A program made the position numbers and the translations under genes. A DNA stretch of 64,000 bases, from the NCBI GenBank assembly GCA_947625055.1, contig CANQMT010000011.1, positions 1 to 64,000 of the forward strand, read 5' to 3'. The DNA comes from an uncultured Monoglobus sp. Its GTDB lineage: Bacteria; Bacillota; Clostridia; Monoglobales; Monoglobaceae. The notes beneath the pieces were generated by a model that saw only the letters and a list, made by a program, of their open reading frames with translations, ran no database searches and was not told where the DNA came from. This document shows positions 1 to 64,000 of the stretch, piece after piece (position 1 is the first letter of the stretch; the number at the start of each line of letters is the position of its first letter).

Positions 1-117
1 TTACCTATATTTTATCATAAAATACAGAAAAAGCCCAGTCTTTTCTGAGCTTTTTCTTCCCTTTTTCGACAGTCTGCAGCGGCGGCATAAATATGCCGCC
101 GCTTGATTTTTTAAATT

Positions 118-2745
<2,628 letters not shown>

Positions 2746-2797
2746 ATGATTTTCTCCTTTTGATATTATATTGTTTAAAAATTATTTACTTATTTTT

Positions 2798-2937
2798 GGC
2801 TCTCCCTTTGGGGAGAGCTGGATTTCCGCCGTAAGGCGGAAAGACTGAGAGGGGTCCTAATCACTATTCCCTGATCACTAATTGCTATGTTGGCTGAGAG
2901 GGGTCCCTAGTCCCTAGTTCCTATTCCCTAGTCCCTA
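2798..2937. repeat. dispersed intergenic repeat: GGCTCTCCCTTTGGGGAGAGCTGGATTTCCGCCGTAAGGCGGAAAGACTGAGAGG module followed by CCCTAGT/CACTAAT-type heptamer arrays ending in CTAYGTTG
   Basis: same module and heptamers recur at 38261-38350; heptamers alone at 35585-35622. Confidence 0.75.
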
Positions 2938-3365
2938 CGTTGCCTTATCTTCTCAAAGAACTCATCAAGCACCGCGGCGCATTCCTTTTCCATAATGCCG
3001 CAGTAATACTCAACGTCAAAACCGTCGACCGGGTTTGACGCCACATAACCGCGCCCGCGGTCATAGGCTCCGAAATACAGCCTGCGCATCCGCGCCTGCG
3101 AGATCGCGCCCGCGCACATCATGCAAGGCTCGAGAGTGACATACATGTCGCACCCGTCAAGCCGCCAGTCCCCGAGCGCCGCGCATGCGCGCTCGATCGC
3201 GGTGATCTCGGCGTGTCGGACGGCGTTCCCGTCGGCTTCGCGCGTGTTGCGCGCGGCGGCAACAACTTGTCCGTTTTTTACTATCACCGCGCCGACCGGA
3301 ACGTCTCCGGCGGCGGCAGCCGCCTCGGCTTCCCGCAGCGCGAGCATCATATACTCATTCAACAT
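2928..3365 (-). CDS. tadA: tRNA-specific adenosine deaminase (TadA)
   Basis: HAEITAIERA and PCMMCAGAI zinc/deaminase motifs; start at MLNEYMMLALREA. Confidence 0.93.
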   Translation of the reverse strand: MLNEYMMLALREAEAAAAAGDVPVGAVIVKNGQVVAAARNTREADGNAVRHAEITAIERACAALGDWRLDGCDMYVTLEPCMMCAGAISQARMRRLYFGAYDRGRGYVASNPVDGFDVEYYCGIMEKECAAVLDEFFEKIRQRRD

Positions 3366-3439
3366 AATCGCTACGTTACCGCACGAGAGCATGGCAGGAT
3401 GATCCTGCCATGCCCCGCGGAAATTTTGCTTAGTTTAGA

Positions 3440-3673
3440 TTAATCAACAATGTAGGGCTTGAGTGCCGCTATAACATCATCGCCACAGTCGTCACAATGG
3501 ATCTGAACCTCGATCGGGCTTGACAGATCCAAGCTGTAGATGCCCATGATTGACTTCGCATCAACAACATATCTGCCCGAAACGAGATCAATGTCGCAAG
3601 CGAACTTTGAAACGATGCCGTTAAAATCCTTAACAGCGTTCATTGAACCTAACTTCACATTTACCTTTTTCAT
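3440..3673 (-). CDS. HPr-like protein lacking the phospho-His (Crh-like)
   Basis: 77 aa; KSIMGIYSL matches the HPr Ser46 region, but the His15 region reads GSMNAVKDF with no His. Confidence 0.8.
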   Translation of the reverse strand: MKKVNVKLGSMNAVKDFNGIVSKFACDIDLVSGRYVVDAKSIMGIYSLDLSSPIEVQIHCDDCGDDVIAALKPYIVD

Positions 3674-3725
3674 TTCTTTCTACCTCCATTTTAAAAGTTG
3701 TAGCTTTATATTTTTTCTCACCTTA

Positions 3726-3754
3726 ATTATATAATTTTATCCGCCTTTAGTCAA
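3726..3754 (-). promoter_or_regulatory. sigma-A promoter for the HPr-like gene (TTGACT-17-TATAAT)
   Basis: read directly on the minus strand. Confidence 0.7.
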
Positions 3755-3839
3755 TCATTAATTTTATAATTCTTACATAATTTTCTTAAGGTTTTTTTAT
3801 GCACTTTTTCCAATTTATTAAATAATTGTCAAAAAATGC

Positions 3840-3871
3840 GAGAAGCCGCGGCAAAAGAGCCGCGGCTTCTC
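3840..3871 (-). terminator. rho-independent terminator-like hairpin, 13-bp stem, 6-nt loop
   Basis: GAGAAGCCGCGGC-aaaaga-GCCGCGGCTTCTC; followed on the minus strand by gcATTTTTTG. Confidence 0.7.
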
Positions 3872-3912
3872 TGAGTTTATTTTCAGTGGATGAGACTGAA
3901 ATAACAAAGTTA

Positions 3913-3957
3913 ATAAAAAAGCTGCTCGGCTGTAAGCCGTAAATGCTCACAACCGAG
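3913..3957 (-). terminator. rho-independent terminator after the 4061-4474 gene
   Basis: minus strand CTCGGTTGTGAGC-loop-GCTTACAGCCGAG then cagcTTTTTTATT. Confidence 0.75.
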
Positions 3958-4060
3958 GCTATATTATATCACATATTTATTAAACTGTCAACGGTTTTTT
4001 TGAAATTTTTAAATATTTTCCCGCAAACCGTTATTCGGTCGATTTTTTGCGTTTTTCCGA

Positions 4061-4474
4061 TCATCCTTTGGCCTTCAGCACGGCATAGCATATGATATAC
4101 AAAACAAACAGCGCGCACAAAGTGAGCGCGACAGTCACCGCCGCCTCCTTCATTCCGACAAATTCCAGGATCATGATCGCGGCCGCGGCGGCATAAACGA
4201 AAATCAAATACGCCCACCTGATCGCCTTGTTGTAAATCATTATATTGCGCTCGTCGGTCGACTCGATCTCGAGTTTTTTAAGCTTTTCGGGGTCTGACAG
4301 GATCCTCCCGTTCTTGATCAGCATAGCGAGACCGCAGGCGGCGTACGCGCAGCCGAATGACAAAAACACTTCCGGCATATATCCCGTAAACTGCAGGACC
4401 GCAAGCGCCGCGCCGATAACAACGAGCAGCGCGTAATATATCATGTTTATTTTCATCTTTTTCTTAAATTCCAT
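4061..4474 (-). CDS. small four-TM membrane protein (DUF2178-like)
   Basis: four hydrophobic segments; directly follows an XRE regulator. Confidence 0.6.
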   Translation of the reverse strand: MEFKKKMKINMIYYALLVVIGAALAVLQFTGYMPEVFLSFGCAYAACGLAMLIKNGRILSDPEKLKKLEIESTDERNIMIYNKAIRWAYLIFVYAAAAAIMILEFVGMKEAAVTVALTLCALFVLYIICYAVLKAKG

Positions 4475-4480
4475 AATTAA

Positions 4481-4681
4481 TTATTGATCCTCCTCAAAAA
4501 TAAATACGTTTTCGATTGACTCGCCGAAAAACGCGGCGATCTTGTGCGCCAGCGGCAGCGAGGCGCAGTATGTTCCCTTTTCAATGGCGATTATCGTCTG
4601 CCGCGTAACGCCAAGCGACCTCGCCAGCTCGTCCTGGGTTATTCCCATCGCCTTCCTGAGCTCTCTGATCCTGTTTTTCAG
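4481..4681 (-). CDS. XRE-family HTH regulator, probable CTG start
   Basis: KNRIRELRKAMGITQDELARSLGVTRQTIIAIEKG; SD GGAAGGAG precedes CTG at 4681. Confidence 0.85.
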   Translation of the reverse strand: MKNRIRELRKAMGITQDELARSLGVTRQTIIAIEKGTYCASLPLAHKIAAFFGESIENVFIFEEDQ

Positions 4682-4701
4682 AAAATCATCTCCTTCCAAA
4701 A

Positions 4702-4764
4702 TGTAAAACATGCTTTACATTTTAATTATATCACGAATTTCAAAAATGTCAAGTATATTTTACA
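4702..4764 (-). promoter_or_regulatory. promoter (TTGACA-16-TATAAT) flanked by two TGTAAA-N6-TTTACA-like operators
   Basis: 4702-4719 TGTAAAACATGCTTTACA; 4747-4764 TGTCAAGTATATTTTACA. Confidence 0.7.
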
Positions 4765-4811
4765 TTTTTATTTAAAAATATTCCGGACGGTTTTTGCCGC
4801 CCGGAACGGCT

Positions 4812-5789
4812 TTATATGCCGTATTTATTATTTTTTATCATATCGATGACCCTGCGGCGCACCGAAACGGGGCTTAATACCTCGCACGAGTCTATGTAGC
4901 TGCCCGCCCAGTACACTATTCCGGTCAGGCTCCCTGTCACTGCGGCGTTAAAGGTTTTGCCGTCCGGATTTTTCACTATGCTTATCTCAGCTCCGAATCT
5001 GTCGATAACGTGGTCCAAAATGCTGTTGTCGCATCTCAGAACGACCTTGCCGGTCTCGCCGCCGTACATAAATATGGAGCGGTCGGTATAATTGATCGGC
5101 GAAAAGCCCTGAGGCGGAGGCAGCGCGGGAACGTCCTCAAGAATATCAATGCCTTTTATTTTATCTATTCTGAACTGGCTTATCGGATCGTCATGAGAGT
5201 CGCATTTGCAGAGCAGATAATAATGCTCGTTCGCCGCCACCATCGCGAAGGGGCTCACGATGTATTTCTGCTCTCTGCGCGGCACCAGCTTTTTGTCAAA
5301 ATCATATTTAAGGTACACAAAGCTCACCTTGCGCCTGCTGCCGATCGCCTCGTCAAGCATGTCAATGCTCAGAAATATCTCCTTGTTGTCGGTCTTTCTT
5401 TCGCTTCCGAGCGCGGTCAGCGACGCGTAGGTTTTGCGCTTGGAACGCGGCAGCAGCTTCTGGAGCTTTTCAACAAGCTCCGTCGAATAACTGTCCGGGA
5501 TGCTCGGGTTCGAGTAAACGCTGTCAATAAGCATCCGCATCTCGGACGTGTCAAAGTCGCGGTTCTCAAGATAATATCCCTTGCCGTTGTCCTCGGGCGT
5601 TGAGATCTCGTAGCCCATTTCGGAAAGCACTGCCACACAGCTATATACCGTGCGCCGGTCGACGCTCAGGTCATAATCGGTTTTCATGCGCCCGATTATC
5701 CCGCTCATCTTTAAAATGTGGTCAAAATCCGAAAATTCTTTCAATATCTCAAGCACACACAATGTATTCGCCTTGGCTGTAAGCTTCAT
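4812..5789 (-). CDS. WYL-domain transcriptional regulator
   Basis: N-terminal HTH, then YYLLCKCDSHDDPISQFRIDKIKGIDI WYL-type core; start MKLTAKANTLCV with RBS. Confidence 0.85.
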   Translation of the reverse strand: MKLTAKANTLCVLEILKEFSDFDHILKMSGIIGRMKTDYDLSVDRRTVYSCVAVLSEMGYEISTPEDNGKGYYLENRDFDTSEMRMLIDSVYSNPSIPDSYSTELVEKLQKLLPRSKRKTYASLTALGSERKTDNKEIFLSIDMLDEAIGSRRKVSFVYLKYDFDKKLVPRREQKYIVSPFAMVAANEHYYLLCKCDSHDDPISQFRIDKIKGIDILEDVPALPPPQGFSPINYTDRSIFMYGGETGKVVLRCDNSILDHVIDRFGAEISIVKNPDGKTFNAAVTGSLTGIVYWAGSYIDSCEVLSPVSVRRRVIDMIKNNKYGI

Positions 5790-6015
5790 AAATATCCCTC
5801 CGTTTAAGCAATTATGGCTTCTGATCTTTACAGTCAATATATTATCACAAGCGAAGCACAAAAAACCGTACAGTCCCGACAGAAAATTTGACTTTGTCGG
5901 ATTTTCCCGTCTCGACTTTTTAACGCAGCCGCCAAACATAATAATATATTTAATTTTTCATATAATATTGTAAATGGATATTAAATATTATACAACAAAA
6001 TGCGAATTTTGTCAA

Positions 6016-6033
6016 TAGTAAATTTATTTACTA
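6016..6033. promoter_or_regulatory. candidate operator of the downstream XRE gene
   Basis: TAGTAAAT-TT-ATTTACTA, 8-bp perfect arms. Confidence 0.5.
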
Positions 6034-6096
6034 AACACCTTTATAAATTATATCCGTATGATATGATAAAGAAAAAGTGAAAAGCGGTAATATAAT

Positions 6097-6297
6097 ATGA
6101 AATATATCAAAAAAATCCGCGATCTGAGGGAGGACAACGATTTAACACAGGCTCAGATCGCAAAGCTCCTTGGCACGTCCCAGACAATGTATTCAAGATA
6201 TGAACGCGGCGCGAATGAGCTGCCCATTCATCATCTGGTCAAGCTGTGCGAAATTTATGACGTGTCCGCCGATTATATCCTGGATATTGAAAAGTAA
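6097..6297 (+). CDS. XRE-family HTH regulator
   Basis: IRDLREDNDLTQAQIAKLLGTSQTMYSRYERGANELPIHHLVKLCEIYDVSADYIL. Confidence 0.93.
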   Translation: MKYIKKIRDLREDNDLTQAQIAKLLGTSQTMYSRYERGANELPIHHLVKLCEIYDVSADYILDIEK

Positions 6298-6319
6298 AAA
6301 GCGCCCTCGGGCGCTTTTT
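6295..6319. terminator. bidirectional terminator between convergent XRE and typA
   Basis: AAAAAGCGCCCTCGGGCGCTTTTT. Confidence 0.8.
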
Positions 6320-8135
6320 ATGCTTTTGCGCGCGCTTTGGCGCGCAGTTGATTATTCAGTATTTTTTTTCGTATTCTCAAATGGTTCGGAGTTACCTCCA
6401 AAAGCTCGTCATCGGCCAGAAATTCAAGGCAGGCCTCAAGGCTCATCTGTATCGGCGGCGTGAGCTTTAATGCCTCGTCGCTGCCCGACGCGCGCGTGTT
6501 TGTGAGCTGTTTTTTCTTGCAGACATTGACGTTTATGTCCTCGGCCTTGGGGTTGACGCCCACGACCATACCCTCGTAGACCTCGACGCCGGGGCCGATA
6601 AACAGAGAGCCGCGGTCCTGGACTTTAAACAGGCCGTATCCCACGGCCTCGCCGGTCTCAAACGCGACAAGCGAGCCCGTATGGCGGCTGTGGATCTCGC
6701 CCTTGTAGGGCTGATAGTCATAAAACACCGAGCTCAGTATTCCCTCGCCCTTGGTGTCGGTCAGAAACTCGCTCCTGTAGCCCAAAAGTCCCCTTGAGGG
6801 AATGAGATATTCAAGGCGCATGCGCGACCCCTGCGGGGCCATCGACTGCATCTCGCCCTTGCGGCTGCCGATCTTTTCCATAACGGCCCCCATATTTTCT
6901 TCGGGCACGTCGATCACGAGCTTTTCTATCGGCTCGCATTTTTGGCCGTCGATCTCCTTATAAAGCACCTTGGGCGTTCCGACCATGAACTCATAGCCCT
7001 CGCGGCGCATAGTCTCGATCAGGATAGAGATGTGCATCTCGCCTCTGCCCGCCACGCGGAAGCTGTCGGTTGTCTCGCCGTCGGAGACGCGCAGCGACAC
7101 GTCCTTCAAAAGCTCGCGGCTGAGCCTGTCCCTTATCTGTCTTGATGTGACGAACTTGCCGTCTCTGCCCGCGAACGGGCCGTCGTTTACCGAGAAAGTC
7201 ATCTCGATCGTCGGCTCGCTTATCTTAACGAACGGCAGCGGCTCGACGCTTTCGGGAGCGCAGATCGTGTCGCCTATAGTGATGTCGGGAATGCCCGAAA
7301 AGCAGATTATGTCGCCCACCTGTGCCTCGGTAACGGCGGTGCGGCCGAGACCGTCTATCTGATAGAGGTTGACCATTTTGGCCTTGTACGGCTCGTGGTT
7401 CTCGTGGTATTCCGCCACCTCGACCTCCTGGTTCTGCGCTATTCTGCCGCGCTCGATGCGGCCTATGCCTATTCTTCCGACATAGTCGTTGTAGTCTATC
7501 GAGGACACCAGCATCTGCAGCGGGGCGTTCTCGTCGCCCTCGGGCGCGGGGATATAATTCTTTATCGTCTCAAACAAAACCTTGAGGTCCTTGCCTTCCT
7601 CGTACTGTGAAAGCGACGCGGTGCCCGCTCTGCCCGAGCAGAATAAGATCGGGCTTTCAAGCTGCTCGTCGTTCGCGTCAAGGTCAATAAGCAGATCAAG
7701 GATCTCGTCGGGTATCTCGTCAAGCCGCGCGTCGGGACGGTCTATCTTGTTGACCACAACGATGACCCTGTGGTTCATCTCAAGGGCCTTCTGCAGCACG
7801 AACCGCGTCTGCGGCATGGGGCCCTCGGCGGCGTCGACCAGAAGGATTACGCCGTTCACCATCTTGAGTATGCGCTCGACCTCGCCGCTGAAATCGGCGT
7901 GTCCCGGCGTGTCGATGATGTTCATTTTTATTCCCTCATAGTAAACCGAGGTGTTTTTGGAAAGGATAGTTATTCCCCTCTCGCGCTCAAGGTCGTTGCT
8001 GTCCATGACGCGCTCCTCGACTACCTGATTTTCGCGGTACACCCCGCCCTGTTTGAGCATCTCATCGACCAGCGTGGTCTTTCCGTGGTCAACATGGGCG
8101 ATTATCGCTATGTTTCTTAAATCCTCTCTTATCAT
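6318..8135 (-). CDS. typA: translational GTPase TypA/BipA
   Basis: [31 protein letters not shown], full-length TypA C-terminus. Confidence 0.97.
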   Translation of the reverse strand: MIREDLRNIAIIAHVDHGKTTLVDEMLKQGGVYRENQVVEERVMDSNDLERERGITILSKNTSVYYEGIKMNIIDTPGHADFSGEVERILKMVNGVILLVDAAEGPMPQTRFVLQKALEMNHRVIVVVNKIDRPDARLDEIPDEILDLLIDLDANDEQLESPILFCSGRAGTASLSQYEEGKDLKVLFETIKNYIPAPEGDENAPLQMLVSSIDYNDYVGRIGIGRIERGRIAQNQEVEVAEYHENHEPYKAKMVNLYQIDGLGRTAVTEAQVGDIICFSGIPDITIGDTICAPESVEPLPFVKISEPTIEMTFSVNDGPFAGRDGKFVTSRQIRDRLSRELLKDVSLRVSDGETTDSFRVAGRGEMHISILIETMRREGYEFMVGTPKVLYKEIDGQKCEPIEKLVIDVPEENMGAVMEKIGSRKGEMQSMAPQGSRMRLEYLIPSRGLLGYRSEFLTDTKGEGILSSVFYDYQPYKGEIHSRHTGSLVAFETGEAVGYGLFKVQDRGSLFIGPGVEVYEGMVVGVNPKAEDINVNVCKKKQLTNTRASGSDEALKLTPPIQMSLEACLEFLADDELLEVTPNHLRIRKKILNNQLRAKARAKA

Positions 8136-8310
8136 AAAAACCAACGTCTCCTTTACGTCAGAGCCCGCGCGGATGTCCGCGGGTTAAAATTTCTCCAAAA
8201 AGAAGCGCCCGTTTAAAGCGCTTCTGATATTATAGCACATATGAAATTGTCTGTAAATGCCAAATATAATCAAAAATCACGCCGCTCGGGCCCCGCGATT
8301 GGGCATTTTC

Positions 8311-9165
8311 CTACACAACCCACAGTCCGCCGCGGTCGGGAACCGCCGCCGCGAATTTTTCCTTTGCCTCCTCCGCGGCGCCGCGGCTGTCAAATATCCC
8401 GAATACCGCGCTGCCGCTGCCGCTCATCAGGGCGCGCTCCGCGCCCAAGGCCGAAAGCCGCTCCTTATACTCAGCGATCTCGGGGCAGGCGGGGATCGAA
8501 ACGCCCTCAAACACGTTGCCCATATTTTCAAACATTCCGCGCCTGTCGCCGCGCCGTATCGCGTCGGCCAGTCCGTCAACATTCATTCCGTCGGGCTTTT
8601 TTGAAAAATCGAGGTTTTCATAGGCCCACTTGGTGGATATGCTCTTTTCGGGCTTCGCGATAACAAAGCTCATCGCGGGCGGATCGGGCAGCGGCGTCAG
8701 GATCTCGCCTATGCCCTCGGCGAGGGCGCAGCAGTCCATAACGCAGAACGGCACGTCGGCGCCGAGCTTAAGTCCGATCTCAAGCCTCTTTTCGAGCGAG
8801 AGCGGATCTCCCAGAAGCTCGTCAAGCATGTTTATGACTCCCGCGGCGTCCGCGCTGCCGCCCGCCATTCCGGCGCCCATAGGCACCCGTTTTTCAATGA
8901 ATATATCGCAGCCGCAGTCCGCGCCGGCCGCGGCGAGCGCGGCCTCGGCGGCCCTGTAGGCTATGTTCCCGCGGCCCTTAGGCATGTCCGGGTCGCTGCC
9001 GCCGAGCATGATTTTCCCGTCGTCTCTGAGCGACACGCGAACCTCATCGCCGAGAGCCACGCGCATCATAATCATGCGCACCGTATGGTAGCCGTTTGGC
9101 AGCCGATCAAGCACGTCGATAGCCAGATTAATTTTCGCTTTGCAAAGTCTTGTTAATGAATTCAT
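8311..9165 (-). CDS. ispE: 4-diphosphocytidyl-2-C-methyl-D-erythritol kinase
   Basis: GHMP kinase: KINLAIDVLDRLPNGYHTV, PMGAGMAGGSADAA, MSGSGSAVFGIF. Confidence 0.95.
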   Translation of the reverse strand: MNSLTRLCKAKINLAIDVLDRLPNGYHTVRMIMMRVALGDEVRVSLRDDGKIMLGGSDPDMPKGRGNIAYRAAEAALAAAGADCGCDIFIEKRVPMGAGMAGGSADAAGVINMLDELLGDPLSLEKRLEIGLKLGADVPFCVMDCCALAEGIGEILTPLPDPPAMSFVIAKPEKSISTKWAYENLDFSKKPDGMNVDGLADAIRRGDRRGMFENMGNVFEGVSIPACPEIAEYKERLSALGAERALMSGSGSAVFGIFDSRGAAEEAKEKFAAAVPDRGGLWVV

Positions 9166-9357
9166 AATTTTTATTTACGGATTTGCGCGGAGCCGCGTTC
9201 CCGACGCTGTCGTTTTTCACGACGAACCAAAGCCAAATTTCTTTTCATAACATTTCCCCCTTTTAAGTGCTGTTACCGTAATTATAACTTAAACATGCGT
9301 TTTCGTCAACAAAATTCGCGAAAATATGAAGGTTTTACCCGCGAAAATGTGAAGGTC

Positions 9358-10734
9358 TTATTCGTTCAAAAATCTCCGCATGATGTTCCTAGCTATCGGG
9401 GCGGCGGTTCGGCCGCCGGGCGCGCCATTGTTTTCAAGCAGCACGGCCACGCAGATCCTCGGATTTTCCGCCGGGGCGTAGCCCACGAACCACGAGTGAT
9501 CATCGCCGCTTTCGGTCTCGGCGGTGCCGGTCTTGCCGGCGACGGTGATCCCGTCGATCTGCGCGGTGGTTCCGGTTCCTTCCTCCACAACGCCTATCAT
9601 CATATCCGCCACATACGCGGCGCAGGCGGATCCCGCGCTTTCATACAGCACGCTCGGGTGCGCCTGGCCTATCACCGTTCCGTTTTCGGTGGTCACAGTC
9701 TCGACCAGATACGGCTTCATCATCCGCCCGCCGTTGGCGACCGCGGCCCCCATCATGGCCACATGCAGGGGAGTCATAACCAATCCGCCCTGGCCGATCG
9801 ACACCATAGCGGCGTCGAGATCGGTCATTCTTTTATACTGGATCTCGCTCCGGGATGTGGGTATGTCAAACTCTATGTCCTTATTCACGCCGAACTTTTC
9901 CGCCTCGGTCCTGACGCTCTCGGCGCCCAATTCGTAGCCCAGCGTACAGAACACATAGTTGCTGGACTTTTCAAACGCGGTCTTTATGTCGATCGGGCCG
10001 AAGACCTCGCCGCCGTAATTGCTGACCTCGACGTCGCCCTGCTTGAACACTCCCGGGTCATCAAAGGTCTCGGTGGTCATGCCGTTTTCGTAAACCGCGG
10101 CAGATGTGACTATCTTATAAGTCGAGCCGGGCGGATACAGGCCGCGGGTGGCGCGGGCCAGGAACGGAGACTCGGGATCCTCCATTATTTCCTCCCAATC
10201 CTCCTCGATCGAGCCCGGGTCAAAATCCGGAAGGCTGACCATAGCCAATATCTGGCCTGTCGTGGGCTCGATCGCCACGATCGCTCCGTTCCGTCCGTCA
10301 AGCTGGTCATAGGCGTATTCCTGAAGATAATCGAGGATCGTCAAGTGCAGATCGTTGCCCGGTCGTATGTCTCCGATAGTCAGTCCGATGTTTCCCTTGC
10401 CGATAAGATCGCTGTCGCGCGTCATCTCAAGCTGCGTCTTGCCGTAGACCTGAGACGAATAACCGATAACATGCGAATACAGTCTGCCGCGCGGATAGCG
10501 GCGGATGCGCGAGCCGTCGCCTTCGATCTCGGTCTCGGCCAGAAGCTCACCCTCGCTTGAATATATGCTTCCGCGCTTTATCTTCTGCTCGCTCTCCCAC
10601 TGTCGGCGGTTGTAGGGATTGGTGTAGACGCTTTGCGCCCTGAACATATTGAACCAAAGGAGATACGAGGCCAGCGCCAGGAACAGCAGCGCGACAGCCA
10701 CAAGAACTCTTATGATCCGCTTGTTAACGTTCAT
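9358..10734 (-). CDS. peptidoglycan D,D-transpeptidase (class B PBP, FtsI/PbpA-like)
   Basis: STYKI (SxxK), SSN (SxN), AGKTGTAE (KTG). Confidence 0.93.
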   Translation of the reverse strand: MNVNKRIIRVLVAVALLFLALASYLLWFNMFRAQSVYTNPYNRRQWESEQKIKRGSIYSSEGELLAETEIEGDGSRIRRYPRGRLYSHVIGYSSQVYGKTQLEMTRDSDLIGKGNIGLTIGDIRPGNDLHLTILDYLQEYAYDQLDGRNGAIVAIEPTTGQILAMVSLPDFDPGSIEEDWEEIMEDPESPFLARATRGLYPPGSTYKIVTSAAVYENGMTTETFDDPGVFKQGDVEVSNYGGEVFGPIDIKTAFEKSSNYVFCTLGYELGAESVRTEAEKFGVNKDIEFDIPTSRSEIQYKRMTDLDAAMVSIGQGGLVMTPLHVAMMGAAVANGGRMMKPYLVETVTTENGTVIGQAHPSVLYESAGSACAAYVADMMIGVVEEGTGTTAQIDGITVAGKTGTAETESGDDHSWFVGYAPAENPRICVAVLLENNGAPGGRTAAPIARNIMRRFLNE

Positions 10735-12019
10735 GCCGCCCCCTCCTTTCGCTTGCGCCGGAGCCGGAATCGGCGGCGCCGCTCGCGGCTGACTCGGTCT
10801 TTGCCGAGATCGCCTGGATTATGCCGAGCGAGGCGAAGCTTATAACTATCGAGGTTCCGCCGTAGCTGACAAACGGAAGGGTTATTCCGGTCAGAGGTAT
10901 CATTTTTGTAACTCCGCCGATTATGATAAACGTTTGCAGCGCGAACATGACCGTCACGCCGAAGCTTACCGCCTTGTCGAACGGATCATCCGCCATTATT
11001 GAAATTTTAAAACAGCGGTACGCGATAAGGAAGAACAGCATGATCACGGCGACACCGCCGAAAACTCCCATTTCCTCGCAGATCGCGGCGAATATAAAAT
11101 CCGAATGTACCAGCGGGATAAAATACGGCGAGCCGTTGCCGAGGCCGCTGCCGAAATATCCGCCCGACGCGATCGCGAACAGCGACTGGGCTATCTGATA
11201 GCCGCGGTTCGATATATCGGACCAGGGATCGAGCCAGTTGGCTATCCTCACCTGGATATGATAAAGCAGCCTCCAGCCCAGGAACCCGATAACGGCAAGC
11301 GCGATTATATTAAGGACCAGCAGCTTGCGGTCGGGCTCATAGACATATATCATAAACAGATAGATCGAAAACATGACGAGTATCGTGCCCCAGTCGCGCT
11401 GAAGCACCAGAAATCCCACAAAGATGTAGGTTATGATCAGCGCCGTCCATTTTGGCGCGACCTTGCCAAACAGCGGCTTTGACCAGCTCCCGCTCGCGTA
11501 GCAGGCGAGGCACATAATAAACAATATCTTGGTGATCTCGGACGGCTGGAACGATATCGAGGATCCTATCGAGATCCAATTGCGCGAGCCGTTCACCGTG
11601 TTCCCGAAAACCAGCGTTATCAAAAACAGAAGGGTGCCGCCGATAAAATACAGATACCAAAGCCTGTTCCATATCCTAACTTTATAATAAACAAAATACG
11701 CGATAAAAAACACCGCTCCGCCCGCCAGGATCCAGACGATCTGCCTGAAGCCGTAGCTGAGATCAATGCGGCACAGCAAAAGAACACCAATGGAGATCAG
11801 CATAAACACCATCAGTATGATAAACTTGTCACCCATGCGGCCGAGCACAAGCACGGTGTACATTATCAAAAAAAGCGCGAGCACCGCCGCGCCGGTATAC
11901 AGCACGTTCAGGTTATAGTCCTTATTCATGAACAAAAGCAAAAATCCCAACGCGTCCAGCAAAACGAGCAGATACGCGGGTTTTCGGTAACTCGCAGATC
12001 CAAGCCGCTCTGTTCCCAT
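10724..12019 (-). CDS. FtsW/RodA/SpoVE-family SEDS glycosyltransferase
   Basis: polytopic; FQPSEITKI, DFIFAAICEEMG, LPFVSYGGTS. Confidence 0.95.
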   Translation of the reverse strand: MGTERLGSASYRKPAYLLVLLDALGFLLLFMNKDYNLNVLYTGAAVLALFLIMYTVLVLGRMGDKFIILMVFMLISIGVLLLCRIDLSYGFRQIVWILAGGAVFFIAYFVYYKVRIWNRLWYLYFIGGTLLFLITLVFGNTVNGSRNWISIGSSISFQPSEITKILFIMCLACYASGSWSKPLFGKVAPKWTALIITYIFVGFLVLQRDWGTILVMFSIYLFMIYVYEPDRKLLVLNIIALAVIGFLGWRLLYHIQVRIANWLDPWSDISNRGYQIAQSLFAIASGGYFGSGLGNGSPYFIPLVHSDFIFAAICEEMGVFGGVAVIMLFFLIAYRCFKISIMADDPFDKAVSFGVTVMFALQTFIIIGGVTKMIPLTGITLPFVSYGGTSIVISFASLGIIQAISAKTESAASGAADSGSGASERRGRHER

Positions 12020-12030
12020 AGTATCACTCC

Positions 12031-12477
12031 TCAGGTTTCAAACACAAAGTTAAGGCCGCCGATCGAGATCACGTCCTCGGGGTCTAAGATGACCTCTTTC
12101 AAAATGCGCTTTCCGTTGACCGACGTTCCGTTCCTGCTGCCCAGGTCCTCAAGGTACCACTCGCCCTGCTCGAACCAAATTATAAGGTGCTTCTGCGAGA
12201 CGAAATTCTCGTTTATCACAATGTCGCAGTCGGGGCTCCTGCCGATGACCGCCTCGCCGTAGATATTGTACCTGCGCTTTAAGGGGCGGGACGGCTCAAC
12301 ACGGGATTTTGCCGGTCTCAGGCTGGCGCATGCCTCGTCGGCAATGCTGTTGTCCTCAAATCTGCTCATTTTCTTAACGTCAAGATATATAAGCCGTATC
12401 ACGAAAATTATAAACACATAAATTATAACCGTGAAAACATAGCTCAAGATCGTGGATATAAAGCTGTATACAGTCAT
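12031..12477 (-). CDS. FHA-domain membrane protein
   Basis: IGRSPDCDIVINENFVSQKHLIIWFEQGEWYLEDLGSRNGTSVNG. Confidence 0.93.
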   Translation of the reverse strand: MTVYSFISTILSYVFTVIIYVFIIFVIRLIYLDVKKMSRFEDNSIADEACASLRPAKSRVEPSRPLKRRYNIYGEAVIGRSPDCDIVINENFVSQKHLIIWFEQGEWYLEDLGSRNGTSVNGKRILKEVILDPEDVISIGGLNFVFET

Positions 12478-12502
12478 GCCTTCCTCCTTCGCCGGACAGG
12501 GC

Positions 12503-14821
12503 TTAATACTCGTTCCAGTAATCGTCGTCCTCGCGGGAATCCGCGGCGTTCTCGTTGACTATTTTATGCTTCTTCTGCATTATGTATAATATTACCGCGA
12601 ACAGTATCCCGACGCCGAAGCATGTCAGATAGAGATACACGATCGGCGGAGTCTCAAATTTCATGGTCGAAAGCGGGTTGTAAAACGTTGTGTTTGACTT
12701 ATATCCGCTCACCCCCGCGTCAAACTCGGTCGGCGCCACCTGGCACATGCGGTCAAACAGCCTGTACAGGAACTCGGCAGCCGAGGCTCGGTCAAACCGG
12801 TTCTCGGTGCTGCAAAGCGCCATGCCGTCGTTTATTATCCCCTCACGGGCGCCGAGGGCCAGAGCCGGAAGCGACTCTTTGTCCATATACTGAATATCGG
12901 GATAGTTCAGGTATACGCTGGCGTACGGGCGGTCGCTGTCATTGCCCGTATCGGGATAATAATAGCCCTTGTAATCCACCAGCAGCGCGAGGCTCTTCAC
13001 AAAACTGTCCTCAAGCCCCACGGCTGAATTGCCGTTGAACCTGAGCCCGCCCTGATCGGTGTAGAGCTGAATGTCCGCCTCGTCTATCGAGGCGACGTAA
13101 ACCGCCTGAGGGTCGGACTCGTCTATGTCGCTGTAGTCTACTCTCGCGTCGGTGTCAACCGTGAAAAGCATTCCCGCCACGGCTCTCGCAGCGTCATAGT
13201 TGGTGTACTGATCGTCCGGACGGAACCGCGTTCCGGTGGCCGCGAAATAATCCTTTGAGACGAGCTGCTTGATGTGGCTCTGCTCGGCTTCGCCAAGGCC
13301 GTCAATATCCGAGATCCTCGGCTCGTTGGTCTTGGTCTTATAGAGGCCGCCGGAGTTGGTTTTAAACTCTATAGCGCCGTTGATCGCGTCATAGATTCCT
13401 CCGATATTGAAATCCCTGCCGTCGCAGGTGTTGTAAACGCTGTCATACTCGCCGCCCGCGGGGATCGAGAAATTCACCTTGGTCGGCAGCTTGTCGATCG
13501 CGTTCCCCTGCTCGTCAAAAAAGTTGATTATATATCCGCCGCCCATTGCCGCGCCCATCTCGACGGTGAACGAGCCGTGCTTCTCAATTATCAGGTTGCA
13601 TGTGGGCTTGTCCATGATAACGCTGTGGCTGTTGTCGCCGATAAGCACCCTCATGTTGGATATTCCCATATCGTCGTCCCCCAGGCTCTTGTCAAACACG
13701 ATCCTCGGCGGCGAATTCTCGTCAAGCCCGGTGATAATAAGCTGCACCGGCCGCACAATATCCTTGTTGGGGCGGACCCCGCGCGAATCGGCCAACTGCC
13801 ACAGCTCATCCGAGGTCCGCACTGCCGCGCCCGCAGCGTCGCGAACGCTGTCGGCCGTGATCGTGACGGTGTTGCCCTCGGCCTTCAGCTCGGTTTTTGA
13901 ATTTCTAAGGCAGGCCGCCGTGATATAGGCCGCGATGTCATTGACCGCCGGGCCGTTCGGGGAATTGCCGTCCGATCCGCTCAGGATCTCGGCGAGATAA
14001 TTCTTATATTCCTCGATCGTGGTATATTCTTTTGTTTTCGCATAGTCTATCTCAATGTTTGAGGCGATTTCCGTTCCGCCCTCCGCGTCCTCCAAAAAGC
14101 CCATTTTGATTATGCTGTCGTCAAGCGCAGACACCGTGCCGATCTCCGTCGCCGCGTAGCCGCACGAGGTCCCGGCCTTTTTAAGCTTTGCGTAATAAAG
14201 CGAGCCGTTGTGCATGCCGCTTGCCGACTCAAGATATTCGGGAATGTAATGCACGATATACATGCCGTCGTCAAACTCCGCAAAATACTGTATCTTGCAG
14301 CTTTCGGGCGAGCGCGTCCACATTGTTCCGCCCGGATCCTGCTGCGGCGGATGATAGTTTCCGTCGCTGTGGTCGATATAATACTCATCCGCGACCGCAG
14401 TAACCGCGCCCGGTGTTGTGTCAACGTCAAAGGTATTTTTTACGCATCTGCGCAGCGTCTCGGGCGTGACGAGCTTGGTGTCTCCGTATATCGGAGCGTT
14501 CGGATTGAGCCTGTCAGTCTTGCTGTAGGCCAGAAACTGCCACCAGATGATCTCCGACATTTTATCGCTCCAGTTATTCGGATCAAGCGTCAGCTTGCCG
14601 CCGTTATCGCTCTCAAACTCGGTGGTATAGCACGCGCCGAATCGGCAAAGATAGTCCGAGAGCGCCGTCTTCTGCTCGATGCTCATTGTTCTTCCGGCGT
14701 TTTGATATTTTTTTGCATTCTCATCCGCGGCTCCGTTTTCGGCGCATGCCGGAATTGACGGCAGAGCCGCCGCGATCGCCAATATTATGATGATCAGATT
14801 GGTGATTTTTTTCAAAAACAT
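12503..14821 (-). CDS. large exported protein with S-layer-homology-like repeats and C-terminal TM
   Basis: signal peptide; SLH-like ALALGAREGIINDGMALCSTENRFDRASAAEFLYRLFDRM; TM near C-terminus. Confidence 0.65.
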   Translation of the reverse strand: MFLKKITNLIIIILAIAAALPSIPACAENGAADENAKKYQNAGRTMSIEQKTALSDYLCRFGACYTTEFESDNGGKLTLDPNNWSDKMSEIIWWQFLAYSKTDRLNPNAPIYGDTKLVTPETLRRCVKNTFDVDTTPGAVTAVADEYYIDHSDGNYHPPQQDPGGTMWTRSPESCKIQYFAEFDDGMYIVHYIPEYLESASGMHNGSLYYAKLKKAGTSCGYAATEIGTVSALDDSIIKMGFLEDAEGGTEIASNIEIDYAKTKEYTTIEEYKNYLAEILSGSDGNSPNGPAVNDIAAYITAACLRNSKTELKAEGNTVTITADSVRDAAGAAVRTSDELWQLADSRGVRPNKDIVRPVQLIITGLDENSPPRIVFDKSLGDDDMGISNMRVLIGDNSHSVIMDKPTCNLIIEKHGSFTVEMGAAMGGGYIINFFDEQGNAIDKLPTKVNFSIPAGGEYDSVYNTCDGRDFNIGGIYDAINGAIEFKTNSGGLYKTKTNEPRISDIDGLGEAEQSHIKQLVSKDYFAATGTRFRPDDQYTNYDAARAVAGMLFTVDTDARVDYSDIDESDPQAVYVASIDEADIQLYTDQGGLRFNGNSAVGLEDSFVKSLALLVDYKGYYYPDTGNDSDRPYASVYLNYPDIQYMDKESLPALALGAREGIINDGMALCSTENRFDRASAAEFLYRLFDRMCQVAPTEFDAGVSGYKSNTTFYNPLSTMKFETPPIVYLYLTCFGVGILFAVILYIMQKKHKIVNENAADSREDDDYWNEY

Positions 14822-14922
14822 ACTTTTTCCTCAAACACGCGTTATTTTTGTATAATATATCATGATAAGTATATCACAAATGTTTATTTTTTTCAATATC
14901 TTTTTTAAATTACCCCTAAACC

Positions 14923-15009
14923 CGCGAGCTAAAAACAGCTTTGAATGATCGCCGGACCCGGTTCCGTCATGCCACGCCCGGACGGCGAAGAAACTGTTTT
15001 CAGCTCGCG
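14923..15009 (-). repeat. dispersed hairpin repeat copy A (terminal inverted repeat element)
   Basis: CGCGAGCTAAAAACAG...CTGTTTTCAGCTCGCG; core shared with copies B-D; flanking 50-bp module at 15190-15239. Confidence 0.9.
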
Positions 15010-15278
15010 CAGACCGCATATTTTCAGAGGTTCAGGGCGCCCGAAGGGCGCAACAAAAGCGCGAGGGGCGGAGGCGGCTCGCGCAACCGGGCGGGCTGCG
15101 GCCGGATCCGCGCAGCGGATTCGTGGTATTAAAGTATTCCGTTTTATCTGATAAACGAGGCCACAACTCATTAATGGTTTCATTTAAATGGCGGAACTGG
15201 GCTAGGCTGTTATATTTTTTGAAAAACGAAGTTTTCTACGCGACGAGCGCCCGGCATAAGCCGAGCGCTCATATAATC

Positions 15279-16256
15279 TTATCTGTAACCAAGCTTTTTC
15301 GCGAGAGCCATCCTCTCTGTCGCGAGCGTCTTTTTGACCGCCAGACCCTCTTTTATGTCAATATCGGTGATCTGACCGTTTTTCATACAGACGATCCTGT
15401 TCTGACGACCGTTTATAAGCAGCTCCACGGCGTAATTGCCCATTTCGGACGCGATAACGCGGTCGCGCACCGACGGGCTGCCGCCGCGCTGAACATGGCC
15501 GAGGATAGTCGCCCTTGACTCGATGCCGGTCTTTTCCTCGATTTTTTTGGCCATTTCGATAACTCCGCCGACGCCCTCGGCAACAAGGACGATAAAGCGC
15601 TTCTCGCCGTTGGCCTTGCTGTGCAAAATGGGCTTTAAAATATCCTCCTCAAAGCTCCACTTGATCTCGGGAACCAGTATAACGTCCGCGCCGCAGGCAA
15701 TGCCGACGTCAAGCGCCAGATATCCGGCCGTTCTGCCCATTACCTCGATGACCGAGCAGCGCTCGTGGCTTTCTGTGGTGTCCTTTATGTTGTCCACCGC
15801 GCTCTTTATTGTGTTGAGGCAGGTGTCATAGCCGATAGTGTATTCGCTGCAGCCGATGTCATTGTCGATGGTCCCGGGAATGGCGATCGTGGGCAGGCCC
15901 GCCTTGCAAAGACGCTCCGCGCCCCTGAAAGATCCGTCGCCGCCTATCACCACAAGACCGTCAATATTGAAGATCTTCGCCATTTCGACGCCTTTTTTAA
16001 TCACGTCATCCTGTTTGAACTCCAGGCAGCGCGCTGTCTGGAGTATCGTGCCCCCGCGCTGCAGGATATTTGACACGTCATGCGGTTTCATTTTCTGCAT
16101 CTCGGCCTTGATCAGGCCCGAGTAACCCCGCTTGATGCCGACAACGTTCAGCCCGCTGTGTGCCGCCACCCTGACAACGGCTCTGATCGCCGCGTTCATT
16201 CCGGGCGCGTCGCCGCCCGACGTCAGGACTCCTATGGTTTTAATTTTATCCGTCAT
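15279..16256 (-). CDS. pfkA: ATP-dependent 6-phosphofructokinase
   Basis: GVLTSGGDAPGMNAAIR, GGDGSFRGAERL, PGTIDNDIGCSEYTIGYDTC, GHVQRGGSPS. Confidence 0.98.
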   Translation of the reverse strand: MTDKIKTIGVLTSGGDAPGMNAAIRAVVRVAAHSGLNVVGIKRGYSGLIKAEMQKMKPHDVSNILQRGGTILQTARCLEFKQDDVIKKGVEMAKIFNIDGLVVIGGDGSFRGAERLCKAGLPTIAIPGTIDNDIGCSEYTIGYDTCLNTIKSAVDNIKDTTESHERCSVIEVMGRTAGYLALDVGIACGADVILVPEIKWSFEEDILKPILHSKANGEKRFIVLVAEGVGGVIEMAKKIEEKTGIESRATILGHVQRGGSPSVRDRVIASEMGNYAVELLINGRQNRIVCMKNGQITDIDIKEGLAVKKTLATERMALAKKLGYR

Positions 16257-16314
16257 TTACATTCCTCCAATTTTGCTCCAATATTATCCGCGTTCGGGCG
16301 CGGGCCCTCTCCGT

Positions 16315-16343
16315 AAAAAAGGAACCCCGAAGGGTTCCTTTTG
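16315..16343 (-). terminator. terminator of the S-layer/cohesin protein gene
   Basis: AAAAGGAACCC-cgaa-GGGTTCCTTTT. Confidence 0.8.
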
Positions 16344-16361
16344 AAATCAAAGTGAGATCAA

Positions 16362-18671
16362 TCACTTAGCCTCGGGAGTTGCTGAAGCTTCAGGAGCTGC
16401 AGACGCGTCGGGAGCTGCCGATGCATCGGGAGCCTCCGTTGCGGTAGGAGCAGCCGTAGCCGAGGTACCGGTTGAAAAACCGCCGTTACCAGCCGCGGGT
16501 GCCGCAGTTGCCTGAGGAGCCTCTGTTGTCTCGGGAACATCCTCGGGAACCTCTTCGCCTCTTGTCAGAACATATACTCTGTCAAGGAGAGCGGAAGCCT
16601 CGGAACGAGCCGCATTTGCCTGAGGTCTGAAGTTTCCTGTCTCGTCGCCCTGGAGCAGACCGTTCTCGCTCAAGCCGGCAACATACTCCTTCGCGTAGTC
16701 GGAGATCGAAGCAGCGTCATAATATGTCATAGCCGCATTTGAAGTCATGTTCATCTGACGGCCGATGATCGTAGCCATCTGCTCACGAGTGATGTCAGCG
16801 TTGGGAGCGAATTCGTTTTCGGAAATACCGTTTACGAGGCCTGCCTCTGTAGCAGCGATTACATAAGGAGCGAACCAGTCGCTCGAACTTACATCGGCAA
16901 ACTGCGAGGTTGTCGAAGTAGCCTCAAGTCCGAATACGTTAACCGCGATCTTTGTGAACTCTGCACGCGTGATGTTGTTCTCGGGCATATACATATTTGC
17001 TGTCTCGCCGTTTACAATACCTGCGTTGTAGAGATCCATGATGTATTCATAAGCCCAATATGTGGGAGGTACATCGTCAAATACCTGCTTGCCCGTCGAA
17101 GCGGGAGGCGTAACTACAGGCTCTGTTGAAGGAGCAGCCGTTGCGGTCGTACCGCTGCTGCCGCCTGTGCCGAACGACGAAGTTCCGATCGAAGCCTTGG
17201 CGCTTGTTTCGCAGGGATACTCAACCATACCGTCGGAAGCAGCCTTCTCTGTTCCGTTGAGATAGTAAACCGCGTTCTCTGACACAACATCCAGAGCATG
17301 CTCGGGAACGAATGTGATGCGAGCCACATACGATGTTTTGTAATCAACCTCATAGCCCGCGAGGTCTGTAACAGCGGTCTCGGTACCGTCTTTGTTTACT
17401 ATGAACCAAGACGTTTCAACCGTGTAATGTCCGGGCAGAGAAACCTCTGCTGTAGGCAGCTTCTTATTGGGTGAGGGTTTTGTGATCGATGCGCCGAGCT
17501 GGCTTATCGTTCTCTCAACCTTGATATACTTGTCAGCCGCAACGCCCTTGTAGATCACCATAATGTTATGGTCGTCAACAAGACGCAGAGTGAAGTCGCC
17601 CTTTGTGGCGTCACTGTATACAACGTCCTCAACCTTTTCGGCGCCATCAACGGTAGATGTAACCGTTACCGTAAACTCGGGGATCAAGCCCATAACATCA
17701 GCATCGGCCTGCGCGCTAATCTTAACATCGTCCTTCAGAACAACAGTGAAAGCGTCCTCGCCTGTCTTCTCTAAAACAACGATATCTTTGGACTCGGTGT
17801 TCTCGTCAAATGTCAGCTTGCTGTTAACCACGTCAAGAGTCACGCTCTTGCCATTTTCGTCTTTGGCATCAACAATGCTGTACTTCTTGCCCTTGGGCAG
17901 AGTCTTTGTAAATGTGCCGTCCTCGTTTCTTTCAATAACAATGGACTCGTCGGAATCAATGCTCGACTTTATTACCAGGCTCTTAACATCCGCAGGAACG
18001 CTGTCGGCGGGAATTACGATCGTGAACTCTGTCTCGCTTACGGGAGGCTGAGTAACAACGGGAGCGTCTGTGGGAGCTGCCGTCGGAGCCTGTGTAGCGG
18101 GAGCCTCTGTAGCAGGAGCCTGTGTAGCGGGAGCATCCGTAGCGGGCGGCTCTGTTGCAGGCGGCTCAGTTGCGGGCGGCTCTGTCGGAGTAGCAGCCTC
18201 TGCAACGTTAATAACCAAATCGGTTGATGTCGCGCCGTTCAACTGGTTCCAATCACTATCAAAAACAAATACTTCGTCTATAGGCAGTGTATGAGTTCCG
18301 ATCGTCGCATCAGCTTTTGCTGTTATGCTGAAAGTGATAAACGGCTCATTTGCCTTGGCAGCAATTGCGTTATCAATCGACACACAGAGACGACCATTTG
18401 TAAGCGAAATCGAAAGACCATTTTCATAAATGTCAGGATACTCAAAATTATCGTCTAACGTATAATAGAAGGTTGTGAAACCGCCTACTGTATAATCAAT
18501 GTCTGTGGTCAAATTAATTTCTACCGACTCTCCGGGAGCAACCGAATCTTTAGCGGGTGCAATAGTAACATTTACAACATCATCAGCAGCCGCAAATACT
18601 GTTACGCTAAACATTGTCGCAATCATTGCAACAACACAGATAACAGCCATTACTTTACTTAACTTTCTCAT
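16362..18671 (-). CDS. exported S-layer-anchored protein: cohesin-like N-terminal domain, PPATE-rich linker, SLH domains
   Basis: signal peptide; VNVTIAPAKDSVAPGESVEINLTTDIDYTVGGFTTFYYTLDD... cohesin-like; SLH FDDVPPTYWAYEYIMDLYNAGIVNGETANMYMPENNITRAEF. Confidence 0.8.
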   Translation of the reverse strand: MRKLSKVMAVICVVAMIATMFSVTVFAAADDVVNVTIAPAKDSVAPGESVEINLTTDIDYTVGGFTTFYYTLDDNFEYPDIYENGLSISLTNGRLCVSIDNAIAAKANEPFITFSITAKADATIGTHTLPIDEVFVFDSDWNQLNGATSTDLVINVAEAATPTEPPATEPPATEPPATDAPATQAPATEAPATQAPTAAPTDAPVVTQPPVSETEFTIVIPADSVPADVKSLVIKSSIDSDESIVIERNEDGTFTKTLPKGKKYSIVDAKDENGKSVTLDVVNSKLTFDENTESKDIVVLEKTGEDAFTVVLKDDVKISAQADADVMGLIPEFTVTVTSTVDGAEKVEDVVYSDATKGDFTLRLVDDHNIMVIYKGVAADKYIKVERTISQLGASITKPSPNKKLPTAEVSLPGHYTVETSWFIVNKDGTETAVTDLAGYEVDYKTSYVARITFVPEHALDVVSENAVYYLNGTEKAASDGMVEYPCETSAKASIGTSSFGTGGSSGTTATAAPSTEPVVTPPASTGKQVFDDVPPTYWAYEYIMDLYNAGIVNGETANMYMPENNITRAEFTKIAVNVFGLEATSTTSQFADVSSSDWFAPYVIAATEAGLVNGISENEFAPNADITREQMATIIGRQMNMTSNAAMTYYDAASISDYAKEYVAGLSENGLLQGDETGNFRPQANAARSEASALLDRVYVLTRGEEVPEDVPETTEAPQATAAPAAGNGGFSTGTSATAAPTATEAPDASAAPDASAAPEASATPEAK
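18060..18190. repeat. tandem repeats encoding the PPATEPPATD/APATQAPATE linker
   Basis: repeated ggcggctctgttgcaggcgg / gggagcctctgtagcagg units. Confidence 0.85.
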
Positions 18672-18733
18672 CTAAGTTAATATCTCCTTTCATAACATTT
18701 AAATAAAAGTTACTTATAATCTTTTACGATACT

Positions 18734-19666
18734 TTACTGTTGAGCAGGAAAAGAATTGATTTTGCCTCTTGCATATTGCATAATAAGGGCAGCATCAGCG
18801 GGATTAACTCTGGTATCAGCATTTACATCCGCTGCTTCAAGATCAATTTTATCACTTTCCGTCATTTTACCTCTTGCATATTTCATAACAAGAGCCGCAT
18901 CAGCAGGATTAATACGTGTATCGCTGTTTGCGTCACCGTACATAACTTCGGGTGTAGGACCGCCGGCTGTCAGTGTGAACGACTGAGCGTCGGGTACTTC
19001 AACATCGGTGCCGCCGATCTTAACGACGATAATGTCGCCTTCCTGATAAGCATTATCACCGGTCTTTGCCAACTTGAACGTGTATGTGCCGCTTCCGCTT
19101 GCAGGACCGTCATACTGATTGATATAGCCTACGGGTGTGGTGTCAGCAGTGTATTTGGTCATATTGTTCTGATCGCCGCTTGTTATAGCCGTGATGTCAT
19201 AAACAAACAATGTGATCTGGCTGGGAACCGGGTTTACAGTGAACGGAACGCTTACCGTGAAGTAACTGTCGTCGGCAGTCGCCGAAATTTCGCCGATAGT
19301 GATAGACGAACCCGTGGCAACGTCATCAACCTTAGCCGCAGCCTCAACCTCCGCAGCGTCTTCAACCGGTACTTCCTCTTTCTCTACCGGTATAACAACT
19401 TCCTCAACATCCTCTGCGGGAGCCTCGGCGTCCTCAGCGGGAGCTTCAACATCTTCCGCGGGGGCTTCAACGTCCTCTGCGGGAGCTTCTTCCTCAACTG
19501 CGTCCTCTGCGGGAGCAGCCTCATCAACCGTTTCCTCAACAACGGGAGCCGCTGCTTCGGGAGCGGCCTCTTCGACCTCATCAGCGAACGCGAGGCCGGC
19601 GGTTGCCGAGCAAATCATCAATGCGGCGGTGAGAGCCGCACCAAATTTAAAAATTCTCTTTTTCAT
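18734..19666 (-). CDS. exported dockerin type I protein with EAPAED repeats
   Basis: signal peptide; C-terminal duplicated GDANSDTRINPADAALVMKYARGK / ADVNADTRVNPADAALIMQYARGK. Confidence 0.9.
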   Translation of the reverse strand: MKKRIFKFGAALTAALMICSATAGLAFADEVEEAAPEAAAPVVEETVDEAAPAEDAVEEEAPAEDVEAPAEDVEAPAEDAEAPAEDVEEVVIPVEKEEVPVEDAAEVEAAAKVDDVATGSSITIGEISATADDSYFTVSVPFTVNPVPSQITLFVYDITAITSGDQNNMTKYTADTTPVGYINQYDGPASGSGTYTFKLAKTGDNAYQEGDIIVVKIGGTDVEVPDAQSFTLTAGGPTPEVMYGDANSDTRINPADAALVMKYARGKMTESDKIDLEAADVNADTRVNPADAALIMQYARGKINSFPAQQ

Positions 19667-19932
19667 TTAATTATCCTCCTAATTTTGCCGTTTTATAAAA
19701 TCGTCGATTTCTTCCCAATTAAATCCGCAATTTTACTTACCATCTCAAAATTCGAGGTTATCCTCCTTTCCCCAAAAATTCTCGCGGCATTAAACGCTTA
19801 TGTACAATACCGCATTTTAGATTTTCTCTATTATGACACGGTACTATTATACACCCACATAAAAGAAATTTCAAGTCTTTTTTTGAAATTTCTTTTAATT
19901 TTTCAAAGATATTAAAAAAAACTGACAATATG

Positions 19933-19960
19933 TTGACATTTTGCACAGTTTGAATATAAT
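19933..19960 (+). promoter_or_regulatory. consensus promoter TTGACA-16-TATAAT upstream of apbE-like gene
   Basis: read directly; ATG begins 7 nt after the -10. Confidence 0.75.
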
Positions 19961-19967
19961 AATATTT

Positions 19968-20969
19968 ATGAAAAGAACACTGATATTTATTAAAAGAACG
20001 CTGATATCCGCGCGAAGAACGCTTTATTTTATTTTATCGTTCATTATCGCCGCGGCCGCTTTTTCGGGCTGCGCCCCGCCGCCCGACCGGACGCGCGCGT
20101 CGGACACGCGGTTTTTGCTTGACACGGTCTGCACCGTGACCGTCGGCGGCGATGACGCGGAGGCCGTTGTTTCCGAAGTTTTTGACATAATTTCAAAAAT
20201 CGCCGCCGAGATCGACTATTACGATCCCGGCTCATCGGTCTCAAAATTCAACTCCGCGCCCGCCGGAGAGGCAGTGCCCATTGGAGAAAGCTGCGCCGAG
20301 ATCGTCGCGGCGGCGCTTGACGTTTCGGCGGCATCGGACGGCGCGTTTGACATAACTACAGCGCCCCTCAAGGATCTGTGGGATTTTAAGTCGGAAAACC
20401 CCGAGGTCCCCGCGCCCGAACAGCTCGGCGAGGCGCTCGCTCATGTGGGATATGAAAAACTCGCGTTTGACCCCGACGCGCGGACGCTTTCAAAGACAGA
20501 GGACGGTGTCAGGATCGACCTCGGCGGCTGCGGAAAGGGCTATTGCTGTCAGGCGGCAATTAATTATATAGAAGAAAACCGTCCCGACTGCTTCGCGATA
20601 ATCGACCTGGGCGGCAACGTCGGAGTGTACGGCGACAATCCGAGGACCGCGGACGGCTCCTTCACCGTCGGTATCCAAAACCCGGACGGCGAAGGCGGCG
20701 AATATTCGCAGACCGTCAGCATCATATCGGGGCAGAGCGCGGTCACGAGCGGCACTTATCAGCGGCATTTTGTGAAAGACGGCGTGAATTACCACCACAT
20801 TCTTGACCCCGCGACCGGAATGCCCGCCTCAAACGGATTTGAAAGCGCCACAATAGTCTGCGGCTCGGGAGTGACCGCGGACTGCCTTTCGACCGCCTGC
20901 ATGGTCCTGCCCGAGGACGAGGGGCGCGCCCTCGCCGAAAAATACGGCGCGGAGCTTATATACCGATAA
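19968..20969 (+). CDS. apbE: FAD:protein FMN transferase (ApbE family lipoprotein)
   Basis: lipobox FSGC; IDLGGCGKGYCCQAAINYI, NVGVYG, HHILDPATGMPASNGFESATIVC. Confidence 0.92.
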   Translation: MKRTLIFIKRTLISARRTLYFILSFIIAAAAFSGCAPPPDRTRASDTRFLLDTVCTVTVGGDDAEAVVSEVFDIISKIAAEIDYYDPGSSVSKFNSAPAGEAVPIGESCAEIVAAALDVSAASDGAFDITTAPLKDLWDFKSENPEVPAPEQLGEALAHVGYEKLAFDPDARTLSKTEDGVRIDLGGCGKGYCCQAAINYIEENRPDCFAIIDLGGNVGVYGDNPRTADGSFTVGIQNPDGEGGEYSQTVSIISGQSAVTSGTYQRHFVKDGVNYHHILDPATGMPASNGFESATIVCGSGVTADCLSTACMVLPEDEGRALAEKYGAELIYR

Positions 20970-20992
20970 CGACCGATCAGGAGGAGAAAAAT

Positions 20993-22138
20993 ATGCTTAT
21001 AATCAACGCTGAGATCATGACCATGAGCGACAGGCTCGGCGTGATCAAAAACGGATATATCGAGATCAAAGACAAAAAAATCGCCTCAATAGGCGGTATG
21101 GCCGACGCGCCCGAAACCGACGGCGAGATCATTGACGCGGGCGGAAGGCTTGTGACGCCTGGCCTTGTGGACGCGCACTCGCATATTGGAATGTGGGAGG
21201 ACGGCCTGACGTTTGAGGGCGACGACGGCAACGAGGACACCGAGCCGATAACGCCGCACCTCAGAGCGATCGACGGCATAAACCCGATGGACGCCGCGTT
21301 TTCGGAGGCTCTCGGCGCGGGGATAACGACGGTCGTGACAGGCCCCGGCAGCGCAAACCCGATAGGCGGCCAGGCGGCCGCGCTCAAAACGAGCGGAAAG
21401 CGCGTTGACGACATGATAATCAAGGCCCCGGCCGGCATGAAGATCGCTCTGGGCGAAAATCCCAAGACCACATACAATGACAAAAGCCGCTCGCCGGTGA
21501 CAAGAATGGCAACCGCGTCGCTTATCCGCGAGGCGCTGCGCGAGGCGCTTGACTATAAAACCGCGCTCGAAAAATACGGGGCCGACCCCGAGAATGAGGA
21601 CAAGCCCGATTTTGACATAAAATCCGAGGCGCTGCTGCCGGTGCTGAGGCGCGAAATACCGCTTCACGCCCACGCGCACCGCGCGGACGATATTTTCACC
21701 GCCATACGCATCGCGAGGGAATTTGACCTTGACCTGGTCGCGGTCCACTGCACCGAGGGGCACCTCATCGCGGACGAGCTCGCGCGCGAGGGGTTCCCGG
21801 TCCTTTCGGGCCCGATCCTGACCGACCGCAGCAAGCCCGAGCTCAGGAACCAGACCGAGGCCTCGCCCGGGATCATGGAACGCGCCGGGATCGACGTTTC
21901 GATAATCACCGACCACCCGGAAACGCCAGAAAAGTTCCTTCCGCTCTGCGCCGCGGTCGCCGCGAAATACGGAATGAGCAGAGAGGGCGCGCTGCGGGCG
22001 ATAACCATTAATCCCGCCCGAGCCTGCGGCATCGACGGCCGCGTCGGCTCGCTCGAGCCCGGCAAGGACGGCGACGCCGTGATCTGGAACGGCGACCCTC
22101 TTTCGATCGACGGCTCGCCGTTTAAAGTTATTTGCTGA
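20993..22138 (+). CDS. amidohydrolase family protein
   Basis: GLVDAHSHIGMWEDG, HAHAHRADDI, VHCTEGH, TDHPETP, RVGSLEPGKDGDAVIW. Confidence 0.92.
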   Translation: MLIINAEIMTMSDRLGVIKNGYIEIKDKKIASIGGMADAPETDGEIIDAGGRLVTPGLVDAHSHIGMWEDGLTFEGDDGNEDTEPITPHLRAIDGINPMDAAFSEALGAGITTVVTGPGSANPIGGQAAALKTSGKRVDDMIIKAPAGMKIALGENPKTTYNDKSRSPVTRMATASLIREALREALDYKTALEKYGADPENEDKPDFDIKSEALLPVLRREIPLHAHAHRADDIFTAIRIAREFDLDLVAVHCTEGHLIADELAREGFPVLSGPILTDRSKPELRNQTEASPGIMERAGIDVSIITDHPETPEKFLPLCAAVAAKYGMSREGALRAITINPARACGIDGRVGSLEPGKDGDAVIWNGDPLSIDGSPFKVIC

Positions 22139-22176
22139 ACAAAGTCCAAAAAAGTGTTAATATTGCCGTAATAAAT

Positions 22177-22266
22177 CTGCGAGCTAAAAATAGTTTTGAT
22201 TTGATCGCCGGACCCGGTTCCGTCATGCCACGCCCGGACGGCAAAGAAACTATTTTTAGCTCGCAG
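22177..22266 (-). repeat. dispersed hairpin repeat copy B (20-bp perfect terminal inverted repeats)
   Basis: CTGCGAGCTAAAAATAGTTT...AAACTATTTTTAGCTCGCAG. Confidence 0.92.
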
Positions 22267-22292
22267 CTTTTGCCGCTTGCGGCAAAACAAGC

Positions 22293-23894
22293 CTACAGGC
22301 GGGACGCGACGACCTCGCGGCCCCCATATGTTATCTTAACGATATCCCCGTTTTCGCACAGGGCGTATACCGTCTTGTTGTCCGCCGAGCACACGGCCCG
22401 CACGTTTTCGAGAGACTCATATTTTTCGGCGTAGTAATGCTCGTATTGAGAGCGTCTGCGCCCCGAGATCAGCGGGCTGTCGCCCCACATATAGATCTTT
22501 CCTCCGCTTAACGCGGCGAACTGGTAGCCGCCGCAGGAAACCGCGGTCACTCCGAGCAAAATGTGCCCCTGAAGCTCCCGCTCCTCGATATTGTACTCGC
22601 AGTACGGCATTCTTCTCGGACGATCATATCTGTAATATCCGTCCTCGTCGGCGATGATAGGCATGTTCGCGTTATTGTCGTGATACATTATATCCTCGCC
22701 GTCACCGAGCGCGCCGATATAAACCGTGCCCCAGGCATAAACGCTGCCGTCGGCCCTGATCGCCGCCGCGCCCGAGGGGCCCGCGCTGACCGACTTGATG
22801 TTGGATATCTCGGTGATCCTGCCCGGTTCCGAGGAACTTCTGAGCGAGGATCTTCCTCTGCCCAACTGGCCCTCGCCGTTTTCGCCCCAGGTGCAGACCC
22901 GACCGTCCGAAGTCACCGCCGCGGCGAAGCCGCCGCCCGCGGCAATATCGACCGCGCCGCTCAGATTCACCTCAACGGGAACGGCGGAGTTTTCGGACGC
23001 GCCGTTGCCGAGCTGGCCCTTCTCGTTCCTGCCCCACGCGTAAATCTTTCCGTTTTCAGAGAGCGCGACGCCGAAATACGCGCCCGCTCCTATTTCTTTT
23101 ATGTTTTCAAGGCCCTCTATCTTTTGGGCCGTTCCGTCTGTTTTGTGATCCGCGCCTCCGAGCTCGCCGTAATCGTTCGAGGTTCCCCACGAATACACGC
23201 TGCCGCCGTCGGTCAGGGCATAGCCGCCGTTTTTGCCAAGGGCGATCTGCACCGTCCGCTCGGCGCCCGGGATCCTGCCGCCGCCGATCATGTAAACTCC
23301 GCCGTCGTCCTTAATGTACGCGGCTCGGTTTTCATAAACGGATATCCGCGCGCTGTCCGATATTTTTGACGGATCGAACGCGGGCGCGGCGCTCTGCGGA
23401 GCCTCGGTTCCCTGCGGCTCCGCGGCCTTGGCCGATGTTATCGTCACCGTGTATGTTTTCTCGTCCCACTTGACTTCACATTCAAACGCCTCCGACACCG
23501 CGCGCAGCGGTATCATGGTTGTGTCGGCGTAGCTGTCATACGGCAGCAGCTCGGGCGGGACCTCAAGCGCAACGGTTTTTTTACCGCCGCCGCTTTCCAC
23601 CGTCATGTCGGCGCGGCCTATGCCTAAAACAATTTCCGTGCCGTCCTTTCGCGCCGTAACGGAGCGGTCGCTATCGTTCCAGACCACCTCAGCGCCCATC
23701 GCCTCAAAGGTTTTGCGCATGGGCACAAGGGTCCTGCCGTTTTTTATGACCGGCTCATGAACTCCGGAATATATGATCTCGCGTCCGTCAAGCATAACTT
23801 TGACTCCGCTTTCATACACATCCGCGGCAAAGGCCGAGGCCGTCAGCACCGCAAAGATCAGGACCGCCGATATGGCCGCTTTTATTGTTTTCAT
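22293..23894 (-). CDS. exported protein: copper-amine-oxidase-N-like stalk domain plus RCC1 repeats
   Basis: signal peptide MKTIKAAISAVLIFAVLTASAFA; GRTLVPMRKTFEAMGAEVVWNDSDRSVTA; repeated AWGRNEKGQLGNG / TWGENGEGQLGRG. Confidence 0.88.
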   Translation of the reverse strand: MKTIKAAISAVLIFAVLTASAFAADVYESGVKVMLDGREIIYSGVHEPVIKNGRTLVPMRKTFEAMGAEVVWNDSDRSVTARKDGTEIVLGIGRADMTVESGGGKKTVALEVPPELLPYDSYADTTMIPLRAVSEAFECEVKWDEKTYTVTITSAKAAEPQGTEAPQSAAPAFDPSKISDSARISVYENRAAYIKDDGGVYMIGGGRIPGAERTVQIALGKNGGYALTDGGSVYSWGTSNDYGELGGADHKTDGTAQKIEGLENIKEIGAGAYFGVALSENGKIYAWGRNEKGQLGNGASENSAVPVEVNLSGAVDIAAGGGFAAAVTSDGRVCTWGENGEGQLGRGRSSLRSSSEPGRITEISNIKSVSAGPSGAAAIRADGSVYAWGTVYIGALGDGEDIMYHDNNANMPIIADEDGYYRYDRPRRMPYCEYNIEERELQGHILLGVTAVSCGGYQFAALSGGKIYMWGDSPLISGRRRSQYEHYYAEKYESLENVRAVCSADNKTVYALCENGDIVKITYGGREVVASRL

Positions 23895-23973
23895 TTGTAC
23901 CACCTCGTATAAACATAGTTTTTCCATACGCTGCGGGGCGCGGAAGATCCGCGTCCCGATCAAAAATCTTTTA

Positions 23974-25146
23974 TTATTCCTCCGCATCGGGAGAGGCTTC
24001 CGCGCCGCTTATCTCCGATGAGTTCTGCTCGTTTTCCTGCTCGGCGAGGTAATCCTCCCACTCGTCGCGGTCCATTGGCAGGAACACGTTGTTGATAAGC
24101 TCTCTCGTTGCCGGGATGTCCTGCACATAGTACCAAACGCCATTCGTATACTCATAATCACCGGGAAGCTGATAAGCTTTGATATCGTCAAGATTGACGT
24201 TTGTCAGCGCGTTAAGGTTCTTCACCACATCGGTAATGGTCAGGTTCGTTCTGACGTTGTTCCGGAAAACATTTCCGATGTCATCCATCTTTGAAATGTA
24301 ATAAGGATTGAGTTTCTGTCTCACAAGCTCTTTGATAAAGCGCTGCTGCCAGTAAACCCTTCCCTCGTCGCCCATGACATACTCGCCGGGCGCTGTGCCG
24401 TCGTTGTTGTGGCGGAAACGCACGAAGTCGTGCGCATGCTTTCCGTCAAGGTGCTGCGGACCCGCCTCAAGATGAATATGGAGGCTCTGTACCGGATCGT
24501 CGTAATCCATGTCATACGGAACGTCAAAGTCAACGCCGTCAACCGCGTTGATCAGCTCCACAAAACCGTCAAAGTCGACCGTTATAAAATAATGGATCGG
24601 CAGACCCGTGATCTCCTTGACCTTGTTGATCAGCAGATCCTCGTGCCCCTCGGTGGTGCTGAGCTCCGAGCGGTACTCCCAGACAAGATTTCCGCTCTCG
24701 TCGGTGGGGAGCGGCAGCGGAGTCACGACCGGATTGATGTCGGAATCCATGTATGACGAATTTTCCTCCCCGGATCCATCCTCGCCGTCTGACGGCCTCG
24801 AAGTCGATGACGGAGCGAAGGCCATGGTCGCGTTGATCTTCTGAGTGCTTCCGTTGATCTTGACTCTGGTGTCGCGGGGAATGGACAGAATGCTCACGCG
24901 GTCGGAATAATCGTCAAGCGACACAAGCATGATCGTATCGCTCCGATAACCGCCCTCGTCAACGCCGATAAGCAGCACATTCATCATTCCGACATTGCTG
25001 TTCATCTCGTCAAGCGAAAGATAACTGATCGTGTTTCCGATAGGCAGACTGTTCAGCTTCTGAGCCGCCAGCACGCCGCCGTAGGTGGAAAACGCCATAG
25101 TCACTATTGATATGATAATCGCAATTACTTTAAATCTTTTCGTCAT
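23974..25146 (-). CDS. LytR-CpsA-Psr (LCP) family cell-wall ligase
   Basis: MNVLLIGVDEGGYRSDTIMLVSLD, SIPRDTRVKI, GPQHLDGKHAHDFVRFRH. Confidence 0.93.
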   Translation of the reverse strand: MTKRFKVIAIIISIVTMAFSTYGGVLAAQKLNSLPIGNTISYLSLDEMNSNVGMMNVLLIGVDEGGYRSDTIMLVSLDDYSDRVSILSIPRDTRVKINGSTQKINATMAFAPSSTSRPSDGEDGSGEENSSYMDSDINPVVTPLPLPTDESGNLVWEYRSELSTTEGHEDLLINKVKEITGLPIHYFITVDFDGFVELINAVDGVDFDVPYDMDYDDPVQSLHIHLEAGPQHLDGKHAHDFVRFRHNNDGTAPGEYVMGDEGRVYWQQRFIKELVRQKLNPYYISKMDDIGNVFRNNVRTNLTITDVVKNLNALTNVNLDDIKAYQLPGDYEYTNGVWYYVQDIPATRELINNVFLPMDRDEWEDYLAEQENEQNSSEISGAEASPDAEE

Positions 25147-25306
25147 TTTCAGTCCTTACAGCCTTTCAATAATCCTGTATTACAATTCTATATTTACGGA
25201 TACGCATAAATACCCTGTAATATTCGACAAATTTATTTAATTATAACATACTGTTATTCAATGTCAACAAGTGCAATAAATATTTAACCGAATATTAAAA
25301 ATTTGT

Positions 25307-26017
25307 TTAATAATTAGTGATAACGACCATAAACACGCCGTTTCGGAACCCGGCAAGCACCGAGGAGCCGTCCTTTGCGTAGATGCGGTACGCGTCTGTC
25401 TCAAACACCGAATATCCCTCGTTTTGCATGACCTCGGAATATTTATCCGCCATATCGGGCGTCACGTTTAAGTAGCAGTAGACCGTGTTGTCATCAAGCA
25501 CCGGATCGGGGGTTATCCCGACTATCTGCCCGAAGTCGGGCACGCCGCCCGAACCTTCGTAAACGGGCGTAACAGACGCGGCGGAAGGGGGCGGAGCCGT
25601 AATAAACACGCTGCTGCTCTCATCGCTCCATGTAACGTCGCAGCCAAAAGCCTCGGACACAGCCCGCAGCGGCACGAACGTCGTGTCGTAGTCCAAAGAA
25701 GGCGGAACATCAAGCTTCACCGAGGAGCCGTTAACATACATGACCGGCGAGCCGATCGTCATAATTACCGCCGAACCTTCCCTCACGGCGGTAACGCTTC
25801 CGAGCGCCTCGTCCCAGATCACCTCGCAGCCGAGGCTCTCAAAAATCTTGCGCATGGGGACGAGGACCCTGTCGTTTTCCATATAGGGCGGCTTTTCAAA
25901 ATCAAGCGGGTTCCCGTCGATGTAGACCGATATGTTTTCCGCGGCAAACGCGGATGTAAGCGAGAGCGCCGCGCACAGCGCCAAAGCCGCGGCTGTTATT
26001 CTTCTGATAAACTTCAT
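25307..26017 (-). CDS. exported copper-amine-oxidase-N-domain protein
   Basis: signal peptide; RVLVPMRKIFESLGCEVIWDEALGSVTA, TFVPLRAVSEAFGCDVTWSDESSSVFI. Confidence 0.88.
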   Translation of the reverse strand: MKFIRRITAAALALCAALSLTSAFAAENISVYIDGNPLDFEKPPYMENDRVLVPMRKIFESLGCEVIWDEALGSVTAVREGSAVIMTIGSPVMYVNGSSVKLDVPPSLDYDTTFVPLRAVSEAFGCDVTWSDESSSVFITAPPPSAASVTPVYEGSGGVPDFGQIVGITPDPVLDDNTVYCYLNVTPDMADKYSEVMQNEGYSVFETDAYRIYAKDGSSVLAGFRNGVFMVVITNY

Positions 26018-26049
26018 AATTGTCTCCTTATACATCTTTATATATCTTT

Positions 26050-27930
26050 TTAAACGATGACCGCGCTGTCGCTCGGCATTCTCCAGTCGCCCCTCGGCGA
26101 CAGCGTGACCGAGCCGACCTTCGGCCCGTCGGGAACGCAGGAGCGCTTGAACTGGTTCTTGTAAAATCTGTCATAAAACGTGTCGAGCCACCCTGCTATC
26201 GTCTTTTCGTCATACTCGCCGCGAAACGCGAGTTTCGCCATGCGGTATATTTTGGATTTTTCAAAGCCGAATCTTAAAAAGTTATAAAGGAAGAAGTCGT
26301 GCAGCTCATACGGCCCCACAAGGTCCTCTGTCACCTGCGAGATCACTCCGTCCTTGGGCGGCAGAAGCTCGGGGCTGACCGGAGTGTCCAGAATGTCGAG
26401 CAGGGTCTTTTTCAGCTCCCCGCCGCTTATCTCCGCCACATAGCCCACCAGGTAGCGCACCAGGGTCTTGGGGACCGAGCAGTTCACGCCGTACATCGAC
26501 ATGTGGTCGCCGTTATACGTCGCCCAGCCGAGAGCCAGCTCGCTCAGGTCGCCCGTTCCGACGACTATGCCGCCGCTTTCGCCCGCGCAGTCCATAAGGA
26601 CTTGCGTCCTCTCTCTCGCCTGAGCGTTCTCGTAGGTGGTGTTGTGATCGTTTATATCGGCGCCTATATCCCTAAGGTGCACGGTCACAGCCTCGCTTAT
26701 CGGGATCTCGATCAGCTCTGCGCCGACGCTTTTAACAAGCCGCTTCGCGTTGCTGAGCGTCCTGTCGGTCGTGCCGAAGCATGGCATAGTGACAGCCTTT
26801 ATACCTTTGATATCAAGGCCCAGCATTTCAAACGCGCGGCATGACACCAACAGCGCCAGCGTGCTGTCAAGCCCGCCCGAAATTCCTATCGTCACCGACT
26901 TCGCGCCGATATGCTCAAGCCGCTTGCGCAGACCCTCGGCCTGCATGGTGAAAATGAGCTCGCAGCGCTCCCTGAGTTTATCCCTGTCATTCGGGACAAA
27001 GGGGCGGGGGTCAAAAGCGCGCTCGATCCGGGTATCCTCGATTTTTATGTCGAATTTTATCTTTTTGTATTCACTGTCGAACCCGTTTTTATAGGTGCTT
27101 ATCCTGCGCCTCTCAAGGGCCAGGCGGTTCACGTCGATATCCGCGCAGATCACGCCGTTCTTAAACAGCGCGGACTGCGCCAGTATAGTTCCGTTCTCGC
27201 AGATCATATTGTGGCCCGAGAACACCATGTCGGTAGTGGATTCCCCGTCGCCCGCGTCGGCGTAGACATAGGCGCAGACAGTCCTCGCGGACTGCGAGGT
27301 GACGAGCGTCCTTCGATACTCCGCCTTGCCGATGACCTCGTCACTCGCCGACAAGTTCAGCACGACAGAGGCCCCGTTCGCCGTGTGCCCGCTCGACGGA
27401 GGATCGGGCACCCACAGATCCTCGCATATTTCAACGCCCAAAACAAGCTCCGGCATACGCTCAGCCTCAAACAGCAGCTTGGGGCCAATCGGATATTCGC
27501 GCCCGTGCAGCGTGACCGTCGTGTTTTTATCAAGCGCCGCGAAGTGGCGCGCCTCGTAAAACTCGGAATAGTTGGGGATGTGGGTCTTGGTGACAAAGCC
27601 CAGGACCTCGCCGCTCTTTATTACGGCGGCGCAGTTATAAAGGCTGCCTCCGAGCGGGACCGGGGCCCCGACGGCGATAAGGATATCAAGATCGCCCGTC
27701 CGCCGCGCTATCTCAAACACCGCGTCAGCCGCGTTTTTGATCAGCCTGTCCTGCAGGAACAGATCTCCGCAGGTGTACGCCGTGACGCAAAGCTCGGGCA
27801 GGGTGATAATTTTAGCTCCCCGCTCCGCCGCCTCTTTGACGAGCCTTATTATTTCCTCCGCGTTGTGCCTCGTGTCGCCGACCTTGATCCTCGGCGTTGC
27901 CGCGGCGCACTTTATAAATCCGTCCCTCAT
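26050..27930 (-). CDS. nadE: glutamine-dependent NAD(+) synthetase
   Basis: nitrilase domain ELCVTAY / VEICEDLW plus SGGLDSTLALLV and GTGDLSELALGW. Confidence 0.96.
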   Translation of the reverse strand: MRDGFIKCAAATPRIKVGDTRHNAEEIIRLVKEAAERGAKIITLPELCVTAYTCGDLFLQDRLIKNAADAVFEIARRTGDLDILIAVGAPVPLGGSLYNCAAVIKSGEVLGFVTKTHIPNYSEFYEARHFAALDKNTTVTLHGREYPIGPKLLFEAERMPELVLGVEICEDLWVPDPPSSGHTANGASVVLNLSASDEVIGKAEYRRTLVTSQSARTVCAYVYADAGDGESTTDMVFSGHNMICENGTILAQSALFKNGVICADIDVNRLALERRRISTYKNGFDSEYKKIKFDIKIEDTRIERAFDPRPFVPNDRDKLRERCELIFTMQAEGLRKRLEHIGAKSVTIGISGGLDSTLALLVSCRAFEMLGLDIKGIKAVTMPCFGTTDRTLSNAKRLVKSVGAELIEIPISEAVTVHLRDIGADINDHNTTYENAQARERTQVLMDCAGESGGIVVGTGDLSELALGWATYNGDHMSMYGVNCSVPKTLVRYLVGYVAEISGGELKKTLLDILDTPVSPELLPPKDGVISQVTEDLVGPYELHDFFLYNFLRFGFEKSKIYRMAKLAFRGEYDEKTIAGWLDTFYDRFYKNQFKRSCVPDGPKVGSVTLSPRGDWRMPSDSAVIV

Positions 27931-27931
27931 T

Positions 27932-29293
27932 TTATGATCTCCCTCCGATATTTATTATTTCGCTTTCGCCCGAGGCCGAAAAAACGATCTCCGCCGTCTT
28001 TCCCTCAAGGCCCGCCGCGGCCTTAACGTAAGCGTCCATATAATTCGGCGTTGTGCCGTGATATACGCCGTTTTGCCGCTTTTCAAGCAGGATCGGCAGA
28101 ACGGCTCCGTCATATTTTTTATAAAAATCCGCTCTCATGCGCTCCGCAAGCGCGATCATGCGGCGGCTGCGCTCCTCCTTGATCCGCTCGCCGACATGGT
28201 TCGGCAGGCGTTCGGCCTCGGTGCCCTTCCGCACCGAGTATTTGAACACATGCATCCGCATAAAGCCGACCTTTTCGCAGAATCCGTATGACTCCTCAAA
28301 CTCCCCGTCGGTCTCGCCGGGGAACCCGACCATCAGATCCGTTGTGATCGAGACGTCGGGGATCCTGTCTCTCAGCATGCCGACCGCCCGATAATACTCG
28401 TCCGGAGTGTAACGGCGCTTCATGCGCCTCAAGGTCCCGCCGCAGCCGCTCTGGAGCGACATATGAAAATGCGGGCACAGGTTTTTGAGCTTCGAGGCGC
28501 GGTCAACAAATTCATCCGTTATGATCGGCGGCTCGATCGAACCCAGCCTGACGCGCTCAATACCGTTGATATTATCCAAAGCCTCAATAACGTCGATCAT
28601 CGACATACCGCTTTTTAGATCCTTCCCGTAAGAGCCGATGTGTATACCCGTAAGCACGACCTCGCGATAGCCCGCCCCGGCCAGCGTCTCCGCCTCGGCT
28701 GTTATGTTCCCAAGCGGCCTCGAGCGCACAGGGCCGCGGGCGTACGGGATCACGCAGTAGGCGCAGAAGTTTGAGCAGCCGTCCTCGATCTTAAGGTTGG
28801 CGCGGACGCGGCTCTGCGCTACAGCGGCGGGCAGTTCTTCATATTCCCGAGCCTTCATTATATCGTCCACAAGATCCGAGCGGGCGCCCGCGAGCGCCGC
28901 CTCGGCCAATTCTACGATGCGGCTCCTGCCATCGTTTCCTATTATAATATCCGCGCCGATCCCGCGCACAGCCTCGGGCTCGGTCTGAGCGAAGCATCCG
29001 GTCACGGCGATCACCGCACCGGGATTCTGCCGCTTTGCGCGTCTTATCGCCTGTCTCGACTTGCCCGCTCCCGTTCCGGTGACGGTGCAGGTGTTGATGA
29101 CGCAGACATCGGCGGGGCCTCCGCCGCTTACGACCTCATGCCCGCTCCGTCTGAACAGCTCCGCCATTGCCTCGCTTTCATATATATTGGTTTTGCAGCC
29201 CAAAGTTATAAATTTTACGGTAATTTCAGTCACACCCTCGATTTTTTGATTTTTATACCGGCTTATCATATCCGCCAACGCCGGCCGCGGCAC
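27932..29293 (-). CDS. mtaB: tRNA (t6A37) methylthiotransferase MtaB
   Basis: TLGCKTNIYESEAM, radical-SAM NFCAYCVIPYARG, RRMKRRYTPDEY; true start may be downstream (GTG near 29233). Confidence 0.93.
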   Translation of the reverse strand: MPRPALADMISRYKNQKIEGVTEITVKFITLGCKTNIYESEAMAELFRRSGHEVVSGGGPADVCVINTCTVTGTGAGKSRQAIRRAKRQNPGAVIAVTGCFAQTEPEAVRGIGADIIIGNDGRSRIVELAEAALAGARSDLVDDIMKAREYEELPAAVAQSRVRANLKIEDGCSNFCAYCVIPYARGPVRSRPLGNITAEAETLAGAGYREVVLTGIHIGSYGKDLKSGMSMIDVIEALDNINGIERVRLGSIEPPIITDEFVDRASKLKNLCPHFHMSLQSGCGGTLRRMKRRYTPDEYYRAVGMLRDRIPDVSITTDLMVGFPGETDGEFEESYGFCEKVGFMRMHVFKYSVRKGTEAERLPNHVGERIKEERSRRMIALAERMRADFYKKYDGAVLPILLEKRQNGVYHGTTPNYMDAYVKAAAGLEGKTAEIVFSASGESEIINIGGRS

Positions 29294-29323
29294 ACGCGCC
29301 GCGATATACTCAAGCCTCGGCGG

Positions 29324-30241
29324 TCAGCTTATTAATCCTTCCAAAAATCCGGCGAGAATCCCTTCCTTCAGTCCCGCTGACGAGATGATCACCTCTTCGG
29401 CACCGATCTTGTCGATCAGCTCGATTACCGGCGACACTCCGGCGGGAACGGTGTCGGCCCTTCCGCGCTCTATACCCTCGTCCTCGCGCTCAAACTCGGA
29501 CATCTCAAGTATGCGGTCATATGTCTCCCTGACCGCGTCAGAGCTCATGGAATAGCCGTGCAGCCGCGCGCGGTCGATCCCCGGCTCGCCGTTTTCCACC
29601 ACGGCCAGATTGAATATGCTGCCGCCCATGCCTACTATAGGCAGGCCCTCGGCGTCGTCAAGCCAATGGATCTTGTCAAGGCAGCTATTTACGTAATCCG
29701 ACATCGCGGAAAGCGCCTCGGGGCTCTCGCCGCGGAACAGGAACCGCTCGGTCATGTTGACCGCGCCGACGGGAATACTCGTGCGGGCCAGAGCCTCGCG
29801 GTCGTTCACAAGAATGATCTCGGTGCTGCCGCCGCCGGTGTCAACGATCACGCAGTCGTCAATGTCAAGCGTCGATGTAACGCCCAGGAAGTCATACTCC
29901 GCCTCCTGCTCGCCTTTGATGACGCGGATCCCTATGCCGGTCTCGTCATGGACGCGGCGGACAAAATCGTCCCGGTTCCCCGCGTCTCTGACCGCCGCCG
30001 TGGCCACCGCTATCACGTCTTTGGCTCCGTGCTTTTCGATCGTCTTTTTAAAATCCTTGAGCGCCTCTATCGTCCGCTCCACGGCCTCGGGCTGCAGGCA
30101 GCCGTCAATTCCCATACCCTCGCTGAGCCGCGCCATTATTCGCCGCCGCTCCGCGTAGCTGTATTTCCCGGTATTCTCGTCTATATCGGCAATATCCATC
30201 CTTATTGAGTTTGATCCTATGTCAATTATCGCTGCTTTCAT
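29324..30241 (-). CDS. Ppx/GppA exopolyphosphatase family protein
   Basis: IIDIGSNSIRMDI, VIDTGGGSTEIILV, GMGGSIFNL. Confidence 0.93.
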   Translation of the reverse strand: MKAAIIDIGSNSIRMDIADIDENTGKYSYAERRRIMARLSEGMGIDGCLQPEAVERTIEALKDFKKTIEKHGAKDVIAVATAAVRDAGNRDDFVRRVHDETGIGIRVIKGEQEAEYDFLGVTSTLDIDDCVIVDTGGGSTEIILVNDREALARTSIPVGAVNMTERFLFRGESPEALSAMSDYVNSCLDKIHWLDDAEGLPIVGMGGSIFNLAVVENGEPGIDRARLHGYSMSSDAVRETYDRILEMSEFEREDEGIERGRADTVPAGVSPVIELIDKIGAEEVIISSAGLKEGILAGFLEGLIS

Positions 30242-30262
30242 AATATCCTCCGTTTAATTGAT

Positions 30263-31813
30263 TTACGCCGCATCATTCTGCCACAGCGCGTCATAAAGGC
30301 GGCGCAGTCTGCCCGGCGAGCCGATGTCGGGGCGAACCGTTATCGTTATAAGTCTGCTCAGGCTGTCTCCGCCGCAGCTAAGCTCCGCCTTGACCTGCAT
30401 CCGCTTCGCGCCTTCAAAGACCGACGGCGGATTCACGCGTCCCGAGCCGGTCACTATCTTTTTGCGCATTGTGAGCAGATCGCCGAACGAGAAGTTGTCG
30501 TTCTCGCTCCACCTTATTATCACCCGCTCTCCGTTTGAGGCGGTATACTCGGACGGAAGATCCGCCGTTATGTCGTCAAATGACGCGTTGGAGCCCTTGA
30601 GGTTCGCAAGAGCCTCCCTTATCGCCACAGTCTCAGGGTCGTCGGTGCAGATTATTTTAAGCTCGGGTGCGCCCGAGTCCGAATACGACGAGCGAAGCAG
30701 CAGTGTGTCGGTAGATTCGGCGGGCGTTCTCGTTCCGTCGAGAATAAAGCTCACATACGGTTTTCCTTTTGCCGCCGCGTCATAAACCATATCGGTCACG
30801 TCTATCCTAATCAGTCCGTCGGAGTCTATGCCGGGGAACGAGCGGATCTCCGTCTCCGTGCCCTCGGGCCGCGATGCGTAACTCAGGTTTCCGCTGTTCC
30901 AGCCGTCATTTTCAAACCCGTACACATCGGTTATCGTATTTACAGCGCCGTTCACAGGCCTCAGCCTAAGCTCCGCCGAGGTCACTGCGCCTATAATATT
31001 CTGAAGATTCAGTCCGAATTTGAGATACGCGGCCGAACCGTTATCAACGGCCAGCAGGCCGTCGTTTTCGCGGGTCAGCTCGTCCGCCTTTTCATCGGGC
31101 CTTGCCGCCGAAACATAACCGCAGTCGGTCAGTTGGGATTTTTTCAGGTCGGATGGATCATTGTCGGGCGCGTCGCCCACCACGATCTTTAGATACGGGC
31201 GGTACGACGGATCCGGACTTGACGTTGAGCCGAGCCGCACCGGAGCGCTGTTGCTCAGGCTGGGACTGAGTTTTATGGTTATCACCTTGTCCTCAAACCC
31301 CGCCGTTTCAGCGGTAAACTCCGACAGATCTATCTCAAGCACTCCTCCGCTTTCCGCGCCGCCCGCGGTGCAGAGATACTGCTCCTCGCCCATAGGCCTG
31401 CTATCCCAGGTCATGCCTTCGTTCCAGTTGTTGTTATCCACATAACTCACGTTAAAAGTGGCGTCGCGGCTCTCCGGCGAGATCATTCCGGTATCGACCA
31501 CCGCCAGGCGCAGCTTCGCGCCGCGCAGATCGGCGCGCTTAACGTTGCCGAGCGGCGTAAGATCAAATTTAAAATATGTGTTCCAGTAGTTGCCGACTAT
31601 CAGATTCTCGTTATCAAGCCTTTCGCGGCTCTTGTTCTTGGCGCCGCTGTAAACAAAGGTCTCGTCCGTCGGCGCGAGACGGATAACGCTGTCCTCCGCG
31701 ATAACCGGAGTCGCGAAATATAGAAGTCCCACCGGAACAACGCCCAGCACCAAAAGCAGCGCAAGAACAGTGCCGATTATTTTCTGAAATAATCCGACCT
31801 CCATATTGAGCAC
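30263..31813 (-). CDS. exported DNRLRE-domain protein
   Basis: DETFVYSGAKNKSRERLDNENLIVGNYWNTYFKFDL, two such modules plus an Ig-like segment. Confidence 0.75.
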   Translation of the reverse strand: MLNMEVGLFQKIIGTVLALLLVLGVVPVGLLYFATPVIAEDSVIRLAPTDETFVYSGAKNKSRERLDNENLIVGNYWNTYFKFDLTPLGNVKRADLRGAKLRLAVVDTGMISPESRDATFNVSYVDNNNWNEGMTWDSRPMGEEQYLCTAGGAESGGVLEIDLSEFTAETAGFEDKVITIKLSPSLSNSAPVRLGSTSSPDPSYRPYLKIVVGDAPDNDPSDLKKSQLTDCGYVSAARPDEKADELTRENDGLLAVDNGSAAYLKFGLNLQNIIGAVTSAELRLRPVNGAVNTITDVYGFENDGWNSGNLSYASRPEGTETEIRSFPGIDSDGLIRIDVTDMVYDAAAKGKPYVSFILDGTRTPAESTDTLLLRSSYSDSGAPELKIICTDDPETVAIREALANLKGSNASFDDITADLPSEYTASNGERVIIRWSENDNFSFGDLLTMRKKIVTGSGRVNPPSVFEGAKRMQVKAELSCGGDSLSRLITITVRPDIGSPGRLRRLYDALWQNDAA

Positions 31814-31887
31814 CGCCTTTCGTGCATACTTTCATATGTTAATTATAACACAACACCCCGTCCATAGCAAGAGCAAAATTTTTGTAT

Positions 31888-32021
31888 GCAGAAAAACTCC
31901 GTTTTTCAAAAATTAATTTGCCCGCCCGATTGCGCGAGCTAAAAACAGTTTCTTTGCCGTCCGGGCGGGGCATGACGGAACCGGGGCCGGCAATCATATC
32001 AAAGCTGTTTTTAGCTCGCGC
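31888..32021 (+). repeat. dispersed hairpin repeat copy C (hairpin 31932-32021 plus flanking module 31888-31915)
   Basis: GCGCGAGCTAAAAACAG...CTGTTTTTAGCTCGCGC. Confidence 0.92.
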
Positions 32022-32059
32022 CTTTATCACGGCCATATTAAAAGCATTTTCAACAAAAT

Positions 32060-32092
32060 AAAACCTCCGGAGGGATACTCCGGAGGTTTTTG
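32060..32092. terminator. bidirectional terminator of tuf
   Basis: CCTCCGGAG-GGATA-CTCCGGAGG-TTTTT. Confidence 0.88.
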
Positions 32093-32104
32093 AGTCAGAC
32101 CTTA

Positions 32105-33307
32105 TTATTTAATGATCTCTGTAACAACGCCCGAACCAACGGTTCTGCCGCCTTCGCGGATAGCGAAACGCAGTCCGTTCTCGATAGCGATGGTCGTTGT
32201 CAGCTCAACAGTCATTGTAACGTTGTCGCCGGGCATGCACATCTCTGTGCCCTCGGGAAGCTTAACAACGCCCGTAACGTCGGTTGTTCTGAAATAGAAC
32301 TGGGGTCTGTAGTTTGTGAAGAAAGGTGTGTGACGGCCGCCCTCATCCTTTGTCAGAACGTAAACCTCACCCTTGAACTGTGTGTGGGGTGTGATCGAAC
32401 CGGGCTTAGCCAGAACCTGTCCTCTTTCGATCTCCGTGCGGGCAACACCGCGGAGCAGCGCGCCAACGTTCTCACCGGCCTCGGCATAGTCCAGAGTCTT
32501 TCTGAACATCTCAAGTCCGGTAACAACAACCTTGCGGATCTCGTCGGACAGACCAACGATCTCAACCTCGTCGCCCGTCTTGATCGTACCTCTCTCTACA
32601 CGGCCTGTGGCAACTGTGCCGCGGCCCGTGATCGAGAAGATATCCTCGATAGGCATAAGGAAGGGCAGATCGCTCTGTCTGTCGGGTGTGGGAATGTAGC
32701 TGTCAACAGCGTCCATAAGCTCGTGGATGCAAGCGTACTGAGGATCGTTGGGGTCAGTTGACGAGCACTCCAGAACCTGCAGAGCCGAACCCTTAACGAT
32801 CGGGATCTCGTCTCCCGGGAACTCATACTCGGTCAGCAGCTCTCTGATCTCCATTTCAACCAGCTCGAGCAGCTCCTCGTCGTCAACCTGGTCAACCTTG
32901 TTCATGAACACGATGATATAAGGAACTCCAACCTGACGCGAAAGCAGGATGTGCTCTCTTGTCTGGGGCATCGGGCCGTCGGCGGCCGATACAACCAGGA
33001 TAGCGCCGTCCATCTGAGCAGCGCCCGTGATCATGTTCTTAACGTAGTCGGCGTGTCCGGGGCAGTCAACGTGAGCGTAGTGACGGTTCTCTGTCTCATA
33101 CTCAACGTGAGCGGTAGAGATCGTGATACCTCTTTCTCTCTCCTCGGGAGCCTTATCGATCATGTCATAAGCCTCGTACTGAGCCTTGCCCTCCATAGCC
33201 AGAACCTTTGTGATGGCAGCCGTAAGAGTGGTCTTACCATGGTCAACATGGCCTATTGTACCAATGTTAACATGGGGCTTACTTCTTTCGTATTTTTGCT
33301 TTGCCAT
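32105..33307 (-). CDS. tuf: elongation factor Tu
   Basis: full-length EF-Tu, [20 protein letters not shown]. Confidence 0.99.
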
Positions 33308-33489
33308 TTTACAATGACCTCCTTATTTTATTATTATAATTTTTACCAAAAATATTTACGCAATATAAAATCAATTCTCATTGTACTATTAAACTTGAAA
33401 AAATTCAAGCCTTTTTTGTGAAAAAGTTTAAAATATTTGCATAAAAGTGATAATATTCCGACCGGATCGGTCGTTTTGAGCAGCCGGAA

Positions 33490-35571
33490 CTAATCGTTCT
33501 GCGATCTTTCCTTAATGATCTTCTCGGCGATGCTCTTAGGCAGCTCCTCAAAGTGGCTGGGCTCCATGGAATACTGACCGCGGCCCTGCGTTCTTGAGCG
33601 AAGCTCCGTTGCGTAGCCGAACATCTCGGAAAGCGGCACGTTAGCCGTGATCTCCTGGGCTCCGACTCTCGCCTCCATGCCCTGGATCTGTCCGCGTCGC
33701 GAGTTAAGGTCGCCCATAACGTCGCCCATGTACTCCTCGGGAACGGTAACGACAACCTTCATGATAGGCTCAAGAATAACCGGGCTGCCCTTCTTGCAGC
33801 CGTCCTTGAACGCCATAGAACCCGCGATCTTAAACGCCATTTCCGACGAGTCGACCTCGTGGTACGAGCCGTCAACCAGCGTGCACTTCACGTCAACAAC
33901 CGGATAACCGGCCAGAACGCCCGTCTGCATCGCGCCCTGGATACCCGCGTCAACAGCGGGGATATACTCCTTGGGGATCGCTCCGCCGACGATCTTGTTC
34001 TCGAACACGTAACCCGAACCGGGCTCCAGAGGCTCCATGTCCATAACAACGTGTCCGTACTGTCCTTTACCGCCCGACTGACGCGCATACTTGTGGTCAA
34101 CATGCACGGCCTGTCTGATAGTCTCGCGGTAGGAAACCTGCGGATTTCCGACGTTGGCCTCGACCTTGAACTCGCGCAGCAGTCTGTCAACGATGATCTC
34201 AAGGTGAAGCTCGCCCATGCCGGCGATGATCGTCTGACCCGTCTCGTCGTCCGTATAAGTTCTGAACGTGGGATCCTCCTCGGCCAGCTTCGCCAGCGCG
34301 ATGCCCATTTTCTCCTGACCGGCTTTGGTCTTGGGCTCGATCGCGACGCGGATAACCGGCTCCGGGAACTCCATAGACTCAAGGATTACCGGGTTGTCCT
34401 CGTCGCAAAGCGTGTCGCCCGTGGTGGTGTTTTTAAGTCCGACCGCCGCGGCGATGTCGCCCGAGTAAACCATGTCGATATCCTCTCTGTGGTTTGAATG
34501 CATCTGAAGGATTCGTCCTACTCTCTCTTTGTTGCCCTTGACCGAGTTGTAAACATGCGAGCCGCTTTTAAGCGTTCCCGAGTAAACTCTGAAGAAGCAG
34601 AGTTTGCCCACAAACGGGTCGGTCATGATCTTAAACGCCAGAGCCGCGAAAGGCTCCTCGTCCGACGAGTGGCGAACCGTCTCCTCATCGGTTCTGGGAA
34701 CGGTTCCGGTGATAGGCGGAACATCCAGCGGCGACGGCATAAAGTCGATGACCGCGTCAAGCATGTTCTGAACGCCCTTGTTTCTGTAGGACGAGCCGCA
34801 CAGAACGGGAACCATCTCGTTGGCGATCGTTGCCTTGCGGATCGCGGCCTTGATCTCGGCCTCGGTCAGCTCGCCGCCCTCGAGGTACTTGTCCATGAGC
34901 TCCTCATCGGTCTCGGCGACCGACTCAAGCAGAGCCTCTCTGTACTCCGCGGCCTTGTCCGCCATGTCAGCGGGAATGTCCTCAACGCGCTCGTCCTGTC
35001 CGAGCTCGTCATAGTAAACATAAGCCTTCATCTGGATAAGGTCGATAAGGCCCTTGAACTCGTCCTCGGCTCCGATAGGGAGCTGAATGGGAACCGCGTT
35101 GCACTTGAGGCGGTCCTTCATCATGTCTATAACGTTATAAAAGTCGGCGCCCATAATGTCCATTTTGTTAACGTAAACCATTCTGGGAACCTGATATTTG
35201 TCAGCCTGACGCCAAACGGTCTCAGACTGAGGCTCAACACCGCCCTTGGCGCAAAGAACCGTTACACTGCCGTCCAGTACACGGAGCGAACGCTCAACCT
35301 CAACCGTGAAGTCAACGTGTCCGGGTGTGTCGATTATATTAATTCTGTGGTTCTTCCACTGCGCGGTAGTAGCGGCGGAGGTAATCGTAATACCACGCTC
35401 CTGCTCCTGCTCCATCCAGTCCATTGTCGCGGCGCCTTCATGCACCTCGCCCAGCTTGTGGACACGGCCCGTATAGAACAGAATACGCTCGGTGGTCGTA
35501 GTCTTACCGGCATCAATATGAGCCATGATGCCTATATTTCTGGTTTTCTCCAATGAAAACGCTCTACCCAT
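33490..35571 (-). CDS. fusA: elongation factor G
   Basis: full-length [27 protein letters not shown]. Confidence 0.99.
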
Positions 35572-35584
35572 AAAAAACTCCTTC

Positions 35585-35622
35585 CAACGTAGTGATTAGT
35601 GATTAGCGAATAGCGAATAGAA
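35585..35622. repeat. heptamer tandem array immediately upstream of the fusA RBS
   Basis: minus strand CTATTCGCTATTCGCTAATCACTAATCACTACGTTG. Confidence 0.8.
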
Positions 35623-35810
35623 CCGCTCTCCGCATAAAAACATCAATCACCGCGTCAAATTCAATAATGTCTGATCTTGTAGTTAAATTTTGTAACACTC
35701 TGATTTCCGCGAAGAAATTTTGCTCAGATTTGTTATTGTAGGAGCGCGCCGCGTATCGAGATACGCAAGTGCTCCGAAATGACAAAGATGAGTGAAATTT
35801 CACAGCGAGA

Positions 35811-36281
35811 TTACCAGCGGAAGCTTGCGAAGGCCTTATTAGCCTCTGCCATTCTGTGAGTGTCTTCTTTTCTCTTGTACGCGCCGCCTGTGCTGTTCGT
35901 GGCGTCCATGAGCTCGTTCGCGAGTCTCTCGGCCATCGTTCTTTCGCCGCGCTGTCTTGAGAACTGTGTTATCCATCTGAGTCCCAGCGTCTGGCGTCTC
36001 TCGGATCTTACCTCGATAGGCACCTGATAGTTGGCTCCGCCGATACGGCGCGCCTTAACCTCTAAGATCGGCATAACATTGTTCATAGCGTCCTCAAAAA
36101 CGTCAACGGGATTCTTACCCGTCTTTTCTTTTATAATGTCAAAAGCATCATAAACTATTCTCTGAGCTACGCCCTTTTTTCCGTCGAGCATGATATTGTT
36201 GATAAGTCTTGTCACGGTCTTGTTGTTGTAAACAGGATCGGGCAAAACATCCCGACGGGCGATATGACCTCTTCTTGGCAC
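35811..36281 (-). CDS. rpsG: 30S ribosomal protein S7 (GTG start)
   Basis: (V)[36 protein letters not shown]. Confidence 0.98.
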
Positions 36282-36420
36282 TTTCTTCCCCTCCTTACTT
36301 CTTAAGCGGCTTATCGCCGCCAAGGTACTCAATGTCTTTGATACACTGTCGCGCACATAGGTCATATATAGGGATTATATATAAACATATGCACACATTT
36401 TACTTTTCGCACGGCGAGAC

Positions 36421-36831
36421 TTACTTGGGTCTCTTTGTGCCGTACTTCGATCTTCCCTGTCTGCGCGTGTCAACGCCCGAGGTATCAAGCGTACCGCGGA
36501 TAATGTGATAACGCACACCGGGGAGGTCCTTGATACGTCCGCCGCGGATCATGACAACGCTGTGCTCCTGCAGATTGTGTCCGATTCCGGGGATGTACGC
36601 GGAAACCTCAATACCGTTTGTAAGACGAACTCTGGCAACCTTACGCAGGGCCGAGTTAGGCTTTTTGGGCGTCATGGTTCTTACCGAAGTGCAAACGCCT
36701 CTCTTTTGCGGAGAGGACTGATCGGTCGGGCGCTTCTTGATAGTATTCATACCCTTCTGCAGCGCGGGAGCCGTTGACTTTTTCTCAACCGTGGATCTGC
36801 CCTTTCTTACTAACTGGTTAAATGTCGGCAT
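36421..36831 (-). CDS. rpsL: 30S ribosomal protein S12
   Basis: [12 protein letters not shown]...[18 protein letters not shown]. Confidence 0.99.
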
Positions 36832-36902
36832 ATGTTCACCTCCATGCATATAGATTTTTGGGCCGCCTTTTGGGCGCAATGCGCCTAAGGAGCGACCCTA
36901 AT

Positions 36903-36930
36903 ATTATAACACATTATCCCTGTTTGTCAA
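36903..36930 (-). promoter_or_regulatory. str-operon promoter TTGACA-16-TATAAT
   Basis: read on the minus strand, upstream of rpsL. Confidence 0.8.
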
Positions 36931-37084
36931 GCATTTTTTGGAATTTGTGCGTTATAGCCAAACAAAGTAAAATTTCTTTTTCCCGCGCGGTAAACTTGCC
37001 CATATAAACACTTGAAAACCGGAGTTTTTTCTGATATAATTAAAGCGGTTCGGCAATATCCGACAAAAACCCCGAAAGGAGAAC

Positions 37085-38188
37085 ATGAATTCAATGAAGA
37101 AAAAAACGCTTATAATCCTCGCCGCCGCGCTGCTTCTTGTCACCGCCGCGGTCTCGGCGCGGGAATATTGCAAAACCGTGACGGTCTACCGCCCCGGCGA
37201 GAGCATCGAGGTTCCCGGGCGCGATGCCGAGGCTTATTTAAACGACGGCTGGTACGGCGCGCCGGTCATGAATATTTACAGCGTCGACGGAACGTGCTCC
37301 TGCGTTTACGAGAGCGACGCCGAAAACTATCTTGCAAACGGCTGGTACAGCGAGCCCGTGACTCTGCTCTACGGCCCGGACGGGCGCGGCGAATACATAA
37401 AGCAATCCGAGATCGCGGAATATTCCGAAAACGGCTGGTCAACCGACCCGCCCTCAAGAGAAGGCCTGAGCGAGCTCCGCGGCACGATCGTGGAATACCT
37501 CGACAGCCGCGCCGGCGAATGGGGCGTTTTCGTAAAACGGACCGACACCAACGAATATCTTTCGATAAATGAAAAAGCCTATTCCAGCGCGAGCCTGATC
37601 AAGCTGTTCTGCATGAACGCGGTATATTCCGAAATAAACAGCGGCGAGCTGGCCGAGACCGACGAGATCGACAGCGACCTTAATCTGATGATAACCGAGA
37701 GCAGCAACGATGCCTTTAACCGCCTGACAAAGGCGCTGGGCGGCGGCAGCACTGTCGCGGGCTTTGAAAAGGATGACGAGCTGATCAAGTCGCTGGGCTT
37801 TAACAACACCCGGCACATGTCCGAGCTTGTTGACGGACGCGGCCAATACGCGATATATATCGCTTCAAACCTTACGTCGCCGATGGACTGCGGCCTGCTG
37901 CTTGAAATGATATACGATAAAAAACTGGTCTCGCCCGAGGCGAGCGAAGCCATGCTGAATCTGCTGCTCAATCAGACGCGCAGATATAAGATCCCCGACT
38001 CTCTGCCCGAGGGAACGGTCACGGCGAACAAAACCGGAGAAAACAGCAAAGTGGAGGCCGACGCGGCGATCGTATATTCCCCGGCCTGCGACTATATAAT
38101 ATGCGTGATAGGCAACGGCGATATATCCGCCGGTGTGGAAACAATACAAAAAGTCTCGCGCATGACCTACGATTCCCTTAACCCGTAG
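37085..38188 (+). CDS. exported class A beta-lactamase-like serine hydrolase with N-terminal GWY-type repeats
   Basis: SASLIKLF (SxxK), SSND, NKTGE; three repeats such as AYLNDGWYGAPVMNIYSVDG. Confidence 0.8.
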   Translation: MNSMKKKTLIILAAALLLVTAAVSAREYCKTVTVYRPGESIEVPGRDAEAYLNDGWYGAPVMNIYSVDGTCSCVYESDAENYLANGWYSEPVTLLYGPDGRGEYIKQSEIAEYSENGWSTDPPSREGLSELRGTIVEYLDSRAGEWGVFVKRTDTNEYLSINEKAYSSASLIKLFCMNAVYSEINSGELAETDEIDSDLNLMITESSNDAFNRLTKALGGGSTVAGFEKDDELIKSLGFNNTRHMSELVDGRGQYAIYIASNLTSPMDCGLLLEMIYDKKLVSPEASEAMLNLLLNQTRRYKIPDSLPEGTVTANKTGENSKVEADAAIVYSPACDYIICVIGNGDISAGVETIQKVSRMTYDSLNP

Positions 38189-38260
38189 GGGAACGTTCCG
38201 CGACGGCATGTGAGCATACCGCCATACAATGTATGGGCGGATAATATCCGCCCGCCCGAA

Positions 38261-38350
38261 AGGCTCCCCTTGGGGGGAGCTGGATTTCCGCCGTAAGGCG
38301 TGGGTCCCTATTCACTATTCACTATTCACTAATTACTAATCACTATGTTG
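38261..38350. repeat. dispersed repeat module plus heptamer array, second copy
   Basis: GGCTCCCCTTGGGGGGAGCTGGATTTCCGCCGTAAGGCG ... CTATTCACTATTCACTATTCACTAATTACTAATCACTATGTTG. Confidence 0.8.
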
Positions 38351-38362
38351 AGGTGACTTTTT

Positions 38363-38812
38363 ATGACAAAACCTGACAAAGCCGAAAAACTGTTCAAAAG
38401 CGGCTACAACTGCGCGCAGGCGGTGCTGTGCGCCTTCGCCGAGGACTTCGGCATAGACGAGATGACCGCCGCGAAGCTCGCGGAAGGCCTCGGCGGCGGC
38501 ATGGGCCGACTGCGCCTGACCTGCGGCGCAGTCTCCGCAATGGCGGTCTGCGCGGGGCTTATGCTGAGCCGCGGCATGGCGGGCGACACCGCGACCCGCC
38601 AAAAGGTCTATGCCCTGACGCGAAAAATGGCCGCGGAATTTAAGGAAAAAAACGGCTCGGTCATCTGCGGCGAGCTGCTTGGCTCCGCCCTGCCCAAGGA
38701 CAGCGGCCCCGCGCCCGAAAAGCGCACCGCGGAATATTACAAAAAGCGGCCCTGCGCCGAATATGTGCGCTGCTGCGCCGAAATATTAAGCAAAACAGCC
38801 GCGGGGCTTTGA
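38363..38812 (+). CDS. C_GCAxxG_C_C family protein
   Basis: YNCAQAVLCAF...GGMGRLRLTCGAVSAMAVCAGL. Confidence 0.9.
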   Translation: MTKPDKAEKLFKSGYNCAQAVLCAFAEDFGIDEMTAAKLAEGLGGGMGRLRLTCGAVSAMAVCAGLMLSRGMAGDTATRQKVYALTRKMAAEFKEKNGSVICGELLGSALPKDSGPAPEKRTAEYYKKRPCAEYVRCCAEILSKTAAGL

Positions 38813-38829
38813 TCCCGCGGCTGCTTTTA

Positions 38830-39114
38830 TCACTCTTTGTACTCCAGCGCCTTCAGTCTCTCGTCGTGCCGCCCCAGCTCCTGGCTGTGCGCACTGATCA
38901 TCCTGCTCATCTCGTCGATCTCGTGACTGTGCGAGTTGAGCCGCTTTTCGTGCTTTTCATAATTCTGATTAAGCTGATCGATCGCGTCCGTGAGACGCAC
39001 GATGTTCATATTCAGATCGCTTATCGGCTTAAAGCATTTAAACAGCAGGGCGCCGAAGCCTCCCACCGTTACGATCGCCGCGATAAGCATACCCAAGAAC
39101 TCGCTGCTGTTCAT
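38830..39114 (-). CDS. small N-terminally membrane-anchored coiled-coil protein
   Basis: N-terminal TM followed by a heptad-like acidic/basic helix. Confidence 0.55.
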   Translation of the reverse strand: MNSSEFLGMLIAAIVTVGGFGALLFKCFKPISDLNMNIVRLTDAIDQLNQNYEKHEKRLNSHSHEIDEMSRMISAHSQELGRHDERLKALEYKE

Positions 39115-39476
39115 TCAAATCACCTCGTTTTTTCATCATTTTTCGCCCCGATAATATTATATTGCGTCCGCCGTGCCCGCGTGTGCCGTCCCCGTTTGTG
39201 TAAATTTTTAATTTATGCTTATTTTTTAAGCCCAACGGCAAGGCGCAGCCTCGTTTTTTTATTTAAAAATCGCAAAAAAATAATAGTTACCAATTAATGC
39301 GCAATGCGAAAAATATTTATTTACAAATCTATAAGCATATGTTATAATTACCGTGCGGCAGTGTATGAACTTGCCGCCGCGCCGAGCGGCGCGCGTTATG
39401 TTATTCTGATAAATAATCAATTCCCAATTACACATTAACAATTTGCAGCAAGGATTTGCAGAAAGGAAGGAAGTTT

Positions 39477-42400
39477 ATGAAAAAGTACAGGAGAAAGATG
39501 ATAAGTCTGCTGCTCTCGGCGGCAATGCTTATAACGGCGGTCCCGATCCTGGGCGCTGCGGTCGGGGACGAGGCAGCACCCGATGAGACCATGCAAACAG
39601 AAGCAATAACCGCGGAAGCAGCAACGCAAGACGAAACGACCTTGACGACGGAAGTCGAAGTCGAGGTGATCGACGCGGCGGCAAACGACGGCATTGAGCC
39701 CGCGGCGGAAGTCGCGACGGCGGCTCCGACACGCGATCCGAACGAGAAATTCTATTTGATCAACGCGAACTTCAGAGAACACCCGTCCACATCAAGTCTT
39801 TTTGATGAAGAGGTCCCCGACAAACTGCTTTGGGTGGAATTTTCAAACAGAGTGAACCATGAAGAGAGCTTTGACGATACTTCAAAAACCTATAATATCG
39901 ACGGCAGCTATTACCGGTTGGTGATCGAGCGTCCGCCGCACGGCCCGGAAGCGTCTCAGCATCCCGCCGCGACAATGGTGCCCGGCAACGGTATTTCGGG
40001 AAGCGTCAAAGACATATTTTCAACCGCCGGCGGCAACGCTGACCAACACCGCTATCACGGTTGGTCGCTCGGAAGCGATCTGTTCCATAAAGACGACACG
40101 CCCGAGTATCAGGCAGGCGAATATACCGCAAAGCTTAACAAGATTATTCCGACAAACGGCAGCATCCCGGCTCCCGATTTTAACAATTGTACGGAAACAG
40201 TCGTTAACTCCAAAACAATAAACCTTGTACAGGTCACATATCAGCTCAGCGAAGATGCTATAAGCAAAGGATATAAGCTTATCTGCGCCAATCATCCGAA
40301 TGATAAACAGACCCAAATAACAGAGCTCGCAAAGGTGGGCGACTGGGTAACGCTGATCGATCCGGACCTTGATTACGCCGAAGTACAAGGCTTGAACGGC
40401 CAGAAAATGACGGTCTCGGGCTGGAAGCTTGTGGATGGCAGCGGCCAAAACGACAGTGAAAATATGATCGGAAACGCTATCCCGAGCGACAGCTCAACAA
40501 GCACACTGCACGACAGCAATGAGGACAACAAGATAACTCTTGAGGCGGTGATCAATGAGCCGAAAAGCTATTCTTATGAATTCCAAAAGAATGACGACAG
40601 CGGCACAGCGGCTTTCCCGACCGCGCCTCCCGCGACCTCGGAGGAGCCGAAACCCACAGCGCCTCCGGCGTCGTATAATGAGCTTTTGGGCGCCGAAAAA
40701 ATCGAATACGAGCCGGCGGCAACGGTCACGCCTCTCGTACTGCGCCTTGCGAACACCGGAAATCAGCGCATATATGTCCGCGCATGGACGCAGGATTCCA
40801 ACTTTACGGTTGAGACAACAAATGTGAACAAAGATAAAGACAGCGCAAACGAGCTTGGAACCGACAAAACCATTTTCTACATACCCACGGCAAACGATTT
40901 AAAATCTCACAGTGACTGGAAAGACTATGCCGAGGTCACGATCACGCCCAGACAGGGGCTCGCGGCGGGAACATACACCACTCAGATAAACGCGATGAAC
41001 CAGTCCGGCGGCGGCCGCGTTACGGATACTTACAATCTGACTGTCACTATTGACAGAAAAGAAGTGAAGGTTGCGCCGCAGAGCAGAGAAAAAGAGTACG
41101 GCCTGACCCTCACCCCGGCGGATATTATGTGCGACGTTTATGACAGCGCCGATATTGATATCGGTAAGGATCTGACGGCGGCGGAGCTCGGCATCACGCT
41201 TGAATGTGAGGGAATGAAGCAAGAAGCCACAGTAAACGGCGGTAATCCTTATGCATTTACGGGCATAGAAGACGTTGAGCTTGACAGCGGCAATTTTGAT
41301 GTAAAGCTTAAAGAAGGTACACAAGCGGGAATAACGGTCACAAAGGCCACGCCCACTATAAACAGACCCGTTACGGCCACGGGCATAACAGACGGCAAAA
41401 CGCTTTCAAGCTCAAAACTCGACGGCGCGTTTGTGAACAGAAATTCGCATCTGGGCGTTGACGGAAAATTGGAATGGGTCGAGCCAGGAAAAACAATAAA
41501 ACTCAACGGCTCCGGAAGCGTGATCGAATACTACAAATTCATCCCTAATGATCAGGATAATTTCAACGTAGTTGAGAACCAACCGGTCACGATCGTCGTA
41601 TCGCAAAAAAATGCCACCAATATCACGATGAGCTCGACCGAAAAGACATACAACGGAAAGCCGCAGGCGCCCACATTCAAATGGAACAGGGGCAGCGCGC
41701 CCGAAATCGGAAGAAATATTCAAGTCGTATATAAGCTCGTGACCGACGGAAACGAGTCTTTTGAAGGAGACACGAATTTTGACGAGAGCGAAGGCTACAC
41801 TTCCGACCCGCCGACAAATGCCGGAACCTACAAGGTTCACGCGACCAGCAATGAGAATGAAATTTTCGCGGACGGTCTCTTGAACGCCGTTATGACGATC
41901 AAGCCGTATACACTGAATTCAAATAAACTGACCTTGTCGAATGTCATCGACAAGGTGTACGACGGAACCGATGCCGCGATAGCCGACACCTCAAAGATCA
42001 AATACACCAAGCCGAAGCCCGAGGATGAGGTCTATGTTGTTCAGGGCGCGCTCAGAGGAACTTACGAGAACGCGAACGCCGATCCGTTTTACGTGAAGAA
42101 CGCGACCCTTAATGTGCTGACGAAGGAGCAGTTCGAAAAGGCCTATCCCGGAACAGCAGTGCCCGCGACATATCCGCTTGACGGAAAGGACGCGGCGAAT
42201 TACACACTGTCAAACGATACCATACACATCACGGGCAGGATATCAAGACGCCCGCTGAAACTTGTTTTGAACGGTGATATACAAAAGCACTACGGCGAGA
42301 CCCATACATTCGCGGCGAGCGACTGCGAAGCGGTCGAGTCTCAGGATCCGAACAGCGGCCTTGCCGAAACCGACACGATCGACAAAGTGAAGTTTGAGCT

Positions 42401-44789
42401 CTACACCGACCAAAACGTTGAGACAAGCGCGGGAACGGTCGGAAATTACGACGTTAAGATAAGGATACCGTCGGGAATTACCGAGTATAACTATGAGCTT
42501 GACACCTCAAAACCCGTGGGCAAGATCGTAATTGATAAGACCATGCCTCATGCGCTCTCGGTCAGCTCCGACAGCGGAATTGAGGGTACGCCGCTTCAGA
42601 ACCTGGGTAACTTCACGGGAACATTTGAAAATCCGTACAACCAAGCAATATTGCAGAACGGCACGCTTGAATGGGTAAACCCGCAGGAAAAGCTCACAAA
42701 AGGAAAGAGCAAATACGAGTGGAAATATACTCCCGAAGATCAGGCAAACTATGATGTTCTCACCGGAGAGGTAGATATAGCCGTCGGCGACAAGCCCATA
42801 GCCCAAATAGTCGAATTCAATGTTCCGACAGAGATAACCTATGACGGAGAACCGCACCCCGTCACGATCAAATCGGACGTCGAATCCGCGACGACCACGG
42901 TCGAGTACAGAAAGCTTGACATCGAGCTTCACGACGCTCAGGCTCAGGATGAAGGCTGGGATATGACCCCGCCCGTTAACGCCGGAACGTATCAGGTCCG
43001 CGGAACGGTATACGCCACCGATGAATATGCCGAAAACAGCAAAACCGAGACGATGACGATACTCCAGGCGGAACCTGAAGGAACCGTCACCGCGTCCAAT
43101 GTCAACAAGGGCGACTTTTTGAGCAGCTCGCAGCTTGATCACAATTTCACGGGCGTGAAAGATGAGACGCTCGACGGCACGATCGCGTGGCAGGAGGTCG
43201 GCGTTGCAAAGCCGTCCGATATATTGATTGAGGCCGAAGGAAGCTATGGCTGGATATTCGCGCCCGAGGACACAAACTACAAAACAGTTACGGGAACCGC
43301 GACGGTCGGCGTTAACGAAAACAAGCGCGCCCCCGAGGTGACGGTATATAATATACCGGCCACCGAGATTGGCGGCGACTACGCTTATGTAAACGTTGAC
43401 GGCGAAAATCTTATGGTCGGCGACGTTGTGACGTTCTATCATGACGCCGAGATGCTGAACCCGCTGAACAGCGGCTTCACGATCGCGGAAGGCATGGATG
43501 GACTTGTCAAGGTAGTTCTTGACAATGAGCTTAATCCAAGCGGCGGAACAATATATGTAAACATCAAGTATTCCGATACGGTTAAACCGATAGAATATAA
43601 ACCTCAGGTAGGCTTCACTCTCAGCAAGACGCAGATCTATGTCGAAGCCGGCAAGAGCGACATCGTGACCATTGAACCGTCTGATCCGAGCTACGTTTTG
43701 AGCAGCGCGGAATGGACATCCGGAAACACGGACGCGGCGACCGTCGAAGCACAGGGAAACGGCCAAACCGCGACGATAAGCGGCGTGGATGACGGTACGG
43801 CGAGGATAGATGTGACGGCGCTGTTTGACCACCCCGACACGAGCGTAAGTGATAAGATCAGCGTAAGCGCGTCGGCGCTTGTGACCGTGACAGAGCAGGA
43901 GCCGCCCACGTATAAGTACACCACCAAGGATGCGACCGATATCACCGAATCGGGCGCGACGCTTAACGGACACGTTGACATAACGCTGCCCGAGGGCTCG
44001 ACGCTCACTCCCGTGGCATCGTGCAAATTTGAGCTTTGGGAAGCAGGCAGCGAGGAAAAGACCATTTATAATAATGAGGAAATTTTAAGAGAAAGCGGCG
44101 ATTACAGCATAGTTGTCGGCGGCTTAAAGCCCGATACCGAGTATTGCTACCGCGCGTTCGGAGCGCAGAGCGACACGGAGGCCGAGGTCAAGACGTTCAC
44201 AACGGGTTCGGCGCCCGTTCCGACGGCCACGCCCGCGCCTCCCACAGAAGCGCCTTCGGCAACGCCCGCTCCCGCTACGGCAGAGCCTACGCCCGTTGAG
44301 ACGGCAGAGCCTACACCTACGGAAACGGCAGAGCCTACTCCCACAGAGACAGTGACACCTGCTCCGATCGAGACGGCAACACCCGCACCTATTGAGACAG
44401 CAACACCTGCTCCGAGCGAGACGGCAACGCCCGCGCCTATTGAGACAGCAACGCCCGATCCCAGCGAGACGGCAACGCCCGCGCCTATTGAGTCGGCAAC
44501 GCCCGATCCCGGCGCTCCGGTAAGATATGACGCGCCTCCCGTTCTTGACAAAGACACGGCGACAGCCACGATCACCAACAACTCCGGAAAGGGTGTTTGG
44601 TTCATAACCGCGGCATACAGAGACGACGTTCTGATCGACATCAAGTTTGTCGAGGTTTCCGAGGGAACCAATCCGGTAAGCGCTAAGCTTAACGCCGATT
44701 ACTCGGCTGACAGCAGCGTTTTGGTAACGTTCTATCTCTGGGAGAAAGACACTCTCAAGCCCTGCGCCGATCCCGTGCAAGGCAAATAA
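39477..44789 (+). CDS. very large exported surface protein (MBG/Ig-like repeats, Thr-Pro-rich linker)
   Basis: signal peptide MKKYRRKMISLLLSAAMLITAVPILGA; repeated KTYNGKPQAPTF / VYDGTDAAI / ITYDGEPHPVTI MBG-type motifs; PTPTETAEPTPTET linker. Confidence 0.85.
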   Translation: MKKYRRKMISLLLSAAMLITAVPILGAAVGDEAAPDETMQTEAITAEAATQDETTLTTEVEVEVIDAAANDGIEPAAEVATAAPTRDPNEKFYLINANFREHPSTSSLFDEEVPDKLLWVEFSNRVNHEESFDDTSKTYNIDGSYYRLVIERPPHGPEASQHPAATMVPGNGISGSVKDIFSTAGGNADQHRYHGWSLGSDLFHKDDTPEYQAGEYTAKLNKIIPTNGSIPAPDFNNCTETVVNSKTINLVQVTYQLSEDAISKGYKLICANHPNDKQTQITELAKVGDWVTLIDPDLDYAEVQGLNGQKMTVSGWKLVDGSGQNDSENMIGNAIPSDSSTSTLHDSNEDNKITLEAVINEPKSYSYEFQKNDDSGTAAFPTAPPATSEEPKPTAPPASYNELLGAEKIEYEPAATVTPLVLRLANTGNQRIYVRAWTQDSNFTVETTNVNKDKDSANELGTDKTIFYIPTANDLKSHSDWKDYAEVTITPRQGLAAGTYTTQINAMNQSGGGRVTDTYNLTVTIDRKEVKVAPQSREKEYGLTLTPADIMCDVYDSADIDIGKDLTAAELGITLECEGMKQEATVNGGNPYAFTGIEDVELDSGNFDVKLKEGTQAGITVTKATPTINRPVTATGITDGKTLSSSKLDGAFVNRNSHLGVDGKLEWVEPGKTIKLNGSGSVIEYYKFIPNDQDNFNVVENQPVTIVVSQKNATNITMSSTEKTYNGKPQAPTFKWNRGSAPEIGRNIQVVYKLVTDGNESFEGDTNFDESEGYTSDPPTNAGTYKVHATSNENEIFADGLLNAVMTIKPYTLNSNKLTLSNVIDKVYDGTDAAIADTSKIKYTKPKPEDEVYVVQGALRGTYENANADPFYVKNATLNVLTKEQFEKAYPGTAVPATYPLDGKDAANYTLSNDTIHITGRISRRPLKLVLNGDIQKHYGETHTFAASDCEAVESQDPNSGLAETDTIDKVKFELYTDQNVETSAGTVGNYDVKIRIPSGITEYNYELDTSKPVGKIVIDKTMPHALSVSSDSGIEGTPLQNLGNFTGTFENPYNQAILQNGTLEWVNPQEKLTKGKSKYEWKYTPEDQANYDVLTGEVDIAVGDKPIAQIVEFNVPTEITYDGEPHPVTIKSDVESATTTVEYRKLDIELHDAQAQDEGWDMTPPVNAGTYQVRGTVYATDEYAENSKTETMTILQAEPEGTVTASNVNKGDFLSSSQLDHNFTGVKDETLDGTIAWQEVGVAKPSDILIEAEGSYGWIFAPEDTNYKTVTGTATVGVNENKRAPEVTVYNIPATEIGGDYAYVNVDGENLMVGDVVTFYHDAEMLNPLNSGFTIAEGMDGLVKVVLDNELNPSGGTIYVNIKYSDTVKPIEYKPQVGFTLSKTQIYVEAGKSDIVTIEPSDPSYVLSSAEWTSGNTDAATVEAQGNGQTATISGVDDGTARIDVTALFDHPDTSVSDKISVSASALVTVTEQEPPTYKYTTKDATDITESGATLNGHVDITLPEGSTLTPVASCKFELWEAGSEEKTIYNNEEILRESGDYSIVVGGLKPDTEYCYRAFGAQSDTEAEVKTFTTGSAPVPTATPAPPTEAPSATPAPATAEPTPVETAEPTPTETAEPTPTETVTPAPIETATPAPIETATPAPSETATPAPIETATPDPSETATPAPIESATPDPGAPVRYDAPPVLDKDTATATITNNSGKGVWFITAAYRDDVLIDIKFVEVSEGTNPVSAKLNADYSADSSVLVTFYLWEKDTLKPCADPVQGK
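44225..44520. repeat. tandem repeats encoding ETATPAPIETATPAPSET linker
   Basis: ~21-24 bp units of gagacggcaacgcccgcgcctatt. Confidence 0.85.
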
Positions 44790-44833
44790 CGAATGAACCG
44801 ACGGCGGTCCGCATTTGCGGGCCGCCGCAGCAT

Positions 44834-45060
44834 GTAGAAAAAGTCCGTTTTTCAAAAATTAAACAGCCCATGCCCAATTCCGCCCGCCACACCCGGGCGG
44901 ATTCGTTCCACCGACTCGGTGGAACGACTTAGGGGACGAAGTCCCCTAAAACCCCTGAAAATATGCGATTTGCGCGAGCTAAAAATAGTTTCTTTGCCGT
45001 CCGGGCGGGGCATGACGGAACCGGGTCCGGCGATTATATCATGACTATTTTTAGCTCGCG
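44834..45060 (+). repeat. dispersed hairpin repeat copy D (flanking module 44834-44884, hairpin 44973-45060)
   Basis: CGCGAGCTAAAAATAGTTT...ACTATTTTTAGCTCGCG; flank matches copy A over ~50 bp. Confidence 0.92.
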
Positions 45061-45169
45061 GCCTTAACACTTTTTCGACACTCGACGGCGGCCCGCAAAC
45101 GCGGGCCGCCGCTTTGTTTGACGTTTTAAAAAGTATGTGGTATTATAAGCATAAAGGAGCGTTAAAATT

Positions 45170-45709
45170 ATGAAGATGATCAAATGCGGCCCCGAGCATC
45201 TGGACGCGGCTGCGGAGTTTTACGACACAGTGACCGCTTATCTGGCGGAGCATATAAATTATCCCAAATGGACGCCCGGCGAGTACCCGGGCAGGGCAAG
45301 CGCCGCCGAGGCGATAAAAGGCGGCAGCCTTCACGCCTGCGTTGACGACGACGGAAAAATCATCGGCGCGTTTGTCATCTGCGAGGACCCGCAGGGCGAT
45401 TATTCGCGCGGGAACTGGACGCGCGTCCTTGAGCCGCATGAGGTCCTGACCGTTCATGCCCTCGCCGCCGACCCGCGGATATACCGCAAAGGCGTCGGCA
45501 AGGCCATGGTCCGCGAATGTGTGAGGATCGCGGAAAGCGAGGGCAAAAAGGCGCTCAGGCTCGACGTGGTCCCGACCAACACCCCGGCGCGGCGGCTTTA
45601 TGAGAGCATGGGCTTTAAACATGCCGGAACAATGGACCTTGGCCGCGGCATCCCCGAAATTCCGGAATTTTGTCTGTATGAGCTGAATTTTCAGCCAGCG
45701 TGGCCTTGA
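45170..45709 (+). CDS. GNAT-family N-acetyltransferase
   Basis: VHALAADPRIYRKGVGKAMVRECVRIAESEGKKALRLDVVPTNTPARRLYESMGF. Confidence 0.9.
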   Translation: MKMIKCGPEHLDAAAEFYDTVTAYLAEHINYPKWTPGEYPGRASAAEAIKGGSLHACVDDDGKIIGAFVICEDPQGDYSRGNWTRVLEPHEVLTVHALAADPRIYRKGVGKAMVRECVRIAESEGKKALRLDVVPTNTPARRLYESMGFKHAGTMDLGRGIPEIPEFCLYELNFQPAWP

Positions 45710-47057
45710 GCCGCGCGATATCCTCCTCTCCCGATCCCGCGTAGCCCGCGACGATCGTGTTTGTCGGCTTTTCGGGCGGAGTGAAATAATAGTCGTCAAG
45801 GCGGTAGAGCTTAACGCCGCCCTCGGCGGCTTTTTTTAATATTTCCTCCGCGTCGGGTGACTTTATCAAAAGATGCAGCCCCGCGCGGCCGCCGCTTATC
45901 TCGACCTGATAGGGCGACTCCTTAAAGGCCGCGGCCAGCAGGTCCCTGCGCTTTCTGTACGCGTTTCTGAGGCGGCTCAGGTGACGTGAAAGATAATCCT
46001 CGGAAATGAACCGCGCCAGCGCCCGCTGCTCGAACCTCGGCACCGTTGAGGAGTAGTCCGAGAACTTCGCGTTAAACAGCCCCAGCAGCTTTTTCGGCAG
46101 CACCATGTACGCTATTCTTATCGACGGCGCCAGCACCCGCGAAAACGTGTTCATGTATATCACGTTCTCGCTGCCGCTTATCCCCTGCACCGCGGTCATC
46201 GGCCGCCTTAAAAAATTAAACTCGCCGCTTATGTCGTCCTCAATTATATAGCGGCCCTCGCGGGCGGCCGCCCAGCGCAGCAGCTCGGCGCGCCGGTCCA
46301 TCGGCATTATCACCCCGGTCGGGAACTGGTGCGACGGGGTTATATACACCGTGTCCGCGCCCGATTTTTCGAGCCCGGCGGGCGATATTCCCTTGCCGTC
46401 AAGCGGAACATAGCGAACCCTCCGGCCGCTGTTTTTTATTATCAAGTCGATCTTCTTATAGCCCGGATTTTCTATCGCGAACGTCCTGTCGGGTGACGAC
46501 AGCGAGCACACGAGCATCAGCAGGTACTCCATGCCCGCGCCGACGATTATCTGCGAGGGCGAGCAGCTCACGCCGCGGAACTCCCGCAGATATTTGGCGA
46601 TTGCCGCCCGAAGCTCGCGGTCGCCGCGGACGTCGCCCGCGCCCAGAAGCTCCGGCCCGCCGTACATGACCTCTTTCACAAGCTTGATCCATGTCGCGTA
46701 GGGGAACGACCCGACGTCTGCGCCGCTCGTTTTGAAGTCGGCGGCGCTTTTTTCACGCGGCGGCTCCTCCTCATCTTCCTCCGCCGCTCCGCCCCGGGGC
46801 GGCGGGGCGTCCGCGCGGCGCGCGTAAAATCCGCTTCTCGGCACCGCCTCAAGGTACCCCTCCTGCGCCAGTATCTCATAGGCGGTGCCGACCGTGTTGA
46901 CGCTGACCCCGAGATGCGCGGCCAGCGCTTTTTTCGACGGCACGCGCTCGTTTTCCTCAAGTCTGCCGCCGCGTATCTCCTCGGCTATATGCTCGTAAAT
47001 CTGCTCGTAAAGCGGCTTTTTCGCGCTCGGTTTCAGTTCGATCGTAAAGTTATACAT
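45615..47057 (-). CDS. pdxR: MocR/PdxR-type GntR-aminotransferase regulator
   Basis: GntR wHTH PLYEQIYEHIAEEIRGGRL...AHLGVSVNTVGTAYEIL, aminotransferase-like domain; divergent from pdxST. Confidence 0.88.
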   Translation of the reverse strand: MYNFTIELKPSAKKPLYEQIYEHIAEEIRGGRLEENERVPSKKALAAHLGVSVNTVGTAYEILAQEGYLEAVPRSGFYARRADAPPPRGGAAEEDEEEPPREKSAADFKTSGADVGSFPYATWIKLVKEVMYGGPELLGAGDVRGDRELRAAIAKYLREFRGVSCSPSQIIVGAGMEYLLMLVCSLSSPDRTFAIENPGYKKIDLIIKNSGRRVRYVPLDGKGISPAGLEKSGADTVYITPSHQFPTGVIMPMDRRAELLRWAAAREGRYIIEDDISGEFNFLRRPMTAVQGISGSENVIYMNTFSRVLAPSIRIAYMVLPKKLLGLFNAKFSDYSSTVPRFEQRALARFISEDYLSRHLSRLRNAYRKRRDLLAAAFKESPYQVEISGGRAGLHLLIKSPDAEEILKKAAEGGVKLYRLDDYYFTPPEKPTNTIVAGYAGSGEEDIARLKATLAENSAHTDKIPEFRGCRGQGPLFRHV

Positions 47058-47103
47058 AAAATCTGACCCCATAAAATATTTGTATTTTGACACTTTCAAT
47101 AGT

Positions 47104-47128
47104 ATCAGTTCGTGATATAATTATATCA
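47104..47128. promoter_or_regulatory. candidate PdxR binding region
   Basis: TATCA-gttcg-TGATA followed by the perfect palindrome TGATATAATTATATCA (47113-47128). Confidence 0.5.
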
Positions 47129-47168
47129 AAAAATAAAATAATGTCAACTCGAAAACGGAGGTAATTTT

Positions 47169-48044
47169 ATGATCAACGAACGATTTGAGCTTAACAAGAA
47201 CCTGGCGCAGATGCTCAAGGGCGGCGTCATTATGGACGTGACCACGCCCGAGCAGGCAAAGATCGCCGAGGCCGCCGGAGCCTGCGCGGTAATGGCGCTC
47301 GAGCGGATCCCCGCCGACATCAGGGCGGCAGGCGGAGTCTCGCGCATGAGCGACCCGAAAATGATCAAGGGAATACAGGACGCGGTCTCGATCCCGGTCA
47401 TGGCAAAGTGCCGCATAGGCCATATCGCCGAGGCGAGAATTCTTGAGGCGATTGAGATCGACTACATAGACGAGAGCGAAGTCCTCTCGCCCGCAGACGA
47501 CAAGTACCACATCGACAAAACGGCCTTCAAGGTGCCGTTCGTGTGCGGAGCGAGGGATCTGGGCGAGGCGCTGAGACGGATAAACGAGGGCGCCGCGATG
47601 ATACGCACCAAGGGCGAGCCGGGCACCGGAGACGTGGTTCAGGCGGTGCGCCACATGCGGATAATGCAGACCGAGATACGGCGGCTGGGCTCCCTGAGCC
47701 CCGACGAGCTGTTTGACGCGGCGAAGGATCTGGGCGTTCCGTACGAGCTCGCGCTTTATGTTCACGAGAACAAAAAGCTGCCGGTGGTCAACTTCGCGGC
47801 GGGCGGCGTGGCGACTCCAGCGGACGCGGCGCTTATGATGATGCTCGGCGCCGAGGGCGTGTTCGTCGGCTCGGGAATATTCAAGTCGGGCAACCCCGAA
47901 AAGCGCGCCTCCGCCATTGTCAAGGCGGTCACAAACTTTGAGGACGCCGCGGTTCTGGCGGAGCTCTCGGAGGATCTGGGCGAGGCAATGGTCGGCATAA
48001 ACGCGCAGGAGATCGAGCTCATTATGGAAGAGCGGGGCAAATAA
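47169..48044 (+). CDS. pdxS: pyridoxal 5'-phosphate synthase lyase subunit
   Basis: full-length Pdx[44 protein letters not shown]. Confidence 0.99.
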
Positions 48045-48045
48045 C

Positions 48046-48618
48046 ATGAAAATAGGAATACTGGCGCTTCAGGGGGCTTTTGCCGAGCATGAAAAAATGC
48101 TCGGCTCCCTCGGAGCCGAGACGTTTGAGATAAGACAAAAGCATGATCTAAGCCGCCGGTTTGACGGACTGATCATTCCGGGCGGCGAGAGCACGGTCCA
48201 GGGCAAGCTGCTCGCGGAGCTCGGCATGCTTGATGATGTAAAAGCCGCGATCGAAAGCGGACTGCCGACCTTCGGGACCTGCGCCGGGCTGCTGCTTATG
48301 GCCAAAAAGATCGAAAACGACAGCCGCGCCTATCTGAAAACGATGGACATAACCGCGGTGCGCAACGCCTACGGGCGGCAGCTCGGCAGCTTCTCGGCTG
48401 TGGCCGCATTCGGGAGCCTCGGAGATATTCCGATGACATTCATCCGCGCGCCCTACATAAGCGAGGCGGGCGAGGGCGTTGAGATACTTTCAGAAGTCGG
48501 AGGCCGCATCGTCGCCGCGCGCCAGAAAAACATGCTCGCCGCCGCCTTCCATCCGGAGCTTACCGACAACACCACGGTTCACCGATACTTCATCGACATG
48601 ATAAAAAACCCGCGCTAA
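48046..48618 (+). CDS. pdxT: pyridoxal 5'-phosphate synthase glutaminase subunit
   Basis: KIGILALQGAFAEH, IIPGGEST, GTCAGLLL, FHPELT. Confidence 0.98.
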   Translation: MKIGILALQGAFAEHEKMLGSLGAETFEIRQKHDLSRRFDGLIIPGGESTVQGKLLAELGMLDDVKAAIESGLPTFGTCAGLLLMAKKIENDSRAYLKTMDITAVRNAYGRQLGSFSAVAAFGSLGDIPMTFIRAPYISEAGEGVEILSEVGGRIVAARQKNMLAAAFHPELTDNTTVHRYFIDMIKNPR

Positions 48619-48634
48619 ACGCGCGGGTCTTTGT
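48608..48634 (+). terminator. terminator overlapping the pdxT stop codon
   Basis: ACCCGCGC-taaac-GCGCGGGT-ctttgt. Confidence 0.6.
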
Positions 48635-48657
48635 CGATTGCTCCCAAATACCGTTTT

Positions 48658-48945
48658 TTACTTTTTCGCATTGATCGGAACGATTGAGATAGTGTAGCCC
48701 AACGGATTTAATACTTTGAATAAGGTGTCAATTTGGGGGGTCGTTTTCATGCTTTCAAGCCTCGCGATCGCGGGCTGCTTTACTCCGCTGAGCTCGGCAA
48801 GTTCCCTTTGCGATAAGCCTTTTTGCTCACGGGCTTCGACCATTTTTCCGATAAGTTCAATTTCAAAATTTATCTTTTCTCTCTCGGCGGGCGATACCCT
48901 TTCTTCATCATTCATATATTCGGAAAATGTTTTTACCTGTTTCAT
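48658..48945 (-). CDS. XRE-family HTH antitoxin (HigA-like)
   Basis: REQKGLSQRELAELSGVKQPAIARLESMKTTPQIDTLFKVLNPLGYTISIVP. Confidence 0.88.
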   Translation of the reverse strand: MKQVKTFSEYMNDEERVSPAEREKINFEIELIGKMVEAREQKGLSQRELAELSGVKQPAIARLESMKTTPQIDTLFKVLNPLGYTISIVPINAKK

Positions 48946-48959
48946 ATACTACCATTCCT

Positions 48960-49097
48960 TTAGGCAAGAATTTTTTCTCTGTTTATTCTGTCTGTTTTAC
49001 TTGTTTTTGATTTTGCTTTCAGCGCATCAAGAAAATCAACGATTTCCGATTTTCCGTTCTTGTCATAGTAAAACTCTACCTCGTACAACCTATACAC
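48960..49097 (-). pseudogene. truncated RelE/HigB-type toxin N-terminus
   Basis: GTG-start reading frame VYRLYEVEFYYDKNGKSEIVDFLDALKAKSKTSKTDRINREKILA*; stop 15 bp before antitoxin ATG. Confidence 0.75.
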
Positions 49098-49113
49098 CTT
49101 CTTTCTGTTATAT

Positions 49114-49142
49114 GATAACATATTTGTTATCGTTAGTCAATA
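49114..49142 (-). promoter_or_regulatory. TA promoter with overlapping operator
   Basis: GATAACA-tatt-TGTTATC (49114-49131) inside TTGACT-17-TATCAT on the minus strand. Confidence 0.65.
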
Positions 49143-49164
49143 TGCTTATTAAAAATTTTTAAGC

Positions 49165-49223
49165 AAAAGAGCAACCTTTCGATTGCTCTCGATTATGATA
49201 TTCGGTTTTTCGCTCTACAAGCG
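49165..49223 (-). repeat. repeated terminator module, copy 3
   Basis: AAAAGAGCAACCTTTCGATTGCTCTCGATTATGATATTCGG...; hairpin AGAGCAA/TTGCTCT with T-tract on the minus strand. Confidence 0.7.
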
Positions 49224-49284
49224 GGAATTTATTTTCTTATCGTGCTTTCCACTGTGTTTCGCTTACATCCTTCTCTTGTCGACA

Positions 49285-49788
49285 TTACCAACTTTCTTCT
49301 TCCTGATTTTTGAGGTGTCGACGGTATAACTGTTTAAACATTCTACTGTTGTCAGGCAAACAATCTAAAACAACATCTCCACCATCCATTGTAATGACAG
49401 CAACATCAAATCCTCCTGTACCGGTGCTAAAGTATCCATTTTTTAACACCTTCGTGCCATTATCAGTCTCTATACTGATTGACACATTATATGGCGGTGG
49501 AATTGGCAAATTGTTTGTTGGTATGTTTACTTTGTGATGTTCCTGCGGCGTCAACATATCTATCCTTGTAAATTCTATTATATTGTCTCCTTCTCCATAT
49601 GAAACACATATATTTCTGACCTCTTGATTTGTTTCATTATATATAACTACAGAATACATTGCGTGATTATAGAATGGAGATTTAGTAAATATGAAATTAT
49701 CATATGACCACCATATTATAAATGCTATACAAAATACAATCGCAATACTGATTATAGACCAGATGATTAACAGTATTCTTTTCCACAT
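49285..49788 (-). CDS. hypothetical membrane-anchored protein
   Basis: N-terminal TM MWKRILLIIWSIISIAIVFCIAFIIWW and extracellular-type domain. Confidence 0.6.
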   Translation of the reverse strand: MWKRILLIIWSIISIAIVFCIAFIIWWSYDNFIFTKSPFYNHAMYSVVIYNETNQEVRNICVSYGEGDNIIEFTRIDMLTPQEHHKVNIPTNNLPIPPPYNVSISIETDNGTKVLKNGYFSTGTGGFDVAVITMDGGDVVLDCLPDNSRMFKQLYRRHLKNQEEESW

Positions 49789-50137
49789 TTTCACCAAACG
49801 CCCTCCCTTTATCGCCAATTTGCTACCCACAGTCCACCGGTGTTTATCATAACAACAATGGCATCGGCTAACTCATCCTCATAACTTGAATACCAATGGC
49901 TTTTTTTGAAATTACCGCCTAATTTTCGCCCTTTTCCGTTATTAATCTTAATGTTCCATCAGACAACTGTGATTCATTAAATATATCTTCACAACCCTTT
50001 TGAGATCAATGATTTTGAAAACTTATGCTTTTCGATACATAAGCCTCACTCCATAAATTCCAATTTATCTTAGTCGTCCTCTGAAAGCCCTGTCATTTCA
50101 AGGCGTTTCGCCTGTTAAAAGCTCAAATCCCATGTGT

Positions 50138-50160
50138 TTTCCCTTGTTTTTGCCCTTACG
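50138..50160. repeat. direct repeat flanking the P-loop kinase gene (left)
   Basis: TTTTCCCTTGTTTTTGCCCTTAC; near-identical at 50871-50893. Confidence 0.65.
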
Positions 50161-50295
50161 AGACGAAATAAGGGGATTCATTGATTCAAATGCCAAGCTA
50201 CTTTTTTCGGAAAGTAATCCGCTCCCGACATTTGAGAGCGAAATACACCCCTCGCGCAAACTTATAGTTTGTACTCAGAACATCCGCTATTTGAA

Positions 50296-50847
50296 TCAAA
50301 GATCAAATTGATTTTTTATCATCTGCGCAACAACATCAGGCGCAAGATTTGTGTTGTCAATCTTCATGTAATTTTCAAATGGAATTTCCCCGTCCATACT
50401 CTCAAGGCGATATTTTTTATCATCATCTATCAGTCTTTGGTTGGACACCGGAACATTTCTTTTTGACGCTTTATTTAGAAGGCGATTATCCGTTGCGTTT
50501 CTCTTTAAGCGAACTTCGCGGGAGGCAACAAGCTCTACATAGTAGAATTCCGTATCGTATGGCATAAAAATATTCTTTACATACTCCACATAATCCCAGT
50601 CAGACTGCTGGTCAAAAGCCCACATATAGGTGAAAATCATCCCATAATTATCCGTCTTGGCAAACTCCTCAAACACAACCTGACGAAGCCTATTTATCGC
50701 TGCGCCGTTATACTGTCCAAAAATTTGAATGACCGGTTCAATGGTCATATGATTGTGAAACAATCTCAGCCCGGTTATTTTCGCCAACTCTTGGCCGACG
50801 GTCATTTTGCCCACAGCGGCATTTCCAATCATAAATAATAATTTCAT
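50296..50847 (-). CDS. P-loop nucleotide kinase-like protein
   Basis: MKLLFMIGNAAVGKMTVGQELAKITGLRLFHNH Walker A-like. Confidence 0.8.
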   Translation of the reverse strand: MKLLFMIGNAAVGKMTVGQELAKITGLRLFHNHMTIEPVIQIFGQYNGAAINRLRQVVFEEFAKTDNYGMIFTYMWAFDQQSDWDYVEYVKNIFMPYDTEFYYVELVASREVRLKRNATDNRLLNKASKRNVPVSNQRLIDDDKKYRLESMDGEIPFENYMKIDNTNLAPDVVAQMIKNQFDL

Positions 50848-50870
50848 TTTCTTTCCTGCACTTTCTGCAA

Positions 50871-50893
50871 TTTTCCCTTGTATTTGCCCTTAT
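50871..50893. repeat. direct repeat flanking the P-loop kinase gene (right)
   Basis: TTTTCCCTTGTATTTGCCCTTAT. Confidence 0.65.
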
Positions 50894-51054
50894 CAGATGC
50901 AGGGCAAAGGTAAATTCGTATGAAACCATGTAAGGGAACAAAGTGAGTAAACTGCGATAAATCCTTTAGTTTCAAGGCTTTTGGAGAATTATAATATCAC
51001 TCTATAGCGGGTAGTAACAATCTAAGATTGTGACGAATTCAAATCCCGATTTAT

Positions 51055-51180
51055 CGTTCTTTTTGATTATGAAATAATCATACCATACCAACCGCAAAAA
51101 GTCAACACGGCGGAACAAAAGAGCAACCTTGCGATTGCTCTCGATTGCGGTATTCAAATTTTTGCTTGTCAAATGAGGAT
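51055..51180 (-). repeat. repeated terminator-promoter spacer, copy 1
   Basis: contains TTGACT-17-TATGAT (51077-51105) and AGAGCAA..TTGCTCT hairpin; aligns with 51869-51990. Confidence 0.75.
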
Positions 51181-51193
51181 CTGAATTATTGTT

Positions 51194-51829
51194 TTATAAG
51201 AATTTATCAACAAAATCTTTTAAGTCAATAAAATCCAATATGAAAACGCAATTATCATATTGTGCGATCTCTGTTTGATGGTCTTTATAATAGTTTTTCA
51301 CTTTTTCTTGTATTCGTCTTGTCGCTTCTAAAAAACCGGGCGAGTTTTTATAGCTTGCTCCATAGTATTTTATCTGTTCGGGCTTAGTTTTCGCCATCAT
51401 GTATTTAATTATCTCAAATCTTGAGAATATAATCGAATTATCATGTTCGTTTCGCAAGACACATACACTTAATTTTTCGGGCATGATTGTCATATCGGTA
51501 CAGCCGTTTTCAAAATTTCTTTCATTCTTGATTCCTGTTCCGTCAAACCGTAAATAAACTCCCTCGCCCAAAAAGTCAGAGAGATCGTTCGATTTCAGAA
51601 CTTTCTTTTTTACGGATTCATCTGCCACATTCATCTGTTCTTTTCGTATTTTACGAAATACAATATCAAAATCCACATATAGAGCAATCGCGCCCTCAAA
51701 TCCCTCAGAGAAAAATACCTTAATTTTTTCATCTCCGATCAGTTTGCCGTTAGTTTCATTTTTAGGCACCAATCCCTGTGCCGCAATAGAACAAAGATTG
51801 TTTAACGCCGTCATATGATAATAATACAT
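51194..51829 (-). CDS. hypothetical protein; N-terminus resembles ADP-ribosyltransferase-fold/DarT-like openings
   Basis: YYYHMTALNNLCSIAAQGLVPKNETNGKLIGDEKIKVFFSEGFEGAIALYVDF. Confidence 0.45.
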   Translation of the reverse strand: MYYYHMTALNNLCSIAAQGLVPKNETNGKLIGDEKIKVFFSEGFEGAIALYVDFDIVFRKIRKEQMNVADESVKKKVLKSNDLSDFLGEGVYLRFDGTGIKNERNFENGCTDMTIMPEKLSVCVLRNEHDNSIIFSRFEIIKYMMAKTKPEQIKYYGASYKNSPGFLEATRRIQEKVKNYYKDHQTEIAQYDNCVFILDFIDLKDFVDKFL

Positions 51830-51868
51830 AATATTATATCCACTCCTTTACGCAAACACCAAGTTAAT

Positions 51869-51990
51869 GTTCTGTTTGATTATGGAATAATCATACTATA
51901 CCCGCCGGAAAAAATCAATACTTCGCAAAAAAGAGCAACCTTACGATTACTCTTGATCGTGGTATTCAGCTATCCGCTCGACATACGGGA
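51869..51990 (-). repeat. repeated terminator-promoter spacer, copy 2
   Basis: contains TTGATT-17-TATGAT (51890-51918) and AGAGTAA..TTGCTCT hairpin. Confidence 0.75.
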
Positions 51991-51995
51991 CGTTG

Positions 51996-52694
51996 TTAAA
52001 TTGAAGCTACGAAAGCATTTATCAGCTTTTTACTGTCTTCATCAACATCATATGAAAATTCAGGATGCCATTGAACACCCACTATAAACTTATGAGACGG
52101 CATATATATACTTTCGATTAAGCCGTCTTCCGATATTGCCATTTTATTAAATGCAGGCGACAGCTTCCTGATCGCTTGATGATGATAGCTGTTTACTCCC
52201 ATTTGCTCCTTGCCCAAAATATCATAGAGGGGCGTATCAGTTAGTATTGTGACTTGATGTGCCGCCCTGTTGTACGGCGGCTTCATGTGATGGTTGACAC
52301 AACTGCTGTTCTCTGTTGCTAAATCTTGGTATAAAGTCCCGCCATAGAGGGAATTCATAAATTGAATACCTCGACAAATGCCTAATACAGATTTATCCAT
52401 TTCTACTGCGCTCGTTAAGATATATCGCTCCATTTCATCCCGTAATTTGCAGCATGGGCCGCACCACGGTTTGCGCTCGGCATGATAAATGCCCGGAGAC
52501 ACATCATGTCCGCCGGTCAGCAAAAATCCGCCGCATATTTCAAGGAAATAATCTAACTCCTTTGTTTTAGAGGTAAGAGGCAGCATTAATGGTATAGCGT
52601 TTTCCTCCTCCAACATTTTCATGTATCCCGGCAGCATCCAGTAGCTCTTTTTTTCGTCGTCATAAAGCGGCATGACACCGATTACTTTTCTCAT
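51996..52694 (-). CDS. gamma-glutamyl-gamma-aminobutyrate hydrolase family protein (class I glutamine amidotransferase-like, peptidase C26)
   Basis: GGFLLTGGHDVSPGIYH, VLGICRGIQFMNSLYGGTLYQDL, GVQWHPEFSYD. Confidence 0.93.
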   Translation of the reverse strand: MRKVIGVMPLYDDEKKSYWMLPGYMKMLEEENAIPLMLPLTSKTKELDYFLEICGGFLLTGGHDVSPGIYHAERKPWCGPCCKLRDEMERYILTSAVEMDKSVLGICRGIQFMNSLYGGTLYQDLATENSSCVNHHMKPPYNRAAHQVTILTDTPLYDILGKEQMGVNSYHHQAIRKLSPAFNKMAISEDGLIESIYMPSHKFIVGVQWHPEFSYDVDEDSKKLINAFVASI

Positions 52695-52805
52695 TATTTT
52701 TTCGCCCTCCAAATTCCGATTTGTACTTCTCGTATTATATCACAACCTACTGTGCCGTTCAATCCGTTTTTTATAATTGTCTGTGCGGGAAATGAAATAA
52801 AACAG

Positions 52806-52834
52806 TTGACAAATTCCGAAAACAGCGGTATAAT
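52806..52834 (+). promoter_or_regulatory. consensus promoter of the putative antisense RNA (TTGACA-17-TATAAT)
   Basis: read directly. Confidence 0.85.
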
Positions 52835-52840
52835 ATGAAT

Positions 52841-52937
52841 ATAAGAAAAGGTAAAGCCTCAAACGGTTATGCCTCGTTAAGACTTTATTTTAGATAGCCC
52901 GAGCTTGGCTAGTGGGGGCTATCTTACTTTTTGCGTA
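52841..52937 (+). ncRNA. putative RNA antitoxin of a type I toxin-antitoxin locus
   Basis: consensus promoter, ~95 nt, terminator AGATAGCCC...GGGCTATCT-tacTTTTT overlapping the 3' end of the opposite small ORF. Confidence 0.7.
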
Positions 52938-52993
52938 AGTGTCAGCAAAAATACAATTGTCAAAATTAAAATTCTGATTATGTACTTTCTCAT
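52919..52993 (-). CDS. 24-aa hydrophobic peptide, putative type I toxin
   Basis: MRKYIIRILILTIVFLLTLTQKVR with SD GGAAGGAGGTGG; convergent with the RNA above and sharing its terminator. Confidence 0.7.
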   Translation of the reverse strand: MRKYIIRILILTIVFLLTLTQKVR

Positions 52994-53067
52994 AACAACC
53001 ACCTCCTTCCTCGACTTAGCGTTCAGGAAGTTTTCGGTGGCATAACCGCCCGGTGTGGGGAACCGCG

Positions 53068-53655
53068 TTAAACGCGCGGGTAACGGTCTTTGTCGGCCTC
53101 GGTGATCTCACGCATAACGCGGCACGGAACGCCGACCGCGATAACGCCCGAAGGAATGTCTTTTGTCACCACCGAGCCCGCGCCGATGACCGAGTTGTCG
53201 CCGATCGTGACGCCGCCCAAAATCGTGCAGCCCGCGCCTATCCATACGTTGCTGCCGACGGTTATCGGAAGGGCGACCTCAAGCCCTTCTTTCCTCTGAT
53301 CGGGGTCGAGAGCATGCTCCGCCGTTGTGAAGCAGCAGTTGGGCGCGATAAAAACATTGTCGCCGAACGTAATCTTGCCGCCGTCCAAAATCTGGCAGTT
53401 GCGATTGGCGAAAAAATTATCCCCGACCATCGTGTTGTATCCGTAATCGCACCAAAACGGCGCGTTCACGACCGGGCTTTCGCCCGCCTTGCCGAAAATT
53501 TGCCGAAGCAGCTTTTCCTGCGCGCCGCGGTCGGACGGGCGGAGCTTGTTAAACTCAAAACATATATCATTGCAGCGGCTGATGTCAGCCAGAATTTCCT
53601 TGTCATAATTGGCGTTGTATAAATATCCCAGCGCCGCTTTTTCTTTTTCTGTCAA
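53068..53655 (-). CDS. maltose/galactoside O-acetyltransferase family (left-handed beta-helix), TTG start
   Basis: LTEKEKAALGYLYNANYDKEIL...GDNVFIAPNCCFTTAEHALD...GVTIGDNSVIGAGSVVTKDIPSGVIAVGVPCRVMREI; SD GGAGGCGATAAA before TTG. Confidence 0.93.
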   Translation of the reverse strand: MTEKEKAALGYLYNANYDKEILADISRCNDICFEFNKLRPSDRGAQEKLLRQIFGKAGESPVVNAPFWCDYGYNTMVGDNFFANRNCQILDGGKITFGDNVFIAPNCCFTTAEHALDPDQRKEGLEVALPITVGSNVWIGAGCTILGGVTIGDNSVIGAGSVVTKDIPSGVIAVGVPCRVMREITEADKDRYPRV

Positions 53656-53791
53656 TTTTATCGCCTCCGTATCATAGACGATTATACCATAAAAATTATT
53701 TTTATTCAATATTTTCCCGGCGCAATTTTTTGCACACCGCCCGTGATATACTTATATCATAAACAAAATTTAATTCACGGGAGGAATAAAA

Positions 53792-54022
53792 ATGATGATA
53801 CTTATCGCGATAATCTATTTCGGTTATCAATTAATTAAAGAGACTAATCAGGATATAGAGATGCGGCAATGGGCGATAAGCAAAGGCTATGACTCGTACC
53901 CGTCAAACACCGGTCTCAGAGACGTCAGGACCAACAAGCCGTATGTAAGCAAACCGCGGCAAGGGCTCAATCAGCACACATGCACCCTGTCAAACGGTGA
54001 AAAAATTACATTTTATAAATAA
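53792..54022 (+). CDS. small hypothetical protein with N-terminal hydrophobic segment
   Basis: RBS GGGAGGAATAAAA and 76-aa ORF. Confidence 0.55.
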   Translation: MMILIAIIYFGYQLIKETNQDIEMRQWAISKGYDSYPSNTGLRDVRTNKPYVSKPRQGLNQHTCTLSNGEKITFYK

Positions 54023-54034
54023 AAATCTCCTATA

Positions 54035-54505
54035 TTAAAATTTTTCTTCCACTTCCGCAATATACATTCTGTGCGGCGGCTCGGCCGCATACGCGCTTGC
54101 GACAACCTCCGGCGGCATATTCGAGGTGTCGAGGTCTTGGTGATATATCTTTTTGCAAACAAACGTCGTGTGCGCCTCGTTGAACGCCACGCCGTTATTT
54201 ACTGCCTTCGGAGTGATTTTCGTAAGCGAGAGCTTGTCGCCGTCTCTGCCGGATTTCGTGCCGAGCGTTAGCAAGTCCGCGCGGTATTCCTCCGGGAAAA
54301 AGCTCAAAGTAAACCGGTCGTTATTTTCGATAAACCAGTATGTGTAACGAATAGGCTTAACGTAAACCGTGACATCAGGCTTGCCCCAAAGTGTGCCCAT
54401 GCCGCCCCAGCTTATCGTCATGGTGTTGAAGTTATCAATGCTTCCCGCCGTCAAAAGCGCCCATTCCTTGTCAAACGTACCGAATATATCTGTTTTGAAA
54501 TTCAT
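54035..54505 (-). CDS. flavin reductase-like domain protein
   Basis: FDKEWALLTAGSIDNFNTMTISWGGMGTLWGKPDVTVYVKPIRYTYWFIE. Confidence 0.88.
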   Translation of the reverse strand: MNFKTDIFGTFDKEWALLTAGSIDNFNTMTISWGGMGTLWGKPDVTVYVKPIRYTYWFIENNDRFTLSFFPEEYRADLLTLGTKSGRDGDKLSLTKITPKAVNNGVAFNEAHTTFVCKKIYHQDLDTSNMPPEVVASAYAAEPPHRMYIAEVEEKF

Positions 54506-54580
54506 CGTAGTTCCCCTTTCATATTTAAAATTTATAATCTACAGCGCGGGAATAATCGTCCCCGCAGTAATCAGCACAGC

Positions 54581-55027
54581 TCAAATGCCTAATGCTTTTT
54601 CCATACGAACGCATCGGAATGTTTCGCCCTCTATAAAAGGTTCGCCGCATTCTTTATAACCGATCAATCGATAAAAAGGCACCTTATTATCGCGGCTTTC
54701 AAGAATTGCTTTTTGATACCCCAACTCCTGTGCCCACTTCTCACATTCCCGTATAACTCTTGTCCCGATCCCCCGATGCCTGTATTCCGGCAGAACAACC
54801 ACTCTGCCGATCATAATGCTTTTGCTGTCAAGCCGGTACATCCGCGCGGTCGCTATTGGAAAATCATTATCAAGAATGACTATATATTTTGTTTCCGGAG
54901 TATCGTGTTCATCAAACTCCTGCCGAAGTGTTATATGGTGCTTCTTTGCCATTGCCTGTATTCTGACGTAATATGCTCCGGCTCGCTGCCATTCTTCTAC
55001 CGCTCTGATAATTTCCATTGGTATCAC
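54581..55027 (-). CDS. GNAT-family N-acetyltransferase
   Basis: IGRVVVLPEYRHRGIGTRVIRECEKWAQELGYQKAILESRDNKVPFYRLIGYKECGEPF. Confidence 0.88.
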   Translation of the reverse strand: MIPMEIIRAVEEWQRAGAYYVRIQAMAKKHHITLRQEFDEHDTPETKYIVILDNDFPIATARMYRLDSKSIMIGRVVVLPEYRHRGIGTRVIRECEKWAQELGYQKAILESRDNKVPFYRLIGYKECGEPFIEGETFRCVRMEKALGI

Positions 55028-55093
55028 CTTCTTAGCTTTCAGAAGTATCTGCCGTTGATTTACCGTTTGTATACTCCCGATTTGTTTATCTCG

Positions 55094-55177
55094 ATATACA
55101 TTCTGTGCGGCGGCTCGGAGTGATTTTCGTAAGCGCGGGCTTGTCGCCGTCTCTGCCGGATTTCGTGCCGAGCGTTA
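55094..55177 (-). pseudogene. internally deleted fragment of the flavin reductase gene
   Basis: 55094-55118 identical to 54060-54084; 55115-55177 ~ 54208-54270 with 2 differences. Confidence 0.85.
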
Positions 55178-55199
55178 TAACCACATATTTTTCCTCCGT

Positions 55200-55847
55200 T
55201 TATTTACCTGCGATTCTCTTGCCCATTTCATACGCGCGGTTTAAATCGATCGGGAACTGCTTATCGCGCTGCTCCGCCTTATGCTTCTCGTCAAACATTC
55301 CCGCGTAATATTTTGAATAATCGGTAAACTGATATGTATCGCAGGAGTAAAGCGTCTCGCAACTGCCGAGGAACATTCCGAGCATTTTGCCGTAGCCCTC
55401 GAAGCGCGACAGAAACGGACTCTTTTGCAGATTTTCCTCGGATATGTTCATCGTCATAATAAGTCCGCATTCCTTCTTTTTCTTTAGCAGCTTCGCGCCG
55501 TCGTTTTCATAGTGCATGGTCGGGAAAAACAGTCTGTTAAGAAACGCGATCGTCTCTCCCGTCAGGTTTCCGTAGTATATCGGCGAGCCGATAATAAGCC
55601 CGTCCGCGTCCATTATTTTTTCATAAACCGGTTTCGCATCGTCATTAAAAGCACATATTCCGTCGGTCGTATTTCCGCGCAGCTTGCAGGCAAAGCAGCT
55701 TCGGCAATCCTTGAAATCGAGGTCAAATAAATGGATAAGCTCCGTTTGAGCGCCAGTTTCCATCGCGCCGCGCTCCGCTTCCGCGAGCAGCTTATGCGTG
55801 TTCCAGTTTTTTCGCGGGCTTCCGTTAATGAGTATTACTTTTTTCAT
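55200..55847 (-). CDS. NADPH-dependent FMN reductase / flavodoxin family protein
   Basis: VILINGSPRKNWNTHKLLAEAERGA, CRSCFACK, DGLIIGSPIYYGNLTG. Confidence 0.92.
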   Translation of the reverse strand: MKKVILINGSPRKNWNTHKLLAEAERGAMETGAQTELIHLFDLDFKDCRSCFACKLRGNTTDGICAFNDDAKPVYEKIMDADGLIIGSPIYYGNLTGETIAFLNRLFFPTMHYENDGAKLLKKKKECGLIMTMNISEENLQKSPFLSRFEGYGKMLGMFLGSCETLYSCDTYQFTDYSKYYAGMFDEKHKAEQRDKQFPIDLNRAYEMGKRIAGK

Positions 55848-56108
55848 CGCTGTTTCTCCTTTCTTTTTTTATTTTACCACTTTTTTCAATCAGGTTCAAT
55901 AGCAATATAAAATTGAGCACAAATTTTCCGAGATCCTTTGTTTTCTCTTCCCAAACCGCAAATTCATACTTCGTCGTATCAAACCGCTTTACAGTTTCCT
56001 TTTCAAGCTCCTTTATTGCGTTCGATTGTCCACTTTCGGAAAAAGCTCGCAGAATTCCTCGAATAATTCTGTAATTCTGTTTTTAAACAGCTTATTGTAG
56101 GGATAATA

Positions 56109-56288
56109 CGCAAGAAATCCGTGACGCATTTCATTTCGGGGCTTGCCGAGGGCGTTGACACATGTGCGGCGGAAATCGTGCTTGAAATAAAAGCCGGGCA
56201 TCCGAATATCACGTTAGAGGCGGCTATCCCCTGCGAAAATCAAACCGCAAACTGGAACGCCAAAAGCAAGGAACGGCTTAATATCTAA
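56109..56288 (+). pseudogene. fragment of a DUF1273/YpsA-type SLOG protein
   Basis: reading frame VTHFISGLAEGVDTCAAEIVLEIKAGHPNITLEAAIPCENQTANWNAKSKERLNI*. Confidence 0.7.
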
Positions 56289-56382
56289 AATTCTCGCAAA
56301 ACATTGTAGTTTTGCGAAAGACAAAAACTTATAAGTATTATTCTTCATATACAAAAAATTATTCAAAAGGAGGACTGTTATA

Positions 56383-57717
56383 ATGAAGGAAAGATTACAA
56401 AATTCTTTAAAATCCGGTAAGTCGGGGGTCAGACTTCTATCAATTAAAGACGGTATTCTAAGATTTGGAATAGAAGGCCAAGTTAATACAAATGCTGCTC
56501 CGGAAATTGAAACCGATATAAATGAAATACTCGCAGCCAATAAATTCGATTTGCTAATTTTGGATTTTAATGATCTTGAGTATATCTCCAGTGTTGGAAT
56601 TCGTATCATATTAAAGCTCCTAAAGACTTATGGTGAGCTGAGAATTGAGAATACGTCGCCGGACGTTTATGAAGTCTTAGATATGACAGGAATGACAACT
56701 TTGATTCCTACATCAAAGAAAATGGGAGAATTTTCTGTTGAATCTGAGAAAATGAGAGAATTTTCTGTTGACGGACTTGAAATAATAGGAGCCGGCTTTC
56801 ACGGAACTGTTTATCGTCTTGACGATGAAACAATACTTAAAGTCATCGACGAAACGATTCCACTCGAAAATATTCAGAAAGAAAAAGATACTTCTCAAAA
56901 AGCTTTTATTTTAGGTATTCCTACAGCTATTTCTTATGATGTAGTCAAAGTAGGTAATCACTATGGGATTATCTATGAATTGTTAAATTCTCAATCATAT
57001 ATGAATAAACTTCGGGAGAATCAGGATAAAATAAAAGAACTGGGAAAAGAACTCGGTAAATTTACTCGCCTCATCAACAATACAGTTATTGATGATACTT
57101 TTGATGATATAAAACAATTAGAATTAGCTAAAATTGATCGTGCTAAAGAAATCCTTGATGAAGATGATTATAAAATGATACGACATCTTTTTGAAGTGAT
57201 ACCTGAATCAAATACTTTTGTTCATGGTGATCTCCATCCCGGAAATGTATTGGTTCAGAATGATGGGTCATTATTTTTAGATATGGCATTTTCAGGAAAT
57301 TCAGCTTCAGGATACGGTCATCCGATTTTTGATCTTATATCGTTCACTCAACCTGTTATAGGGGCGGTGGAAGATCATCCGGAAGAAGATTTTGTATCTG
57401 AATTTAATGGACTGACTAAAAAGCAGAATTATGAACTTTTGAATGCTTATTTAAAAGGCTATTTTGATACAAAGGATGAAGCGTATATTGAAAAGGTTAA
57501 AGAAGAAATCCTGCTCCGTGCAAGAGCGATGAAGGCTATTGATCTTAAGTGGAGCGCTATTATGCTTCAAAATCAAGAATCCGCTATAGTAGACGGGGAT
57601 GATAAAAGAAAAATTATTCGTGATTTGGGTATTGAAAAACTGTTTAACAACGTAGAAACTGCGTTTCAAAGGATCAGAGCCACCCTTGAAAATAAAGAGG
57701 ATGAATTTTTCTTTTAA
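56383..57717 (+). CDS. STAS domain fused to an aminoglycoside-phosphotransferase-like kinase
   Basis: STAS: LLILDFNDLEYISSVGIRIILKLLKTYG; kinase: TFVHGDLHPGNVLVQNDGSLFLDMAFSG. Confidence 0.88.
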   Translation: MKERLQNSLKSGKSGVRLLSIKDGILRFGIEGQVNTNAAPEIETDINEILAANKFDLLILDFNDLEYISSVGIRIILKLLKTYGELRIENTSPDVYEVLDMTGMTTLIPTSKKMGEFSVESEKMREFSVDGLEIIGAGFHGTVYRLDDETILKVIDETIPLENIQKEKDTSQKAFILGIPTAISYDVVKVGNHYGIIYELLNSQSYMNKLRENQDKIKELGKELGKFTRLINNTVIDDTFDDIKQLELAKIDRAKEILDEDDYKMIRHLFEVIPESNTFVHGDLHPGNVLVQNDGSLFLDMAFSGNSASGYGHPIFDLISFTQPVIGAVEDHPEEDFVSEFNGLTKKQNYELLNAYLKGYFDTKDEAYIEKVKEEILLRARAMKAIDLKWSAIMLQNQESAIVDGDDKRKIIRDLGIEKLFNNVETAFQRIRATLENKEDEFFF

Positions 57718-57771
57718 ACTTTCCGGTCGTAATTCTTAATTCAAGAATGAAACTGCAGTTTCTATTGAGAA

Positions 57772-57931
57772 AGAATATGATGAAAAGCCTATTGATATAA
57801 AAATGCTCACGAATGGTCAGTGTGAATTTAATATTATTTCTGACGATGAATATATTTCAGGCATAAAAATATTTATATGGAATGAGCTTAACGGTATGAT
57901 GCCGTTGGCGGAACCATATATTATCACCTGA
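57772..57931 (+). pseudogene. C-terminal fragment of an exported/surface-type protein
   Basis: reading frame EYDEKPIDIKMLTNGQCEFNIISDDEYISGIKIFIWNELNGMMPLAEPYIIT*, no start. Confidence 0.45.
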
Positions 57932-58174
57932 TCAGTGTAAAATCTAAAAAGAGTTATAATAAAAGAATCGGTATGCGCGCTGCAAAGCGCGGTTATAGAC
58001 AAAATCGTGCGCGGGACCGAGCCGCAGACGCTAATATAAATTTATACCGACGCTCGAATATATCACGGCCCTTGACGCTATGAACATATAGGCGTCAAAG
58101 GGCTGTTTTATATGTCGTATACCCTAATCGTTATCCTCTCACAAAGCCGCCGCTGTATTCCGCGTTGATCTCCG

Positions 58175-59551
58175 TTATTTCCTTCTCTCCATTTTAAATG
58201 TAACCTTTTTTAAGTCCGTCCAAAACGGCACAAACACACATAACGCCGTAACCATCGCCGTAAAATCCGCCATGGGAGTTGCCCACGCTATGCCGTTTAC
58301 ACCGATCAGGCGGTTCATCAAAAACATCAGCGGAACATCGAGGCAGCCCTTCCTGAGAAGTGATAATATCAGCGGCGCGACCTTTTTTCCGACCGACTGA
58401 AAAAGCGTTATGATAATCATCGTTACGGAAATGCACGGTCCGGTTATGCAGATAATACGCTGGAATGTGCTGCCGTATTCAACGGTAAGCGGGTCGTTTA
58501 TAAACGCTTTTACGACAGGTCCGGCGCACAGCAGCAAAAACGCCGTGCCGGCGAGCGCGATAATGAGGCTGTAGGCAAACGTCGTCTTTACCGCCGACAT
58601 CATACGCTTGAAATTTTTTGCGGAATAGTTGTAGCCGATAAGCGGTATAACGCCCTGTGACATTCCCGTCGCGATGGCATACGTCAGCATATCTACCTTT
58701 TTCGCTATTCCTATGCCCGCGACGGCTTCGTTGCAGTAGGACACCATAAGGCGGTTCATGCAGATGTTTGAAAATACGCCCATTATATTCATAATACTGC
58801 TCGGAAGCCCGACCATCAGCACCTCAAACGGAATTTTCATTCCGAGCGTGTAATGCGCGGGATTTAAGGTGAGGACGGTGCTGCTGCGTTTCTTTATGAT
58901 CAGCGCGATAAAATAAACTGTCGCGGTGAGGTTTGAGAGCATCGTGGCGATTGCGGCTCCCGTTATTTCAAGCTTGAAAAGTGAAATAAAAATCGGATCA
59001 AGAATAATATTTAATATTCCGCCCATTGTCATGCCGAAGCTCGCCTGCTTTGCATAGCCCTCCGAGCGCACGAGATGTGCAAGCGCGGCGTTCAATACCG
59101 TCGGCGCAGCGCCTATCGTGATTGCCCAGAATATGTATTGACTGCAAAATTCGTATGTGTCTTTATTAGCTCCGACAGCCGGGAGAATGGCGCTTTTAAG
59201 CAAAAACACAACAACGCCGTACAGAACCGCCGCCATTCCGGCCGTCCACACGCTGAAGGCGCAGGCTCTTTTCGCCTTGTCGCTGTTGCCCATGCCCAGC
59301 GAGCGCGATATAAGACTTGAACCGCCTATGCCGAAAAGATTTGCCATACCCGTGAGCAGAACGAACAGCGGCATACACAGCGACGCTGCCGCGACCTGAT
59401 TCGGGTCGCCTATCTGTCCGATGAAAAACGTGTCAGCCATATTGTAAACGACCGTGATAAGCTGGCTTATTACAGTCGGCACAACCAATGAAATTACAGC
59501 TTTATTTATCGGTGTATTTTCAAATAAACCCTTGTTGGTTTCCATGCTCAA
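58175..59551 (-). CDS. MATE-family efflux transporter
   Basis: 12-TM; NTPINKAVISLVVPTVISQLITVVYNMADTFFIGQIGDPNQVAAASLCMPLF. Confidence 0.95.
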   Translation of the reverse strand: MSMETNKGLFENTPINKAVISLVVPTVISQLITVVYNMADTFFIGQIGDPNQVAAASLCMPLFVLLTGMANLFGIGGSSLISRSLGMGNSDKAKRACAFSVWTAGMAAVLYGVVVFLLKSAILPAVGANKDTYEFCSQYIFWAITIGAAPTVLNAALAHLVRSEGYAKQASFGMTMGGILNIILDPIFISLFKLEITGAAIATMLSNLTATVYFIALIIKKRSSTVLTLNPAHYTLGMKIPFEVLMVGLPSSIMNIMGVFSNICMNRLMVSYCNEAVAGIGIAKKVDMLTYAIATGMSQGVIPLIGYNYSAKNFKRMMSAVKTTFAYSLIIALAGTAFLLLCAGPVVKAFINDPLTVEYGSTFQRIICITGPCISVTMIIITLFQSVGKKVAPLILSLLRKGCLDVPLMFLMNRLIGVNGIAWATPMADFTAMVTALCVFVPFWTDLKKVTFKMERRK

Positions 59552-59991
59552 CTCTCCTTTGTAATGTTGTCAAGCGCTTTTTGTAAAAGTTTATTAAAGG
59601 TTTCTATTTCATTATCCGTCATGCCGCTCACGAGCTGCGCTTCAACTTCGGCGGCGGTCTGCCTTAATTTGCTATCCAGCTTCAGTCCTTTTTTTGTCGG
59701 CAGAATTACGCTTTTTCTGTTGTCGTTATCCATAACGCGGCGCGCGATTAAATCCTTGCATTCAAGCCTTTTTATAATGCCCGCGACGGTCGACTGCGAC
59801 AGACGCAGGCTTTCCATAATATCTGCCGCTGTGATTTCACGGTCATGATGATTTTTCAGAATATAACGTATCGCCTCGCTTTGCGACGAGGTTAAATCCA
59901 TAAACTGCGTTCTTTTGTTTTTAAGCTTTGTCACCGCGTTGCCGAGAAGCCCTATTTTGCTTGTCGTGCGAAATTGTGAATTGTCTATCAT
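59548..59991 (-). CDS. MarR-family transcriptional regulator
   Basis: LTSSQSEAIRYILKNHHDREITAADIMESLRLSQSTVAGIIKRLECKDLIARRVMDNDNRKSVILPTKKG. Confidence 0.93.
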   Translation of the reverse strand: MIDNSQFRTTSKIGLLGNAVTKLKNKRTQFMDLTSSQSEAIRYILKNHHDREITAADIMESLRLSQSTVAGIIKRLECKDLIARRVMDNDNRKSVILPTKKGLKLDSKLRQTAAEVEAQLVSGMTDNEIETFNKLLQKALDNITKES

Positions 59992-60018
59992 TGCCCTGTT
60001 CCCCCCGCAAAGTAAATT

Positions 60019-60077
60019 ATATCGCTTGCGATTCATCGCATGCGATATATTATATCATGTATATGTAAGCATGTCAA
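60019..60077 (-). promoter_or_regulatory. marR promoter (TTGACA-17-TATAAT) with adjacent 30-bp MarR operator
   Basis: ATATCGCTTGCGAT-tc-ATCGCATGCGATAT (60019-60048). Confidence 0.75.
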
Positions 60078-60122
60078 GCTTTTATAAGATATATAAATCT
60101 TAGTCAAAACGGATTTTCGGGA

Positions 60123-60167
60123 AAAACAAAACCCCCGAAACGCCGTAAAATCGGACGTTCCGAGGGA
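60123..60167 (-). terminator. terminator-like hairpin on the minus strand downstream of an orphan 60.2-60.33 kb transcript region
   Basis: CCCTCGGAACGTCCGATTTTACGGCGTTTCGGGGG then TTTTGTTTTT on the minus strand. Confidence 0.55.
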
Positions 60168-60374
60168 TGTCGTCTGGTACACCGACCGCATCGGCAAGCG
60201 AACTCATCACCCTAGGCTGCACCATCGGCATAATTATACATCTTAGACAGTAAGGCAGCAAGTTGCCGTCCGTCGACAGATGAATCCGACAACTCGACGA
60301 CTCGCAAAAAGTCGTGTTTAAGTAATATTTTCATGAACAATTTTTTGTACATGAAACGTGCTATAATAAAATCA

Positions 60375-60423
60375 AACACGGCGCATAAACCGTGTTGACA
60401 TTTTGACGCGACTGCGATATAAT
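60375..60423 (+). promoter_or_regulatory. promoter of the mini-CRISPR (TTGACA 60395-60400, 17-nt spacer, TATAAT 60418-60423) with overlapping inverted repeat
   Basis: AACACGG-N8-CCGTGTT at 60375-60396 overlaps the -35. Confidence 0.85.
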
Positions 60424-60448
60424 ATAATTGTTCCTTTTTAAAGGATCA

Positions 60449-60538
60449 GCCGCACTTCAAAAATAGTGCGTGAGTTGAAATTTTAGAAATTATTATGTTG
60501 TTGTCGCGTCTCCGTAAAGGGGACGCGTGAGTTTTTAT
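60449..60538 (+). CRISPR. degenerate mini-CRISPR (psi-repeat / 21-nt spacer / psi-repeat), putative Cas-regulating crRNA-like RNA
   Basis: psiR1 GCCGCACTTCAAAAATAGTGCGTGAGTTGAAAT (60449-60481), spacer TTTAGAAATTATTATGTTGTT (60482-60502), psiR2 GTCGCGTCTCCGTAAAGGGGACGCGTGAGTTTTTAT (60503-60538). Confidence 0.8.
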
Positions 60539-60612
60539 TTCACGTTATTTATCAAAAAAACAGCCCTGCGGAAAATAAAAAGCGGAATAACAAAAAATTT
60601 TTAAAAAAAGAC

Positions 60613-60641
60613 TTGACATAATATAACATCTATGCTATTAT
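60613..60641 (+). promoter_or_regulatory. cas operon promoter TTGACA-17-TATTAT
   Basis: read directly, 48 nt upstream of cas3 ATG. Confidence 0.85.
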
Positions 60642-60654
60642 CAATTTACACGTT

Positions 60655-60674
60655 ACATATTAATTTCTAAAGAG
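60655..60674 (-). promoter_or_regulatory. putative self-target of the mini-CRISPR spacer in the cas3 5' leader, with CTC PAM
   Basis: minus strand CTC-TTTAGAAATTAATATGT vs spacer TTTAGAAATTATTATGT (16/17). Confidence 0.8.
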
Positions 60675-60688
60675 GTGATAAACAAACA

Positions 60689-62866
60689 ATGTCTGAAAAT
60701 TCAAATAACTACATAGCTCACACATCGGATGACGGCAGGGTGCAGAGCGTCAAGGAACATCTTGCGCAAACGGCCAAGCTGTGCCGCGACAACGCTTTGC
60801 CTGAATTTAAGGACCTCGCAGGGTGCTGCGGTCTGTATCACGACTTGGGAAAGTATTCGCCCGAGTTTCAGAAATATATTCGAGGCTCGGGCCAAAAGGT
60901 TGAGCACGCGCGTTTCGGCGCGTCCCGCATTATCAATAACTGCAAAGCATCATATGCCGCTATGCTTGCCTATTGCATTTGCGGTCACCACGCGGGACTG
61001 CCGGACGGCGGCGTCAGGAACGACAATCCCGAGCAGTCAACGCTAAACGGCATGCTTAAAAGGGAGCCGTATGACTGCTCCGGATTTGATAAAGAGATCG
61101 GCGACCGGTTCCCGGATGATCCTTTGTTTGAAAAATTAAAAAATTTGCCGGATAATAAAGAGCAGATCGAGGTTTATTCGTTCTTTACGAGATATCTTTA
61201 CTCATGCCTCACCGACGCCGACTTTATAGACACGGAACGGTTCTGCGCTCCCGACGCCAAGCGCGGCCTTGACGGTGATATTATCGCCGCTTATAAAATG
61301 GTCTGCGAAAAGCTTGACGGATTTAAATGCGAAACCGAGCTGCAAAAGGCGCGGAGCGTCATTCAGGCTCAGGCCTATGACTGCGCGGAGAACAAGGACG
61401 CCGATATATACATGCTCGACATGCCCACCGGCAGCGGAAAAACCTTGTGCAGCATAAAAGCGGCTCTGCGGCTGGCGATCAAAAACGACAAAAAGAGAAT
61501 AATTTACATTATGCCGTACACAAGCATAATCGAGCAGACGGCGGAAGTCTTTGAAGACATATTCGGAAACTCGCTGCTGGTGTTGCAGCACCATTCAAAT
61601 TATGATTTTGACGATCCCGAGAAGGAATCCGACGAGAGCGGAACAACAAGCGAAAAACTTAAAAAGACCTGCGAAAACTATGACGCGCCTTTGATAATAA
61701 CCACCAACGTGCAGTTTTTCGAGTCGCTCTATCACAACAAAAGCAGCAGGCTCAGAAAGCTGCATAACCTCGCCGAAAGCGTGCTGGTGTTTGACGAGAT
61801 ACACGCCCTGCCCGCGGAATATATCCAGCCGTGCCTGCGCGGGATAGGATACATCACAAAATATCTTAACTCAACTGCTATCCTTATGTCCGCTACAATG
61901 CCCGACTACACGCGATATGCCGAAAAATATATCCCGCAAAGCACAATTGAATACGCGGTTAAGGACAAGAGCCTTTTCGGAATTTTTGATAAATGCAAAT
62001 ATCAATATATCGGGCGAAACGATTTAGGCTCCATAGCTGAAAAAGCACTCGGGCAGGAAAACGCGCTGGTGATAGTCAACAAAAAAAGCACAGCGAGAGA
62101 ACTCTACAACATATGCAAAAATTCGGCCGATCACAAGGTATACCATTTATCAACATACATGACGCCCATAGATAGGTCGGATACCATAAGCAGAATACGA
62201 GCGAGCCTTGATAACGGAACAAAGACTGTCGTGATATCGACCTCGCTTATTGAGGCTGGCGTGGATCTGGATTTCAAATCGGTATTCCGCGAGATCGCGG
62301 GGCTTGACAGTATAGTTCAGGCAGGGGGCCGCTGCAACCGCGAAGGCAGAATGAGCTTCGGAAACGTGTTTGTGTTTGAGCTTGGGTCTTTGCACAGAGA
62401 GATCGCGGTCAAAGCAAATATAACAAGAAAGCTTTTTGAGGAATTCGAAAATATTTCTTCCCAAGAGGCGGTGCAGGAATATTACGACAGAATATTCGCC
62501 GTTTCGGATGACGAGATCGAAACCAACTCAATAACCGAGCTGATGGGCGGGGATATGAGAGTCACAGGAATACCTTTCAGGTCTTACGCGCAAAGATTTA
62601 AGTTTATCGAAAAAGAAGCTTTAGGAATAGTTATCCCGTGTGAGGAAAACGCCGAGCTTATAGAGTCGTTAAAATACGGCGCGCGTTCGGCCATGAGAAA
62701 GCTGCAGCGATACTGCGCCTCGGTCAACAAATATGAATTTGATGATATGATCGAGAGCGGAACAGTGGAAAATTTATTCGGCAATGTGTATATGTTGTCC
62801 GTTCCCGATTATTACAGTAAGGAGACCGGACTTGATATAAAAAAAGAATTTAATTTAATCATATAA
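60689..62866 (+). CDS. cas3: CRISPR-associated helicase/nuclease Cas3 (HD-DEXH), type I-C
   Basis: YHDLGKYS HD motif, CGHHAG, MPTGSGKTLCSIKAAL, VLVFDEIHALP, MSATMP, IVQAGGRCNREG. Confidence 0.97.
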   Translation: MSENSNNYIAHTSDDGRVQSVKEHLAQTAKLCRDNALPEFKDLAGCCGLYHDLGKYSPEFQKYIRGSGQKVEHARFGASRIINNCKASYAAMLAYCICGHHAGLPDGGVRNDNPEQSTLNGMLKREPYDCSGFDKEIGDRFPDDPLFEKLKNLPDNKEQIEVYSFFTRYLYSCLTDADFIDTERFCAPDAKRGLDGDIIAAYKMVCEKLDGFKCETELQKARSVIQAQAYDCAENKDADIYMLDMPTGSGKTLCSIKAALRLAIKNDKKRIIYIMPYTSIIEQTAEVFEDIFGNSLLVLQHHSNYDFDDPEKESDESGTTSEKLKKTCENYDAPLIITTNVQFFESLYHNKSSRLRKLHNLAESVLVFDEIHALPAEYIQPCLRGIGYITKYLNSTAILMSATMPDYTRYAEKYIPQSTIEYAVKDKSLFGIFDKCKYQYIGRNDLGSIAEKALGQENALVIVNKKSTARELYNICKNSADHKVYHLSTYMTPIDRSDTISRIRASLDNGTKTVVISTSLIEAGVDLDFKSVFREIAGLDSIVQAGGRCNREGRMSFGNVFVFELGSLHREIAVKANITRKLFEEFENISSQEAVQEYYDRIFAVSDDEIETNSITELMGGDMRVTGIPFRSYAQRFKFIEKEALGIVIPCEENAELIESLKYGARSAMRKLQRYCASVNKYEFDDMIESGTVENLFGNVYMLSVPDYYSKETGLDIKKEFNLII

Positions 62867-62877
62867 AGGAGGACGAT

Positions 62878-63600
62878 ATGGGATACGGTTTTAAAATTAT
62901 GGTAAGCGGCGATTACGCGTGTTTTACGCGGCCGGAGATGAAAACCGAAAGGGTAAGCTATGACGTGCCAACGCCCGGAGCGCTGGAGGGGCTTATTAAA
63001 AGCATCTATTGGAAGCCCGCGCTGCGGATCGTGATAGACAAGATCATCGTCTTCAATCCTATTAAGTTTGTCAATATTCGCCGCAACGAGGTTAAAGACA
63101 AGGTGAGCTTATCGAATGTGAAAAAGCAGATGAAGGACGGCAAGCCGCGAGCGGAGATCTATACCAAGGAAAGCATAAGTCAACGCGGCAGCATGATCCT
63201 TAAAGACGTTCTGTACGGCGTCGAGTTTCATTTTGAGCTCACCGGGATCAGGAGCGAGCATGACGACGAAAGCGAGGAAAAGCATTATAACATCATGCTC
63301 CGCAGGTTGAAAAAGGGGCAGCATTTCAGACAGCCGGTTTTGGGCTGCAGCGAGTTCCCGACAAAAAAGATCGAGCTTGTGGATGAGTTCCCGACAGATC
63401 GGGTATCTGATGAGCTAAAGGGTGACACCGATCTCGGCTTTATGCTGTATCACATGAAATTCCGCGACGGCGGCATTCCGAAATACAACGATTGGGAGAC
63501 GCGCAAGTTTTCTGACAAGGCCGATGCGGTGTTCTACCGCCCGCACATGATCGACGGAGTGATAGACGTCGCGAAATACAAGGAGATGATGAAATGCTGA
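62878..63600 (+). CDS. cas5c: type I-C Cas5 (Cas5c/Cas5d)
   Basis: YACFTRPEMKTERVSYDVPTPGALEGLIKSIYWKPALRIVIDKIIVFNPIKFVNIRRNEV. Confidence 0.95.
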   Translation: MGYGFKIMVSGDYACFTRPEMKTERVSYDVPTPGALEGLIKSIYWKPALRIVIDKIIVFNPIKFVNIRRNEVKDKVSLSNVKKQMKDGKPRAEIYTKESISQRGSMILKDVLYGVEFHFELTGIRSEHDDESEEKHYNIMLRRLKKGQHFRQPVLGCSEFPTKKIELVDEFPTDRVSDELKGDTDLGFMLYHMKFRDGGIPKYNDWETRKFSDKADAVFYRPHMIDGVIDVAKYKEMMKC

Positions 63601-64000
63601 TAAGCGCGCTTAATGATTATTATGATATTTTAGCCGAGGCGGGAGAGGTTGCGCAGCCCGGAACTTCATCGCAAAAGATCACTCATATGATCATGCTGAG
63701 GCTCGACGGAACAATAAGCGATATTATAGACGTGCGCAAAGAGGGACAGCCTGACAAAAACGGCAAGACAAGACTTGAACCGATCGAGGCCGTTTTGCCC
63801 GAGCGGACCCAAAAGCCCGGGATCGACGCGAACATAATAGAGCATCGCCCGCTGTATATTTTCGGCTTGAATTATGACAAGCAGACAAACACATTCACCC
63901 CCGAGGACAGGACCGATAAGGCGAAAAAATCGCACAACTGCTTTGCCGATGCTAACCTTAAATTCACCGAGGGGATGACGTCCGGCATTGTTACGGCATA
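63594..64000 (+). CDS. cas8c: type I-C Cas8c (Csd1), N-terminal part, truncated by window end
   Basis: MLISALNDYYDILAEAGEVAQPGTSSQKITHMIMLRLDGTISDIIDVR...KKSHNCFADANLKF; overlaps cas5c stop. Confidence 0.9.
   Translation, partial: MLISALNDYYDILAEAGEVAQPGTSSQKITHMIMLRLDGTISDIIDVRKEGQPDKNGKTRLEPIEAVLPERTQKPGIDANIIEHRPLYIFGLNYDKQTNTFTPEDRTDKAKKSHNCFADANLKFTEGMTSGIVTA

Follow-up and report, generated by a model that had tools for sequence, protein, structure and literature searches.

A candidate CreR-type guide RNA upstream of the type I-C cas operon in a Monoglobus-group bacterium

In a 64,000-nucleotide stretch of DNA (the window) from a Monoglobus-group (Clostridia) gut bacterium with a 2.2-Mb genome, we found a mini-array of two degenerate CRISPR repeats just ahead of cas3, whose short guide matches the leader of the type I-C cas operon that follows. 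We consider the element most likely to encode a CreR-type RNA that guides I-C Cascade to repress the cas3-cas2 operon, a reading to which we assign a probability of about 0.88 on the strength of sequence comparison.

The host system, the mini-array, and its target

The contig's named relatives, MAGs of uncultured Monoglobus and Clostridia, come from Lapin samples. The contig itself runs 10 kb beyond the window and carries cas3, cas5c, cas8c, cas7, cas4, cas1, and cas2 in that order, each recognized by an NCBIfam model. The operon opens with cas3 (60689..62866, plus strand; TIGR01587/TIGR01596), followed by cas5c, which encodes the type I-C repeat-processing nuclease (62878..63600, plus strand; TIGR01876), and by cas8c, which is cut by the window edge (63594..64000, plus strand; contig 63594-65387 in full). 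The models for cas8c and the genes downstream of it, which lie beyond the window, were TIGR01863, TIGR02589, TIGR00372, TIGR03640, and TIGR01573. After cas2, just past the window's right edge, comes an array of 20 repeats (contig 68364-69689) with 34-37 nt spacers; its repeat, GGTCACGCCTCGCAAGAGGCGTGTGAGTTGAAAC, is near-identical in 17 of the 20 copies, with three variants at the trailer end, and consists of a stem followed by the 11-nt handle TGAGTTGAAAC. The mini-array's own contig therefore holds a complete I-C system, with the full gene set and a 32-34 nt repeat array. The same genome has a second ordinary array of at least eight repeats (G000:C22, ~12900-13460; L128), which has the short leader stretch TATACAATATATAG in common with the main array. 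On each side of the cas locus lie a flavin-reductase-like gene and a flavodoxin-like gene (window 54035-54505 and 55200-55847; L002 11889-12251 and 12364-13071). The copies are near-identical, which gives the impression of a region duplicated around the locus.

The mini-array has its own promoter, TTGACA-17-TATAAT (60395..60423, plus strand), which agrees with the consensus at 12 of 12 positions and is kept in relatives. The first degenerate I-C repeat, psiR1 (60449..60481, plus strand), folds into a 6-bp stem (CGCACT/AGTGCG) and ends in the 11-nt handle TGAGTTGAAAT (60471-60481), which is identical to the native handle save for the last base. It is followed by the guide, or psi-spacer (60482..60502, plus strand), which is AT-rich, would form 17 A/T-rich pairs with its target, and measures 21 nt versus the 34-37 nt of real spacers. 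The second repeat, psiR2 (60503..60538, plus strand), has a 9-bp stem (60505-60527) and scored as terminator-like; since its handle has decayed to TGAGTTTTTAT, a decay common to other members of the family, only one guide RNA is expected. These elements, together with the target and its CTC, all lie where the original prediction had placed them, and the comparison that it called for with the true repeat past the window edge confirmed the resemblance, as the real repeat has the same GTGAGTTGAAA handle. Across seven distinct sequences, 95% of the cells in the psiR1 and psiR2 stems are paired and four pairs have changed on both sides, while sliding the stem partners as a control lowers pairing to 23-80%; for psiR1, both-sided changes affect three of the six pairs in relatives. 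The element thus has two hallmarks by which we recognize a CreR RNA: degenerate cognate repeats that are linked to the cas operon outside the array, and a cognate crRNA handle that has been kept, with one substitution in G007.

The guide is directed at the leader of cas3, whose promoter (TTGACA-17-TATTAT, 60613..60641, plus strand; 11 of 12 consensus positions) is kept in seven of eight relatives and lost in G003. The target (60655..60671, minus strand) falls between the predicted start site and the cas3 start codon, close to the latter, and abuts the Shine-Dalgarno sequence AGAGGTG; the adjoining CTC (60672..60674, minus strand) overlaps this sequence. Identity is 16/17, with guide positions 1-11 and 13-17 matched and position 12 mismatched exactly as predicted, and we found that position 18 is mismatched likewise. 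Leaving aside every sixth guide base, which type I Cascade flips out, all 15 positions among the first 17 match. Shuffling the 150-nt leader 20,000 times at the dinucleotide level never gave 15/15; the match is not due to chance. When the 2.2-Mb genome was scanned for the PAM and target pattern at up to two mismatches, no site besides the cas3 leader was found.

TTC is the common I-C PAM, and the original prediction had regarded CTC as a tolerated variant of this TTC/YYC type. To find the native PAM, we searched the array spacers of G000, G007, G010, and G012 against the family genomes and obtained 13 distinct phage-like protospacers in contigs of G006, G009, and G013, preceded immediately 5' by CTC (seven) or CTT (six). 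Since this holds for 13/13 protospacers, the CTC at the window target is the lineage's own PAM; that it is functional for I-C stands, but its description as a tolerated variant does not. At the target itself, CTC is present in seven members and TTC in L014. CTN and CTT are on record as I-C PAMs in other Clostridia (PMC8482600). A guide with limited complementarity to a cas leader, next to a functional PAM, is a further CreR hallmark.

Guide and target in related genomes

In Cas3 searches, an intact mini-array ahead of cas3 turned up in seven more genomes (G011, G010, G008, G012, G007, G002, and, from the genome collection, L014; Cas3 identity 71-93%), and a decayed copy in G003. G000, G011, and G012 have one guide and one target in common, which leaves six distinct guide/target pairs, the window's included. 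The original prediction had proposed this comparison, and in the homologous regions upstream of cas3 the guide does match the leader and varies in step with its target. Eight of the 15 non-flipped positions in the first 18 differ between species, and at seven of these both sides have changed; 89 of 90 cells at non-flipped positions are paired. Each guide taken with its own target is the best of 720 permutations, beating the other 719 (1/720). Between G008 and G010, positions 7, 8, and 14, in the seed or middle of the guide, have changed and are matched on both sides. Mismatches, on the other hand, fall almost entirely at positions 6 (5), 12 (4), and 18 (6), with 15 of 16 at these three and the remaining one at 15, although these counts are inflated and not fully independent because the eight intact loci, mostly MAGs, are related. 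Since Cascade flips every sixth base, this is the pattern expected if a type I Cascade reads the match, and together with the co-variation it indicates that the match has been maintained by selection, another mark by which we recognize a CreR RNA.

We checked the I-C loci that come next in Cas3 identity (59% at most) and found no such element in them, and a covariance-model search of the order and class gave strong matches (94-109 bits) only at cas3-linked elements. Those of the weaker matches that we inspected were ordinary arrays or array pieces.

In L014, the mini-array is inverted with its own TTGACA-17-TATAAT on that strand, and the target covers the cas3 -10 box and lies mostly outside the cas3 mRNA. 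Its psiR1 stem is weak, with two outer pairs broken, so 5' processing in L014 is uncertain. Taken together, the inversion and the target over the -10 box mean that the relation kept is that of guide to target DNA, rather than a dyad or an antisense match to mRNA. This bears on the possibility that the guide acts as a conventional antisense sRNA, pairing with the 5'-UTR of the cas3 mRNA by the Shine-Dalgarno sequence and blocking translation without Cascade. The guide is antisense to the cas3 mRNA, and the window target is suitably placed, downstream of the predicted start site; however, RNA-RNA pairing does not predict mismatches at every sixth position, the native CRISPR handle and native PAM are retained, and the L014 target is for the most part not in the mRNA at all. 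We consider such an sRNA unlikely, and in its plain antisense form it is ruled out by the flip-position pattern and L014.

G003 (L129/L010; G003:C15, upstream of cas3) no longer has the cas3 promoter or the target, both lost to a deletion, and its psiR1 is missing the handle and the seed; judging from these sequences, regulator and target decayed jointly. The G009 assembly, which is 96% complete, contains no cas3. There (L100; G009:C121, minus strand, ~1378-1610), the creR promoter and psiR1 run straight into a 34-nt array spacer and a near-native repeat, an apparent scar that could have arisen if psiR1 had recombined with an array repeat and the cas operon had been deleted in the process.

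It could be argued that the intact elements too are decayed array remnants, or inverted repeats, without a present function, given the short guide and the two degenerate repeats. We regard this as very unlikely, because under neutral decay 89 of 90 positions would not have stayed paired, nor would the element have survived the L014 inversion, and because compensated changes in guide and target, an intact consensus promoter, a conserved handle, and preserved stems all speak against it. We hold it to be equally improbable that the RNA serves as a CreA-like antitoxin guide or as an anti-CRISPR solitary repeat (Racr) instead of a cas regulator. The architecture is that of CreA, and Racrs exist for I-C (PMC10651486), but the cas3 leader is the only genomic target within two mismatches, and a CreA guide for a toxin was rejected on this ground. 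At a cutoff of at least 80 aa, the interval between mini-array and cas3 is free of ORFs, and thus of a candidate of that length for the adjacent toxin gene of a CreTA module, in which the toxin promoter is the target. Racrs, for their part, are phage- or plasmid-borne solitary repeats without guide function, whereas the mini-array sits in a host cas locus and has a conserved guide; four pattern scans of viral contigs were all empty, without a relative of it. A DNA dyad or operator is ruled out, as the L014 inversion turns the inverted repeat into a direct one.

Proposed mechanism and relation to known systems

If the element is a CreR-type RNA, a short psiR1-guide-psiR2 transcript would be made from the mini-array's own promoter, Cas5c would cut it at the base of the psiR1 stem to leave UGAGUUGAAAU as the 5' end, and the processed RNA would be loaded into I-C Cascade. 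Cascade would then bind the cas3 leader beside the native CTC PAM and form a partial R-loop of ~17 positions with flipped bases at 6, 12, and 18. Since this R-loop is short, Cas3 would probably not be licensed to cut, and bound Cascade would instead block transcription of cas3-cas5-cas8-cas7-cas4-cas1-cas2. More free Cascade would mean stronger repression, that is, negative feedback, while abundant crRNAs or anti-CRISPRs occupying Cascade would relieve it, as expected from work on CreR in other subtypes (PMC13131331, PMC12737573).

CreR denotes cas-regulating RNA (Liu 2023, as cited in PMC13131331, PMC12737573, and PMC12948488), and CreR autorepression has been reported experimentally for I-B, I-E, and V-A (PMC13131331). 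Our element resembles these in being a degenerate mini-CRISPR near a cas operon, with a guide that matches the cas promoter or leader in part and Cascade-guided autorepression as the expected outcome. Unlike them, it belongs to type I-C and would depend on Cas5c instead of Cas6 for processing, and it combines a 21-nt guide, a CTC PAM, and one inverted member. In CreTA, degenerate repeats in the same psiR1-guide-psiR2 order direct Cascade to a promoter, but that of a toxin rather than the cas operon; in haloarchaeal CreA it is psiR1 that is more diverged, (PMC9458426), whereas in the mini-array described here only psiR1 still has its handle. Racrs, including RacrIC1, are phage-borne solitary repeats that inhibit immunity and are similar in that a repeat-mimic RNA engages I-C Cas proteins; unlike the Monoglobus host element, they lack a conserved guide (PMC10651486). 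A natural single-guide RNA of Cas9 is cited as autorepressing cas expression (Workman 2021, in PMC10651486), with relief by anti-CRISPRs (Workman 2024, in PMC13131331); as so cited, it is likewise a natural guide that autorepresses cas expression, but in a type II, single-effector system with an unrelated RNA.

The original prediction knew of no description of such regulation in this lineage, which holds for subtype I-C but not in general, given the cases in other subtypes. We sought an I-C CreR case in literature other than Liu 2023 and Shmakov 2023 and found none. Shmakov 2023 reportedly describes isolated repeats and mini-arrays, mainly from type I systems, whose guides are directed against cas promoters, and the mini-array is like these crRNA-like elements, as they are so described, in having a guide against the cas promoter region. 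Since that survey covered type I broadly, novelty at the subtype level is provisional. The finding would extend RNA-guided cas autorepression to a common subtype that uses Cas5c as its processor. The species comparison is unusually clean, and paired guide/target evolution with free positions 6, 12, and 18 provides a natural readout of Cascade R-loop geometry; the locus also supplies a PAM (CTC/CTT), a native single-site target, and natural variants for studying I-C feedback and anti-CRISPR sensing.

Single-repeat candidates in other I-C loci

We scanned 94 I-C leaders from the family, class, and phylum blind, anchoring on the handle and tolerating flipped positions. This returned six clade members and two others; in the control, 23,970 mismatched guide-leader pairs gave one match. 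A relaxed scan added one more clade member and one more candidate at ~0.27 expected chance matches. The three candidates come from distant Bacillota I-C loci (L050/G303, G303:C14 ~8360-8420; L189/G654, G654:C102; L192/G562, G562:C44), and each has, upstream of cas3, a single degenerate I-C repeat, a ~20-nt guide, and a terminator-like hairpin, which follows 2% of comparable sites. Their guides are directed at sites beside or within the cas3 promoter region, with mismatches within the first 17 positions at 6/12/17 (L050), 6/10/12 (L189), and 8/12 (L192). The one close relative of the G303 candidate, G831 (Cas3 93% identical), has a rearranged upstream region with no such element. We treat these three units as leads.

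Altogether, we see about even odds that I-C, which is without Cas6, has its own CreR-type autoregulation in more than one lineage, in a two-repeat form here and in a single-repeat form (hairpin-handle-guide-terminator) near the cas3 promoter in G303, G654, and G562, with the Monoglobus-clade record showing every sixth guide base free of selection in vivo.

At a separate locus, L114 (G226:C377), three tandem units combine CRISPR repeat pieces with a small ORF, which is hydrophobic in at least two of them (MENILEYTMIIIVLLLLKEILKYIKK). A guide match to the G226 pieces was sought nearby and none was found; these units are possibly toxin-linked arrays.
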